52,454 bases of DNA from Nitrosomonas sp. (GTDB taxonomy: Bacteria; Pseudomonadota; Gammaproteobacteria; Burkholderiales; Nitrosomonadaceae), in NCBI GenBank assembly GCA_024281995.1, contig JAMWZW010000014.1, forward strand, positions 1-52,454. The letters run 5' to 3'. Within the stretch, counting starts at the first letter, position 1. Each line of letters opens with the position of its first letter. Both the position numbers and the translations under genes were made by a program. A model generated the notes under the pieces. That model saw nothing but the letters and a program-made list of their open reading frames with translations. It was not told where the DNA came from and did not search any database. Positions 1 through 52,454 of the stretch are shown piece after piece.

Positions 1-70
1 GTCGTGGCAGATTCGAACTGCCGACCAACGGATTAAAAGTCCGCTGCTCTACCGGCTGAGCTAACGACCC
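1..70 (-). tRNA. tRNA-Lys (UUU), 3' end cut by window edge
   Basis: Read on the minus strand, the first 70 bases fold as a tRNA: acceptor strand GGGTCGT, D-arm with GCTCAG, anticodon loop CTTTTAA with anticodon TTT, and a T-arm with GTTCGAATC. The last acceptor bases and the discriminator lie outside the window, so the gene is partial only because of the cut. The sequence closely matches bacterial tRNA-Lys. Confidence 0.96.
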
Positions 71-531
71 AAAGCGCCGCATTATACCTCAATAAATTAC
101 CGATATAAATATATATGGCTTTATAAAATGACATATTAAGAATTACAAAGAAAATGAGGATAAAGTCCCGCTTTCCAGAAGTAAGTAATCGCACCGCAAG
201 TGGCGATATATATAACACGAAGAGACTTAAGAAAAAATTAAGCGAGGTTGAATATTTTGTACTAATATCACAGCAAAATCAGTAACTGTGGTTAAGATTA
301 AACCTAATCATACAACTCCGTGTCACCACAAAATATAATTATTTATTTGTAAAAATAACTTATTGACTTTCAAAATAGTAAGAATTTTTTTGCTCCCTTG
401 ATATTAACCATACGCTAATAAAAACGTTAATTCATGTAGTTAAATAAAGAATAATACTTAGAGTCACCTAATATAATCTAGACCCATTAACCTTAAACAC
501 GCTAAAATCATAACTTTTTGGGTTTCTGCTC
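71..531. other. AT-rich intergenic region between tRNA-Lys and ribF
   Basis: Apart from the tRNA-Lys promoter at its left end, no gene is visible. A perfect TATAAT at 472-477 on the plus strand could be the -10 of ribF, but no good -35 stands at the right distance. No FMN-riboswitch core is present, and no Shine-Dalgarno precedes the ribF ATG. Confidence 0.5.
81..109 (-). promoter_or_regulatory. Promoter of tRNA-Lys with GC-rich discriminator
   Basis: On the minus strand a perfect TATAAT lies at 86-81, with TTTATA 17 bases further upstream (109-104). Between the -10 and the tRNA is a GC-rich stretch (GCGGCGC at 80-74), the kind of discriminator found at stringently controlled stable-RNA promoters. 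The -10 ends 10 bases before the tRNA. Stringent control is inferred. Confidence 0.6.
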
Positions 532-1503
532 ATGCACACATGGCGACGCAGATTGAAGCGCGATAAAGCGCCTATTGCACTAACTATAGGCAATTTTGAT
601 GGCATCCATTTAGGTCATCAAGCAATGCTTGTCCGCATTAAGGATATTGCCCAACAATTTGATATGCATGCTTGTGTAATGACTTTTGAACCGCATCCCC
701 GTGAATTTTTTTCACCAGATCAAGCACCGGTTCGGTTGAGTAGCTTAAGAGAAAAAATGAAATATTTAATCAAAACCGGGATTGATTGTATTCACATTTG
801 TCATTTTAATTATGATTTTGCCAAAATCAGTCCGGAACATTTTATAACGCGAATTCTAAACCAAGAATTATCAGTTCGCTGGATTCTGGTGGGTGACGAC
901 TTTCGCTTTGGCGCACGGCGTGCCGGCGACCTCAGCCTGTTACAAAGCTTATCAACAGCAAACAATTTCACCATAGAAGTGATGCCCAGTATCATGGTTG
1001 ACGGTCAACGTGTTTCTAGTACTGCTGTGCGGCAAGCACTTGCTTGTGGTGACCTTAGCCAAGCAGAGAAGCTATTGGGTAGGCCATACAGCATTAGTGG
1101 CCGTGTCGTCGATGGTGACAAATTAGGCAAACAATTGGGGTATCCCACAGCAAATATTCAATTGAAACATAATTGCCCGCCCCTCTCAGGAATTTTTGCC
1201 GTACGGGTGTATGGCGCCACCGATTCTTCATCAGCAACTTCGTTACCGGGAGTGGCCAGTCTTGGCGTACGGCCGACAACCCATCAAAACGGAAAACCGG
1301 TTCTAGAGGTGCATCTGTTTGACTTTAACAATGAAATTTATGGACGGCATTTACAAGTAGACTTTATGCATAAACTTCGTAACGAAGTAAAGTTTGCTGA
1401 TATCAACACGCTTATTCGGCAAATCGAAAAAGATATCGCTCAGGCGAAAGATTTTTTTGCGACAGCTCCAATTCATTCAAATAGCTTATGCAGTGCTATT
1501 TAA
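532..1503 (+). CDS. ribF: Bifunctional riboflavin kinase / FAD synthetase
   Basis: Makes FMN from riboflavin and ATP, then FAD from FMN and ATP, in the cytoplasm. The N-terminal nucleotidyltransferase half carries the TIGNFDGIHLGHQ motif near residue 20. The C-terminal flavokinase half carries GYPTANI near residue 205, followed by GIFAV and SLGVRPT. At 323 residues it is close to the usual 305-320. The ATG at 532 is the only reasonable start, because an in-frame stop lies just upstream at 511. The protein begins slightly closer to the first motif than most homologues. It is followed at 24 bases by ileS and then lspA, a gene order widely conserved in beta- and gammaproteobacteria, so the three are probably one operon. 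No FMN riboswitch was seen in front of it. Confidence 0.96.
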   Translation: MHTWRRRLKRDKAPIALTIGNFDGIHLGHQAMLVRIKDIAQQFDMHACVMTFEPHPREFFSPDQAPVRLSSLREKMKYLIKTGIDCIHICHFNYDFAKISPEHFITRILNQELSVRWILVGDDFRFGARRAGDLSLLQSLSTANNFTIEVMPSIMVDGQRVSSTAVRQALACGDLSQAEKLLGRPYSISGRVVDGDKLGKQLGYPTANIQLKHNCPPLSGIFAVRVYGATDSSSATSLPGVASLGVRPTTHQNGKPVLEVHLFDFNNEIYGRHLQVDFMHKLRNEVKFADINTLIRQIEKDIAQAKDFFATAPIHSNSLCSAI

Positions 1504-1526
1504 CCTAATAATTGTATTTTGTATTC

Positions 1527-4340
1527 ATGACTGATTATAAAAAAACCCTCAATCTACTCGACACACCGTTCCCGATGCGCGGCAATTTGGCAAGCCGTGA
1601 ACCCGGCATGTTAAAAGCATGGCAGGAAAAGAATCTGTATCAAAAAATCCGCTCGGTCAGCAAGGGGCGTCCTAAGTTCATTTTGCATGATGGTCCGCCT
1701 TATGCGAACGGCGATATCCATATCGGTCATGCCGTCAACAAAATCCTTAAAGACATCATTATCAAAAGCAAAACACTCGCAGGATTCGATGCACCTTATA
1801 TACCCGGATGGGATTGCCACGGTTTACCCATTGAGCATCAAATTGAGAAAAAGCACGGCAAAAACCTGCCGGCTGACAAAGTACGGGAACTTTGCCGGGC
1901 ATTTGCCAAAGAACAAGTGGAACGCCAAAAAGCTGATTTCATTCGCCTGGGCGTGCTTGGAGACTGGGATAATCCCTATCTCACGATGGATTTCAAAACA
2001 GAAGCCGGCATTATCCGCGCCCTCGGAAAAATTTATCAAAATGGTTTTCTATATCAGGGTCAGAAACCGGTCAATTGGTGTATTGACTGCGGCTCAGCAC
2101 TTGCTGAAGCAGAGGTGGAATACGAAGAAAAGACCTCACCCGCAATCGATGTCGGATTTGCAGTTGCATCATGCAATTCCAGCACAAATACGAAATTGCT
2201 CAGCGATGCGTTTGGTGTTGCAATTCCTGCGAACACCCCTGTTTATGCCATAATCTGGACTACTACCCCGTGGACACTACCCGCCAACCAAGCCATCAGC
2301 GTTCACCCTGATTTCGACTATGTGCTTGAACAAACAACACGTGGTTTACTTATTCTCGCTCGTGAACTGAAGCAGGATTGCTTGCAGCGTTACGATTTAA
2401 CAGGAGAAACCCTTGCTATTTGTAAAGGCCAGGCGCTTGAGCACTTGCCTTTACAGCATCCATTTGAATCGCGCACAGTGAAAATCATTTGTGGCAAACA
2501 TGTCACATTGGAAGCCGGGACCGGTCTGGTTCATACGGCACCGGCACACGGCCTGGACGATTATTTTGCCGGCCAGAAATATAACCTCCCCAGTGAAAGT
2601 CCTGTTGATGGCGATGGTAAGTTTACTAACAACACCCCCTTAGTAGCCGGTCTTTCTGTATGGAAAGCCAATGATGTTGTCATCGACACACTGAGAACAA
2701 GCGGCCATTTATTTTGTTTGAAAAAAATCGATCACAGTTATCCGCATTGCTGGCGTCATAAGACTCCCATCATTTTTCGCGCGACACCGCAATGGTTCAT
2801 CGGCATGGATCTGCGCAACACAGCGACGGCGGCCGCACAAACAAAAACTTTGCGCGAACTGGCGATGCAGGCGGTCGAATCGACGTCGTTTTACCCAGCA
2901 TGGGGCCAGGCTCGCCTGGATGCGATGATCAGAAACCGGCCTGACTGGTGCGTGTCGCGTCAGCGTAACTGGGGGGTGCCCATGACATTTTTCGTGCATA
3001 ACGATACCCATGAACTCCACCCTCATTCACTTGACTTGCTCGAGCAAGTCGCACAAAGAGTCGAACAACAAGGAATTGAAGCCTGGTTTGCACTTGATGC
3101 CACTGAATTGCTTGGCGCAGATGCCCAGAACTATAAGAAACTGACCGATACACTGGATGTCTGGTTCGATTCCGGCACCACGCACGACACGGTCGTTAAA
3201 ACCAATGAGCAACTTAAATTTCCGGTTGACCTTTATTTGGAAGGCTCCGATCAGCATCGTGGCTGGTTTCAATCTTCCCTGCTGACAAGCTGTGCGATTG
3301 ATGACCGTGCCCCTTATGATGCGTTGCTTACACATGGCTTTGTCGTTGATGGCAGCGGCCACAAGATGAGCAAATCCAAGGGAAATGTCATTGCACCGCA
3401 AAAAGTGATGGATACTTCAGGAGCTGATATTCTAAGATTATGGGTAGCATCAACTGATTATTCGGGTGAATTATCCATCTCCGAAGAAATTCTGAAGCGT
3501 GTTGTCGAAAGTTACCGGAGAATCCGCAATACATTACGTTTTTTACTCGCCAATCTGATGGATTTCAATTCGCAAGTAGACTCGATTGCGATTGCCGATT
3601 GCCTGGAAATCGACCGCTATATGTTGGTGCTGACCGAGGACCTTCAGAGAGATCTAACCGAATGCTATCAACGTTATGAATTCCACCAAGTTGTACACAA
3701 ATTGCATAATTTTTGCTCTGAAGATTTGGGTGGATTCTATTTGGATATTCTCAAAGATCGTCTCTATACTTCAGCCACTCAAGGTTTGCCGCGCCGCTCC
3801 GCACAAACCGTGTTGCACCATATCACGCACAGCTTGGTTCGCCTGTTTGCTCCGATTCTGAGCTTCACATCGGAAGAAGTGTGGCAATATATGACCGGCG
3901 ACAACCATGACAGTGTACTGTTACATACCTGGCACACTTTCCCAACTTTATCGGATACTGAATTGCTACAACGCGAGTGGGTAAAAATACGCACGCTGCG
4001 CTCACAAGTATTGAAAAAGCTTGAGGATTCACGTATTCAAGGGGGAATCGGCTCTTCATTGGCTGCCACCGTCGAAATTCGTGCCAATACCGAAGATTTC
4101 ACATTGTTAAATAGACTGGGTGATGATTTGCGTTTTGTATTGATAGTTTCTGAGGTCAATTTATTGCAAGCCGTTGATTCACAACTCACAGACATTGTTG
4201 TAACACCCAATCCGCACCAGAAATGTGAACGCTGCTGGCATTATCGCCAAGATGTCGCAAACCATGTTGAACATCCAACTTTATGCGCCCGCTGTGTCAG
4301 CAATCTATATGGTAACGGTGAGGCGCGGTATTTTGCCTAA
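1527..4340 (+). CDS. ileS: Isoleucyl-tRNA synthetase
   Basis: Class I synthetase that charges tRNA-Ile with isoleucine in the cytoplasm and edits mischarged valine. The HIGH signature is HIGH at residues 65-68 and the KMSKS loop is intact at 613-617. The editing insert contains the expected [10 protein letters not shown] segment. A C-terminal zinc-binding region has two Cys pairs (CERC and CARC). Length is 937 residues, normal for the bacterial zinc-bearing type. The frame stays open upstream to a TTG at 1512, but the ATG at 1527 gives the usual [10 protein letters not shown] start and is preferred. It lies between ribF and lspA, 23 bases from lspA, as in many proteobacteria. Confidence 0.97.
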
Positions 4341-4363
4341 TTTTATCGAGTAAAAAATTTATT

Positions 4364-4855
4364 ATGAAATTATTCACCAGCTTGTGTATCGCTTTGATTG
4401 TTCTGATATTCGATCTTGCCAGCAAATACTGGATAGAATCGATATTGGAATTTGGTGAAAGTATCCCATTAACGAGCTTTTTTAATTTGGTATTGACTTA
4501 CAATCCTGGTGCAGCATTTAGCTTTCTCAGCGACCAAACCGGTTGGCAACGCTGGTTTCTCAGCGGAATTGCCGGCAGCGCCGCCGTGCTGATTATTTAT
4601 TTACTCAACAAATATAAACAGGAAAAATTGTTCTGCCTATCACTAAGCTTGATTCTGGGTGGCGCGTTAGGCAATTTGTACGATCGCATTACACTAGGTC
4701 ATGTCGTCGATTTTCTGGATTTTTATATCGGTGCTTATCATTGGCCAGCATTCAATATTGCGGATTCAGCCATTTTTATCGGCGCCGCCTTGATGATTTA
4801 TGACAGCTTCCGCAATAAAGAAAATCAGCAACAATCTGAGAAAAAAATTCAATGA
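4364..4855 (+). CDS. lspA: Prolipoprotein signal peptidase (signal peptidase II)
   Basis: Inner-membrane aspartyl protease that cleaves the signal peptide from diacylglyceryl-modified prolipoproteins. At 163 residues it has the usual size and four hydrophobic segments. Conserved family motifs are visible in order: NPGAAFSF, GGALGNLYDR, VVDFLDFY and FNIADSAI; the last two carry the catalytic aspartates. It is the last gene of the ribF-ileS-lspA set. Two probable substrates with lipoboxes are encoded in the window, at 4888-5070 and 35731-36306. Confidence 0.96.
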   Translation: MKLFTSLCIALIVLIFDLASKYWIESILEFGESIPLTSFFNLVLTYNPGAAFSFLSDQTGWQRWFLSGIAGSAAVLIIYLLNKYKQEKLFCLSLSLILGGALGNLYDRITLGHVVDFLDFYIGAYHWPAFNIADSAIFIGAALMIYDSFRNKENQQQSEKKIQ

Positions 4856-4887
4856 TCTAGTATGCCTGCATTAAATTGCAGAGCTTC

Positions 4888-5070
4888 TTATTTTATTGGT
4901 TTCTTTTTATCTTCTTCTTTAGTAACCGGATTTTGTAGTGTATAGCCTTCTTTTTTCATTTGGTATCCGCCATAAGCACCAGCCCCGGCGGCAGCCATTG
5001 TCCAGCACCCAGTCAGCATCGGCAACACCATCAATAGACTCAGTACACTCAGTGTATATTTCATTTTCAT
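4888..5070 (-). CDS. Small lipoprotein of unknown function
   Basis: A 60-residue protein with a basic N-terminus, a hydrophobic stretch and the lipobox LTGC, followed by a Gly/Ala-rich segment and a Lys/Glu-rich tail. It should be exported, lipidated and processed by LspA. The open frame extends upstream to 5157, but a GGAGG ribosome site ends 8 bases before the ATG at 5070, which fixes the start there; another ATG two codons later is possible. It is convergent with lspA. I do not recognise a family; the short Gly/Ala segment resembles glycine-zipper lipoproteins only loosely. Confidence 0.75.
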   Translation of the reverse strand: MKMKYTLSVLSLLMVLPMLTGCWTMAAAGAGAYGGYQMKKEGYTLQNPVTKEEDKKKPIK

Positions 5071-5490
5071 TTGAACAGCCTCCATTGTAATTAATATTAA
5101 TGCATTCCAATTCTTTAATAATTTTGTGATGAAAAATTTTACCAATAGTTCACACATTACGTGAAATAGCGGCGACTATTCAGAGATTTCCTAACAGATT
5201 TACTCTATCACTATCATAACTATTAACTTTCCGATGAAAGAAAATAGGCATTCTTTACCACTTATATTATGCATTAATTTCGCGCTTTGGGATGCTAATG
5301 TGCTACCTGCTTAATCGCCTTTTTAAGTAAATGCCTTCAAGCAGCACACTATGGGGCGCATTGGTATCGATCAAAAAATTAAATCTACCGTCATGTTCAA
5401 AGGAATTTGCTCAGATTTTGAAGTGTTTTTAGATTGTGTCCAGGAAGTTTAGCCAGATTCAAAATATTCACTCACTGGAGGTTTTCTTAC
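5071..5490. other. Intergenic region between divergent genes
   Basis: Contains the ribosome site of the small lipoprotein on the minus strand at its left end and a GGAGG ribosome site for the exported protein at its right end. An imperfect stem (TGTGCT...GCTT pairing with AAGC-AGCACA, around 5299-5352) is the only structure noticed. No gene is supported here. Confidence 0.4.
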
Positions 5491-6366
5491 ATGAAACAAC
5501 GCATACAATATTTAATTTTGTCCGCTTGCACATTCATTTTGTTTGGGCATTCTCACTTCGCTCTGGCGGATACTACCAATGATGCAGAAACATTATTCAA
5601 CTGGGCGGAAACGAATTTTCCGCAATATTTTCCAACTCACCAGGGAACACAGAGCGTTGAACCTTGGTTATACCGATTTTATCCCGACAAACAAATTTAT
5701 TTAGGTGTCAATAAAACCGATAACGCTGTTTATGTTTTGGGAGGCAATTTTGGTAACGATCCTAAAAAAATCGACTCTCTCACTCATTTGATTAGCCAAA
5801 TCAACAACTCTGGAGGCAATAGCAGTATCGCAGCCTGTGACACTTCAAAAATACCTGCCGGAATTTCTTATAGCCAAAGTGGCAACGTCGTGACGGTTTC
5901 AACCAATGGTGAGTGCGTCCCTGCCCCTGACCTTACCAATACCAATCTATGTCAGACACCAAAACAAACTGTTGTAACCGGTATTTCCACACTTGGCACC
6001 AATACTATTACTTCGTCAGCGATAACCGGGTTGGCCATCAACATTCCAGGATTACCCGATCCAATTAAAGGAATTGTCGATGCTGCAGCCAATGTTAAGC
6101 ATTGCACGAAAAATGCACCCGCTGAAACAACTAATCTGGTAATCAACTCTGATCTTTGTTTTGACATCACATCGGCTATCTCATCATTAATAGCAGGTTT
6201 TCCTGGCGTGGAAATGACGCCACCGGTGAAATATCTCACAAAAGGAACGTACACAAGCCAAATCGTTGCCGATTGCTTTGCAACAGATGCAACAACGGTA
6301 AGTGACGCTGTAACCGGTGAAATTTGGATAAAACAGAATGGCAGCTTTGTGAAAATTGGCGGTTGA
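5491..6366 (+). CDS. Exported protein of unknown function
   Basis: A 291-residue protein starting at the ATG that follows a GGAGG site; the open frame reaches further up to 5434 but without a ribosome site. A signal peptide ends near ALA-D (about residue 27). The first mature segment (ETLFNWAE, QYFPTHQ, YRFYP, YVLGG) resembles a short module I recall as common in secreted betaproteobacterial proteins, with no assigned function. The rest contains six or more Cys residues spaced through Ser/Thr-rich sequence (CDTSK, GECVP, LCQTP, KHCTK, DLCFD, DCFAT), suggesting periplasmic or extracellular disulfides. No catalytic motif was recognised. It stands alone, with no close operon partner. Confidence 0.8.
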   Translation: MKQRIQYLILSACTFILFGHSHFALADTTNDAETLFNWAETNFPQYFPTHQGTQSVEPWLYRFYPDKQIYLGVNKTDNAVYVLGGNFGNDPKKIDSLTHLISQINNSGGNSSIAACDTSKIPAGISYSQSGNVVTVSTNGECVPAPDLTNTNLCQTPKQTVVTGISTLGTNTITSSAITGLAINIPGLPDPIKGIVDAAANVKHCTKNAPAETTNLVINSDLCFDITSAISSLIAGFPGVEMTPPVKYLTKGTYTSQIVADCFATDATTVSDAVTGEIWIKQNGSFVKIGG

Positions 6367-6503
6367 TACTCAATGGAATCGTGTCTGTTGTTAGAGAAAA
6401 ACAGAAATTTATTGTTCAACAACCAAGCGAATTGCGATAATATAATTTTAGGCGGGAACTAATCCATGTAATTCAGTACCCAGCAGAAATAGGAGAAACT
6501 CAT

Positions 6504-6884
6504 ATGACTAGCAATCCAGTCGGATGGTTTGAAATCTATGTGCAAAATATGAATCGAGCTAAAGATTTTTACGAAGGCGTTTTCCAGGTAAGCTTGGAGC
6601 GTTTAGACAGCCCTAAAGAAATGGATATTGAATTATGGAGTTTCCCGATGATGAAAGATCAAAGGGGAGCATGTGGTGCTCTTGTTAAAATGGAAAATGG
6701 TCCGTCGGGCGGAAACTGCGTACTGGTATATTTTATGTGCGCCGATTGCGCTGTTGAAGCTGTGCGCGCAGTTTCATGTGGCGGGCACGTCGTGCGTGAA
6801 AAAATGGCTATAGGACAATACGGTTTTATTGCACTAATCCGGGATACGGAAGGTAATATGATCGGCTTACACTCCATGCAATAG
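6504..6884 (+). CDS. VOC-superfamily (glyoxalase/bleomycin-resistance fold) protein
   Basis: A 126-residue protein with the WFEIYVQNMNRAKDFYEGVF start and the RDTEGNMIGLHS ending typical of the vicinal oxygen chelate fold. One such chain gives one beta-alpha-beta pair set and usually dimerises. The GNMIGLH segment contributes the usual metal-binding or pseudo-metal-binding edge. A GGAGA ribosome site precedes the ATG. Members of this branch are mostly annotated as glyoxalase-like proteins without known substrate, so the reaction cannot be given. It is convergent with olsF. Confidence 0.88.
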   Translation: MTSNPVGWFEIYVQNMNRAKDFYEGVFQVSLERLDSPKEMDIELWSFPMMKDQRGACGALVKMENGPSGGNCVLVYFMCADCAVEAVRAVSCGGHVVREKMAIGQYGFIALIRDTEGNMIGLHSMQ

Positions 6885-6942
6885 CGCTGAAAACTGTCAA
6901 AAAGCAAATTTCAAGTGTTAACGCTTAGTTAATAGGCCCTGT

Positions 6943-8700
6943 TCAGGCAGAATTCAATTTCTGCATCATCTCTGCATGACTTTCAATATAGCGCTGATAC
7001 TTCTTTTCCTTAATGGTATTGATATGTACCAAAATCAAAGCATCTACGCAGTTTGAGAATTTTGGATCGATATTGAAACCCAAAAATTCACATCCGCCCG
7101 GCTGGCATAATTCCACATATTGTTTATATAAAATGGGTACTTTAACGCCAAAATTATCCATCTTCTCTTTTAAAGCAGTATAGGCTTGTTTGTATTCCGC
7201 TTCTGTAGCGACTTTCTCAATACACGCAAATTCATGCATTTTCCCAAAATCGAATGGCAATCTTGCAGTCGCAAGTTTGCGGCTACTACCGAAAAGCTTT
7301 GTATAAAAACTGGCAATCGTTTTTTGTGCAGGTGCCGGCCAAGAGGTACTTAATGAAACCGGTCCAATCATGTAGCGTATTTCAGGATGTTGATGCAGAT
7401 AAGCGCCAATTCCGTACCAAAGATAATCCAAGCTGCGTTTCCCCTGATACCTGGGCTGAATAAAACTGCGTCCCAATTCAATCGCATGCTGCAGATACGG
7501 TATGAATGCTTGATTAAATTCAAACAAGCTATGGGTATATAACCCTGCTTCGCCATACACACTTAGAATATTTCCTGCCTCTCCAATACGATAAGAACCA
7601 ATAATTTCAAGCTCGTCTTCGTCCCACAAAATTAAGTGACGGTAGTAACGGTCATAATCATCGATATCCAAGGCATTTCCAGTACCTTCTTGTGCCTGCC
7701 GGAATGACAATTCACGTAATCGCCCTATCTCACGCATCACACTGGAATTTGGCATATAATCAAATAAATAGATATGCTTACCATCATGTGTTTTACCAAT
7801 CAATGAGGAATCTTGCAGTTCCTTGCGTATGAGTTTAGTGCGAACGGGATAAATAATGTTTTCGATTGACTTGAACAGTTCTTTTTTCTTTTTCTTACTC
7901 AATAGATAAACCTGTTTTCGCATCAGCTTTGCAATAACCTTTTTGGATAGATCCATGGCAACAATGGATTCCCATGGAATCGGCTTACCTATTCGGAATA
8001 CAATTTCACTGCCTTTTTTGTTAAACATCTCATTGACCAGCATTATCGTGCCCAATGGCTTGTAGATACTGGAAAGACCATAAAATAACGAGGAATTTTT
8101 ACCGCCAATATAAACTGGAACAATTGGCGCTTTGGTTTTCTTGGCCAGTGATAAAAAACCGGTTTTCCATTTTCCGTCACGTACCCCTAGCGGAGAAATG
8201 CGTGAAACTTCGCCGGTCGGAAACAAAATAACAGCTTGTTCCGCTTCCAAGGCTTCGACAATTTGGTTGATATTATTGCGATGACTGGCTGATTTGGATA
8301 AGTTATCCACGGAAAGAAATAAGCTTTGCAATGGATCGATACAGTTCAGCAATGTGGTAGCAACAATCTTGACGTCAGTCCTGATCTCCGACACCAGTTT
8401 AAGCAGTGCCAGACCATCCAAAGAACCAAGTGGATGATTGGCCACAATTAACACACGGCGCTGATCAGGTATACGTGTTCGATCTTTGTTGGAAACCTGG
8501 AATGCAAAGTTAAAATGCTCCAGTACAGCGTCGTTGAATTCCAATCCTTCCAGATAGCGGTGCTTTTCAATAAACCGATTGATCTCATCCTGGTGCAACA
8601 ACTTCTTTAATAGCGAGGACGCGGCTTTCATCAACGGCTTTTCGCCGGTTTCTTGCGCATGTTGAAAATAATCATGCAACAACACATCGACATCAAGCAT
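6943..8700 (-). CDS. olsF: OlsF-type bifunctional ornithine-lipid synthase
   Basis: A 585-residue fusion of two acyltransferases. The N-terminal part is a lysophospholipid-acyltransferase-like domain with ANHPLGSLDG (residues 87-96, His89 and Asp95) and FPTGEVSR (160-167). The C-terminal part (about 300-560) is a GNAT-like domain of the OlsB/hemolysin type with RELSFRQAQEGTG. This domain order is that of OlsF, in which one half N-acylates ornithine with a 3-hydroxyacyl group and the other O-acylates the product, giving phosphorus-free ornithine lipids in the membrane. A GAGGAG ribosome site lies 7 bases before the ATG. A PHO-box-like site stands about 54 bases upstream, suggesting induction at low phosphate. 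It could instead be a generic hemolysin-type acyltransferase; the two-domain build argues for OlsF. Confidence 0.8.
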   Translation of the reverse strand: MLDVDVLLHDYFQHAQETGEKPLMKAASSLLKKLLHQDEINRFIEKHRYLEGLEFNDAVLEHFNFAFQVSNKDRTRIPDQRRVLIVANHPLGSLDGLALLKLVSEIRTDVKIVATTLLNCIDPLQSLFLSVDNLSKSASHRNNINQIVEALEAEQAVILFPTGEVSRISPLGVRDGKWKTGFLSLAKKTKAPIVPVYIGGKNSSLFYGLSSIYKPLGTIMLVNEMFNKKGSEIVFRIGKPIPWESIVAMDLSKKVIAKLMRKQVYLLSKKKKKELFKSIENIIYPVRTKLIRKELQDSSLIGKTHDGKHIYLFDYMPNSSVMREIGRLRELSFRQAQEGTGNALDIDDYDRYYRHLILWDEDELEIIGSYRIGEAGNILSVYGEAGLYTHSLFEFNQAFIPYLQHAIELGRSFIQPRYQGKRSLDYLWYGIGAYLHQHPEIRYMIGPVSLSTSWPAPAQKTIASFYTKLFGSSRKLATARLPFDFGKMHEFACIEKVATEAEYKQAYTALKEKMDNFGVKVPILYKQYVELCQPGGCEFLGFNIDPKFSNCVDALILVHINTIKEKKYQRYIESHAEMMQKLNSA

Positions 8701-8753
8701 ATCTTAGCTCCTCATTCCAAAAAATTTCTGATAAGTAAAGATATATGTTTTTT

Positions 8754-8771
8754 ATGACGGGAAAATGACGC
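8754..8771 (-). promoter_or_regulatory. PHO-box-like PhoB site upstream of olsF
   Basis: On the minus strand two heptamers, GCGTCAT (8771-8765) and CCGTCAT (8760-8754), are separated by 4 bases, the spacing of the PhoB binding repeat (consensus CTGTCAT). Exactly 10 bases downstream is TATCTT (8743-8738), a plausible -10. The layout, heptamer-4-heptamer-10-hexamer, matches the site before the glycosyltransferase at 19522. PhoB binding is inferred. Confidence 0.65.
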
Positions 8772-8854
8772 AAAAGAGATTGCCGGTAATAAGAAATAAA
8801 AAAGTAAACTGCGAATTGTTTTTCAACAATCTGAAACGTTCTGATAAACGTAAA

Positions 8855-9829
8855 TTATTCGCCGGGATATTGCATGCCAATCTTTTCTCTGATTTGATCC
8901 ATAATCTCCACAATGGCTAAAGATTCTGCGAGTGGCATGAGAGTGCTTTCAATTTTATTTTGACTAAGACATGAACCTACTTCAGCGGCTTCATACTGAT
9001 ATCCAATCCCACCCCAAGTAATTCGAGGCATTTTTCTGGATCGCCACAGTACCGCCAACCGTGCACGCCAAAACACTGGCAACCAAATTAATCCCTCAGT
9101 GCCAAGAATTAACGCTTGATTGGGAATACGTGTACGAATAGCGCTGGATAGCACAGCAAGCTGACCATTAGCATATTTTAAAGCGATGCCAGCTTGCTCA
9201 TCGACTCCGCTAGCACCCACATGTGCAAGCGCTTGGATAGCGACCGGTTTCAATCCAAACAAATGCGACGCCAGTGCGAGAGGATAAACCGCGACATCAA
9301 GAATTGATCCACCGGCCAATGCAGGATTGAGTAACCTTCCTTCAGGTTGCCATGCAGTTCTGAATCCGAAATCGGCCTTCAGCATACGCACTTCACCAAT
9401 CAATCCCTCATTGACCCACTGCATGGCGCGCTGATACACAGGATTGAACCTCGACCACATGGCTTCCATAAGAAAAAGATTTTTCTCACGAGCGTAAGCA
9501 ATCATTTGCCGAGCTTCTTTTGCATTGACGGCAAACGGTTTTTCGCATAGCACATGCTTACCGTTGGTAAGGCATAACAACGTATGTTCTTTATGAAAAT
9601 TGTGAGGAGTCGCTATATAAATCACGTCGATCTCCGGATCTTTTACCAATTCTTCATATGAGCTATATATCTGCGGAATGTGATGCTTCGCAGCAAAAAA
9701 TTCGGCGCGCGTATACGATCGAGAAGCAACAGCTAAAGCTTCTGCCCCTGGTACTTTTTTGAGATCGACGATAAACCGATCTGCAATTCGCCCAGTACCT
9801 AGAATACCCCATCGAACTAGTTTAACCAT
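8855..9829 (-). CDS. Gfo/Idh/MocA-family NAD(P)-dependent oxidoreductase
   Basis: A 324-residue protein with an N-terminal Rossmann domain (WGILGTGRIADRF near residue 7) and the CEKPFAVN motif near residue 95, whose Lys is catalytic in this family. The C-terminal alpha/beta domain carries GGSILDVAVYP. These enzymes oxidise or reduce hydroxyls of sugars, inositols or dihydrodiols with NAD(P). The closest family look is to the dihydrodiol-dehydrogenase/glucose-fructose-oxidoreductase branch, but the substrate cannot be told. It lies upstream of olsF on the same strand with a 154-base gap that holds the olsF promoter, so co-transcription is uncertain. No strong ribosome site precedes the ATG. 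Confidence 0.9.
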   Translation of the reverse strand: MVKLVRWGILGTGRIADRFIVDLKKVPGAEALAVASRSYTRAEFFAAKHHIPQIYSSYEELVKDPEIDVIYIATPHNFHKEHTLLCLTNGKHVLCEKPFAVNAKEARQMIAYAREKNLFLMEAMWSRFNPVYQRAMQWVNEGLIGEVRMLKADFGFRTAWQPEGRLLNPALAGGSILDVAVYPLALASHLFGLKPVAIQALAHVGASGVDEQAGIALKYANGQLAVLSSAIRTRIPNQALILGTEGLIWLPVFWRARLAVLWRSRKMPRITWGGIGYQYEAAEVGSCLSQNKIESTLMPLAESLAIVEIMDQIREKIGMQYPGE

Positions 9830-10243
9830 GAAAAGATATCGCTTTAATTAATCGGTATTTTCCGTTATTGGATAACATCGATACAGCCCTACATCCGTTA
9901 AATCAAATTTAGATTATTGCATGTAATTACTACAAATTAGAGTGTATCGCGATTGCTACAGTTGCTTAAGATTTATTGATTCCGGGTACGCATTTTCTTG
10001 CATGGATAGCCAACAACATGGGAGCATCAACAATCGCTGATCTATCAATTAATAGTTCGTAACTATGCAATTGCTTCGATAACTAGAAGATAATTTACGA
10101 AAATTTTTTGAATAAAAAGCTAATAAAAAATTTTAACTCACCCAAATGTTAAGAAATTTGTTTCATTCAGTGGCTTTTCTCACGGACACGTTATAACAAC
10201 TCACGTAAGCTTATTAAATTAACTTCATAAAAGAACGATCGGC
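9830..10243. other. AT-rich intergenic region between divergent genes
   Basis: Separates the Gfo/Idh/MocA gene from the radical SAM gene. It must hold both promoters, but no convincing -35/-10 pair was found by eye. A short inverted repeat, ATAGTT-CGT-AACTAT (around 10051-10066), is the only structure noticed. No gene is supported. Confidence 0.4.
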
Positions 10244-11458
10244 ATGCCAAATCATACAAAGAAAGTCGAAATCAATCTAGGCTATGCATGCAATGCAAAA
10301 TGTCCCTTTTGCTATTACTATGAATCTGTTGTCACAAAATCAAATGAACATACACTGACAACAGAAGATGCAAAGAATCAATTAGTACAAGCAAAAATGT
10401 TGGGTATAGAGGAGATCGAATTTACTGGCGGAGAAGTTACACTCCGCAAAGATTTGCCTGAGTTAATCGCGTATGCTAAGAAGAAACTTGGTTTTTCCAT
10501 TGTTTGTTTGATTACGAATGGCATCAGGTTATCCAAACGCGAGTATATGGCTAGTCTTGTCAATGCGGGTGTTGACGATATCCTCTTCAGTGTTCATGGA
10601 CATGATGCGCATACGCACGACTATTTAACGAAAGTACCCCGTAGTTTTCATCACATCATGGATGCCATAGATCACGCCCATGCGTGTGGATTGCGCGTAC
10701 GAACAAATACTGTCGTGTGTAAAGCAAACTATCGGTATCTTACCGAAATTATGCGGCTACTCATTGATAAAAAAGTCGATAATATTAACTTTGTAATGTT
10801 CAATCCGGTCATTCAAGCAAAAAATACCAATATCATCAAAGATGTGTATGTGAATTACGCAGATGCCGGCCAGGAAATCATCAAAGCCATACAATCATAC
10901 GAAGCCGAGTTGCCCCATTTCAATGTTCGGTATATGCCATTCTGCTTTCTCCCCGGGTATGAAAAATACATAACCAATATGGATCAAATGACCTTCGACC
11001 CGGACGAATGGGATAACTTCGCCAGTTTCAGAATTAGAAAAGGTGGTGTTGTCGCCTGGCTATGCACTTTGGTCGGAATCATGCACATTCCCTACCTTGC
11101 TTTTATTGTTAAGCATGGAGTGAAAGCAATATGCACCGCTGGAATGACCCGCTTTTATGTCTTAAAAGACCGGATTAAAACAAGGAGCTGTAAGCAATGC
11201 GCTTATGAAAATGTATGCGATTATATTTATAACGACTATTACACCACTTTTGGTGAAGCAGATATGACACCGGTTCGCGGAAATAAAATATATGATCCTA
11301 CCTGGAGTATGATTGCTGCAAAAAATCGCAAACCCAGTGAATTACCAAAGAAATATCAACAAAGTATTGCTGCCAAGAATACTTTACCTTGGACTGGCAA
11401 TGCGACTACGCATGAAATCGTTCATGGCATACGTTGTACCGAGGATCTCAGTTCTTAG
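10244..11458 (+). CDS. Radical SAM protein with extra C-terminal Cys cluster
   Basis: A 404-residue protein. The radical SAM CX3CX2C motif is at Cys16, Cys20 and Cys23 and binds the 4Fe-4S cluster that cleaves S-adenosylmethionine; the SAM-binding GGE follows at residues 62-64. A second group, Cys316-X2-Cys319-X5-Cys325, with further Cys at 234, 274 and 297, resembles the SPASM/twitch-type auxiliary cluster region (CKQCAYENVC). Such proteins modify peptides, sugars or lipids; the substrate here is unknown. The gene is followed 88 bases later by a heparinase-family gene and then faces wecB, so a role in making or modifying a surface glycan is a reasonable inference, not shown. Confidence 0.85.
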   Translation: MPNHTKKVEINLGYACNAKCPFCYYYESVVTKSNEHTLTTEDAKNQLVQAKMLGIEEIEFTGGEVTLRKDLPELIAYAKKKLGFSIVCLITNGIRLSKREYMASLVNAGVDDILFSVHGHDAHTHDYLTKVPRSFHHIMDAIDHAHACGLRVRTNTVVCKANYRYLTEIMRLLIDKKVDNINFVMFNPVIQAKNTNIIKDVYVNYADAGQEIIKAIQSYEAELPHFNVRYMPFCFLPGYEKYITNMDQMTFDPDEWDNFASFRIRKGGVVAWLCTLVGIMHIPYLAFIVKHGVKAICTAGMTRFYVLKDRIKTRSCKQCAYENVCDYIYNDYYTTFGEADMTPVRGNKIYDPTWSMIAAKNRKPSELPKKYQQSIAAKNTLPWTGNATTHEIVHGIRCTEDLSS

Positions 11459-11546
11459 CAGCAAATATGACCCAGTATTCATGGCAGTTGTCCCGATATG
11501 AAATGTCGATAAACATACCGTTCATTTATACTACCAACTAGTAATA

Positions 11547-13409
11547 ATGTCCCTAGAGGAATTTCTGTATCGGATAATACGTCGCTTATCACTGTTGGCG
11601 ATGTGGATCAAAATGAGAGCCGGTTTTGGTTTGCCATTCAGAAAAAAACATGATCCTGCGCAATATATCTTTTGTCACAGCAAGCAATCCTGCCTACCTA
11701 ATCTTCCCTGGTTCCATGAAACGCTTCCCTCACCTGAATCGTATATTGCTTCCGTAATTTCTGAAAATAAATACAGTTGGCACAAAGAGCCAAATAGAAA
11801 GCGCAAGGCGCTGTGGCCAGCCAAATTTTTTCCACGTATCCGTTTCTCACCGGGTAATCCGATAGGCGATATCCAATCAGTCTGGCATCGATCTCGCTTA
11901 CAAAATCTAGTCACATTAGGCTTAATGAGTCACTTAACGGATAATTCGCACACCCGGCATCAAATCACGCAACACATAGAAACAACCTTGCAATCATGGC
12001 GGAATGCTAATCCTTGGTTGCTTGGTATACATTATATTTCGACGATGGAATGCGCGTTAAGGTTAATCAGCATTTGCCATACATTCGATTTGATCAGAAA
12101 CTCTCAAGTCAGCTCAAAATCTTGGCAAGATCTTACCTATCTCGTGCACAGCCATGCTTATTTCATTCGGCGTAGACTTTGCCTTTATTCATACGCTGGA
12201 AATCACACGCTTGGCGAATGTGCAGGACTGATTTATACGGGCGTACTCTTTCCTGAATTTCCGAATGCTAAAGAATGGTTGTTAACCGGTTTGCATCATA
12301 TGGAACAGGAAGCAAGTATTCAGATTCTTGAAGACGGCGGCAATCGGGAGCAATCTTTTCGTTATCTCGCTTTGATTGTCGATCTATGCGGACTTGTTAC
12401 TGTACTCTTGCAACATCACCATCAACCCGTACCCAAAGCTATTGAACAAGCCTGGAAGCGAGGCAGTGCATTTCTGCAAACATTTGCCACTTCACCGGAT
12501 TACTTGCCTGCTGTTGGTGATAGCGACGATGGTTATGCTTTATCACCCTACCTCAAGCTATCCTGGCAAAATGCCACTAATATTACTCATGCTCTGGAAA
12601 ACCATTTGCAAGTTTTCAATCCATCGGGATATTCGAGAATATTCGGTGCAACCCATCATGGCACCATGCGATTTAGCCATGGCAAACTGGGTGTAGCCTG
12701 TGGATTTGGTCATGGCCATGCTGATGCCTTATCGGTTTGCTGGAACATCGGTGATCAATCACTATTTGTCGATCCGGGAACCTATTTGTATGATGAAGAA
12801 CCACGCTTTAGATATTATTTTCGTGGCACATCGGCACACAATTCCGTGATGGTAGACGGGCTTGATCAAGCATTGCAAAATCATACAACCACATTTGGTT
12901 GGCAACACCCCTATACTGCACAACTGGTGTGGCACCATCCTAATTTTAATAATAAAAGTGTTCTATTAGCTAATCATGACGGTTATAGGGATATCGAAGT
13001 CATCCACTGGCGAGCATTAATATACGATCACCAGATTGGATGGATTATATGGGACCGCTTGGATGGTAAAAGCAAACATACGCTTGCTATGCATTGGCAT
13101 ATAGATGCATCCGTCGAAATACTAGCGAATGAAATCATTATCCACACTGCAGAAGCGGATTGGTACGTTCATGTGAGTGGTGGAAAACCAACGCTATACC
13201 ATGGTAACGAGGACCTGCCTCTTGGTTGGATTGCGAGAAAATACGGAGTACGAGAAGCGATTAATACCTTAAGAATCGAAGCCCAAACCCAATTGCCCCA
13301 TGAATTACTGACGATAATCAGCCTAAGGCATGAACGCTCACCCAAATTTTCTCTGGATGATGAATTAATTACTGTGCTTCGCAATAAAACACAAAATTGT
13401 AATCATTAG
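11547..13409 (+). CDS. Heparinase II/III-family protein
   Basis: A 620-residue protein with the two-part build of the family: an N-terminal alpha/alpha-toroid (GNHTLGECAGL, EDGGNREQSFRY) and a C-terminal beta-sandwich lyase domain. The segment GFGHGHADALS near residue 387 has the conserved His-rich metal/catalytic motif, followed by DPGTYLYDEEPRFRYYFRGTSAHNS. Family members cleave uronic-acid polysaccharides by beta-elimination or act in exopolysaccharide assembly. There is no clear signal peptide; residues 9-20 are only weakly hydrophobic, so location is unsure. It follows the radical SAM gene and its stop lies 3 bases from that of the convergent wecB. Confidence 0.88.
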   Translation: MSLEEFLYRIIRRLSLLAMWIKMRAGFGLPFRKKHDPAQYIFCHSKQSCLPNLPWFHETLPSPESYIASVISENKYSWHKEPNRKRKALWPAKFFPRIRFSPGNPIGDIQSVWHRSRLQNLVTLGLMSHLTDNSHTRHQITQHIETTLQSWRNANPWLLGIHYISTMECALRLISICHTFDLIRNSQVSSKSWQDLTYLVHSHAYFIRRRLCLYSYAGNHTLGECAGLIYTGVLFPEFPNAKEWLLTGLHHMEQEASIQILEDGGNREQSFRYLALIVDLCGLVTVLLQHHHQPVPKAIEQAWKRGSAFLQTFATSPDYLPAVGDSDDGYALSPYLKLSWQNATNITHALENHLQVFNPSGYSRIFGATHHGTMRFSHGKLGVACGFGHGHADALSVCWNIGDQSLFVDPGTYLYDEEPRFRYYFRGTSAHNSVMVDGLDQALQNHTTTFGWQHPYTAQLVWHHPNFNNKSVLLANHDGYRDIEVIHWRALIYDHQIGWIIWDRLDGKSKHTLAMHWHIDASVEILANEIIIHTAEADWYVHVSGGKPTLYHGNEDLPLGWIARKYGVREAINTLRIEAQTQLPHELLTIISLRHERSPKFSLDDELITVLRNKTQNCNH

Positions 13410-13412
13410 CAA

Positions 13413-14471
13413 TCAGTTATAGTCCCTCGTAAAATGCTCTTGCAGGATATTAACAATACGTTGACCCGCCCCCTGTTTGCCGTAAACACATGGAAATTTA
13501 TGGTTATTGTGATAGCGTCTCTGAAGACATACTTTATCGCGGATAGCCGTTGGAGAAAATCCAGCCAATACATTAGCACCCGCAACTATTGTTTCCGGCC
13601 GTTCAGTATTATCTCGCACGGTAACGCAAGGTACGCCAAAAATATACGCTTCTTCTTGAATCGTGCCACTATCGGTAATAATGATCTCGGCAAATTTCTC
13701 GTAAGAGAGTGAAGTCAGTGGATCGACTGGATCAATCACTGCTATCCGTGACAAAAGATCCTGGCTAATGCCATGATTCCTCATGGCTGCCGATGTTCGT
13801 GGATGCATGGGGAAAATCATCGCATCGAATTCATCAGCCAGCGCATTGAGTGCAGTAAAAACATTTCTCATTCTTTGACTGCTTTCAGTAAATTCTTTGC
13901 GATGTAAAGTAACGTACGCATAGTTATCCGAACGCGGTTTAATCAATTCATCAGCAAAATCTTGAATCAGATCAATAGTTGTATTGCCAACATTAAAAAT
14001 CTGCCCACGCAAATCAGGTATCTTTTTTAAATACTCGACTTGATGTTGTGTATAAGCAAAAAGATAGTGCGCAGCACTGTCCACCATAATCCGATTGCGT
14101 TCTTCATACATATGCTTATCAAAAGAGCGCAATCCAGCTTCTACATGAGCCAATTCGACATCCGAATAAATTGCAGCAAGTGCACCCACAAGTGAGGCGG
14201 CAGTATCGCCATTGACAAGAATCAAATCAATTTCATGGCGATGAATTAATTCACATACCCAGTCAATTGCTGCACCAATACTATAGGCTCGGGGGAAAAT
14301 AAAATCTGGTTTATACCCCATTCTGGCAAAAATAACCTCGCGTAACAGCGGATCTTGATGCTGATTAGTATGTAAAACAACAAAATCTATATGCGCGTCA
14401 CGCAGCGCTTGCACAATGGCATAGTTCTTCATGACCTCGGGCCGAGTACCGATGACAATTCCGACTTTCAA
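13413..14471 (-). CDS. wecB: UDP-N-acetylglucosamine 2-epimerase (non-hydrolysing)
   Basis: Interconverts UDP-GlcNAc and UDP-ManNAc in the cytoplasm, feeding surface polysaccharides that contain ManNAc or ManNAcA. Family motifs are visible: GTRPEV (8-13), HVEAGLRSFD, HPRTSAA and TDSGTIQEEA followed by VRDNTERPET. At 352 residues it is a little shorter than the usual 370-380. The start is TTG, overlapping the SGNH stop in the four bases TTGA at 14471-14468, so translation is probably coupled. Epimerases of this fold acting on other UDP-sugars cannot be excluded. Confidence 0.9.
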   Translation of the reverse strand: MKVGIVIGTRPEVMKNYAIVQALRDAHIDFVVLHTNQHQDPLLREVIFARMGYKPDFIFPRAYSIGAAIDWVCELIHRHEIDLILVNGDTAASLVGALAAIYSDVELAHVEAGLRSFDKHMYEERNRIMVDSAAHYLFAYTQHQVEYLKKIPDLRGQIFNVGNTTIDLIQDFADELIKPRSDNYAYVTLHRKEFTESSQRMRNVFTALNALADEFDAMIFPMHPRTSAAMRNHGISQDLLSRIAVIDPVDPLTSLSYEKFAEIIITDSGTIQEEAYIFGVPCVTVRDNTERPETIVAGANVLAGFSPTAIRDKVCLQRRYHNNHKFPCVYGKQGAGQRIVNILQEHFTRDYN

Positions 14472-15031
14472 CGCTCGACTATGGCGGTGGAAAATGATTC
14501 TGCTACAAGACGATTTCCTTGTTCGTTGAAATGAACAGGGTCAACATAGCAATCACGACTCAAACCATTGATTGGTACCCAAAGCATATGTTTATTTTCT
14601 GCACAAAGCTTCTTTATGGCATCGTTATATTGATTGCGTAATTCAACAGTATTTTTACAGAAAAAAATATGCCCATCCGGATAAATAGGTGGAATCTCGC
14701 CACAATATATAGCTTTATACTTCTTGATCAATAAGGCGCGGGCAATCTGGCGGTAATATTCTTCAAAAAGATCGAGAGGCGTTTCATTACCCACATCATT
14801 GGTACCGATCAGTACACAAGCCTGATATGTATCGCTAATCCCTTCAATTTCATTATTAAGTAAAAACCACAAATCACGTGCGGTGTAACCATTCACACTA
14901 CGATTGATCGTACGCCACTGATAGGGTGTGCGCATGGTCAACATTTGTGCAAGGTATAAAGGGTAACAACCATAAGTGCGCGCGCCAAAAGTCTGGCTAT
15001 CACCTATGCAAAGCAAGTTCTGGTAATGCAT
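14468..15031 (-). CDS. SGNH/GDSL-family hydrolase
   Basis: A 187-residue protein with the SGNH blocks: GDSQTFGA at residues 10-17 (nucleophile Ser12), GTNDVGNE (Asn of the oxyanion hole) and DPVHFNEQG near the end (catalytic Asp and His). No signal peptide is visible, so it should act in the cytoplasm or be exported by an unrecognised route. It precedes wecB with a four-base overlap. In polysaccharide loci such enzymes often remove or transfer O-acetyl groups, which is the likely but unproven role. Confidence 0.88.
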   Translation of the reverse strand: MHYQNLLCIGDSQTFGARTYGCYPLYLAQMLTMRTPYQWRTINRSVNGYTARDLWFLLNNEIEGISDTYQACVLIGTNDVGNETPLDLFEEYYRQIARALLIKKYKAIYCGEIPPIYPDGHIFFCKNTVELRNQYNDAIKKLCAENKHMLWVPINGLSRDCYVDPVHFNEQGNRLVAESFSTAIVER

Positions 15032-15467
15032 ATCGCCTTTTTTATTATTGATTACAACTCATCTTGCAGAAATCCCAGTGATTAATGGAAATTAGAAAAT
15101 TATCACTAGCAATGTAAATTTTCAGATCCGTGAAATCACGGTTAGAAGAGTGTCAGATTAGTTGTTTTTGAGAGAATCTTCTACAAGTTATTGTAATTAT
15201 TGAATTCTAATTTTCTTAACTTTATCAATTTTTTTACTCGAAAAATTTTTCAGTCACGATACTTGCCCGTCTAAATTTTCAATGAACGTCGTATTTTACC
15301 CGATTACGCTGAATCTCAGCGTGAGTTTTAAGTAAAAATTCTATCAATACAGTATGTTATTTAAAAAAATCAGATAACCACTGATTTTCACTATCATTTG
15401 CAAAAATGTTACACAAGTTATTAAGAAAATCTTCCTAAAAAAGAATCAGATTTTTGATATCAACAAA
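15032..15467. other. AT-rich intergenic region with a small hairpin
   Basis: Lies between two minus-strand operons, so it should contain the end of the M14/hydrolase transcript and the promoter of SGNH-wecB. A perfect 7-base inverted repeat, ACGCTGA-ATC-TCAGCGT, is at 15306-15322; it is not followed by a T run on either strand. No gene is supported. Confidence 0.4.
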
Positions 15468-16244
15468 TCAATTGTAATTGATACAAAAATTTGCCAAGCA
15501 ATGATGATTAAACCATCGTGAAATTACACAGGCAAGCCATTCTGGTTCATCAAGCGGCAAATCATGGCCTGCTGTGTCATGTTTTAAGTAATCTGTTTGC
15601 CAGGCTTGGGATAATTTCAGACTGCAATGATAGTCCACTAATCGATCGGCAGTGCTGGTCACAACCAGTATTGATTGTCTCGGCTTGTTAACAGGAAGGG
15701 AAAATTTTATTGCTGCAAGAAATTGATTCCTTGCACTGATTGCTGATACGGGACATTGCTGTTGCCAGTTTTGCCAACGGCTGAGCAACTGGTTGTCATG
15801 CCGATGATGATTTGAAGTCAAATCCAGAATATCTAATTCCCGTTTTGTAGGCGTATTGCAAATCATTTTAAAAAGACGAGGGTAAACCATCCAGTGTAAA
15901 CGCTGATAAAACGGAGATAGCGGCCTGACACTGGTGTTGATCAAAACGGCGGCTTCCACTTCATCCGGATAACGGCACATCCAGTCGATTGCGATCATTC
16001 CACCCATGGAGAGGCCAATCAGCGTTAGCGGATAGCTGGCGGTTACCTGCCTGCGCAATGTTTCGGTCATTGCCACAATTGTTGTTGGACTCACGGCACG
16101 GTAGAGTCGTCCATTACCGGGGACATCGGGAGTGCTGATTAAGCTGTGAGGAAAGGATTGCTGTAATTTATCAGTAAATTCACCCCAGTGCCTGGCATCG
16201 CGCAATAGGCCCCGAATGAGGACAAAATGAGTGCAGTCCGTCAT
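15468..16244 (-). CDS. Alpha/beta-fold hydrolase
   Basis: A 258-residue hydrolase with the nucleophile elbow GLSMGG (Ser79) and a C-terminal His in TAGHDLPLDEP; the acid is probably the Asp in STADRLVDYH. The start is set by an ATGA overlap with the stop of the upstream M14-like gene (16244-16241), which implies translational coupling; a GTG three codons earlier is less likely. The substrate is unknown. Coupling to a zinc carboxypeptidase/desuccinylase-like protein suggests both act on one substrate or pathway. Confidence 0.85.
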   Translation of the reverse strand: MTDCTHFVLIRGLLRDARHWGEFTDKLQQSFPHSLISTPDVPGNGRLYRAVSPTTIVAMTETLRRQVTASYPLTLIGLSMGGMIAIDWMCRYPDEVEAAVLINTSVRPLSPFYQRLHWMVYPRLFKMICNTPTKRELDILDLTSNHHRHDNQLLSRWQNWQQQCPVSAISARNQFLAAIKFSLPVNKPRQSILVVTSTADRLVDYHCSLKLSQAWQTDYLKHDTAGHDLPLDEPEWLACVISRWFNHHCLANFCINYN

Positions 16245-17269
16245 GAATACCACAACATCAAAGCCTGCTGTTCCAACTCTGATGCTTCGCTATTATTAAT
16301 CCAATCTTGATAAGACAACGTGGCATGCAGCAAAAATTCCATCAAAATCAGATGGCTTCTCAATACACGATTGAGTCGATGTGGTTTGATTGGATGATAC
16401 AAACCCTGTAATTGCCTAAGTTGCCAAGGGTTTTTGCGAATCCATCGCCACGAACCCATTTCAAGGGTTAAAGGTAGAAAAATATTATTGCTTTTCAGCG
16501 ACCTCAAGTACAAAAAATCCCATAGATCGCCATGCACCAGATAATGCTGGGATTGCGGTTCGAAGAGATAGTCTTGATGCGGATAAGTTTGTATGAAAAG
16601 ATTGCGCAGATTACAAACTTCTTTTAAATGTTTGATCGGCTCAACACGGCTTCTGGCATAAGGAAACCAGATTTGGTTACGAAAACCAAAACCAGAATGG
16701 CAATCCAGAACCAGACTAAACGGTGCAGACAACGCTTGTTGTTCAACAAAATCACACAGCGCTTGCGCTTCCGGTTGCATAGCTTCGCCTGCTTTGCCCC
16801 TATACCAAGGTAATAATGAAGAAATGCGATGACCACCCGCCAGTAAGATGGTTTTCTCAACACTATCAACCGGCGCATTACGCATCAAATCCACGCCCTG
16901 CCCGTTGGCACGTGTGTTTCTCAACATACCGACCGGATTAACGATAGGTATGATGTTAATTCTTACACGTTGCAACATGTCAGCTAAAACCCGATCCCAC
17001 TTCAAGCGTTCCAGCAGGCCTTCAAGAAAAGCGGCGATCACTTGCGTACCAATACGCTCCAAACCATGAATACCGGCCACGTAAGTCACGCACGGCGAAT
17101 CTGCCGCATTATTGCCAAGTGTCAAGACATAAACCGGCAAAGTAACATTCCCGTACGGTACTTGACACAACACTTTGCTCTTTAAATGCCCTGTATTGCT
17201 CTGCTGAATGATCGTTTCGATTTGCTCAAGCTCAGGTAAAGATTGTTTTAATTTCGATGTATCGCGCAT
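16241..17269 (-). CDS. M14-family zinc hydrolase (carboxypeptidase/desuccinylase-like)
   Basis: A 342-residue protein with all key elements of the M14 fold: the zinc motif HGLE (His68, Glu71), NPVGMLRNTRANGQGVDLMRN (about 111-131, substrate carboxylate-binding Arg), the third zinc ligand in DCHSG (His191) and the catalytic Glu270 in TLEMGSW. It has no signal peptide, so it is probably cytoplasmic. The substrate could be a peptide, an N-acyl amino acid or a cell-wall fragment. It is the first gene of a coupled pair with the alpha/beta hydrolase and is divergent from the PlcP-like gene, sharing a 216-base intergenic region. Confidence 0.85.
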   Translation of the reverse strand: MRDTSKLKQSLPELEQIETIIQQSNTGHLKSKVLCQVPYGNVTLPVYVLTLGNNAADSPCVTYVAGIHGLERIGTQVIAAFLEGLLERLKWDRVLADMLQRVRINIIPIVNPVGMLRNTRANGQGVDLMRNAPVDSVEKTILLAGGHRISSLLPWYRGKAGEAMQPEAQALCDFVEQQALSAPFSLVLDCHSGFGFRNQIWFPYARSRVEPIKHLKEVCNLRNLFIQTYPHQDYLFEPQSQHYLVHGDLWDFLYLRSLKSNNIFLPLTLEMGSWRWIRKNPWQLRQLQGLYHPIKPHRLNRVLRSHLILMEFLLHATLSYQDWINNSEASELEQQALMLWYS

Positions 17270-17394
17270 GGGTTAGTAAATATAGCGTACTGCAAAATTT
17301 TCAGTTCACGTGACAATGTAAATCTTACTTCAATCTATCAGTCGTCATCAAAGATTCCATACAAAAGCACACCTTTATTTAAATTTTAATAAAG

Positions 17395-17450
17395 ATTTCA
17401 TCAATATTTAATAAATGCTTCAAGGAAACTTAACAAATACCTTTTATGCT
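17395..17450 (+). promoter_or_regulatory. Degenerate PHO-box-like array upstream of the PlcP-like gene
   Basis: Four heptamers repeat every 11 bases: ATTTCAT (17395), ATTTAAT (17406), GCTTCAA (17417) and ACTTAAC (17428). Exactly 10 bases after the last is TATGCT (17445-17450), a plausible -10. The spacing equals that at the better PHO-like sites before olsF and the glycosyltransferase, but the heptamers match CTGTCAT poorly. Regulation by PhoB is a guess supported mainly by the spacing and the downstream gene. Confidence 0.35.
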
Positions 17451-17485
17451 GTGAAGCCATCACGAACTCACTTAAAAAGGCAGTT

Positions 17486-18298
17486 ATGGTAAAGACTAAA
17501 GCCCCAATCAAAGTAAGAAGTGTTTGGATTTCAGATGTACATCTTGGATTTCGTGGCTGTCAGGCAGAAGCACTATTGCATTTTCTGCACTCGGTCGAAA
17601 CTGATTATTTATTTTTGGTTGGCGATATCGTCGACTTCTGGAGTATCAAAAAAAGCCCTTACTGGCCGCAAGATCATACCAATGTGGTTCGATCGATTCT
17701 GGGAAAAGCGAAGCATGGCACCAAAGTTATTTATATTCCCGGGAATCACGATGAGGCCATGCGCGATTGCATCGGCCATGTATTCGGTAATGTGGAAATC
17801 CATCAGGATTACGTCCATACCACCAATGAAGGTAAAAAGTTGTTGATCATGCACGGCGATGAATTCGATGTCATTGTTAAAAACAGCCGTTGGCTTGCGA
17901 AGCTGGGCAATGTCGCTTATGACACCCTGCTGGATCTTAATCATTATATCAACGGCTTGCGCAAGTATTTCGGATTTTCATACTGGTCACTCGCCGCCTA
18001 CTTAAAATTGCGGGTAAAAAATGCGGTCAGCTACATCAGCAGTTTTGAAGATGCGCTCGCGCATTTGGCAAAGGATCGCGGTGTCGACGGCGTGGTTTGC
18101 GGCCACATTCACCATGCCGAGTTACGCGAAATCGATTCGATACTATATTGTAATGACGGTGATTGGGTTGAAAGCTGTTCCACTTTGCTGGAGCACAACG
18201 ATGGCTCATTGCAATTGGTATTCTGGTCGGAACGGTTCGAGCAGTACAAAAACGAACTTCAGGAAGCATTGGCCGCCACCAATAAAAAAGCCGCTTAA
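17486..18298 (+). CDS. plcP: PlcP-like metallophosphoesterase (phospholipase C type)
   Basis: A 270-residue calcineurin-like phosphoesterase with all metal motifs: SDVHLG (Asp17, His19), GDIVD (Asp47), GNHDE (86-90), HGDEFD (123-128) and GHIHHAE (206-212). These enzymes are often labelled UDP-2,3-diacylglucosamine hydrolase (LpxH). The segments RGCQAE, YWPQ.H, KVKNA-like (RVKNAVSYI) and DWVESC, however, are those I recall from the PlcP branch, a phosphate-starvation phospholipase C that splits phosphatidylcholine or phosphatidylethanolamine to diacylglycerol. The start follows an AAGG site. It precedes a patatin gene by about 100 bases and lies near a glycosyltransferase with a PHO-like promoter, which fits lipid remodelling. 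LpxH activity cannot be excluded from sequence alone. Confidence 0.8.
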   Translation: MVKTKAPIKVRSVWISDVHLGFRGCQAEALLHFLHSVETDYLFLVGDIVDFWSIKKSPYWPQDHTNVVRSILGKAKHGTKVIYIPGNHDEAMRDCIGHVFGNVEIHQDYVHTTNEGKKLLIMHGDEFDVIVKNSRWLAKLGNVAYDTLLDLNHYINGLRKYFGFSYWSLAAYLKLRVKNAVSYISSFEDALAHLAKDRGVDGVVCGHIHHAELREIDSILYCNDGDWVESCSTLLEHNDGSLQLVFWSERFEQYKNELQEALAATNKKAA

Positions 18299-18316
18299 GC
18301 CGTATTACGGGGATGA

Positions 18317-18412
18317 ATGTATGCAATTGATCACTACACAGAAACAACCGATTTGCGTTATGGGCATCATTGGTGGAACGGGCTAATATTGGAAACCTCC
18401 CGTGCCAGTTAA
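18317..18412 (+). CDS. Possible 31-residue small ORF between plcP and patatin gene
   Basis: An ATG at 18317 opens a 31-codon frame that ends at 18412, overlapping the GTG start of the patatin gene by 11 bases. The peptide is rich in Trp, His and Tyr and resembles nothing I know. A GGGG stretch just upstream is only a weak ribosome site. It may be a leader that couples translation, or simply chance. Confidence 0.2.
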   Translation: MYAIDHYTETTDLRYGHHWWNGLILETSRAS

Positions 18413-19313
18413 ACATGTATTGAGTCTGGATGGCGGTGGCAGTCATTTGCTCATTCAATTAAGCGTCCTGGCGTGCTTAGAAGAAGATGCCGGCACTTCA
18501 AGCTACGATTTATTTGACATGATGGCTGGTTCATCCTCAGGGGGGCTCATTACTTGTTTAATTATGGGGCGACGCATAAGTGCGAAAGAAATCATTCGAC
18601 TTATTGAACAAGACCAGCTATTAAAAAGGATAATGAATGAAAATTGGTTGAACCGGTTATTTAATAAGTTGCAGATACGCCCGAAGTATCAGGGTAAGCC
18701 GAAAAGATTAACGTTACAACAGGAATTAGGCCATCTAAGACTTTCATCACTTAATAAACGGATACTGATTCCTTGCTTCAATCTGAATCAGGATCAATTG
18801 GAAATCATTACCAATGACAGTCAACCGGATTTTTTACTCAGTGAAATTGCCGATGCTTGCACAGCAGCCCCCTCGTTTTATCCTCCCGTACAAATGGAAG
18901 ATGGCGATTGGCGTATTGACGGTGGTGTTGGCATGAATAACCCAGGCCTTTGTAGTTATTTGCATGCTCAGCAATATTGGCAACATCAGAAAATCAAAGT
19001 CCTTTCTATTGGATCAGGTTGGCGTAGTTTCGCCATAAGCGGTAACAAGGCGTGTAGATATGGCGGTTTACAATGGTCTGCCAAAGGAATTGCCTCCATC
19101 ATCCTACGGGAAAAAATGATAACCAATGTCAAAATGACAAACGAAATGCTGGGAAATAATTTGCTTTACATTAATCATCACTTAAAAAAATTTGACATGC
19201 CTGACAGCATGGATTCAGCTAATAACCCAGTATTGCTACGAAAAGCGCTAGATATCGGCAAGTTATGGTATGACCATCAACAGCAGCAAATTGAACAATG
19301 GCTGAATAGTTAA
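18402..19313 (+). CDS. Patatin-like phospholipase
   Basis: A 303-residue patatin-domain lipid acyl hydrolase. The glycine-rich oxyanion loop is DGGGSH (10-15), the nucleophile is Ser45 in GSSSG (43-47) and the second dyad residue is Asp173 in DGG (173-175). Such enzymes deacylate phospholipids or neutral lipids using a Ser-Asp dyad. There is no signal peptide. The start is GTG, giving a VPVKHVLSLDGGG-type N-terminus close to the family norm. It sits downstream of the PlcP-like gene on the same strand, so the two may be co-transcribed and act on the same membrane lipids. Confidence 0.9.
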   Translation: MPVKHVLSLDGGGSHLLIQLSVLACLEEDAGTSSYDLFDMMAGSSSGGLITCLIMGRRISAKEIIRLIEQDQLLKRIMNENWLNRLFNKLQIRPKYQGKPKRLTLQQELGHLRLSSLNKRILIPCFNLNQDQLEIITNDSQPDFLLSEIADACTAAPSFYPPVQMEDGDWRIDGGVGMNNPGLCSYLHAQQYWQHQKIKVLSIGSGWRSFAISGNKACRYGGLQWSAKGIASIILREKMITNVKMTNEMLGNNLLYINHHLKKFDMPDSMDSANNPVLLRKALDIGKLWYDHQQQQIEQWLNS

Positions 19314-19378
19314 TTCACCAAATTCTTCATTCTTCCCATGGCACCTACAGATTTTAATGCCATCCTGTTCTCAATAAA

Positions 19379-19434
19379 TTGTCATACAAATGTTAAATCA
19401 ACGTCATTTTTCTGTCATGACACCTCGCTAAAAT
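19379..19434 (+). promoter_or_regulatory. PHO-box array and -10 upstream of the glycosyltransferase
   Basis: Four heptamers recur every 11 bases: TTGTCAT (19379), ATGTTAA (19390), ACGTCAT (19401) and CTGTCAT (19412). The last is identical to the PhoB consensus half-site. Exactly 10 bases after it stands TAAAAT (19429-19434), five of six matches to the -10 consensus, which is the known spacing at PhoB-activated promoters. The glycosyltransferase ATG follows 87 bases later. This is the clearest PHO-like site in the window. Confidence 0.75.
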
Positions 19435-19521
19435 CTCCTCGTTTCTTAACAGCCTGTTAAACAGGTTACTAGCCGAAAAGCAATGCCACAACCAGACCCA
19501 TCGAATGAGGAATAAGCGATC

Positions 19522-20565
19522 ATGAAAATCTTTTATGGCATCCAAGGAACCGGTAACGGCCATATAACACGCGGCAGGATTATGGCCAGGGAGTTGCAAG
19601 CGGCGAATCTTGACGTAACTTATCAATTTACGGGTAGGCCGCAAGATAATTTTTTTGATATGCAGGTTTTCAATGATTATCAATGGCGTGAGGGTTTAAC
19701 CTTTAGCACTCAGAGAGGCAAAATCAATCATATCAAAACAGTGCTACAGTCCAATCCTTTGAACTTTCTAAGAGACATTAAGCAACTCGATTTGCGTGAC
19801 TATGACGTGGTAATTTGTGATTTTGAACCGGTCACCGCGTGGGCGGCACGCCGGCAACGCAAGAAAACCATCGGCATCAGTCATCAATATGCATTCCAAT
19901 ATTCCATTCCACGGGCAGGTAATGATCTGCTTTCTGAAACGGTGATGAAAAATTTTGCGCCAGTCGATATGGGTATTGGTCTGCATTGGCACCATTTCGA
20001 TCAACCCATTTTACCGCCAGTCATCGAAACGCCAGCAATATCTCAGCAAACACAAACAAACAAAATTGTCGTTTATCTGCCATTTGAAGATCAACACCAA
20101 GTCATGTCACTGTTAGCGCCGTTCAACAATTTCGAATTTTATAACTATTCTCCCGAAATAGTGCCTGCGCTGCACGCACACATCCATTGCAAGCCACTGT
20201 CTTTGCAGGGTTTTCAAAATGACTTGGTTGACTGCGCTGGCATTATTTGTAATGCGGGCTTTGAATTAGCCAGCGAATCGCTGCAGTTGGGCAAGAAAAT
20301 CCTGGTAAAACCGGTACATGCGCAGATGGAACAAATTTCTAATGCGTTAGCGTTAAAAACTTTAGGTTATGGACAAATGATGAAGGTGATGGATTCTGCC
20401 TCGATAGAGCAATGGTTATATGCAACCCAAGCAGTTCGTATTACTTACCCCAATACGGCACGATATCTGGTGCAATGGATAAAAGACGGTATGCCGCCAA
20501 TTGATCGATCATGGTATCAACAGATTTGGTCGAGTGTGCAAGTAATGCCTGTTGCATGCTCCTAA
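19522..20565 (+). CDS. MJ1255-type glycosyltransferase, possible diacylglycerol glycosyltransferase
   Basis: A 347-residue GT-B-fold protein with the N-terminal glycine-rich loop GTGNGHITRG (9-18) and, in the C-terminal half, CNAGFELASESLQLGKKIL, the nucleotide-sugar binding region. This is the uncharacterised MJ1255/VC2487-type family. A GAGGAA ribosome site precedes the ATG. The promoter has a strong PHO-like array, and a diacylglycerol-kinase-fold gene follows 66 bases later. Position next to plcP and a patatin suggests it glycosylates diacylglycerol to replace phospholipids when phosphate is scarce. That function is inferred from context only, as the canonical Agt enzymes belong to a different glycosyltransferase family. 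Confidence 0.8.
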   Translation: MKIFYGIQGTGNGHITRGRIMARELQAANLDVTYQFTGRPQDNFFDMQVFNDYQWREGLTFSTQRGKINHIKTVLQSNPLNFLRDIKQLDLRDYDVVICDFEPVTAWAARRQRKKTIGISHQYAFQYSIPRAGNDLLSETVMKNFAPVDMGIGLHWHHFDQPILPPVIETPAISQQTQTNKIVVYLPFEDQHQVMSLLAPFNNFEFYNYSPEIVPALHAHIHCKPLSLQGFQNDLVDCAGIICNAGFELASESLQLGKKILVKPVHAQMEQISNALALKTLGYGQMMKVMDSASIEQWLYATQAVRITYPNTARYLVQWIKDGMPPIDRSWYQQIWSSVQVMPVACS

Positions 20566-20631
20566 TCAAGCATTTGAAATGCATTCACCTATGATTAACA
20601 TACTGAATATTAAAAATTTTTCTTACACGCC

Positions 20632-21633
20632 ATGAATGATATTTTTCCATTTCAGTCCGATCAATTGATCATCAAAATCCCATCTCCAAACAACATATTG
20701 ATTATTTACAATCCCATATCCAGTGCAGGCAATACGGAAGCACTCGCGAAAGGGCTGGAAATGGAACTATCTCGCCAGGGTAAAAGCGTAGTTGTCCGCA
20801 CATCCGAAAAAAAGATGAAGGGCTACTCACGCGTCAAGGATGATATTGTCAAAAGCGACTTGGTCGTAGTAGTTGGCGGGGACGGAACTATCCGGAAGTT
20901 GCTGGATATCATCAATAAAACCGGCACGCCTATTTATGCGATACCTGGCGGTAATGAATCGTTATTTGCACGCTCCTATGAAATGAGCACAAGCGCTCAT
21001 GACTTACTTGAGGCGATAGCGACAGGAACCTGTTTGCAGCAATTTTATGGCTTGATCAGCGGTCAAGGCATTCAAGGTGAAAAGCCTTTTTTTCATATGG
21101 CCTCTATGGGGCTGGATTCATTAACAGTCAAAAATATCGGTAAAAGAAAAGGTCCGCTCAATGATTCCATTTATGTCTGGCACGGGTTAAAAGCATTATG
21201 TGCCTTGCATCACCCGACCGTATCCGTCAGCGTTGATGGAGAACCGGTTATTGATCACGGATCCGGTTATATTATCGTGGCCAACAATTCTGCATATGCG
21301 AGAAACTTACAACTTGTTCCCTCAGCCAATCCATCAAACAGTGAATTGGTGGTTGGCTTCTTGCCGGGCGCTAAGCACCAGCATGAACTGGTAAAAGCTA
21401 TGAAAATTCTGCAGCGTAAACCGGCAAATTTACCTATGCAGTATTATTCAGGAAAAAAAATTGCCTGTACACTTCACGATAAATCGTATCCACTGCAGGT
21501 CGATGGCGATTATTTCCGTAATCGCGATATCGAAGCCGGGAGCGCTGTTGAATTCAGCATCAGCACGCGGCCTATTCGCGTTTTGATTCCATCGTCGTTG
21601 AATAGCGAAGCATTACAAGTTGCCAATCAATAA
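20632..21633 (+). CDS. Diacylglycerol-kinase-fold lipid kinase
   Basis: A 333-residue protein of the DAGK-catalytic/YegS/sphingosine-kinase fold. It has the start LIIYNPISSAGN (23-34) and the nucleotide-binding VGGDGT (81-86), followed by AIPGGNESLFARS where other members have a G-T-x-N-D/F stretch. The C-terminal domain ends with the usual DGDYF segment. It should phosphorylate a lipid hydroxyl, most likely diacylglycerol to phosphatidate. It follows the glycosyltransferase in the same direction and probably shares its PHO-like promoter. Its stop lies 13 bases from that of convergent ftsH. Confidence 0.88.
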   Translation: MNDIFPFQSDQLIIKIPSPNNILIIYNPISSAGNTEALAKGLEMELSRQGKSVVVRTSEKKMKGYSRVKDDIVKSDLVVVVGGDGTIRKLLDIINKTGTPIYAIPGGNESLFARSYEMSTSAHDLLEAIATGTCLQQFYGLISGQGIQGEKPFFHMASMGLDSLTVKNIGKRKGPLNDSIYVWHGLKALCALHHPTVSVSVDGEPVIDHGSGYIIVANNSAYARNLQLVPSANPSNSELVVGFLPGAKHQHELVKAMKILQRKPANLPMQYYSGKKIACTLHDKSYPLQVDGDYFRNRDIEAGSAVEFSISTRPIRVLIPSSLNSEALQVANQ

Positions 21634-21646
21634 CCATTTATACAGC

Positions 21647-23476
21647 TTATGGCTGTTGTACCGTATTGACAGTAATCGCTTGCTTAAGCTTGATGATATC
21701 CGGCTGATTGAGCGTTTCATCTTGCAACAGCTTTTCTGCAGTCTGATCCAGTAATGCGCGGTTAGTTTTCAGAATATTACTTGCAGATACCAAAGCCTTG
21801 TCCACCAACGAACGTACTGCGATATCAATTTTATGCGCGGTCTCCTCGCTATAATTGCGATTCTGTGGCATGGGAATATTGGTTTGCAAAAACACAGATT
21901 GCTCGCGATCATACGCAACATTGCCCAACGCCTCACTCATGCCGTACCGTAGCACCATGGCACGGGCGATATCGGTAGCTCGCACCAAATCATCGGCTGC
22001 ACCCGTTGAAATTTCCCCAAATACCACTTGCTCGGCGGCACGTCCGCCAAGCAGCACTGCCATTTTATTTTGCAATTCCACCCGGGTCATTAGAAAACGA
22101 TCTTCTGTCGGGCGCTGAATGGTATAACCCAATGCGCCAATACCACGTGGAATAATGGATACTTTGTGCACCTCGTCAGTACCCGGCAGTGCCAATGCCA
22201 CCATGGCGTGGCCCAGTTCATGAAACGCTACCACACGCCGTTCATTTGGATTCAATAGGCGGTTGCGCTTTTCTAAACCCGCTACAATACGTTCAATGGC
22301 ATTATTGAAATCTTCCATGGCTACCGATTCCGCGCCGCGCCGTGTCGCAAGCAAGGTAGCTTCATTGATTAAGTTCGCCAGGTCTGCGCCCGTGAATCCA
22401 GGGGTTAACGCGGCAATTTGTTCGATTTTGACATCGCTATGTAATTTCACCTTTTTTACATGCACGGCGAGGATTTGTTCACGCCCGATTTTATCAGGGC
22501 GATCCACCAACACTTGACGATCAAATCTGCCCGCGCGCAGTAATGCCGGGTCGAGAATTTCCGGGCGATTGGTCGCCGCTAGGAGTACGATACCGCTACT
22601 GGAATCAAAACCATCCAGCTCTGCCAGAAGCTGATTCAAAGTTTGTTCTTTTTCGTCATGCCCGCCGCCTAATCCATAAGCACCCCGGGCACGGCCCAAA
22701 GCGTCCAGTTCATCGATAAAAATGATTGCCGGCGCCATTTGCCGTGCTTGCTCGAATAAATCACGCACCCTGGCTGCGCCTACACCAACAAACATTTCAA
22801 CGAATTCCGAACCGGAAATAGAAAAAAACGGCACCCCAGCTTCACCGGCCACAGCACGTGCCAATAGCGTCTTGCCGGTGCCTGGCGGGCCTACCAGTAA
22901 AATGCCTTTTGGTGCGCGTCCGCCCAAACGGCTGTAATCCGCAGGATTTTTCAGAAAATTTACAATTTCAATCAATTCTTCTTTGGCTTCATCCACTCCG
23001 GCTACATCATTAAAAGTGACTTTCGTTTCTTTTTCGACAAATACTTTGGCACGGCTTTTACCAATTGACATTAAGCCGCTGCTCATACTACCGCCCATAC
23101 GCCGGATGATGAATAACCAAATAGCAATAAAAATAACCATCGGCACAATCCAGGAAAGTACATCACGTAGCCACGTGCTTTGTACTACACCGGTGTAAAC
23201 AACGTTGTATTTATCAAGTATTTCAGCCAATTCAGGCTCAACACGCGTCGTCACGAAATCCTTAAAACCATCGGCATGCTTTTCTTTCAGCGTACCGAAA
23301 ATCTGATTCTCAGTAATTGCAATTTCGGCAATTTGCCCTTGCTCCAGAAAATGTTGAAAACGGCTGTAGGGAATAGGCTTGACTTGTGTATATTGTGTAT
23401 ACAGATTCTGTATCAGCAATAAGCTCAGAATTGCGACAACAATAAACCAAAAATTAATTTTTTCTTTATTATCCAT
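21647..23476 (-). CDS. ftsH: ATP-dependent zinc metalloprotease FtsH
   Basis: A 609-residue inner-membrane AAA+ protease that extracts and degrades membrane and unstable cytoplasmic proteins. Two N-terminal membrane segments (about 9-25 and 106-125) flank a periplasmic domain. The AAA domain has Walker A GPPGTGKT (196-203), Walker B FIDELDA and the second region of homology RAGRFDR (314-320). The protease motif is HELGH (419-423). Length is slightly below the usual 640. It is not next to rlmE/folP, where the main proteobacterial ftsH usually sits, so it may be a second copy. It is convergent with the lipid kinase gene. Confidence 0.95.
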
Positions 23477-23577
23477 TGCTTATTTAAGTATTTGTAGATG
23501 ACAATTATTGCCTATCATACCAATGAAAAGGGCATTATAGATATTCCGGGCACTGATAAATTTCAGCAAACATTGAA

Positions 23578-24945
23578 TTAAAATCGCCAGTCCATTTGTA
23601 ATCCACCAATATTGATTTGTTCTGAATATTGCCCGACAAGAAAATCACCCGTTGTACCCCGTCGGTTAATACCGGCATCGTCCAAAAATAAATGAGCATA
23701 TGCAGCATGTATATTGATGTTCTTGAATAATGCGTAAGTTATTCCTGCTGTTAGCCAGTAGCGGCTATTATCGGGGATTCGTGGGGAACGATGTGATGAA
23801 TCAGGAACCGGCGTTTGATCGTACGCAAATCCTGTTCTAAATGTCCACTTATTATCGGCAGAAAAATAATTGATGCCAGCAGCAAGCCGCCACGTATCCC
23901 GCCACCGCAAGTCCATAACATCATCACGTTGTGCGGACAAGAAATTGGTTCTGAGTTCGCGTATCAGACTCCAATGCGTCCACAGTGCATCTGCAGATAC
24001 TTCCCAGTGCGGATTAATACGGTGAGAGAAACCAAATAACACACTATCCGGCAATGTGACCGAAGTACGCGTGCTACTGTCAATGAAGCTCCCTCCTAAC
24101 GTTAAGGCCGCAGCATTAGTGGGCACAGAAAAATTTGCCTGCCCATGCACATCATGCGTAATTCTGGAACGATAGCTAACGCCAAAACGGGTATTTTGAT
24201 TCAAAGCATAAAAAGCTCCAAAATTATAGCCAAAACCGACACTATCGCCTTTAAGCGATACATGCCCATCTGCAGATTGCGGCAACAACCCCTGACCGGC
24301 ACAAGTCACGGGACCCAACGCAGGCAAGCAAATGGTTCCGAAATCGATAGCATTGGTTAATTTAGTATCCAGGTACTGAACATTAAAACCAGCACCCACT
24401 GAAAAATTCTCCGTTACTTTGAACGATAATGATGGATTGAAATTCAACGTCAAGATTTCCGAATCAATTGCCTGATAGCGTCCTTTCCAATCCGGTCGAT
24501 AGCTGTTACTCATACCATAGGGACTATTAAACCCAAAACCGAAAGCTATTCGATGGTTAAGCGCCTGAACATAATAAACATTGGGAACTGACACCAGATC
24601 AGGAGAATTACCACCGTTATTACCTCTTAGCGGCGCACCGCCAAGTACCGGACTTAATTGCGAAGCGCTGTCATGAAAAACTGCAGACGGTGCAATCACA
24701 TACCCTGCTGTAGAAACTAATTTACCGCGGATTTGGCTCATAGCTGCGGGATTGAAAAACACCATGCTGGCATCACTAAAATTAGTCGGAGCACCGGAAA
24801 ATGCTTGCCCTAATTCTTTTACACTTTGCTCCATTACCGCTATTCCGGCACTGTGTACCGCAGCAGAAAAGCACAGTAAAAAGCTAAAGAGACAGCGGAA
24901 GCAATTGTGAGATGAAGGTGCTGCGCTAAGATGCAATTTAATCAT
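23578..24945 (-). CDS. FadL/TodX-family outer-membrane transport protein
   Basis: A 455-residue outer-membrane beta-barrel of the long-chain-fatty-acid/hydrophobic-compound transporter family. A signal peptide ends near VHSAG (about residue 33). The mature start GIAVMEQSVKELGQAFSG and the NPAAMSQ motif in the hatch domain are typical. The last residue is Phe (QMDWRF), as needed for barrel insertion. An AGGAG ribosome site lies directly before the ATG. It probably takes up fatty acids or small hydrophobic molecules; the exact cargo cannot be told. Confidence 0.93.
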   Translation of the reverse strand: MIKLHLSAAPSSHNCFRCLFSFLLCFSAAVHSAGIAVMEQSVKELGQAFSGAPTNFSDASMVFFNPAAMSQIRGKLVSTAGYVIAPSAVFHDSASQLSPVLGGAPLRGNNGGNSPDLVSVPNVYYVQALNHRIAFGFGFNSPYGMSNSYRPDWKGRYQAIDSEILTLNFNPSLSFKVTENFSVGAGFNVQYLDTKLTNAIDFGTICLPALGPVTCAGQGLLPQSADGHVSLKGDSVGFGYNFGAFYALNQNTRFGVSYRSRITHDVHGQANFSVPTNAAALTLGGSFIDSSTRTSVTLPDSVLFGFSHRINPHWEVSADALWTHWSLIRELRTNFLSAQRDDVMDLRWRDTWRLAAGINYFSADNKWTFRTGFAYDQTPVPDSSHRSPRIPDNSRYWLTAGITYALFKNINIHAAYAHLFLDDAGINRRGTTGDFLVGQYSEQINIGGLQMDWRF

Positions 24946-25207
24946 TTTACTCCTAGTGGTCTAATAGTAATCATGATGTAAAGATAATCCGCTACCTTCT
25001 TGAATTCTCAGATATATTTCATAAAATGTCAATTCTTAAGCATAATGTTCAAAATTCCTGCCCCTTCAATTGATAAAATGTTCTGCGATAGAAATCAGCG
25101 CACAATGACGATGAATTGAAATTAGTTTATTTCCTTATTGAGCTAATATATATTTAGCACATTGGGCAATACTTCGTCATATCAGCAATTCTAATCCGCT
25201 CAATACA

Positions 25208-27733
25208 ATGAAAAATGATCACAAGGAATCGATGCTGGATGATTACATTGAAGACTCTAGTTTTCAGCAATCCGATCATTCCGCTGCACTGACTGCTGAG
25301 CAAATTAAGCTGCTCTATCAGCAATCTGGTAAAGCCATGCTTGCCACATTGATCATTTCGCTAGTACTTACCTTCGTTTTTTATGACTATACTTCCATAA
25401 ATTGGCTTTGGAGCTGGTTGGTTGCTATTTTTTTGCTTGCTGTTATCCGATTTTTGCTTATTCAATCATATTTCCGTAAAAATCCATCATCTAGCCAATC
25501 GATTATTTGGGGGCGTCTTTTTATTCTCGGTGTTTTTCTATCCGGCCTACTCTGGGGCATTGCTGGAGGAATTTTTTTTGTTGCCAGCAGCGTCATGCAT
25601 CAGCTCTTTCTTGCCTACCTATTAGGGGGGATGGTAGCAGGCGCAATGGCAACCTTGTCATCCTATCGCGGCGTTTTTTTTGTCTTCGCCCTACCAGCCA
25701 TTTCACCTTTTACTTATCAAGTATTGACTCATAATGGTGATACCAGCCTGCCAATAGCCTTTACTTTCCTGTTTTTCGTGGTAATGATGGGTAGAATCTC
25801 ACATCGTCTACATCGAACAATTACCGATTCGCTGAGCTTAAGATTTGACAATTTTGATCTATTAAACCGTCTTATTATCGCTAAAGACCGACAAAAAATA
25901 ATCAATCGCGAACTGCAAAAGCAAATATTGGAAAAGGATATCGCGCATCATGCATTACAAAATGTCAAAGATGAATTAGAACAAAGGGTTATAGATCGAA
26001 CGGCTGCACTTGCTTTATCAAATGACATATTAAAGCAAGAGAAAGAACTCTTCCAAGTTACGTTGGCGAGTATTGGTGATGCAGTTATCACGACTGATTC
26101 AACAGGTAGAATAACTTACCTTAATCCTATTGCAGAATTGTTTACAGGTTGGAGCAATAAAGATGCAAATGGCGCCTTACTTCAAGACATTTTTCGTATG
26201 AAGGATTTAACCACTCATACTCTGATTGAGAATCATCCACTTAACAGGTGCTTGCACACATCGGGAGGATCTTGCAGAAATGAGGAAAGCTTACTGATTC
26301 AGAGAAACAATCGTGAATGTATTATTGATTATTCCATTGCGCCCATCTTAAAAGATCAAGAAATCGTAATCGGAGCTGTCCTGACATTTCGAGATGTCAC
26401 TGAGCAGCGTAAATTAACGCAAAAACTTGCCTATCAAGCAGCACATGACTCGCTCACCGGCTTATTAAACCGCGATGAATTTGAAAACCGCTTGAATAAA
26501 ATTCTAGCTTCGACTCGTACACATGATAATCATGCATTGTTATTTCTGGATTTGGATCAGTTTAAAGTCATTAACGATACCTGCGGGCACAGTGCAGGTG
26601 ATGAATTATTACGCCAGGTAACGGCCCTGTTACATTCTAAATTACGTGCGCGAGATACCCTGGCAAGACTGGGTGGTGACGAATTCGGAATTATTCTCGA
26701 GCATTGCCCTAAAAATGAAGCAGTGCACGTTGCCAATAGTTTGCGAGAGCTGGTACAAAATTTTCGCTTTAAATGGCTAGAAAAAACTTTCACTATCGGT
26801 GTCAGCATTGGTTTATTTCCAATTACACACAACAATGCGGGCTTAGCGCATGCGATGAGTGCCGCAGATAGTGCTTGCTTTGCCGCCAAAGATAGAGGAA
26901 GAAATCGCGTTCACATTTATCAAGTCAATGATAATGTATTACAGAAAAGATCCGGTGAAATGCAATGGTTGCCACGCATTCAGCAGGCTCTCGCGGATCA
27001 ACGACTGTGCTTATATTTCCAACCAATCATTCCTCTTTCCGATAACAATGAACTTGATGAACACGGTGAAATTCTTTTACGTCTACAAGGCGAGGAAAAT
27101 CAATTAATATTCCCGGGTTCATTTCTTCCTTCTGCTGAACGCTATGATCAGATGCTCGCAATAGATCGTTGGGTAGTAGAACAATCCGTAACACTCCTTA
27201 AACATCGTTTACAGTACAAATCAAAGAATATGTATGCAATCAATTTATCAGCACATGCATTAGGCAGCGAAGACTTTCTCGAATTTGTCGTTCAAATTCT
27301 AAAAGACTATAACGGAAGCCCCGCTAATATTTGTTTTGAAATTACCGAAAATGTTGCTTTGGCAGATCTACAACATGTGATGAAATTTATGCAAACACTT
27401 AAAGAATTAGGATGTCACTTTTCTATGGATGATTTTGGCAGTGGTTTATCTTCATTTGGTTTTTTGAAAAATATTCCATTAGATTTTCTCAAAATTGATG
27501 GACGGCTGGTAAAAGGTATACACAACGACCCCGTTGACCGCGCGATGGTTGAAGCTATCAATCATATCGGACACATCATGGGATTGAAAACAATCGCTGA
27601 ATGGGTTGAAAATAAGCAAACTTTAAAGCTACTCGAAGAAATAGGTGTCGATTATGTACAAGGCTACGGTCTTGCAAGACCTTATTTGCTTAATTCGGAA
27701 TCCATAAAGCCTGTGAAAGTTAGCAAAAAATAA
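25208..27733 (+). CDS. Membrane PAS-GGDEF-EAL cyclic-di-GMP protein
   Basis: An 841-residue cyclic-di-GMP enzyme. The N-terminus (about 45-200) has five or six hydrophobic segments, followed by a coiled linker (about 215-270), a PAS domain (about 275-390), a GGDEF domain and an EAL domain. GGDEF is intact at 489-493 and the inhibitory RxxD site is Arg480-Asp483, so cyclase activity with feedback is likely. In the EAL domain the signature is EILLRL starting at Glu621, with the metal-binding DDFGSG at Asp741-Asp742, so phosphodiesterase activity also seems possible. Which activity dominates cannot be read. It stands alone, divergent from the FadL-type gene. Confidence 0.93.
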   Translation: MKNDHKESMLDDYIEDSSFQQSDHSAALTAEQIKLLYQQSGKAMLATLIISLVLTFVFYDYTSINWLWSWLVAIFLLAVIRFLLIQSYFRKNPSSSQSIIWGRLFILGVFLSGLLWGIAGGIFFVASSVMHQLFLAYLLGGMVAGAMATLSSYRGVFFVFALPAISPFTYQVLTHNGDTSLPIAFTFLFFVVMMGRISHRLHRTITDSLSLRFDNFDLLNRLIIAKDRQKIINRELQKQILEKDIAHHALQNVKDELEQRVIDRTAALALSNDILKQEKELFQVTLASIGDAVITTDSTGRITYLNPIAELFTGWSNKDANGALLQDIFRMKDLTTHTLIENHPLNRCLHTSGGSCRNEESLLIQRNNRECIIDYSIAPILKDQEIVIGAVLTFRDVTEQRKLTQKLAYQAAHDSLTGLLNRDEFENRLNKILASTRTHDNHALLFLDLDQFKVINDTCGHSAGDELLRQVTALLHSKLRARDTLARLGGDEFGIILEHCPKNEAVHVANSLRELVQNFRFKWLEKTFTIGVSIGLFPITHNNAGLAHAMSAADSACFAAKDRGRNRVHIYQVNDNVLQKRSGEMQWLPRIQQALADQRLCLYFQPIIPLSDNNELDEHGEILLRLQGEENQLIFPGSFLPSAERYDQMLAIDRWVVEQSVTLLKHRLQYKSKNMYAINLSAHALGSEDFLEFVVQILKDYNGSPANICFEITENVALADLQHVMKFMQTLKELGCHFSMDDFGSGLSSFGFLKNIPLDFLKIDGRLVKGIHNDPVDRAMVEAINHIGHIMGLKTIAEWVENKQTLKLLEEIGVDYVQGYGLARPYLLNSESIKPVKVSKK

Positions 27734-27784
27734 TTGCTTATATAATTCGTGTAGCAGGAGGTATCGATATAAACCTTGTGCAAA

Positions 27785-28642
27785 TTACTTAACTGTTCTG
27801 TGAAGAATGTCACTTGAAAAACGGAAGTTTTTTGTATCCTTGGGATTACTACATTCCACAACTAACTCCTGCCGTGAGCAATAACAGTTAATCTTACCAC
27901 TTTCATTGAGCTTGCTAAGGGCTTCATCCGCACTTTTGCAAATAGGTAAAGTCATGCCTATCAGCTTCTCGGCTCCTTTTTTAGTAATAAAATAGGCAGT
28001 CAATCCCCAAAAATGACTATTGAATTTTGAAACATGCAAACTCAGATGCCTTATTTTGTTTTTTCTGTGATTAATAAAAAACAAATCAGTATCAGCTGGA
28101 ATATGGCGTACAAATTGTTCAAGTGATGGCTTATCACAAAGAAATAAAGCATCATCTTCAATAATAAGCGATATTTTGTTAGGTGATTTAAGTGCTGCTT
28201 TCCACAATTCGTAGTGAGAAAGGTATACGCCTATCTGTGGCGAGGTTAGCGGCATCTGAGTTGCCGGACAATAATTATCCGGCGCTAATATGCCATCATC
28301 AATCAATTGATCAGCATCGATTGTTAATCCATCAATGGCAGGAAAAATTTTAAAATCAAAACCGGCATTACCTAATTGTTCCTTAATAAATTGCCTTTTA
28401 TCGGCTCTGCGCAGTAGATTAATGCATGTTATATCAAAATTTACCGTTTCTGTTTTTCCGAATAACAACTTAATGTCATTATGTTTAAATGCAAAACGTA
28501 AACGGTCAAATGTTAAAGATCCAGCTGAATATGCAGACCGCAAAGCTGTTTTGGTACCCCAAACCCATCGCCAGGGCACCGCCGTGTTATTGCGCTGCGG
28601 GCGAACATATTTCCTATAAAAATTAAAATATACATTTCTCAT
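27785..28642 (-). CDS. Glycosyltransferase family 25 (LPS biosynthesis type)
   Basis: A 285-residue protein with GT25 motifs: INLLRRADKR near residue 71, GVYLSHYELWKAAL near 157 and LIIEDDALF near 182, the last being the metal-binding acidic motif. Family members transfer galactose or other sugars to the lipopolysaccharide core or oligosaccharides. The first 65 residues are an extra N-terminal part that is not clearly family sequence. No close operon partner exists; it is convergent with the GGDEF-EAL gene. Confidence 0.85.
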   Translation of the reverse strand: MRNVYFNFYRKYVRPQRNNTAVPWRWVWGTKTALRSAYSAGSLTFDRLRFAFKHNDIKLLFGKTETVNFDITCINLLRRADKRQFIKEQLGNAGFDFKIFPAIDGLTIDADQLIDDGILAPDNYCPATQMPLTSPQIGVYLSHYELWKAALKSPNKISLIIEDDALFLCDKPSLEQFVRHIPADTDLFFINHRKNKIRHLSLHVSKFNSHFWGLTAYFITKKGAEKLIGMTLPICKSADEALSKLNESGKINCYCSRQELVVECSNPKDTKNFRFSSDILHRTVK

Positions 28643-29136
28643 TATAAAAATTAGTGAGAGTTTTTTTACAAATTAATCCAGACTATTCTCTTGATCCACC
28701 TGGCTGATAAACTACTACTGCTTTGTTACTCAACGTCAAGTTAAATCATATAAGTCGATTATTAAAAAAATATGAATAATGACAACTCAATTTTTAAAAG
28801 CAAATGGCAGTACAAACAAACCTGTGCCGCAAAACATGTTATGGTTCAACGATAACAAATCTTTAGGTTAAGTTTTATGATAATGCTTGAAAAGACAAAG
28901 AAACAAACGTGATAAAAATTCACACGCTCCAATATATGTAGACTGCAATGTTTAGTCAAGTATCTGATATGGCATTAAATCTAAAAATTCCAGCACCGAG
29001 TTCATCGATAAATCAGTCTAGACAATTGATATTAACTGATTATTTATACCGCTATCTGCAATATTTTCACCATCAATAATTTGTAAAAAATATAAAATTA
29101 TTGTAAATAATATATAGTGCTATCAATTAAAAAGCT
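28643..29136. other. AT-rich gene-poor region
   Basis: About 490 bases, strongly AT-rich, between the GT25 start and the end of the dnaQ-side hypothetical gene, both on the minus strand. It should hold the GT25 promoter and the end of the dnaQ transcript. A 27-codon frame at 28772 has no ribosome site and is not supported. No repeat, RNA or terminator was recognised. Confidence 0.4.
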
Positions 29137-29418
29137 TTAAGAAAAAAACAAATTATCGGAAAATTCTGTATTAACAATCTTCTCCAGATATGTCTTTGCT
29201 CTCTCACTGACACCTGCTCCGTGCTGTAAATAAGATTGTGCTGCAAGCTTGGGTGAATAATCGCTCGTGACATAACCGAGCATGTTAATTTTCTCAATTG
29301 ATAATGCAGTCACTGCTAATTTCCCCTTAGTTAATTTGATGACGAGCAAATTTCTACCTTGGTTTGCAACAATTATTGCCGTTTGGCGATGTTGATTAAT
29401 AATTACAGTAGGTTCCAT
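29137..29418 (-). CDS. Hypothetical protein downstream of dnaQ
   Basis: A 93-residue protein beginning 15 bases after the dnaQ stop, so probably in the same operon. It has a beta-rich first half (TVIINQ, TAIIVANQGRNLLVIKL) and a helical second half (SPKLAAQSYLQHG, SERAKTYLEKI). No signal peptide, motif or family was recognised. Base composition is like its neighbours. The close spacing argues for a real gene; no ribosome site is clear. Confidence 0.6.
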   Translation of the reverse strand: MEPTVIINQHRQTAIIVANQGRNLLVIKLTKGKLAVTALSIEKINMLGYVTSDYSPKLAAQSYLQHGAGVSERAKTYLEKIVNTEFSDNLFFS

Positions 29419-29432
29419 TAAAGTGACAGTAA

Positions 29433-30155
29433 TTAAACAATGTTAACTGAAGCATTGGCTTCAAGTTTTTTCCATACACATTTATTGTCACTTTCACGAA
29501 CTATATCTTCTATTACTGCCAAATGCTGCTGAAGTTCTTCAGCTGTCGCCTGAATGATTCTTAGATTATGACTATTATCCCAATGCTCTATTGAATGCTG
29601 CAAAACTTCATTCTGACCTAAATCAATTAACAAACTCTCTTGCCCACGTGTCATGGCTAGGTAAACTTCACCCAACAGCTCTGCATCTAAAAGCGCGCCA
29701 TGAAGTGTACGTTTAGAATTATCAATATTGTAACGCTCACACAAGGCATCAAGATTATTACGTTTTCCAGGGTGAAGTTCTTTTGCTAGCTTCAACGTAT
29801 CTGTTATGAGCGAACAATAATCCTCCAATGTTTGCAAATTGATCAAATTTAATTCGTGATTGAGAAATCCAATATCAAATGGTGCATTGTGAATAATCAA
29901 TTCAGCATCATTAATAAAATTTAGAAATTCAGTCGAAATTTCATGAAATTTCGGTTTATCTTGCAAAAACTCAGTTGACAGACCATGCACTTGCAAAGCT
30001 CCATCGTCACTGTCTCGTTCAGGATTCAAGTAATAGTGAAAATTATGACCTGTAAATTGCCTATTGCTTAGCTCGACTGCTGCGATTTCTACAATACGGT
30101 GACCCTGCTTATAATCTAGGCCGGTTGTTTCGGTATCAAGTATTATTTGACGCAT
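29433..30155 (-). CDS. dnaQ: DNA polymerase III epsilon subunit (3'-5' proofreading exonuclease)
   Basis: Proofreading subunit of the replicative polymerase, cytoplasmic. The DEDDh exonuclease motifs are visible: ExoI LDTETTG (Asp7, Glu9), Exo[12 protein letters not shown] and Exo[13 protein letters not shown]. At 240 residues it has the usual size, with a C-terminal tail that would bind the alpha subunit. The start overlaps the end of rnhA by 20 bases, so translation is likely coupled, consistent with no clear ribosome site. The methyltransferase-rnhA-dnaQ order with gloB opposite is a common proteobacterial arrangement. Confidence 0.95.
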
Positions 30156-30636
30156 GTTTAGTAGCTAATGAGTCTTGTGTTTTTTCAGTTGAGACCATCT
30201 CAACCCCACGGTTTGCGAGAGCATCAGCACGTTCATTACCATCATTACCCGAGTGACCACGTACCCAGCACCATTCAATTTCATGTTGTTGGGCTAACTG
30301 ATCAAGTAATTTCCACAAGTCCTCATTTTTGATAGGTTTTTTTGCAGATGTTCGCCAATTGCGAATTTTCCATGAATCAATCCACTGACTGATTCCTTTC
30401 TGTACATAGTGTGAATCCGTATGCAGATATATTTTGCAGGGCCGTTTTAAAGATTCCAAAGCGCGGATTGCCGCAAGTAATTCCATACGATTATTGGTAG
30501 TGAATTTCTCACCACCAAAAATTTCACGTTCGTGACCTGCATATTTTAACAACGCTCCCCATCCTCCCACACCAGGATTTCCCTTGCACGCGCCATCCGT
30601 ATAAATCTCTACTATTTTAGGGTCTCCTTTATTCAT
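30136..30636 (-). CDS. rnhA: Ribonuclease HI
   Basis: Degrades the RNA strand of RNA-DNA hybrids in the cytoplasm. The catalytic DEDD set is Asp14 ([12 protein letters not shown]), Glu52 (NNRMELLA), Asp74 (HTDSHYV) and Asp138 (GNERADALA), with His128 in VRGHSG. Length is 166 residues, slightly longer than the usual 150-155 because of a tail beyond ANRGVE. The ATG overlaps the stop of the upstream methyltransferase gene as ATGA (30636-30633), and its own end overlaps dnaQ by 20 bases. Confidence 0.96.
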
Positions 30637-31403
30637 AGTTTTTCCAACTCATGCGCTGGATCAAAATAATAAAGCAACTTTTTGGAGGGCTCTTTATTAA
30701 GTCTCTGTGTAGCTGATACCACTTTAGTTTTAGCGTCAAAACAATTTTTCCAACCCGGTTTGATAATTCGCATACCATGCATGTGTTTAATCGCATGTAA
30801 AAAATAAATTCCTCCTGAAATTGGCCACCAGCGATCACCAGCTGCTTCCATAAAATTAAAACGCTGTAGCCATTTCTCTTGTTTAAATGGCGGTGCATAA
30901 CAGCTCAACCGCCCTCCAGTCATCTCAAAATCGAGCAATTTTAACCAATCTTTTAGTCTTGATAGTGCTATGAAATTTCCATTCCAAGGATAGTGTCGAC
31001 GCCTTGATTTTAAATACCGGCAACTTCCCCACAGGCTCAATGGATTAAAGCCAGATATCACAATATGACCTTCGGGAATCAGCACCCGATATACTTCACG
31101 TAAAATTTGATGTGGGTTATTATTAAACTCAAGTACATGTGGCAAAATAACCAGATCCATGCTATTGCTCTGAATGGGAAGGAAATCAGCTGTAGCTCGA
31201 AGCGATACGCGATCCTCAGACCCAATTGAAAAGTGCAAAGGCATTCTGTTCAGACGCAGAAAGTTAAATTGAGGCAAACCTATTTGAACAGCATTATAGC
31301 CAAATATGTTTGCCACAGTCTGATCAAAATAACGATACTCATGGTCTATCAAATATCGACCAAGAGGAGACTCAAACCACTGCTGACAATTATTGACAAT
31401 CAT
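30633..31403 (-). CDS. YafS-like SAM-dependent methyltransferase
   Basis: A 256-residue class I methyltransferase-fold protein. The glycine-rich motif I is degenerate (VQIGLP), as in the YafS family, but the later segments [31 protein letters not shown] are typical of the Methyltransf_11 group. Substrate unknown. It is upstream of rnhA with an ATGA overlap and divergent from gloB, as yafS is in other proteobacteria. Confidence 0.85.
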
Positions 31404-31498
31404 TATTCACTAGCTTATTTACCTAACCTCAGGTTGCTCTAATTTAGTTACTTAAGCATATCAACTATCGATTTAACGATTTATTACACAAAAATTTC

Positions 31499-32272
31499 AT
31501 GCTGAATATTTACCCCGTTTATGCTCTTAAAGATAATTACATATGGATTATTCATAATCAAAATTATGCAGTTGTTGTCGATCCAGGAATAGCATCTCCT
31601 GTAATTGAATATCTTGAATTAAAAAAATTACGATTAAGCGCGATTCTTAACACTCATCACCATGCTGATCATACCGGCGGTAATAAGGAATTACTTCAAT
31701 CGTACGCTGTACCAGTATATGGCCCACGAAATGAATTTATCTTATCAATGACCCACCCAGTGAGTGAGGGTGATCAGATTAATTTACAAGAAATTTCACT
31801 TAATCTCGCAGTACTAGATACCCCTGGACATACCCGAGGTCATATTGCATATTTTGCCTCCAATCCAATAAACATAGTATTTTGCGGTGATACTCTATTT
31901 TCGTGTGGATGTGGGCGAATTTTTGAAGGAACTCCACAACAAATGTATCAATCATTGCAGAAACTCTCACAGTTACCTGATGATACACTGATTTATTGCG
32001 CGCATGAATATACGTTAAACAATATTCTTTTCGCCAAAATTGTTGATCCAGAAAATGTTGAACTCATTGAACGGGAAATAACAGCACAAAAATTGCGCCA
32101 CAAGAATATTCCAACAATTCCCACACCACTTTCACTTGAGAAAAAAACCAATCCTTTTCTGCGTTGTACCCAACCAGAAATCATTACTCACGTACAAAAT
32201 AATTCAGCAAATTTTCCCGCAGATCCGATCAGTGTTTTCGCGGCATTGCGACAATCGAAAAATAATTTCTGA
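31499..32272 (+). CDS. gloB: Hydroxyacylglutathione hydrolase (glyoxalase II)
   Basis: Hydrolyses S-D-lactoylglutathione to D-lactate and glutathione in the cytoplasm, the second step of methylglyoxal detoxification. It has the metallo-beta-lactamase motif THHHADHTGG (52-61, His53, His55, Asp57, His58), then DTPGHTRGHI, FCGDTLFSCGCGR and CAHEYTLNN. The C-terminal glutathione-binding part ends with NPFLRC and DPISVFAALR. Its length, 257 residues, is normal. It is divergent from the methyltransferase-rnhA-dnaQ operon. Confidence 0.96.
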   Translation: MLNIYPVYALKDNYIWIIHNQNYAVVVDPGIASPVIEYLELKKLRLSAILNTHHHADHTGGNKELLQSYAVPVYGPRNEFILSMTHPVSEGDQINLQEISLNLAVLDTPGHTRGHIAYFASNPINIVFCGDTLFSCGCGRIFEGTPQQMYQSLQKLSQLPDDTLIYCAHEYTLNNILFAKIVDPENVELIEREITAQKLRHKNIPTIPTPLSLEKKTNPFLRCTQPEIITHVQNNSANFPADPISVFAALRQSKNNF

Positions 32273-32365
32273 TAGCTATTTTGTATTGATCCTCGATTAT
32301 CTGCTGATACTTTCTAGTTTTATTAAAACCACGAATCTGCTAAAAATCCTGGAAGAAATTCTATA

Positions 32366-32394
32366 TTGACATATGAAATCATCATCTCTAGAGT
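32366..32394 (+). promoter_or_regulatory. Sigma-70-type promoter of the nitrosocyanin gene
   Basis: A consensus TTGACA at 32366-32371 is followed after 17 bases by TAGAGT (32389-32394), four of six matches to the -10. It leaves a leader of roughly 75 bases before the nitrosocyanin ATG. A perfect -35 fits the high expression expected for this protein. Confidence 0.55.
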
Positions 32395-32475
32395 AGGTAT
32401 TGCTAATGTGCTAAAAAGCATAAAGCAAGCGATAATTTACTAAAACATATATTTTTGAGAAGGAAGGAAATATCA

Positions 32476-32886
32476 ATGAAAATAACCAAAATCATGTTTC
32501 TAAGTGCTGTTTTCGGATTGCTAGTGTCAGGAGTGACTCATGCAGCAGAGCAAAATTTTAAAGTGATTGTGAATGCTTATGACACTACAATTCCTGAACT
32601 TAAAGTCGAGAATGTCACAGTTACCAACATTCGTGCTTTTAATGTTCTCAATGAACCGGAAACACTAGTTGTCAAAAAAGGTGCTTCTGTCAAAATCACT
32701 GTAGAAAATAAATCTCCTATCAGTGAAGGATTTGCTATTGATGAATATGGTATCAAAGAAATAATTAAGGCAGGAGAAACAAAAGTTATTTCTTTAGTAG
32801 CTGATAAAGTTGGCGCCTTTACTATTTGGTGTCAACTCCATCCAAAGAATATCCATTTACCAGGAACTTTGAATGTCATTGAATAA
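32476..32886 (+). CDS. ncyA: Nitrosocyanin (red copper protein)
   Basis: A soluble periplasmic mononuclear red copper protein known from ammonia-oxidising bacteria, where it is abundant; its exact reaction in ammonia oxidation is unsettled. The 136-residue precursor has a signal peptide ending near THA-AEQ (about residue 23). The copper ligands by family knowledge are Glu60, Cys95, His98 and His103 in the mature Nitrosomonas europaea protein; here they are Glu84 (ISEGF), Cys119, His122 and His127, a constant offset of 24. The open frame extends up to a TTG at 32455, but the AAGGA site before the ATG at 32476 fixes the start. It is convergent with the P460 gene. Confidence 0.95.
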
Positions 32887-32896
32887 AACGTGAATA

Positions 32897-32917
32897 GTAT
32901 ACTTTTGGAAAGTATAC
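32897..32917 (+). terminator. Perfect hairpin just after nitrosocyanin
   Basis: A 9-base perfect inverted repeat, GTATACTTT-TGG-AAAGTATAC, begins 10 bases after the stop codon. It is not followed by a T run, so it may stabilise the mRNA 3' end or form part of a two-stage terminator with the stronger hairpin at 33015. Confidence 0.5.
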
Positions 32918-33014
32918 GAAGTATTTACTTTGCGTTTTACAATCACTTCTGATCAGTTGCTGCAATCGAAGGCAGAACTATAAAATAGCCCTGCAACTGA
33001 TTCTAAATTGACTT

Positions 33015-33064
33015 AAGGCAATTTGACAGGCTTTATTCTCATAAGCTGTCAAATTGCCTTTTTA
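33015..33064. terminator. Bidirectional terminator between nitrosocyanin and P460 genes
   Basis: Arms at 33015-33033 and 33043-33060 pair over 18 bases with one bulged base and a 9-base loop (AAGGCAATTTGACA against TGTCAAATTGCCTT, then GCTT against AAGC). A T run follows on the plus strand and an A-rich/T-rich flank serves the minus strand. It fits Rho-independent termination from both sides of the convergent pair. Confidence 0.85.
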
Positions 33065-33075
33065 TATTTAACGAG

Positions 33076-33669
33076 TTATTTCTTACCAGGCTTGGCAGCA
33101 CGTAACACTGGATAATGCTGTATAAATACCATATCTTGTGCCGCATTAGCTTTGTGGCAAGCTGCGCAAGCATCATCCGCTTGAATTACCCCTTGTTTGG
33201 CTTCGTAAGATTCAAAAGTAAAATATGCCCAATTACCAGGCCGATCGGCATAACGTTTGGAATCTTTTACCGTGGCAGCAATTCCGTTGAATTCACCTTG
33301 AAAATAACCATTTCCGCTAGCGGATTCTTTTGCTCCAACACTCACTAGCTCCTTAACAATTACAGTTCCGTCGCGGAATTCGCCCGTCTTTTTCCAATGA
33401 TCCCAACTCGTTGGATCAATATACACATTATGAAATTCAGGAAATGCAGGATTTCCATCATTCATATCTTTTGGAGTAACTGGCGCGCCGACAAAAACCC
33501 ATTCACGATATCCTTTCGGAGTTAACAAAACATTGTCTTTAGTAAAACTACCGTAATTAAGGCCTTTATGCGCATGATGGGCATCAGAAGCGATTACTGG
33601 ACTAGCCAGCGCGATGGACAACAATACGGGTGCAATACCGCTTAATAACTTTTTTTTAAACTGTAACAT
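33076..33669 (-). CDS. cytL: Cytochrome P460
   Basis: Periplasmic mono-heme cytochrome that oxidises hydroxylamine, and binds nitric oxide, in ammonia oxidisers; its heme is covalently cross-linked to a lysine. The 197-residue precursor has a signal peptide ending near VIA-SDA (residue 27). The heme motif CAACH is at Cys168-Cys171-His172. LLTPKGYREWVFVG, HWKKTGEFRDGT and SGNGYF are family hallmarks. By alignment from memory with the N. europaea protein, Lys106 (TVIVKEL) is the likely heme cross-link. An AAGGGA ribosome site precedes the ATG, and a possible promoter (TTGACG-17-TACCAT, minus strand 33770-33742) lies upstream. It faces nitrosocyanin across a shared terminator. Confidence 0.93.
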   Translation of the reverse strand: MLQFKKKLLSGIAPVLLSIALASPVIASDAHHAHKGLNYGSFTKDNVLLTPKGYREWVFVGAPVTPKDMNDGNPAFPEFHNVYIDPTSWDHWKKTGEFRDGTVIVKELVSVGAKESASGNGYFQGEFNGIAATVKDSKRYADRPGNWAYFTFESYEAKQGVIQADDACAACHKANAAQDMVFIQHYPVLRAAKPGKK

Positions 33670-33851
33670 AATGATCCCTTGAAATGATTAAAGAAATGAA
33701 ACACATAAAAAACAGTACTAGCCTATACTGCCTTCTTTTTTATGGTAGTCAGACAGATCTGCTTCGTCAAGAGTTATGTAGAAAGAGATAGATCAAAAGT
33801 CATTGGAAAGAAATCACTTGTTTTTTTATTAACATTTCAAGAATCTAGCAT

Positions 33852-34340
33852 TTACATTAATCTTAAATAGATACGCAGATGACTACCACTATCGCTAGCC
33901 ACTATGCAGGAATTAGCATAATCTTTAGAGTAGTCAAGTTGCATATGGAAAAAATCACAAAGCGAAAGCATTCGAACTTTCGACCTTAACATAAAGCTGT
34001 AATTATTGATCTCATCCTTATTATTTTTTGGAAACATATCATTAGCTTTGCTACCCATCTTATTAACAGAAAAATTCTTTGAATCTGTTCCATTTCTTAA
34101 ACAATTCATAGAACCTTCCATAGCGTTAGCATTATTGGGGATGACAGAAACTCTGAGAGTATTAAGAATACTTTCATCTGTCATATCTAAATAAATGCCA
34201 TACAAATCCCCGCTAACATTACCAACTTGTTTAATTGTAAAAAAAAGAGCACCATCGTTTTTCTCTTCGATTGTCACCCAGGCTACTGTCTTTTTTGAAT
34301 TCGCTTCAGAACTGTTGACCAAAAAAGAAATTGTGCTCAT
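33852..34340 (-). CDS. Hypothetical beta-rich protein upstream of P460
   Basis: A 162-residue protein with an AGGAG ribosome site 6 bases before the ATG at 34340 (a GTG one codon earlier is unlikely). It has no signal peptide or membrane segment. The stretches TVAWVTIEEKNDGALFFTIKQVGN and SGDLYGIYLDM look beta-rich and recall domains I have seen in large secreted repeat proteins, but I cannot name a family. Three Cys residues (NCLRN, LCDFF, SCIVA) are spread through it. It is on the same strand as P460, 182 bases upstream, with a separate promoter likely between them. Confidence 0.7.
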   Translation of the reverse strand: MSTISFLVNSSEANSKKTVAWVTIEEKNDGALFFTIKQVGNVSGDLYGIYLDMTDESILNTLRVSVIPNNANAMEGSMNCLRNGTDSKNFSVNKMGSKANDMFPKNNKDEINNYSFMLRSKVRMLSLCDFFHMQLDYSKDYANSCIVASDSGSHLRIYLRLM

Positions 34341-34566
34341 CACTGTCTCCTAAACGGAATCACAAAATATAAAAATTGTTCTAGAGCAAACTATAAGATA
34401 AAAAGAAGGATTAATTGTGAAGAAAATGCAAAATCATTGCAAAAACTCGCTATGTTTACTGTAACAACCAAATGTAGAATGATTCACTATACGTAAGAAT
34501 TCTCTGATAATTTTCTCGTAATTCTCATCTGCAAATTTTGCGATATACAATCAGTGGAGTACAAGA

Positions 34567-35565
34567 ATGAAAGCAATATATTTTGAACAAAGTGGACCAG
34601 CTAGTGTTTTACACTATGGAGAGGTTAATCACTCCAATCAATGCGGTGACAATCAGGCCTTAGTAAGAATCTTGTCTATGGGTATCAATCCCATTGATAA
34701 TAAAATTCGATTATCACCAGAACGTTTTCCCGTTTCCTTTCCTGTAATACCCGGTTGCGATGCTGCTGGAATCGTGGAAGCTGTTGGATGCCAAGTGCAT
34801 AATTTCAAGCCTGGAGATAGCGTATATTTTTCACAGCCAGGTTTTAATAATCGTCAAGGTACTTATGCCGAATATGTGCTAGTTGATTCAAGCTTACTTG
34901 CATTGAAACCCAGTTCATTATCATTTGAGCAAGCAGCAGCAGCCCCTTTGGTTTTTATAACTGCGTGGGAAGCATTGTATGATCGGGCGCGCATAACTAA
35001 AGGTCAAAAAGTATTAATCCATGCCGGTGCCGGCGGCGTGGGGCATGCCGCTATTCAATTAGCAAAACTAGCTGGTGCTAGTGTAATAACGACTGTGAGC
35101 AGCGAGGAGAAAGCCGATTTTGTAAAGCAACTTGGCGCAGACAAAATCATCAACTACCGCACGCAGGATGTGATTGCAGAAGTTTTGCAATGGACTTCTG
35201 GCGAAGGTGTAGATATCGCATTTGATACTATCGGATCTCATGTTCTACAGAGTTGTTTAAGTTGTGTTAAATGTTATGGTGATGTAGTCACTATCTTGCA
35301 GCCTACACCTGAAACGAATTGGAGTGACGCTAGAATACGCAATGTGCGATTTAGCCTTGAACTTATGCTGACACCGGTTCTAATGGAATTGTCAGATGCA
35401 AAATTGCATCAGGCCGAAATATTACGACAATGTGCCACATTATTTGACGAGAAAAAATTAACGATAGAAATCGCTCGCACTTTTACTTTAGCAGAAGCGG
35501 CAAATGCACAAAACTTTCTGGAACAAACCCATCCGATTGGTAAGCTTGTCCTAACACCACCTTAA
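34567..35565 (+). CDS. Zinc-independent MDR-family alcohol dehydrogenase/quinone oxidoreductase
   Basis: A 332-residue medium-chain dehydrogenase/reductase of the quinone-oxidoreductase branch: it has the N-terminal GroES-like fold (GINPIDNKIR, PVIPGCDAAGIVEAVG) and the NADPH-binding AGAGGVGHAAIQLAK near residue 155. The structural and catalytic zinc Cys clusters of true alcohol dehydrogenases are absent. It likely reduces quinones or enones with NADPH in the cytoplasm. It stands alone and is followed by a hairpin. Confidence 0.9.
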   Translation: MKAIYFEQSGPASVLHYGEVNHSNQCGDNQALVRILSMGINPIDNKIRLSPERFPVSFPVIPGCDAAGIVEAVGCQVHNFKPGDSVYFSQPGFNNRQGTYAEYVLVDSSLLALKPSSLSFEQAAAAPLVFITAWEALYDRARITKGQKVLIHAGAGGVGHAAIQLAKLAGASVITTVSSEEKADFVKQLGADKIINYRTQDVIAEVLQWTSGEGVDIAFDTIGSHVLQSCLSCVKCYGDVVTILQPTPETNWSDARIRNVRFSLELMLTPVLMELSDAKLHQAEILRQCATLFDEKKLTIEIARTFTLAEAANAQNFLEQTHPIGKLVLTPP

Positions 35566-35571
35566 CCTTCC

Positions 35572-35610
35572 ACTAGATTCGTGGGCAAAAAAACCTGCCA
35601 CGAATCTAGT
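35572..35610 (+). terminator. Hairpin after the MDR oxidoreductase gene
   Basis: A perfect 13-base inverted repeat (ACTAGATTCGTGG at 35572-35584 against its complement at 35598-35610) encloses a 13-base loop rich in A, 6 bases after the stop codon. There is no T run directly after it, so the terminator call is moderate. Confidence 0.6.
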
Positions 35611-35730
35611 CAACTTATTTAGAGTTAATTTATAACACTTACTGAAAATCATGATCAAATAGATCAGCAAAATTATTATTTACAGTCTTGAGGTTTTCTT
35701 TCAATCTCCGCGCTACTTTCTTCTCTAGAA

Positions 35731-36306
35731 TTAACGCACACCTAGTGCAGACTGGAAAAGATTAGCTGTTGCCTGCCCACTCGCTTGCTTGACATAATCA
35801 GTAACTACTGGAATAAATTTACCCACCATATCAGGAGAAAGATCCAATTGCTGGAAGGAGCCAGCAAGCGCCGCTACCCCTCCTAGCGAGCCACTTGAAT
35901 CCCCCATTACGGAAGATAAACCGCTAACTCCAGACATATTAGGCGCCGCACCTAACATCGTATCCATTCCTGGAATAGACTTAGATAAAGTAGCAAATGC
36001 TTGTGGATTCATACTACCTTGAGCCGCTTGAAAAATCGCTCCAGCACCACCGAGTGCTTGTTGTGGCGACACCCCAAGACGATGCACCAGAATATCCACT
36101 AAGCCTATCTGGTTAACACCTGCCGCACTTGCGGCTGCAGAACCAGCACCTAACATTTGTGTACCACTTTGCGCCGCATCACTCATAGGAGATAGGCCTT
36201 GGCTGGCCGTTGCTAAAGGATTAGCAGGACCGGCAGTAGTGGCGCAACCTGCGATAGCTATAAGTATTATTAAAGAACTCAACTGAATCCAATTGGTTTT
36301 ATACAT
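35731..36306 (-). CDS. DUF2780-family lipoprotein
   Basis: A 191-residue protein with a signal peptide and lipobox IAGC (Cys21), so it should be a lipid-anchored periplasmic protein. The C-terminal part (LVDILVHRLGVSPQQALGGAGAIFQAAQ to FIPVVTDYVKQASG) matches the DUF2780/VcgC-VcgE family, of unknown function. The middle is low complexity, rich in Gly, Ser, Ala and Met. An AAGGAG ribosome site lies close to the ATG. No operon partner. Confidence 0.85.
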   Translation of the reverse strand: MYKTNWIQLSSLIILIAIAGCATTAGPANPLATASQGLSPMSDAAQSGTQMLGAGSAAASAAGVNQIGLVDILVHRLGVSPQQALGGAGAIFQAAQGSMNPQAFATLSKSIPGMDTMLGAAPNMSGVSGLSSVMGDSSGSLGGVAALAGSFQQLDLSPDMVGKFIPVVTDYVKQASGQATANLFQSALGVR

Positions 36307-36493
36307 AATAACTCCTTGTTAAAGGTAAAAAGAAAAGCAATTAAAAAAAGAACACTTCAATTAATAGCATGCCATTAATGAATGATTTGCGCCATATCAT
36401 ACATGCATTTGCCATTAATTCTTCATACTTCTGTCATCATATTTTCATATTTAATGTTTATGCTTTCCGTCATGTTAACTTTGAGGAAAAATT

Positions 36494-36664
36494 ATGTATT
36501 GTGTGATTAAAGAATGGCCAAATAAAATGGCAACCTTGATGACTGAAGATGGCGTAGTTCTCTGGACGTTTAGTAATATAGAAGAAGCTCGTAAGGTCTG
36601 GCACGATTGGTGTTCGTTACAAAGCAAAAACATTACACCTTCCCAAGAACCGCACCATATCTGA
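36494..36664 (+). CDS. Small conserved-looking protein, 56 residues
   Basis: ATG at 36494 with GAGG seven bases upstream opens a 56-codon frame to the stop at 36664. The peptide (MYCVIKEWPNK... VVLWTFSNIEEARKVWHDWC) reads like a real small folded protein: a beta-hairpin start, then an amphipathic helix rich in Trp. It is too short for many ORF callers. No family is recognised. It lies between the DUF2780 gene and corA. Confidence 0.65.
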   Translation: MYCVIKEWPNKMATLMTEDGVVLWTFSNIEEARKVWHDWCSLQSKNITPSQEPHHI

Positions 36665-36856
36665 TCCATATCCTGTCCCGAATAGTTCTCCTTCATCGTC
36701 ATCATGACCTGCTTCGAGGTAAATGAGACAGCACACAGTCTCTAATTTATAAATGCTTTCTATCAATTCGATGCTGTTTTTTGTTGTGACACTCCCTAAA
36801 TATCGATAAAGCTCTTAAAATAAGTCGTGTTATCAATCTTTACTGGCAGACTTATA

Positions 36857-37969
36857 ATGAATTCCAAGTTACAGCCCATCTATCGTTCGTATCAACAAGC
36901 AAACAAAGCGGTTTTAAACAGTGCGGCTGACAAATCCGGACTTCCGCCAGGTACATTAATTCATATTGGAGAAAAGCACGAATCGAAAAGTAAAATTTCG
37001 GTTACGCAATATAATGCCGATGCATTGATCACACATGAGATCGATTCAATTGCAGAATTAAAACATCTAAAAAAAACCGGCGTAATTACATGGGTCAATG
37101 TAGATGGATTGAACGATATTCATATTGTTGAAAGTATCGGTCAAGAATTAAATATTCATCCTCTAGTATTAGAAGACATTCTTAGTACACATCAGCGTCC
37201 TAAGCTCGAAGAATATGAAAGCTTTCTTTATATGGTCATCAAAGGAATTGAATTTGACCAAGAAAGAAATATTAGTGTTGATTACGAACAAATCAGTATA
37301 TTGTTACTGGTCGATTATGTCATTACTTTTAAAGAAAAATCTGATAACACATTTGATCCTATTTACTATTATCTGCAGAATAATAACAGTCGGTTACGTC
37401 AATTTGGCAGCGATTATCTAGCTTATGTTATTCTTGATACAATCGTCGATGAATATTTTGTTGTCGAAGATAATTTAGATGAAATTATTGATCCCTTAGA
37501 AGAAAATATATTATTTAATCCTACGAAAGAAATGCTGCAAAGTCTGCAGCGAATCCGCCGCAACCTAATTTCCATGAAGCGTAATATTTCGCCGTTGCGT
37601 GAACTACTCGCCACAATCTTACGCAGTGACAATCCTCTGTTTCAGGAAAAAACATTACGATACTATGGTGATGTTTATGATCACATATTACGAGTAACTG
37701 ATTCGCTCGAATCTTACCGGGAAAGAATTTCTGCCATGCATGATATTTATCTCAGTAGCGCTAGTAACAAACTCAATGAAACAATGAAGATTTTGACAAT
37801 TTTTGCTTCAATTTTCATTCCTCTAACTTTTATCGCCGGTGTTTACGGAATGAATTTTGAGTATATGCCAGAATTAAAATGGCGCTGGGGTTATCCTATG
37901 ATTTGGGTCATTTTTATCACGACTAGCGTGGGATTATTGTTTTTTTTCAAGAAAAAAAAATGGATATAA
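36857..37969 (+). CDS. corA: Magnesium/cobalt transporter CorA
   Basis: A 370-residue pentameric divalent-cation channel. A large cytoplasmic domain is followed by two C-terminal membrane helices, with the selectivity signature GMN in GVYGMNF and the periplasmic loop EYMPELKWRWGYP. The final KKKKW is the usual basic cytoplasmic tail. The frame is open up to a GTG at 36827, but the ATG at 36857 is preferred. It transports Mg2+ and possibly Co2+ or Ni2+. It stands alone, ahead of the sensor kinase gene by 140 bases. Confidence 0.94.
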   Translation: MNSKLQPIYRSYQQANKAVLNSAADKSGLPPGTLIHIGEKHESKSKISVTQYNADALITHEIDSIAELKHLKKTGVITWVNVDGLNDIHIVESIGQELNIHPLVLEDILSTHQRPKLEEYESFLYMVIKGIEFDQERNISVDYEQISILLLVDYVITFKEKSDNTFDPIYYYLQNNNSRLRQFGSDYLAYVILDTIVDEYFVVEDNLDEIIDPLEENILFNPTKEMLQSLQRIRRNLISMKRNISPLRELLATILRSDNPLFQEKTLRYYGDVYDHILRVTDSLESYRERISAMHDIYLSSASNKLNETMKILTIFASIFIPLTFIAGVYGMNFEYMPELKWRWGYPMIWVIFITTSVGLLFFFKKKKWI

Positions 37970-38108
37970 CGCCCTAATCTATGAAAGTTATTAGCATTAT
38001 TTCATTTTATAAATTTGATAAAGTGCAATAGGCTATCTCTGGAGTTACAAAGCGGTTGTGCTTATAATCTAGCCAATATCAATTCAAAATCCAAGTAAGG
38101 AGAACGGT

Positions 38109-40991
38109 TTGCTCTTAACGCGTGACGATCGCAAGATTAGCATAATTGGCGGCTTACTCTTGTTAGGACTAACTTTAACTACAGGTATTGCGGTATACAG
38201 TGCAATGCGGCAGCAGACTGAATCTGTCTTAGGTAGAGGATTAGGAGTTGCTTTACAGGGAAAAGCGCTTCTAATTGAGAGTCAGATTGAGAAAGGATTG
38301 GAAGATACTCGTGCCTTAGCGCTGCGCCCATTTATTATTCAATTTATACGCGAACTTAACGCGCAGCCTGATAATGATAGCGCTCTTCGCGACCTCGCGC
38401 GCAATGTCAATTCACTTACGCAGGCGGGCTTCTCAGCAGCAGTTGTCTATGACATGCATGGCAAAGTATTGTCACAAGTCGGGCATTTTTCTGCAAATCA
38501 GTCGCAATCATTACCTCTTAATAAATACCGCAATACCTTCCTCGTGTGGGATGAACAGTATCTTATTTTGCGTACCAATAAAGAAATAATTGATGAAGAA
38601 ATGCGCCGTATCGGCAGTATTACAACAGAAATCATATTACCCCAATTGACACGTAGATTCAGTGAGATAAGATCGATTGGTGAAACCGGTGAATTCATAT
38701 TATGTGCGCCGCCGCAGCAAGGTAAACAGGAAATGGCCTGCCTGTTTAGTCAAATCGACGGTATAAAATTCAAGTCTCTTAAGCGAATAACTGAAGGTGG
38801 TGTATTACCGATAAGTTATGCACTCGATGGAAAAAGTGGTGTTGTTGCTGTAAAAGACTATCGTCAAATACCCGTAATCGAGGCTTATGCACCTTTGCAC
38901 GCCATCGGTCTAGGTATGACCTTGAAGTTGGATGAAGACGAACTGTTTAAGCCAGCGAATGAAGAACTGAGAATCATTGTTCTTTATCTCATCGGTTTGA
39001 TTATTGCAGAAATACTGTTATTAAATTGGTTTGTACGCAAACTCATTAAATCGGAAAAAGAGGCGCGCATTGCCAAGGAAACAGCAGAGCAATTCTCGAT
39101 TGAACTAAGCCAGAAAGAGATTGAACTACGCGAACGTTTAAAGGAAATCACTTGTCTTTATGAAATTCGTCGCAGCATGGGTTTAGAATTATCAGTCGAT
39201 GACGCGTGTCAACAGATTTTTGAATATTTGATACCTGCTATGCAATTTCCGGAGCACGCTTCTGCAATGATCGAAATTGATGGCAGACGAATTCCATCTG
39301 CAAATTATAATTCAGCTCTCCTACACGAATTGCGATCTGAAATTATTGTTAATAGCAAAACATGTGGTTATCTTAGTGTTTTTTACCCGGAAGACAAACC
39401 TTTTTTAGTAGCTGAAGAACAAAGACTTATTGATGTAGTCACAACTGATCTAGCGAGATGGCTTGAGCGCAAACAAATTGACGGATTGTTGCGCGTGCGC
39501 TTAAAGGAGATAACCTGCCTTTATGAAATTCGCCGGAGCATGGGTTTAGAATTGTCAATGGACCAAGTTTCTCAGAATATTTTTGAGCATTTGATCCCGG
39601 CAATGCAATTCCCAGAAATTGCAACTGCTGTTATCGAATTCAACGGCAGTCGTTTCACTTCCAAAAATCAAAATCAGAATCTAACAAGAAAAGTAGGCTC
39701 AAAAATTGTTAGTGACGATAAAGTTTGTTTTGAATGTTATAAAAAAAGTGATGCTATCGGATTCGTTTTACAATCAAAAATCAGTATTCATGACAAAATA
39801 TGCGGCCATTTAAGCGTATTTTATCCGGAAGACAAACCTTTTCTGATGCCAGAAGAACAGCGACTCATCGATGCCATTGCGGATGATTTGTCAAAATGGC
39901 TTGAACGCAAACAAGTTGATGAGCAATTACGTGAACGACTAAAAGAAATTACTTGCCTGTATGAAATTCGTCGTGGTATTGGAATGGAATCATCTATTGA
40001 CAATGTGTGCCAAAACGTTTTTGAACACCTGATATCGGCTGTTCAATTTCCGGAGTTTGCTACGGCTGTCATTGAACTGGATGGTTGGCGATATACCTCA
40101 GGGAAATATGGACCCAATCTTGCCAATCAATTACTTTCAAAAACAAAAATTATTGACAGAGCTCGCAGTCAACGGCGACCGGAGCGAGATCCTGCCTGTA
40201 CGTGTTGGTCAACGATTAGCGTGAATGGCAAGATTTGTGGCCAATTACGTGTATTTTATCCGTCAGAAAAACCTTTTTTTGTACCGGAAGAGCAAAAACT
40301 CGTCAATGCCATTGCCAGTGATTTAGAAAGTTGGCTTGAACGAAAACGCCTTGAACAGGCATTAGTTTTTGTCGCAGAAGAACAAGCACATACGATCGGC
40401 CAGGAGTTGCATGATAATCTTGGACAACAAATTGCTGCAATTGGCTACCAAGCCAGAGCCCTGGAAAAACAAATTCTTAGCGATGGAAACGAAGGAATGG
40501 CAACATCAGCGGCCTCCATTGCTTCACAAGCACAAATTGCGGTCATACAAATCAAGCAGATTGCACAAGGATTATTACCCTTCGAACTGGAAGCCAACGG
40601 TTTGATTCCCGCCCTGCAAAATTTAGCAACAAGAATAGCAACAACTTACAGTATTGATTGCGATTTTTCATCTACCGATGACATCGTCATCCATGATAAT
40701 AATTTGGCACTTAATTTATATCGAATCGCCCAAGAAGCTGCTAATAATGCGATACGCCACGGTAAAGCACAACATCTTGATATAGCATTAACCGCTAATG
40801 AGGGTATATTGTCTTTATCAATTCGGGACGATGGTACAGGATTTGTTGGAATTGATACCAGCCATAAAACAATTTCAGGAATGGGTATTAAAATTATGCA
40901 ATACCGAGCAAAACAATTAGGTGCAAAATTGGAATTCTTACCTCGCAGCGAAGGTGGTACGGAAGTACGTTTAGAAATGCGAATAATTTAA
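38109..40991 (+). CDS. NarX-type sensor histidine kinase with three tandem GAF-like modules
   Basis: A 960-residue sensor kinase. The N-terminus has a membrane helix (about 13-33), a periplasmic sensor domain (about 40-290) and a second helix (about 291-312). Three repeated cytoplasmic modules begin at residues 341, 462 and 607, each opening RLKEITCLYEIRR and ending in a CG.L.VFYP..KPF segment, like GAF domains. The kinase core is HisKA_3 type: the phosphorylated residue is His768 in GQELHDNLGQQ, with ATPase motifs EAANNAIRHG, DDGTGF and GMGIKIMQYRA. The start is TTG, supported by an AAGGAG site. The response regulator follows 9 bases later, so they form a two-component system. Input signal unknown. 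Confidence 0.92.
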   Translation: MLLTRDDRKISIIGGLLLLGLTLTTGIAVYSAMRQQTESVLGRGLGVALQGKALLIESQIEKGLEDTRALALRPFIIQFIRELNAQPDNDSALRDLARNVNSLTQAGFSAAVVYDMHGKVLSQVGHFSANQSQSLPLNKYRNTFLVWDEQYLILRTNKEIIDEEMRRIGSITTEIILPQLTRRFSEIRSIGETGEFILCAPPQQGKQEMACLFSQIDGIKFKSLKRITEGGVLPISYALDGKSGVVAVKDYRQIPVIEAYAPLHAIGLGMTLKLDEDELFKPANEELRIIVLYLIGLIIAEILLLNWFVRKLIKSEKEARIAKETAEQFSIELSQKEIELRERLKEITCLYEIRRSMGLELSVDDACQQIFEYLIPAMQFPEHASAMIEIDGRRIPSANYNSALLHELRSEIIVNSKTCGYLSVFYPEDKPFLVAEEQRLIDVVTTDLARWLERKQIDGLLRVRLKEITCLYEIRRSMGLELSMDQVSQNIFEHLIPAMQFPEIATAVIEFNGSRFTSKNQNQNLTRKVGSKIVSDDKVCFECYKKSDAIGFVLQSKISIHDKICGHLSVFYPEDKPFLMPEEQRLIDAIADDLSKWLERKQVDEQLRERLKEITCLYEIRRGIGMESSIDNVCQNVFEHLISAVQFPEFATAVIELDGWRYTSGKYGPNLANQLLSKTKIIDRARSQRRPERDPACTCWSTISVNGKICGQLRVFYPSEKPFFVPEEQKLVNAIASDLESWLERKRLEQALVFVAEEQAHTIGQELHDNLGQQIAAIGYQARALEKQILSDGNEGMATSAASIASQAQIAVIQIKQIAQGLLPFELEANGLIPALQNLATRIATTYSIDCDFSSTDDIVIHDNNLALNLYRIAQEAANNAIRHGKAQHLDIALTANEGILSLSIRDDGTGFVGIDTSHKTISGMGIKIMQYRAKQLGAKLEFLPRSEGGTEVRLEMRII
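39131..40350 (+). repeat. Three tandem intragenic repeats within the histidine kinase gene
   Basis: The repeat units start near 39131, 39494 and 39929 and encode the GAF-like modules. They differ in length: unit 1 is about 121 codons and unit 2 about 145. Unit 1 lacks roughly 20 residues before the CG.L.VFYP segment that units 2 and 3 keep, where they carry a Cys (CFEC, ACTC). The DNA is diverged, so this is an old duplication. Confidence 0.8.
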
Positions 40992-41000
40992 TAATCTATT

Positions 41001-41663
41001 ATGTCAACTGCAAAAAAAGCAAAGGTAATGTTGGTAGACGATCATGCTATGTTGCGTCATGGCATGGCAATGCTTATCAATATGGAGCCCGACATGGAAG
41101 TATTTGCAGAAGCCGGTGACGGCAATGAAGCACTGGCAATCCTGAAGAAACATAACAATATCGATATTGTATTACTGGATGTTACACTCAAAACAGTATC
41201 TGGTTTTGAAGTAATAAAAAGCATACATGCATTAATTCCCGCCCTTCCTGTACTTTTTATTTCTATGCACGATGAGTCAGTTTATGCGGAACGTGCCTTG
41301 CGGGCTGGTGCTCGTGGTTATGTTATGAAACAGGAGCCGGGAGAAATTTTACTCGCAGCAATTCGCGAGGTACTCAAAGGGAATGTTTACCTGAGCAAAA
41401 AAATGCACGAGAAAGTATTAAAGCGAATGGTGACGGGCGGTGCGGAACCTGAGCAATTAATTAATACACTTACTCCGAGCGAATTTGAAGTACTTCATCT
41501 TATTGGACAAGGACATAGTAGTCAGGAGATTGCCAAATTACTTTGTCGCAGCATCAAAACCATAGAAACTCACCGCTTCAATATTCGTACCAAGCTAAAC
41601 CTTAAAGACGGTGCCGACTTGATACGCTATGCAACGCGGTGGATCTCTGAAGAACAACATTAA
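41001..41663 (+). CDS. NarL/LuxR-family response regulator
   Basis: A 220-residue two-domain regulator. The receiver domain has the acidic pair Asp13-Asp14 (VDDHAM), the phosphoacceptor Asp60 (VLLDVTL), a Ser in FISMHDE and the conserved Lys in YVMKQEPG. The C-terminal LuxR-type helix-turn-helix begins near residue 148 (LTPSEFEVLHLIGQGHSSQEIAKLL). It should be phosphorylated by the kinase encoded just upstream and then bind DNA. Target genes cannot be read from the window. Confidence 0.95.
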   Translation: MSTAKKAKVMLVDDHAMLRHGMAMLINMEPDMEVFAEAGDGNEALAILKKHNNIDIVLLDVTLKTVSGFEVIKSIHALIPALPVLFISMHDESVYAERALRAGARGYVMKQEPGEILLAAIREVLKGNVYLSKKMHEKVLKRMVTGGAEPEQLINTLTPSEFEVLHLIGQGHSSQEIAKLLCRSIKTIETHRFNIRTKLNLKDGADLIRYATRWISEEQH

Positions 41664-41704
41664 TAGTAAAGCCGGAATTCAACCCTCATTTTCCGAGCAC
41701 GATT

Positions 41705-41878
41705 TTATTTAGATTTTTCAGCCTGCTTTTTCCATTTCTCATAACAATCAAGGCCACAATAATACATAATATAATCTGTTGCTTTAACACTATTTGCTTC
41801 GGATATGGGTATTTCTTTGAAGCATACTTCGCATGAAACTTTTTCAGGCTCAATAATTTTATTTTGTTCTACCATCAT
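41705..41878 (-). CDS. DUF3330-type small zinc-binding protein
   Basis: A 57-residue protein with two Cys pairs: CEVC (16-19) and CGLDC (41-45), the layout of a small zinc ribbon. The segments KEIPISEA, ATDYIMYYCGL and CYEKWKK match the DUF3330 family as I recall it. Tandem ATG codons follow a GGGAG ribosome site. The role is unknown; it is convergent with the response regulator and alone. Confidence 0.8.
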   Translation of the reverse strand: MMVEQNKIIEPEKVSCEVCFKEIPISEANSVKATDYIMYYCGLDCYEKWKKQAEKSK

Positions 41879-42051
41879 TTAAACTCCCTGCAAAAACTCA
41901 AAATAACATTTAATTCAAATTTAGTTTGGAGATTTTATTTAGAATAAATCTCTAAATATCTCTCATTCTAAGACCTCCAAATATCGCATCTATTCCTTTT
42001 GGCAGTAGAATTGTAAAAAATTATCATTAAAATCATTATGATATAATTATC

Positions 42052-42579
42052 TTAATCGTCTTTAAATTCGCATAACGCAAATACTTTTTGCCCGTGCTCT
42101 TCCAGACGCTTACGACCACCCAAATTAGGCAAATCAATCACAAAGCAACATTCAACAACTGTAGCGCCCATACTTTCGATCAAACTAACAGCAGCTTCTG
42201 CAGTTCCTCCCGTAGCAAGTAAATCATCCACGAGTAATATGTGATCACTCTTTGCTACCGCATCGACATGCATTTCGATGCGGTCAGCACCATATTCGAG
42301 TTGATAATCGTGTCCAATTGTTTCAAAGGGTAATTTTCCTTTTTTGCGGATAGGCACAAATCCGACCCCAAGCTGAAAAGCCAAAGCAGATCCAATGATA
42401 AATCCACGCGCTTCGATACCAGCAACCCGATCAATCTTGGTATTAGCGTACCGATTAACCAGCTCATGGATGGTAATACGAAATCCAATCGGATCTTGCA
42501 ATAAAGTAGTAATATCACGAAACATCACTCCCTGTCTGGGGTAATGTGGGATAACTCTAATTCGTGACTTAATGGTCAT
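42052..42579 (-). CDS. apt: Adenine phosphoribosyltransferase
   Basis: Converts adenine and PRPP to AMP in the cytoplasm (purine salvage). The 175-residue protein has GIEARGFIIG (54-63), the flexible-loop segment RKKGKLP (78-84) and the PRPP-binding motif VDDLLATGGT (117-126). The size is usual. No clear ribosome site. It lies ahead of a 230-base gap and rpoZ on the same strand. Confidence 0.96.
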   Translation of the reverse strand: MTIKSRIRVIPHYPRQGVMFRDITTLLQDPIGFRITIHELVNRYANTKIDRVAGIEARGFIIGSALAFQLGVGFVPIRKKGKLPFETIGHDYQLEYGADRIEMHVDAVAKSDHILLVDDLLATGGTAEAAVSLIESMGATVVECCFVIDLPNLGGRKRLEEHGQKVFALCEFKDD

Positions 42580-42811
42580 AATTTTCCAGAAAACTTATAC
42601 AACACTAATTATGAATATTTTATTTTCTTCAATGATAAGGTTTGAGGTGAATCTTCAGAATTTAGCGAAATAGCATTTAGAGATTACGATTCTCGAAAAT
42701 TGAATGAAATAATACTACTTGTAAGAAATATGAATAGTATTGCACAGATCTTCAATCAAACAAATGGCCTTACCCGAACCCAATAGACACTTCAGAAATA
42801 CTAGACAAGAA

Positions 42812-43018
42812 TCACATATTTTTCGGATTAAGTATTTCTAACCCTACTTTACCTTGTGCAACCTCACGCAACGCTACTACTGTTGGTTTATCGCGCCCAG
42901 ATTCGATCAAAGGCGCTGAACCAATAGCTAATTGCCTCGCTCGTGTCGTAGCTACTAGCGTCATATCAAAACGATTAGGAATTCTCTTCAAACAATCATC
43001 AACAGTAATTCGTGCCAT
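42812..43018 (-). CDS. rpoZ: RNA polymerase omega subunit
   Basis: A 68-residue subunit that helps assemble RNA polymerase and binds ppGpp in proteobacteria. The [21 protein letters not shown] start and RARQLA segment are diagnostic. The frame is open upstream to a GTG at 43033, but the ATG at 43018 gives the universal MARITV start. The C-terminus is short compared with E. coli. It follows gmk by about 70 bases, the usual proteobacterial order. Confidence 0.95.
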
Positions 43019-43089
43019 CTTTATTTCACTCACTAAAAAAATTTCATTTTACAATAAAGAACATCGGGTTGTGCTATTTCATTACAAAC

Positions 43090-43707
43090 TTACAATAGCT
43101 GATTAATTAATGATTCATATTTTAATAGCTGCCTCACTTTACTTAAACGCACTGCTGTAATTATGCATATCAAATCACTAAGCGCTTCCTCTAGCTTATT
43201 ATTAATAATGACATAGTCGAATTCACTAATATGGCCAACTTCTTCGCGTGCAGCAGCCAGTCTTTTTTGAATTACTGCTAAATCATCTTGAGCACGCGTT
43301 TTTAAACGTGTTGCCAAGACATCAATTGAGGGGGGAAGAATGAAAACACTAATTGATTGCGGGAAAACCTGGCGTATTTGTTGCGCTCCCTGACAATCTA
43401 TCTCTAGCAAGATATCTTGCCCAGAAGCGACAGCAGTATGTATCCATCTTTGCGAAGTACCGTATAGATTACCGTAGACTTCGGCACTTTCCAGAAACTC
43501 TCCATTGGCAAGCATTTCCTGGAATGTCGCTTTACTTACAAAATAATAGTCTTTGCCATTAATTTCATCTGCGCGTGGTTCCCGTGTGGTATGCGAAATC
43601 GATAAGCTAAGACTGCGATCCGATTGCAACAGAGCTTTTACCAAACTGGTTTTTCCAGCACCAGAAGGTGCACTGATAATAAATAAACAACCTGCTGTTT
43701 TAGTCAT
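43090..43707 (-). CDS. gmk: Guanylate kinase
   Basis: Phosphorylates GMP to GDP with ATP in the cytoplasm. The 205-residue protein has the P-loop SAPSGAGKTS (12-21), the GMP-binding STTREPRADE-type segment (SHTTREPRADEINGKDY) and LLEIDCQGAQQI. Length is normal. It sits directly upstream of rpoZ. Confidence 0.96.
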   Translation of the reverse strand: MTKTAGCLFIISAPSGAGKTSLVKALLQSDRSLSLSISHTTREPRADEINGKDYYFVSKATFQEMLANGEFLESAEVYGNLYGTSQRWIHTAVASGQDILLEIDCQGAQQIRQVFPQSISVFILPPSIDVLATRLKTRAQDDLAVIQKRLAAAREEVGHISEFDYVIINNKLEEALSDLICIITAVRLSKVRQLLKYESLINQLL

Positions 43708-43820
43708 TTTTGTATCTATCAGTAATAAATTGATAGGATCTATCGATATGAGAAATTTCTGGGTTCAATAGCATCGGAAAGGCCTTATAAGCTTAATGCG
43801 ACAGCATTCTTAACATCAAT

Positions 43821-44288
43821 CTAATAAATGATGCCACACTTTTTAAAGTAATTTTGATGATATTCTTCGGCTTTATAAAATTGGGACGCGGGTAAAATCT
43901 TTGTTACTACAGGATTTTGCCAACGACCGCTATTTTGCAATTCATTTCGCGATATCTGTGCAATGCTTTCTTGTTGAGCTGTGAAATAAAAAATAACAGA
44001 ACGATATTGCGTGCCAACATCAGGACCTTGTCGATCTACAGTTGTAGGGTTATGACAATTCCAGAAATGGTCCAATAAATCCTCGAAGCCCACTACTGCT
44101 GGGTCATATTCCACTAATACGACTTCGATATGTCCGGTAGTACCGGCACATACTGCTTCATAAACTGGATTTTCCGTCCAGCCACCTGAATATCCGCAGA
44201 TAACATTAATTACCCCTTTAATGACACGAAAAGCAGCCTCAACTCCCCAAAAGCAGCCAGCTCCAAAGATAATTCTTTCTGTTGTCAT
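43821..44288 (-). CDS. msrA: Peptide methionine-S-sulfoxide reductase
   Basis: Reduces methionine-S-sulfoxide in proteins, using thioredoxin. The catalytic motif is GCFWG with Cys12, and GYSGG and EYHQNY are conserved. At 155 residues it is the short form. It lacks a signal peptide, so it is cytoplasmic. It lies between dsbA and gmk on the minus strand with gaps of 53 and about 110 bases. Confidence 0.95.
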   Translation of the reverse strand: MTTERIIFGAGCFWGVEAAFRVIKGVINVICGYSGGWTENPVYEAVCAGTTGHIEVVLVEYDPAVVGFEDLLDHFWNCHNPTTVDRQGPDVGTQYRSVIFYFTAQQESIAQISRNELQNSGRWQNPVVTKILPASQFYKAEEYHQNYFKKCGIIY

Positions 44289-44341
44289 GATTATCTTAGT
44301 TATTTATGAAAATTATAGTTTTCCTCTCTTCTCATTATTTA

Positions 44342-44983
44342 TTACTTCTCCCTTCGTACCTTCTCAATCAGTGCGTCGAGGATTTTTATAGTATCGTCAG
44401 GGGTACTACTCATGCCGCCGCTGGTTAGATACTTACCATTAATAATCAATGCAGGAACACCATTGAGTTGATATTGACGTGTCATTTGCGTTGATTTTGC
44501 TACTTGATTCTGTACTGTAAACGAATTATAAGCATTCTCAAATTTCTTCCTATCAATACCCTCTTGTTTCTCAATCCAACTAAATAACGTCGACTCATTA
44601 TTCAAATCAATTTTGTCACGATGAATAGCATCATAAACTTTATCATGTAGTTCATCAGCTTTACCTATAACTTCAATTGCATAAAATATCTTCGCACCCG
44701 CTACCCAGTTTGGGCGAAGAGTCGCAGGCACATACCGAAAATCGACATCTTCAGGAATGCTTTTCAACCATGTTTTAAGATACGGATGTAAACTATAGCA
44801 ATGTGGACAACCATACCAAAAAAATTCCAATACTTCGATTTTATTGGCATCCTGTGTTTGTTGAGGTTTTGTCAGAATAGTATAATTCTTGCCTTCGGTG
44901 AGATCAGCACGCGCACTCGAAATATTCATCATACCCAAGCTCAGCAATAAGAAGACCGCTAAAAGAAATTTACGTAGACTCAT
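44342..44983 (-). CDS. dsbA: Periplasmic thiol:disulfide interchange protein DsbA
   Basis: Introduces disulfide bonds into exported proteins. A signal peptide ends near SARA (residue 26) and the thioredoxin-fold active site is CPHC (Cys59, Cys62) in FFWYGCPHC, with the cis-Pro in GVPALI. Length is 213 residues. A GGGAG ribosome site precedes the ATG. It follows the SPOR-domain gene on the same strand; argS-SPOR-dsbA is a common order in betaproteobacteria. Confidence 0.94.
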   Translation of the reverse strand: MSLRKFLLAVFLLLSLGMMNISSARADLTEGKNYTILTKPQQTQDANKIEVLEFFWYGCPHCYSLHPYLKTWLKSIPEDVDFRYVPATLRPNWVAGAKIFYAIEVIGKADELHDKVYDAIHRDKIDLNNESTLFSWIEKQEGIDRKKFENAYNSFTVQNQVAKSTQMTRQYQLNGVPALIINGKYLTSGGMSSTPDDTIKILDALIEKVRREK

Positions 44984-45080
44984 CTTAACTCCCTAAACAA
45001 GTTGTTAATTAATTGTTGGATTACAGTTTTATAGAAAATTTTCAGATTAGCAATAGGCTGTCCTCTATTAAAAATGAGCG

Positions 45081-45863
45081 CTAAGGTATTTTGATGAATT
45101 GAGTTGCAATACCATTTTCTCGTAACGAAGTGCTCGTTTCATCAACCTCCTCTTTGCGTGTAAAAGGACCAACACGAACCCTATACCAAACGCCCTTGTC
45201 AGCTAAATCAATTGGGTGTATCGATGCAAAAACACCTAGTAATGCAAGTCTAGCTTTCAAATTTTCTGCTTCATCGCTTTTTTTGAATGATCCCGCTTGG
45301 AGAAAGAATTTTTCTTTCACAGGTAATGAATTTTTTGGTGAAGGTACCATTGATGGTTGCTGTATCAATTCTGGTTGAGAAGTACGGGGCTGCAAAGACG
45401 TTATTTGCTGCGGTGTTTCAACCGGCGTGACAGGGGATCGAGATAAAGTGGGTTGTGATGCAATATCCAGTTTATTATTACCTTCTGGAATTTTTTCAGT
45501 TACTTGCGATTGTGCCGCAAGTTCAACGGGTTTTCGATAACCACGGTCAGTCTCTGGCTCTTCAATACCCGGTAAAATTTTGTAAAAATCAAATTTGTTT
45601 TTTTCTTCTATCAAACTTCCCAATTCTTCTTGTTTTGGTTTTTCCTGAGTAGCTAATATTTCAGGTTTAGTTTGATTTCTCTCAGATGAGCTTGTAGTTT
45701 TCTCTGTAGGTAAAAATGGGCTGGGTGAAAAATATAAATATAGCCATACGCCAATTGCACTTGCAAGACCTAACGCATAGCCAACAAACCCACCAAAAAA
45801 TGCCGAACCATTTTTTTCATTCGCGGGCTTTGAAGACTTACGGGATTTATAGTCTCGACTCAT
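45081..45863 (-). CDS. SPOR-domain cell-envelope protein (FtsN-like)
   Basis: A 260-residue bitopic protein: short cytoplasmic basic N-terminus, one membrane helix (about 22-44), a long Pro/Gln/Ser-rich periplasmic linker and a C-terminal SPOR domain (about 183-258, beginning KFFLQAGSFKK). SPOR domains bind septal peptidoglycan lacking stem peptides. An AAGGA ribosome site precedes the ATG. It begins 24 bases after the argS stop, so the two are probably co-transcribed. FtsN itself is a possible but unproven identity. Confidence 0.88.
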   Translation of the reverse strand: MSRDYKSRKSSKPANEKNGSAFFGGFVGYALGLASAIGVWLYLYFSPSPFLPTEKTTSSSERNQTKPEILATQEKPKQEELGSLIEEKNKFDFYKILPGIEEPETDRGYRKPVELAAQSQVTEKIPEGNNKLDIASQPTLSRSPVTPVETPQQITSLQPRTSQPELIQQPSMVPSPKNSLPVKEKFFLQAGSFKKSDEAENLKARLALLGVFASIHPIDLADKGVWYRVRVGPFTRKEEVDETSTSLRENGIATQFIKIP

Positions 45864-45887
45864 GAATATCCTTAATTGTTAACTTGG

Positions 45888-47645
45888 TTACATTTTATCA
45901 GGCGCATTGACACCCAGTAATGTCAAACCATTTTTTAATATTTGACGAATAGATGCAATTAAGGCCAACCTTGCATGTTGTATGGGAATTTCAGGCACAA
46001 GAAATCGCGTTGAATTATAGTAACTATGAAATTCACTCGCTAATTCTCTTAGATAAAAAGCAACCACGTGGGGTGAAAATTCCTTGGCAGCCATCTCCAC
46101 GATATCTGGAAAATCGATCAACTTTTGCAGCAAACCCAGTTCCACTGGACTTGTGAGTACCACCGTATCAGCCACAATCAGATCATCAACTTCACCGTCC
46201 CATTGCGCCAAAACACTACTCACACGAGCATGTGCATACTGAACATAATAAACTGGATTATCATTGCTTTGCGATTTGGCCAAATCCAAATCAAAATCCA
46301 AATGCTGGTCGCTTTTTCGCATTACATAAAAAAATCGGGCAGCATCCTTTCCAACTTCTTGACGTAACTCCCGCAAAGTCACAAATTCACCAGAACGGGT
46401 CGACATTGGTGCTTTCTTACCAGCACGGTAAAGCACTGCAAACTGCACCAGGGCAATTTCAAGCTTATGCGGATCTAATCCCAATGCTTGTAAAGCACCT
46501 TTCACTCGAGGAATATAGCCATGATGATCTGCACCCCAGATATTAATTACTTGCTCAAAGCCACGTTCGAATTTATTAAAATGATAAGCAATATCCGATG
46601 CAAAATAGGTAAATTGGCCATTCTCCCGCTGCACCACACGATCCTTTTCATCACCAAAATCGGTCGAGCGAAACCAGGTTGCACCGTCTTGTTGATATAA
46701 ATAATGTTTTTTCTTCAATAATTCAATTGCGTGAGCTACCAAACCATTATCAAACAGCGACTGCTCAGAAAACCAAGTATCAAATTCAACACCAAATTCC
46801 ATTAAATCATTGCGGCAATCGCCCAGTTGCTCGGTTAGCACAAAATTATGAATATAGACATAATCTTGCCCAAGTACTTTTTTTGCATTGGCAATTAATT
46901 GATCCAATTGTTCATCAGTATCAACCGCAGCTTCCTGGGCAATTTCCGGTAATCCATTTAATAATAATTCAGGCTGATGCACATAACGCTGTGCATGTGC
47001 CTGGTGAATCTGCCTTGCCATGGTTTTCACATACTCACCCTGATAAGCATTGAGTGGAAAAAGAATGTGAACGTTGTTAAGTTCCAGATAGCGCAACCAT
47101 GTCGACAAAGTCAGAATATCCATTTGCCGTCCCGCATCATTGACATAGAACTCGCGCGATACATTAAAACCTGCCGCTGCTAAAATACTGGATAAACTAG
47201 CACCGATCGCCGCGCCGCGACCATGACCGACGTGCAGCGGCCCAGTCGGATTGGCTGAAACAAATTCCACTTGAATTTTTTTTGCCTGCCCAAAGTCACT
47301 ATGACCAAAAGTTTCCTTGTTCTGTAAAATATGGCGCAAGAACTGTTGCTTCGCAGAACTTTTCAAAAACAAGTTGATAAATCCAGCACCCGCTACTTCG
47401 ACTTTATCCAGATAAGGGGAAGTCGGTAAGGCATTGATTAGCAAGCTTGCAATTTCACGCGGATTTTTGTGCAAAGGTTTGGCCAGCTGCATGGCAAGAT
47501 TACACGAATAATCGCCATGATTGGCTTGCTTAGTGCGTACCAGCTCAATCTGGACAGCATCTCCTGAAGCTATGAGGGTTTTGGCCGATTCACACAAAAG
47601 CTCAATAAAATGGGCTTTAAAGTTAGGGTAGTCAAATGAAGTCAT
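45888..47645 (-). CDS. argS: Arginyl-tRNA synthetase
   Basis: Class I synthetase charging tRNA-Arg. The HIGH signature reads HVGH in NPTGPLHVGHGRG, followed by VNDAGRQM. The KMSKS loop is replaced by PMSTRSGEF, as usual for bacterial ArgRS. The C-terminal anticodon-binding domain ends with RILKNGLTLLGVNAP-like sequence. Length is 585 residues. The frame is open up to a TTG at 47657, but the ATG at 47645 is preferred. It heads a probable argS-SPOR operon. Confidence 0.97.
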   Translation of the reverse strand: MTSFDYPNFKAHFIELLCESAKTLIASGDAVQIELVRTKQANHGDYSCNLAMQLAKPLHKNPREIASLLINALPTSPYLDKVEVAGAGFINLFLKSSAKQQFLRHILQNKETFGHSDFGQAKKIQVEFVSANPTGPLHVGHGRGAAIGASLSSILAAAGFNVSREFYVNDAGRQMDILTLSTWLRYLELNNVHILFPLNAYQGEYVKTMARQIHQAHAQRYVHQPELLLNGLPEIAQEAAVDTDEQLDQLIANAKKVLGQDYVYIHNFVLTEQLGDCRNDLMEFGVEFDTWFSEQSLFDNGLVAHAIELLKKKHYLYQQDGATWFRSTDFGDEKDRVVQRENGQFTYFASDIAYHFNKFERGFEQVINIWGADHHGYIPRVKGALQALGLDPHKLEIALVQFAVLYRAGKKAPMSTRSGEFVTLRELRQEVGKDAARFFYVMRKSDQHLDFDLDLAKSQSNDNPVYYVQYAHARVSSVLAQWDGEVDDLIVADTVVLTSPVELGLLQKLIDFPDIVEMAAKEFSPHVVAFYLRELASEFHSYYNSTRFLVPEIPIQHARLALIASIRQILKNGLTLLGVNAPDKM

Positions 47646-47752
47646 AGTTAAGAGCAAACAGTATCGATAGTTTCATTGAAATAAGCTGGTATTCTTGGCG
47701 AAAAAACGATTTTCTTTTCTTAAGTTTCATTGCATTTTACCAGGTGTATGAA

Positions 47753-48493
47753 TCAGGTCATAGATTGCTGACGGTAGGTTTCATAAAGACAAATCCCCGC
47801 ACTCACAGCAACATTTAAACTTTCGATACAACCCAACATCGGGATACGCACGAGCTGATCGCAGGATTCTCGCGTCAAGCGCCGCATTCCTTTACCTTCC
47901 GAACCAAATACCCACGCAACAGAGCCTTTGATCTGAAAACGGACCAAATCATTTTCAGCGTCTTCTGCAGTACCAAAAACCCAAATTCCGTGGTCTTTCA
48001 ACTGCTTCAGTGTACGAGCTAAGTTAGTGACTGCAATATAGGGAACAGTATCTGCAGCACCACTGGCAACCTTATAAACCGTTGCAGTCATTCCTACTGC
48101 TCGATCCTTCGGTGCAATCACTGCATGTACACCAAATGCATCGGCAACACGCAGGCACGCACCCAAATTGTGAGGATCTTGAATTCCATCCAGCACAAGT
48201 AACCTTGCGGGTTCGGTTAGCGCCTCCAAAAGACTTTCAATATCAACAGGATTACGGCTTATGTCAATATGCGCGACGATACCTTGATGACGATCATTAC
48301 CTGCCAGATGAGTAAGTTTTACTCCTCCACAAGAAGCCCAACGAATACTCAAACTTTCAGCTAGATTAATTATTCCGCGTGCACGTTGATCATCACGCGC
48401 AGCATCGATAAGTATTTCCTTGATACTCTTTGGATTTTGCCGCAAACGGCTGGTCACTGCATGGAAACCGAAAATTAGGCGAGTAGCGGACAC
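47753..48493 (-). CDS. rlmB: 23S rRNA (guanosine-2'-O)-methyltransferase RlmB
   Basis: SpoU/TrmH-family knotted methyltransferase that methylates G2251 of 23S rRNA. The 246-residue protein has an N-terminal substrate-binding domain (IFGFHAVTSRL) and the SPOUT motifs LDGIQDPHNLGACLRVADAFG, VFGSEGKGM and IPMLGCIESLNVAVSAGI. The start is GTG with only a weak AGG upstream. It follows rnr on the same strand, as is common in proteobacteria. Confidence 0.94.
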   Translation of the reverse strand: MSATRLIFGFHAVTSRLRQNPKSIKEILIDAARDDQRARGIINLAESLSIRWASCGGVKLTHLAGNDRHQGIVAHIDISRNPVDIESLLEALTEPARLLVLDGIQDPHNLGACLRVADAFGVHAVIAPKDRAVGMTATVYKVASGAADTVPYIAVTNLARTLKQLKDHGIWVFGTAEDAENDLVRFQIKGSVAWVFGSEGKGMRRLTRESCDQLVRIPMLGCIESLNVAVSAGICLYETYRQQSMT

Positions 48494-48558
48494 GTATCAA
48501 ATAAACCTGAGAAATTAGTTAAGCACCACTTATCAGTACTTAGATATTAAAAAGATAA

Positions 48559-48625
48559 AAGTGACCTTATAAATTCATCGAATTATGGATATATTGTAAA
48601 ACAATTACAGGAGTCAAGGTCACTT
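48559..48625 (-). terminator. Long inverted repeat at the rnr 3' end, possible terminator
   Basis: AAGTGACCTT (48559-48568) and AAGGTCACTT (48616-48625) are exact complements 47 bases apart; the second overlaps the rnr stop codon. On the minus strand the outer flank after the hairpin is T-rich (TTTATCTTTTTAA). The loop is long for a terminator, so attenuation or RNA stabilisation are alternatives. Confidence 0.35.
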
Positions 48626-50839
48626 CTTGTTTTGCGAGGAGGCTTTTGTTTTAGAGCGCCCTGATTTTTTTACCGGCTCAGCCAATACAAAATCAATTTT
48701 GCTGGTTTCCAAATCAACACGTACCAATTTAACGAGCAATCGATCGCCGAGACGATATTGCTTGCCGCTTCGTTCACCCAATAGCAGATGCTTGGTGGCA
48801 TCAAAATGAAAATAATCACTCGGTAACTCCGAAATATGTACAAGCCCTTCCACATACACATTATCTAGCGCAACAAACAGGCCAAAGCCCGTCACACTGC
48901 TGATCACACCGTCGAAGCATTCACCGATTTTATCTTGCATATAGAAACACTTGAGCCACGACTCAACATCACGCGTGGCATCATCGGCGCGCCGTTCAGT
49001 CATTGAGCAATGTTTGCCCAATTCATGCCAATCACCCGGATGATAATTATTTCCATTGAGGACAGCTTTAATTGCTCGATGCACCAGCAAATCAGGATAA
49101 CGACGAATCGGTGAAGTGAAATGAGTATAAGATTCATACGCGAGTCCAAAATGACCTGTAATATCGGGACTATAAACAGCTTGCTGCAAAGACCTCAACA
49201 TCACTGTCTGCAACAGTTGTGCATCGGGTCTGTCATATATTTTGAGTAATGTCTGTGCATAATCTTTAGCATTAGGTTTATTCTTGCCCCCCAATTGAAT
49301 GCCAAATTCTTTGAGAAAATTACGTAAAGCAATAATTTTCTCTGGCGATGGATCCTCATGAATCCGATACAACGTTGTTTGTTCATGTTTTTGCAAGAAA
49401 TCTGCTGCGCAAACATTTGCTGCCAACATACATTCTTCAATCAGGCGATGCGCTTCGGTGCGCTGTACCGGTTCAATCTTTTCGATTTTTCCTTGGTCGT
49501 TGAAAAACATTTGCGTTTCGATAGTTTCAAAATCAATGGCCCCACGTTTCTTGCGTGCTTTTAGTAAAACTTTGAATAACTTATAGAGGATCTGTAAATG
49601 AGGCAATAATGCTGCATGCAGTTTTGCTTCAAGACCTTGGGGATGAGCTAACATATCAGCAACTTTGGTATAAGTAAGTCGCGCATGTGAGTTCATCACA
49701 GCTTGATAAAACAAGTAATCTCGTATATTGCCATTAGCCTCAAATTCGATTTCACACACCATACACAAGCGTTTTTTATTGGGATTCAGTGAACACAATT
49801 CATTAGATAAAACCTCAGGCAACATCGGAATCACGCGCCTAGGAAAATAGACGGAATTACCGCGATTTAATGCTTCCAAATCAATCACATCATTAGGCTT
49901 GACATAGTGACTGACATCCGCAATTGCTACATACAATCGATATTCTTTCCCCTCTTGCTGGCAATAAACTGCATCGTCAAAATCACGTGCAGTTTCCCCA
50001 TCAATAGTTACCAACGGTAGATGACATATATCCTTACGTTCCCCTGATTCTTTTTTTAAAACATTTTTTGGAAATTTGGCAGAAAGTTTTTCAATTTCAG
50101 AAGAAAAAATATGGGGCAGATCGTGTTTGCGCAAAGCAATCTCAATCTCCATACCTGGTGCTGTATAGTTACCAAGAACTTCAATAATTTTGCCGATGGG
50201 TTGTGCTTGCTTGCTGGGCTGTTGAATGATTTCCACCATTACAACCTGTCCTTCTTTGGCTTTTAACGAATTCTCCTTGGCGATGAGTATGTCTTGACTA
50301 ATTCGCTTGTTTTCCGCTGCAACAAGCATAATTCCATGATCAATATGTAATCGCCCCACTAACTTAGTATTGGAATACTCTAATACTTCCACAATAGTAG
50401 CTTCACGTCGACCGCGTCTATCCAACCCAATTTCACGCACCAGAACTCTGTCACCATGCAATGCTTTGTGCATTTCCTTTGCACTTAAATACAGGTCGGG
50501 ACTGCCATCATCAGGAATCAAAAAACCAAACCCATCAGGATGTCCCTGAATTACACCTTTGATTAGATCCAGTTTTTCCATCACGCAGATATCATCCTTA
50601 CGGTTACGGAAAATCTGACCTACGCGCATCATCGCTGACAAACGACGACCGAATAATATTTGTTCATTTTTCTTAATCGACAACAACTTATAGAGCGTAC
50701 GCTCGGGAACCGGAATACCTTGTTGCTTTAATATCTCTAAAATGTATTCCCGGCTTGGTAAGGGGTGTTCATAACGTTCTTTTTCCCGCTGGTGATAAGG
50801 ATCCAGATCCCGCAGCTGCTGACTCTTCTTATTTGACAA
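48620..50839 (-). CDS. rnr: Ribonuclease R
   Basis: A 739-residue processive 3'-5' exoribonuclease that degrades structured RNA. It has an N-terminal winged-helix/cold-shock part, a central RNB domain with TARDFDDAVYC (metal-binding Asp cluster), SPIRRYPDLLVHRAI, and a C-terminal S1 domain (GECFDGVISSVTGFGLFV) with a basic tail. The start must be TTG at 50839: a stop codon lies in frame a few codons upstream and no ATG occurs before residue 63. An AGGA site stands 10 bases upstream. That start overlaps the -35 of the divergent tRNA-Leu promoter. rlmB follows on the same strand. Confidence 0.95.
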   Translation of the reverse strand: MSNKKSQQLRDLDPYHQREKERYEHPLPSREYILEILKQQGIPVPERTLYKLLSIKKNEQILFGRRLSAMMRVGQIFRNRKDDICVMEKLDLIKGVIQGHPDGFGFLIPDDGSPDLYLSAKEMHKALHGDRVLVREIGLDRRGRREATIVEVLEYSNTKLVGRLHIDHGIMLVAAENKRISQDILIAKENSLKAKEGQVVMVEIIQQPSKQAQPIGKIIEVLGNYTAPGMEIEIALRKHDLPHIFSSEIEKLSAKFPKNVLKKESGERKDICHLPLVTIDGETARDFDDAVYCQQEGKEYRLYVAIADVSHYVKPNDVIDLEALNRGNSVYFPRRVIPMLPEVLSNELCSLNPNKKRLCMVCEIEFEANGNIRDYLFYQAVMNSHARLTYTKVADMLAHPQGLEAKLHAALLPHLQILYKLFKVLLKARKKRGAIDFETIETQMFFNDQGKIEKIEPVQRTEAHRLIEECMLAANVCAADFLQKHEQTTLYRIHEDPSPEKIIALRNFLKEFGIQLGGKNKPNAKDYAQTLLKIYDRPDAQLLQTVMLRSLQQAVYSPDITGHFGLAYESYTHFTSPIRRYPDLLVHRAIKAVLNGNNYHPGDWHELGKHCSMTERRADDATRDVESWLKCFYMQDKIGECFDGVISSVTGFGLFVALDNVYVEGLVHISELPSDYFHFDATKHLLLGERSGKQYRLGDRLLVKLVRVDLETSKIDFVLAEPVKKSGRSKTKASSQNKK

Positions 50840-50860
50840 AGCAGTGATTTCCTATAAAAT
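50833..50860 (+). promoter_or_regulatory. Promoter of tRNA-Leu(CAG)
   Basis: TTGACA at 50833-50838 and TAAAAT at 50855-50860 are separated by 16 bases and followed by a GC-rich TACGCG discriminator. The tRNA begins 40 bases downstream. The -35 overlaps the complement of the rnr TTG start codon. Confidence 0.65.
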
Positions 50861-50900
50861 TACGCGTTCTTCGGCAGTACAGTATGACTGACTACCCATT

Positions 50901-50985
50901 GCCCAGATGGCGGAATTGGTAGACGCGCATGGTTCAGGTCCATGTGCCTTCGGGTGTGGAGGTTCGAGTCCTCTTCTGGGCACCA
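50901..50985 (+). tRNA. tRNA-Leu (CAG)
   Basis: An 85-base class II tRNA with acceptor GCCCAGA/TCTGGGC, discriminator A, an encoded CCA end, anticodon loop TTCAGGT (anticodon CAG), a variable arm GTGCCTTCGGGTGT and T-arm GGTTCGAGTCC. It is immediately followed by mobile-element-like sequence, which makes its 3' end a candidate attachment site. Confidence 0.97.
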
Positions 50986-51340
50986 TATATACTTAATAAC
51001 CTATTGAATAAAAGGCATATATTATTTTTATTTATCGTTTCTATGCCCAAAACTATGCCTAAAAAAATTTGCTGGACAGTTTTTAATCAATTTTTAGGGA
51101 GAATTTAACTCTCCAAATTCGATATAAATCTTATATCACATTCTGATGAATTAAATTTGAATATAAAATCAATCATAGATCCCCCCCTATCAATTTCCCG
51201 CTCACAAAAAATTGATTAGCGAACGGTCTACAAGAAATAAGTAGCAAAGTTTTTAACTACCCCCTGATAGCAACAGTGGAAGCATTTCAATGAATCGGTA
51301 TTCATTATTATCAGAGGTTATTTCTTAACCCCCCCTACCT
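50986..51340. other. Non-coding region downstream of tRNA-Leu, possible island edge
   Basis: AT-rich sequence with a 21-codon frame (MPKTMPKKIC..., ATG at 51043) that has no ribosome site and may be the remnant of an integrase N-terminus; integrases often abut tRNA-Leu. Two runs of seven C (around 51180 and 51330) and one of five C (around 51261) stand out. No intact integrase is present, and no direct repeat of the tRNA 3' end was seen. Confidence 0.45.
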
Positions 51341-51814
51341 CTAATTCGTTTTTCTGCGAACAGATACACGTTCGCCGATATAGAACGCTTCAAGCATGTG
51401 ATGCTGCTTGCCGCAAACAAAGCGATATACTGGGCGGCCATCGGTTGGTATCAGTTCCATGCTGATATGTTTGCACCCTTGGCAGCTTGTTCCGGTTCCT
51501 CGGTGTTCAGTGAAAGGGCGGATTACTTTGTGTGGATTGATACCGTAACTCTGGCAAAGAATCGCCCATGATTTGATTTGTTCGGATTGTGGAATGGTTT
51601 GAAGTTTCCAGATTGCTTCGAGTGTTTCTTCTTTGTTTATTGTTGCTTTATTGCAACAGGTTAATAACAAGGCAACGGCAATAGGACTAATTGGATGCAT
51701 TTTTTCAGCGCGGTAATTATCTGAAGCCACGCCTTCACCCGGCGCATGATTTTCTTTTTCTTCCCTACCCCCTTCAAAACTTGTCGGAACAGTCGGAACA
51801 AAATCTGCAAAACC
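51341..51814 (-). pseudogene. Truncated gene of a mobile-element protein (zinc-binding C-terminus)
   Basis: On the minus strand the frame is open from 51814 to the stop at 51341, 157 residues, but has no credible start: a GTG at 51730 and an ATG at 51700 lack ribosome sites. The peptide starts with FVPTVPTSFEGG, continues with PGEGVASDNYRAEK and IAVALLLTCC, and ends in a domain with CQGC and CGKQHH, a probable zinc ribbon (two Cys, then Cys and His). Proteins I recall with this pattern sit on plasmids and integrative elements. Upstream the frame ends at a stop, next to the IS110-type gene, so the 5' part was probably lost. Confidence 0.5.
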
Positions 51815-51910
51815 TTATGAATGCTTGCTTTCCGTGTTCCGACATTGTGCGTTTCAAGGTGCCAAAGTAGTGGCGCAATAAAGCCCACCTAATAAAGAGG
51901 AGCGTCCGAC

Positions 51911-52454
51911 ATGAAGATTACAACGATTAGTATTGATTTGGCAAAAGAAGTATTTCAGATACACGGGGTAGATATTCATGGTAAGGCCGTGCTGCGCAAG
52001 CAACTGCGTCGCAGTGATATGACGAAGTTCTTTGTCAATCTTGAGCCCTGCCTGATTGGCATGGAAGCCTGCGGTAGTTCACACCATTGGGCGACAAAGC
52101 TGGGCGAATTTGGACATACGGTTAAACTCATGTCACCCCAGTTCGTAAAGCCCTATGTGAAGACCAACAAGCATGACATGGCGGATGCAGAAGCGATTTG
52201 CGAAGCAGTGAGCCGACCCAACATGCGTTTTGTAGCGATCAAAAACGTTGAGCAACAAGCGATCCTGTCGATACACCGTGCCAGACAGGGATTCGTCAAA
52301 GCCAGAACGGCGCAGGCAAATCAAATGCGCGGTTTACTCTCTGAATTTGGTATTGTGATACCTCAGGGCATCCGATTCATCAACAAGCGTATGCCGGATA
52401 TTTTGGGAGATGCCGAGAATGGTTTGCCAGGTACGCTGCGCAAGTTGTTGGAAA
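51911..52454 (+). mobile_element. IS110-family transposase, 3' end beyond the window
   Basis: An ATG at 51911, with a GAGGAG ribosome site, opens a frame that runs 181 codons to the window edge. It carries the N-terminal RuvC-like DEDD domain of IS110-family recombinases: Asp9 (SIDLAKEVF), Glu52 (GMEACGSSHHWA) and Asp89/Asp92 (KHDMADAEAI). The C-terminal Tnp_20 serine domain lies outside. The element's left end cannot be fixed; the region before the ATG is short, which fits the IS1111-like subgroup. These elements make no terminal inverted repeats of the usual kind and use a structured RNA to choose targets. Confidence 0.9.

What the first reader, a model, noticed from the sequence alone, without database searches (positions are those of the whole stretch)
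6943..21633. Candidate phosphate-starvation lipid-remodelling set in a nitrifier
Within 15 kb are genes for an OlsF-type ornithine-lipid synthase, a PlcP-like phospholipase C, a patatin, an MJ1255-type glycosyltransferase and a lipid kinase. Two have clear PHO-like promoters and a third has a degenerate one. Together they could break down phospholipids, glycosylate the released diacylglycerol and build phosphorus-free ornithine lipids. Known remodelling uses PlcP with Agt (a different glycosyltransferase family), so the enzyme here would be a new solution. The gene content and sites are seen; the pathway is inferred.
Basis: partly seen in the sequence, partly recalled or inferred. Interest (0 to 1): 0.85.

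Follow-up and report, generated by a model that had tools for sequence, protein, structure and literature searches.

The report
Phosphate-starvation lipid genes with swapped enzyme
An ammonia-oxidising bacterium (Nitrosomonas) carries genes that probably replace phosphorus-containing membrane lipids with sugar and amino-acid lipids when phosphate is scarce, and the likely sugar-adding enzyme belongs to a little-studied family that stands where some related species have the usual enzyme.

Summary
The gene content is confirmed: OlsF, a true PlcP-family phospholipase C, a patatin, an MJ1255/VC2487-family glycosyltransferase (GT) and a DAGK-type lipid kinase. The GT has a strong, conserved Pho-box array, OlsF a good two-repeat box, PlcP a degenerate phased array. 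In 125 genomes of the family, 44 of 46 with this GT carry PlcP and none carries Agt; the nine genomes with full-length Agt are exactly those with a second PlcP lineage. In four of eight Agt loci read, PlcP-Agt sits beside the same lipid-kinase, patatin, M14 and hydrolase genes. Outside Nitrosomonas the GT usually follows a PAP2 lipid phosphatase (44 of 59 loci); one uncultured gammaproteobacterium has PlcP directly followed by it. Its partner is thus repeatedly an enzyme able to make diacylglycerol. Best reading: Pho-controlled lipid remodelling in which an MJ1255-family GT replaces Agt. Activity, sugar, acceptor and induction are inferred, not shown. The five glycan-type genes at 8855-15031 do not belong. 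New variant of a known kind.

The parts
6943..8700 (-). OlsF, bifunctional ornithine lipid synthase (585 aa)
   Evidence: NF052615 782 bits over cut-off 620; PF19576 and PF13444; a full or large OlsF match in 41 of 46 GT genomes
8754..8771 (-). Pho-box-like site before OlsF (11/14)
   Evidence: p=0.017; best site at -65 to -72 in 26 of 29 relatives
15468..16253 (-). alpha/beta hydrolase, conserved neighbour, role unknown
   Evidence: PF12146/PF12697/PF00561; stays with the locus in GT- and Agt-type species
16241..17269 (-). M14-type protein, conserved neighbour, role unknown
   Evidence: PF00246; stays with the locus in GT- and Agt-type species
17373..17423 (+). degenerate phased Pho-like array before PlcP (20/35), shared with the divergent M14 gene
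   Evidence: p=0.015; 2 of 30 relatives reach 11/14
17486..18298 (+). PlcP-family phospholipase C (270 aa)
   Evidence: PF00149; 47-55% identical to S. meliloti and P. aeruginosa PlcP-type proteins, 26% over 119 aa to LpxH
18402..19313 (+). patatin-like phospholipase (303 aa)
   Evidence: PF01734 84 bits; GSSSG and DGG stretches visible, their meaning recalled
19379..19418 (+). Pho-box array of four half-sites before the GT (22/28)
   Evidence: p=0.003; site of at least 11/14 in 27 of 30 relatives
19522..20565 (+). MJ1255/VC2487-family GT-B glycosyltransferase, proposed diacylglycerol glycosyltransferase (347 aa)
   Evidence: TIGR00661 241.5 over 195.9; PF13528; GT-B model pLDDT 91.7
20632..21633 (+). 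DAGK-type lipid kinase (333 aa), 66 bp after the GT, probably co-transcribed
   Evidence: PF00781; next to the GT in relatives and near PlcP-Agt in four Agt-type loci

Best explanation
This is a phosphate-starvation lipid-remodelling locus of a Nitrosomonas. When phosphate runs low, PhoB activates the GT and OlsF promoters and perhaps the weaker PlcP promoter (inferred from sites). PlcP cuts the phosphate head group from phospholipids and leaves diacylglycerol (inferred from family). The MJ1255-family GT-B enzyme adds a sugar from a nucleotide sugar to that diacylglycerol, the job done by GT4 Agt in other bacteria (inferred from mutual exclusion and from partners). OlsF makes phosphorus-free ornithine lipids in parallel (inferred from family). 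The patatin may trim acyl chains and the lipid kinase may return surplus diacylglycerol to phosphatidic acid (weak inferences). The GT probably reached Nitrosomonas as a PAP2-GT pair related to that of type I methanotrophs and came to work with PlcP; PAP2 was then lost in nearly all the species examined.
For: Exclusion: of 125 family genomes, 44 of 46 GT genomes have PlcP and 0 of 46 have Agt; 9 of 9 Agt genomes have PlcP and none has the GT. In four (L106, L107, L108, L110) of eight Agt loci read, PlcP-Agt sits beside the same lipid kinase, patatin, M14 and hydrolase genes. Linkage: GT and PlcP share a contig in 36 of 44, within 3 kb in 29, within 10 kb in 35. OlsF lies within 13 kb of PlcP in 23 of 27 GT genomes that have both on one contig (26, G051 added by hand). 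Partners: PAP2 motif directly upstream of the GT in 44 of 59 non-Nitrosomonas loci; PAP2 domain in 16 of 16 chosen upstream proteins. G480 (the same stretch as L224) has PlcP then GT, no PAP2 or Agt; L248 (G373) has PlcP-PAP2-GT; Rheinheimera L211 and L212 have PlcP divergent from PAP2-GT. In the class sample 6 of 7 non-Nitrosomonas genomes with a strong GT match have PlcP, against 94 of 360 others, p=0.002. Intermediate: Nitrosomonas G074 has PlcP-patatin-PAP2-GT-kinase. Ancestry: Nitrosomonas GTs group with Methylobacter and Methylomonas GTs at 100/98. Regulation: Pho sites; two PhoB over the cut-off in this genome, one with a Pho-like triple upstream. Fold: GT-B, near YojK, UGT51 sterol glucosyltransferase and MurG.
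Against: No activity, sugar or lipid is known to me for any MJ1255-family protein. PlcP upstream regions reach 11/14 in only 2 of 30. In G052 GT and PlcP are 955 kb apart; in 8 genomes they are on different contigs, which drafts may or may not explain. G036 (a GT fragment with a stop) and G040 have GT without PlcP; G039 has PlcP without GT. OlsF is far from PlcP in G070, G044, G052 and G051 (split in two there), on other contigs in 13 more, and absent from 5 of 46 GT genomes. 15 of 59 non-Nitrosomonas GT loci lack upstream PAP2, and PAP2 enzymes have other substrates too. In V. cholerae ChiS, a chitin regulator, binds upstream of VC2487 (PMC11856585, one passage). The kinase would work against phosphorus sparing. 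Where PlcP directly precedes the GT in Nitrosomonas (L043, L044) the GT has no Pho box, nor does PlcP in G480. The genomes are related, so the Fisher and count comparisons overstate independence.
Confidence: 0.72

Rival explanations
1. The GT is Pho-controlled but glycosylates another acceptor: lipid A dephosphorylated by a PAP2 enzyme, or a polyprenyl phosphate. PlcP would be a separate function that happens to lie nearby.
For: PAP2 enzymes include lipid A and undecaprenyl-pyrophosphate phosphatases (recalled). Fold matches include MurG, which acts on an undecaprenyl carrier (carrier recalled). PAP2, not PlcP, is the usual neighbour outside Nitrosomonas.
Against: PAP2 was found in 0 of 30 GT search loci and 0 of 25 named Nitrosomonas loci, only in L098 from G074, while PlcP stays; Agt and GT exclude each other; PlcP is directly followed by this GT in G480.
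Confidence: 0.15
2. The PlcP-like protein is a lipid A enzyme (an LpxH substitute) and the cluster is an envelope-maintenance region, not lipid remodelling.
For: LpxH-family models match it weakly. No LpxH over the cut-off was found in 41 genus genomes including this one, and no LpxI in this one.
Against: It is 47-55% identical to PlcP-type proteins and 26% over 119 aa to LpxH. PlcP is missing from 52 of 99 near-complete family genomes, and several complete Nitrosomonas lack both (e.g. G013, G014, G015), so another enzyme must do that step. The S. meliloti and P. aeruginosa PlcP-type proteins match the same LpxH models as weakly.
Confidence: 0.05
3. The genes are neighbours without a joint pathway; the Pho sites at GT and OlsF are real but serve separate functions.
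For: OlsF and the GT have their own promoters; GT and PlcP are 955 kb apart in G052 and the patatin or PAP2 comes and goes.
Against: Co-occurrence 44 of 46 and linkage within 10 kb in 35 of 36 same-contig genomes; pairing also in G480, G373 and Rheinheimera.
Confidence: 0.08

Closest known systems
PlcP-Agt lipid remodelling (Phaeobacter, Pelagibacter, P. aeruginosa, Methylosinus; PMC4796936, PMC8528852, PMC9239053, PMC8231724, passages and two sections seen)
   Same: Same PlcP family, Pho boxes, ornithine-lipid gene nearby, glycosyltransferase close to PlcP
   Different: The glycosyltransferase is PF13528/TIGR00661, not GT4; it has its own Pho promoter about 1.2 kb after PlcP, with a patatin between
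Other glycosyltransferases reported beside plcP: GT21-type processive enzyme (PMC4796936, PMC8231724 passages) and a B. subtilis-type DAG glycosyltransferase in type Ia methanotrophs (PMC9239053)
   Same: A non-Agt glycosyltransferase beside plcP
   Different: Different sequence families. In Methylobacter marinus and luteus (L183, L186) the MJ1255-type GT lies beside PAP2, and no PlcP was found in those 19-kb loci, so it is not the plcP neighbour of that paper in these two species; I did not compare sequences with the enzyme of that paper
OlsF bifunctional ornithine lipid synthase
   Same: Equivalog above cut-off
   Different: Nothing seen

Membership tests
PlcP phospholipase C | Metallophosphatase domain with metal-binding stretches (DVH, GD, GNHD, GHIHH) | tested here: met
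   PF00149; stretches read in the translation, their meaning recalled
PlcP phospholipase C | Closer to PlcP than to LpxH | tested here: met
   47% S. meliloti, 55% P. aeruginosa, 26% over 119 aa E. coli LpxH; that the first two are the characterised PlcPs rests on gene order and recall
PlcP phospholipase C | Pho-box promoter | tested here: inconclusive
   2 of 30 at 11/14; phased array p<=0.05 in 15 of 30 related upstream regions
PlcP phospholipase C | Phospholipase C activity | not testable with these tools
   needs an assay
Agt (GT4 diacylglycerol glycosyltransferase) | GT4 domains (PF13439, PF00534, PF13692) | tested here: not met
   only PF13528 in the window GT; no Agt match in this genome; the Agt-type neighbour in L106 does have them
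MJ1255/VC2487 family (TIGR00661) | Model above cut-off | tested here: met
   241.5 against 195.9 bits
GT28-type DAG glycosyltransferase (UgtP, MGD1) | PF06925 or PF04101 (accessions recalled) | tested here: not met
   no such match at E<=0.001; a remote relation is not excluded, since MurG is among the fold matches
DAG glycosyltransferase (function) | Transfers a sugar to diacylglycerol | not testable with these tools
   needs an assay
OlsF | Equivalog model above cut-off | tested here: met
   NF052615 782 against 620
Pho regulon (GT and OlsF) | Conserved Pho box upstream | tested here: met
   GT 27 of 30, OlsF 17 of 29, background 16 of 244
Pho regulon (GT and OlsF) | PhoB-dependent induction at low phosphate | not testable with these tools
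   PhoB present; induction needs cultures
YegS/Rv2252/BmrU lipid kinase (TIGR00147) | Model above cut-off | tested here: not met
   51.4 against 118.65 bits; the wider PF00781 domain is met
CBASS phospholipase (for the patatin) | NF041079 above cut-off | tested here: not met
   134.3 against 200 bits

The most novel reading that the evidence does not exclude
The MJ1255/VC2487 family is an unrecognised family of bacterial diacylglycerol glycosyltransferases of the phosphate-starvation response. It is fed by PAP2 phosphatases in many Gammaproteobacteria and by PlcP in Nitrosomonas, so counts of PlcP-Agt underestimate which bacteria can make glycolipids when phosphate is scarce, ammonia oxidisers and methanotrophs among them.
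Probability: 0.62. Interest if true: 0.8.

Novelty: new variant of a known kind. Interest (0 to 1): 0.7.

Why it matters
PlcP and Agt are the genes by which papers seen here judge which bacteria can save phosphorus by lipid remodelling. A further glycosyltransferase family, with PAP2 as another possible source of diacylglycerol, would widen that set to ammonia oxidisers and to more methanotrophs and marine Gammaproteobacteria. It would also suggest a function for a family named only after two genes, with a natural experiment inside one genus: two PlcP-glycosyltransferase pairings that exclude each other.

Tried and rejected
Whole-genome Pho-box pattern search: too many matches to read alone (222 against 160 reversed). 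A match at 36431-36448 lies 379 bp before a CorA gene; a 300-bp scan before that gene reached only 8/14; not pursued.

LpxH reading of the PlcP-like protein: held unlikely from identity and distribution. CBASS reading of the patatin: below cut-off. GT4 and GT28 membership of the GT: no domain match. Sequence search of solved structures with the GT: nothing below E 0.26; with PlcP only an LpxH at E 8e-5.

Alignment A3 was discarded: several loci are in contig orientation, so strands were mixed. In one search, 8 Agt-operon rows were printed; L105_4 is PlcP itself and L107_6 a shortened ORF, so 2 of 8 were set aside; of the other 6, 3 reach 11/14. The background (244 upstream regions) and (891) comes from mechanical ORFs, some of them probably not genes. 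In one search the random-stretch figure (75 of 1140) includes the PAP2 genes next to the GT and is no clean background; the 59 loci include 8 from the class search, of which at least L253 repeats L224. In the class comparison I took GT matches below E 1e-80 (9 genomes, 2 of them Nitrosomonas); G159 (1.8e-44), which also has PlcP, and weaker matches were left out. The OlsF count leaves out 8 of 60 genomes with weak or fragment matches; the OlsF distance table covered 37 of the 41 GT genomes with OlsF (G040 has no PlcP; G051, G053 and G059 were missing from my typed table, G051 is far away on the same contig and the other two lie on other contigs). The PlcP tree has long branches and weak deep forks; I use it only to say that the two Nitrosomonas PlcP groups are separate. 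GT alignment A2 holds 43 sequences that I picked from the window and the 76 loci.

Paper searches for a role of MJ1255, VC2487, a PAP2-GT pair or ornithine lipids and the Pho regulon in Nitrosomonas (open-licence library only) listed no paper that describes it; the 2 papers and the 5 were seen as listings only and not opened.


Full report
What is there. The window is contig 5 of an unnamed 2.88-Mb genome whose nearest named GT locus is a Nitrosomonas MAG, 92% identical. An alpha/beta hydrolase and an M14-type protein (15468-17269) accompany them in relatives. The block 8855-15031 (Gfo/Idh, radical SAM, heparinase, UDP-GlcNAc 2-epimerase, GDSL) looks like glycan metabolism and is not part of the set: in L093, L096 and L103 only one short ORF lies between OlsF and the hydrolase-M14-PlcP group.

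Identity of PlcP. It is 55% identical over 236 aa to a P. aeruginosa protein whose gene overlaps a glycosyltransferase gene (L239), 47% over 241 aa to an S. meliloti protein beside AHL-synthase and LuxR genes (L238), and 26% over 119 aa to E. coli LpxH. PMC8528852 (passages) reports PA3219 as PlcP in an operon with Agt1. That L238 and L239 are the characterised genes rests on gene order and recall.

Promoters. The half-site CTGTCAT repeats every 11 bp four times before the GT (22/28, p=0.003) and twice before OlsF (11/14, p=0.017); before PlcP it is degenerate. Of 15 regions scored, the unrelated GDSL gene also had one array at p=0.023. In relatives a site of at least 11/14 stands before the GT in 27 of 30, six of them perfect, before OlsF in 17 of 29, and in 16 of 244 background regions. 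The OlsF site keeps its place in 26 of 29. PlcP has 2 of 30 by that measure; a phased five-repeat array reaches p<=0.05 in 15 of 30. These species are related, so the rows are not independent. The genome has two PhoB proteins above the curated cut-off, one with a 16/21 triple upstream.

A natural replacement. In the 125 genomes searched, the GT occurs in 46 and PlcP in 54. Full-length Agt occurs in 9; the next best match has 51 bits against 535 for the weakest of the nine. These 9 are exactly the genomes with a PlcP only 48-51% identical to the window's, and none has the GT. Agt follows PlcP at once in 9 of 9. A GNAT acyltransferase precedes PlcP in L106 by Pfam, and weak OlsF matches at that place point to it in 7 of the 9. 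Eight Agt loci were read; in four (L106, L107, L108, L110) the same lipid kinase, patatin, M14 and hydrolase genes lie alongside. Of 45 genomes with the window-type PlcP, 44 have the GT; the exception, G039, is 76% complete. GT and PlcP share a contig in 36 of 44 and lie within 10 kb in 35; in G052 they are 955 kb apart, and in 8 genomes on different contigs. OlsF is within 13 kb of PlcP in 23 of 27 GT genomes with both on one contig (G051 added).

The partner elsewhere. The named scan returned 76 loci. With 8 loci from the class search, 59 are not Nitrosomonas: 44 of these have a PAP2 motif directly upstream of the GT, and 0 of 25 Nitrosomonas loci do. All 16 of 16 chosen upstream proteins match PAP2 in Pfam. 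The two genes overlap or nearly touch in many loci (ORF starts there are mechanical). Of 29 PAP2-GT units 12 have a site of at least 11/14, against about 5% of 891 other upstream regions. One Nitrosomonas, G074, has PlcP-patatin-PAP2-GT-kinase and looks like an intermediate. In the class sample of 369 genomes PlcP occurs in 102. Of 28 non-Nitrosomonas PlcP loci fetched there, 21 lead straight into a gene at least 42% identical to Agt and 2 into a weaker match; G480 leads into this GT with a 115-bp gap; L248 (G373) reads PlcP-PAP2-GT. Of 7 non-Nitrosomonas genomes with a strong GT match, 6 carry PlcP, against 94 of 360 (p=0.002). Nitrosomonas GTs group with Methylobacter and Methylomonas GTs at 100/98, which suggests transfer between these lineages; direction was not tested.

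Shown and inferred. Shown by sequence: the genes, the families of PlcP and OlsF, conserved sites at GT and OlsF, the exclusion of Agt and GT, and the PAP2 and PlcP neighbours. Inferred: that the GT acts on diacylglycerol, its sugar, PhoB control, and the roles of patatin, kinase, M14 and hydrolase. Against: PlcP's weak promoter, the exceptions to linkage, 15 of 59 loci without PAP2, ChiS binding upstream of VC2487 in V. cholerae, and a kinase that would rebuild phosphatidic acid.

Novelty. Non-Agt glycosyltransferases beside plcP are already reported (PMC4796936 passages; PMC9239053). Known glycoglycerolipid synthase families are given as GT4, GT21 and GT28 (PMC8231724 passages). A PF13528/TIGR00661 enzyme in this role was not found in the open-licence paper library; most subscription papers are not held there. 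I therefore rate it a new variant of a known kind.

Noticed in passing
8855-15031: Five glycan-type genes (Gfo/Idh, radical SAM, heparinase II/III, UDP-GlcNAc 2-epimerase, GDSL) sit between OlsF and the PlcP group; L095 has four of the same types, while L093, L096 and L103 lack them there.
   Followed up: partly
L098:8303-8830 and L099:9263-10066: Nitrosomonas G074 keeps a PAP2 gene between patatin and GT, and has a second PlcP copy elsewhere without the GT nearby.
   Followed up: partly
L100:6177-8651, L098:11226-13714, L181, L182, L185: Some Nitrosomonas have a GDPD-type phosphodiesterase (PF03009) and another phosphoesterase-like gene just before PlcP, suggesting a larger phosphate-scavenging cluster.
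   Followed up: no
genus-wide; L236:1312-2259: None of 41 genus genomes has LpxH above the cut-off and this genome has no LpxI match. A YaeI/LpxG-like protein is a candidate for that lipid A step.
   Followed up: partly
18402-19313: The patatin's best NCBIfam model is the CBASS phospholipase, below its cut-off (134 of 200 bits), yet the gene stays in the lipid locus of GT-type and several Agt-type species.
   Followed up: partly
L209, L216: OlsF-like genes (32-33% identity) lie a few genes from this GT in a Desulfobacterales and a deltaproteobacterial MAG.
   Followed up: no
L189, L191: An OlsB-like GNAT gene (38-40% identity) lies shortly after PAP2-GT in Methylolobus and Methylotetracoccus.
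   Followed up: no
L239: Three P. aeruginosa plasmid records carry a PlcP match; in the one opened it overlaps a glycosyltransferase gene.
   Followed up: no
15468-17269: The M14-type protein and the alpha/beta hydrolase stay with the lipid locus in GT-type and four Agt-type loci, without an obvious role in lipid remodelling.
   Followed up: no
36431-36448: A second Pho-like pattern match with 2 mismatches in the window, 379 bp before a CorA gene.
   Followed up: no
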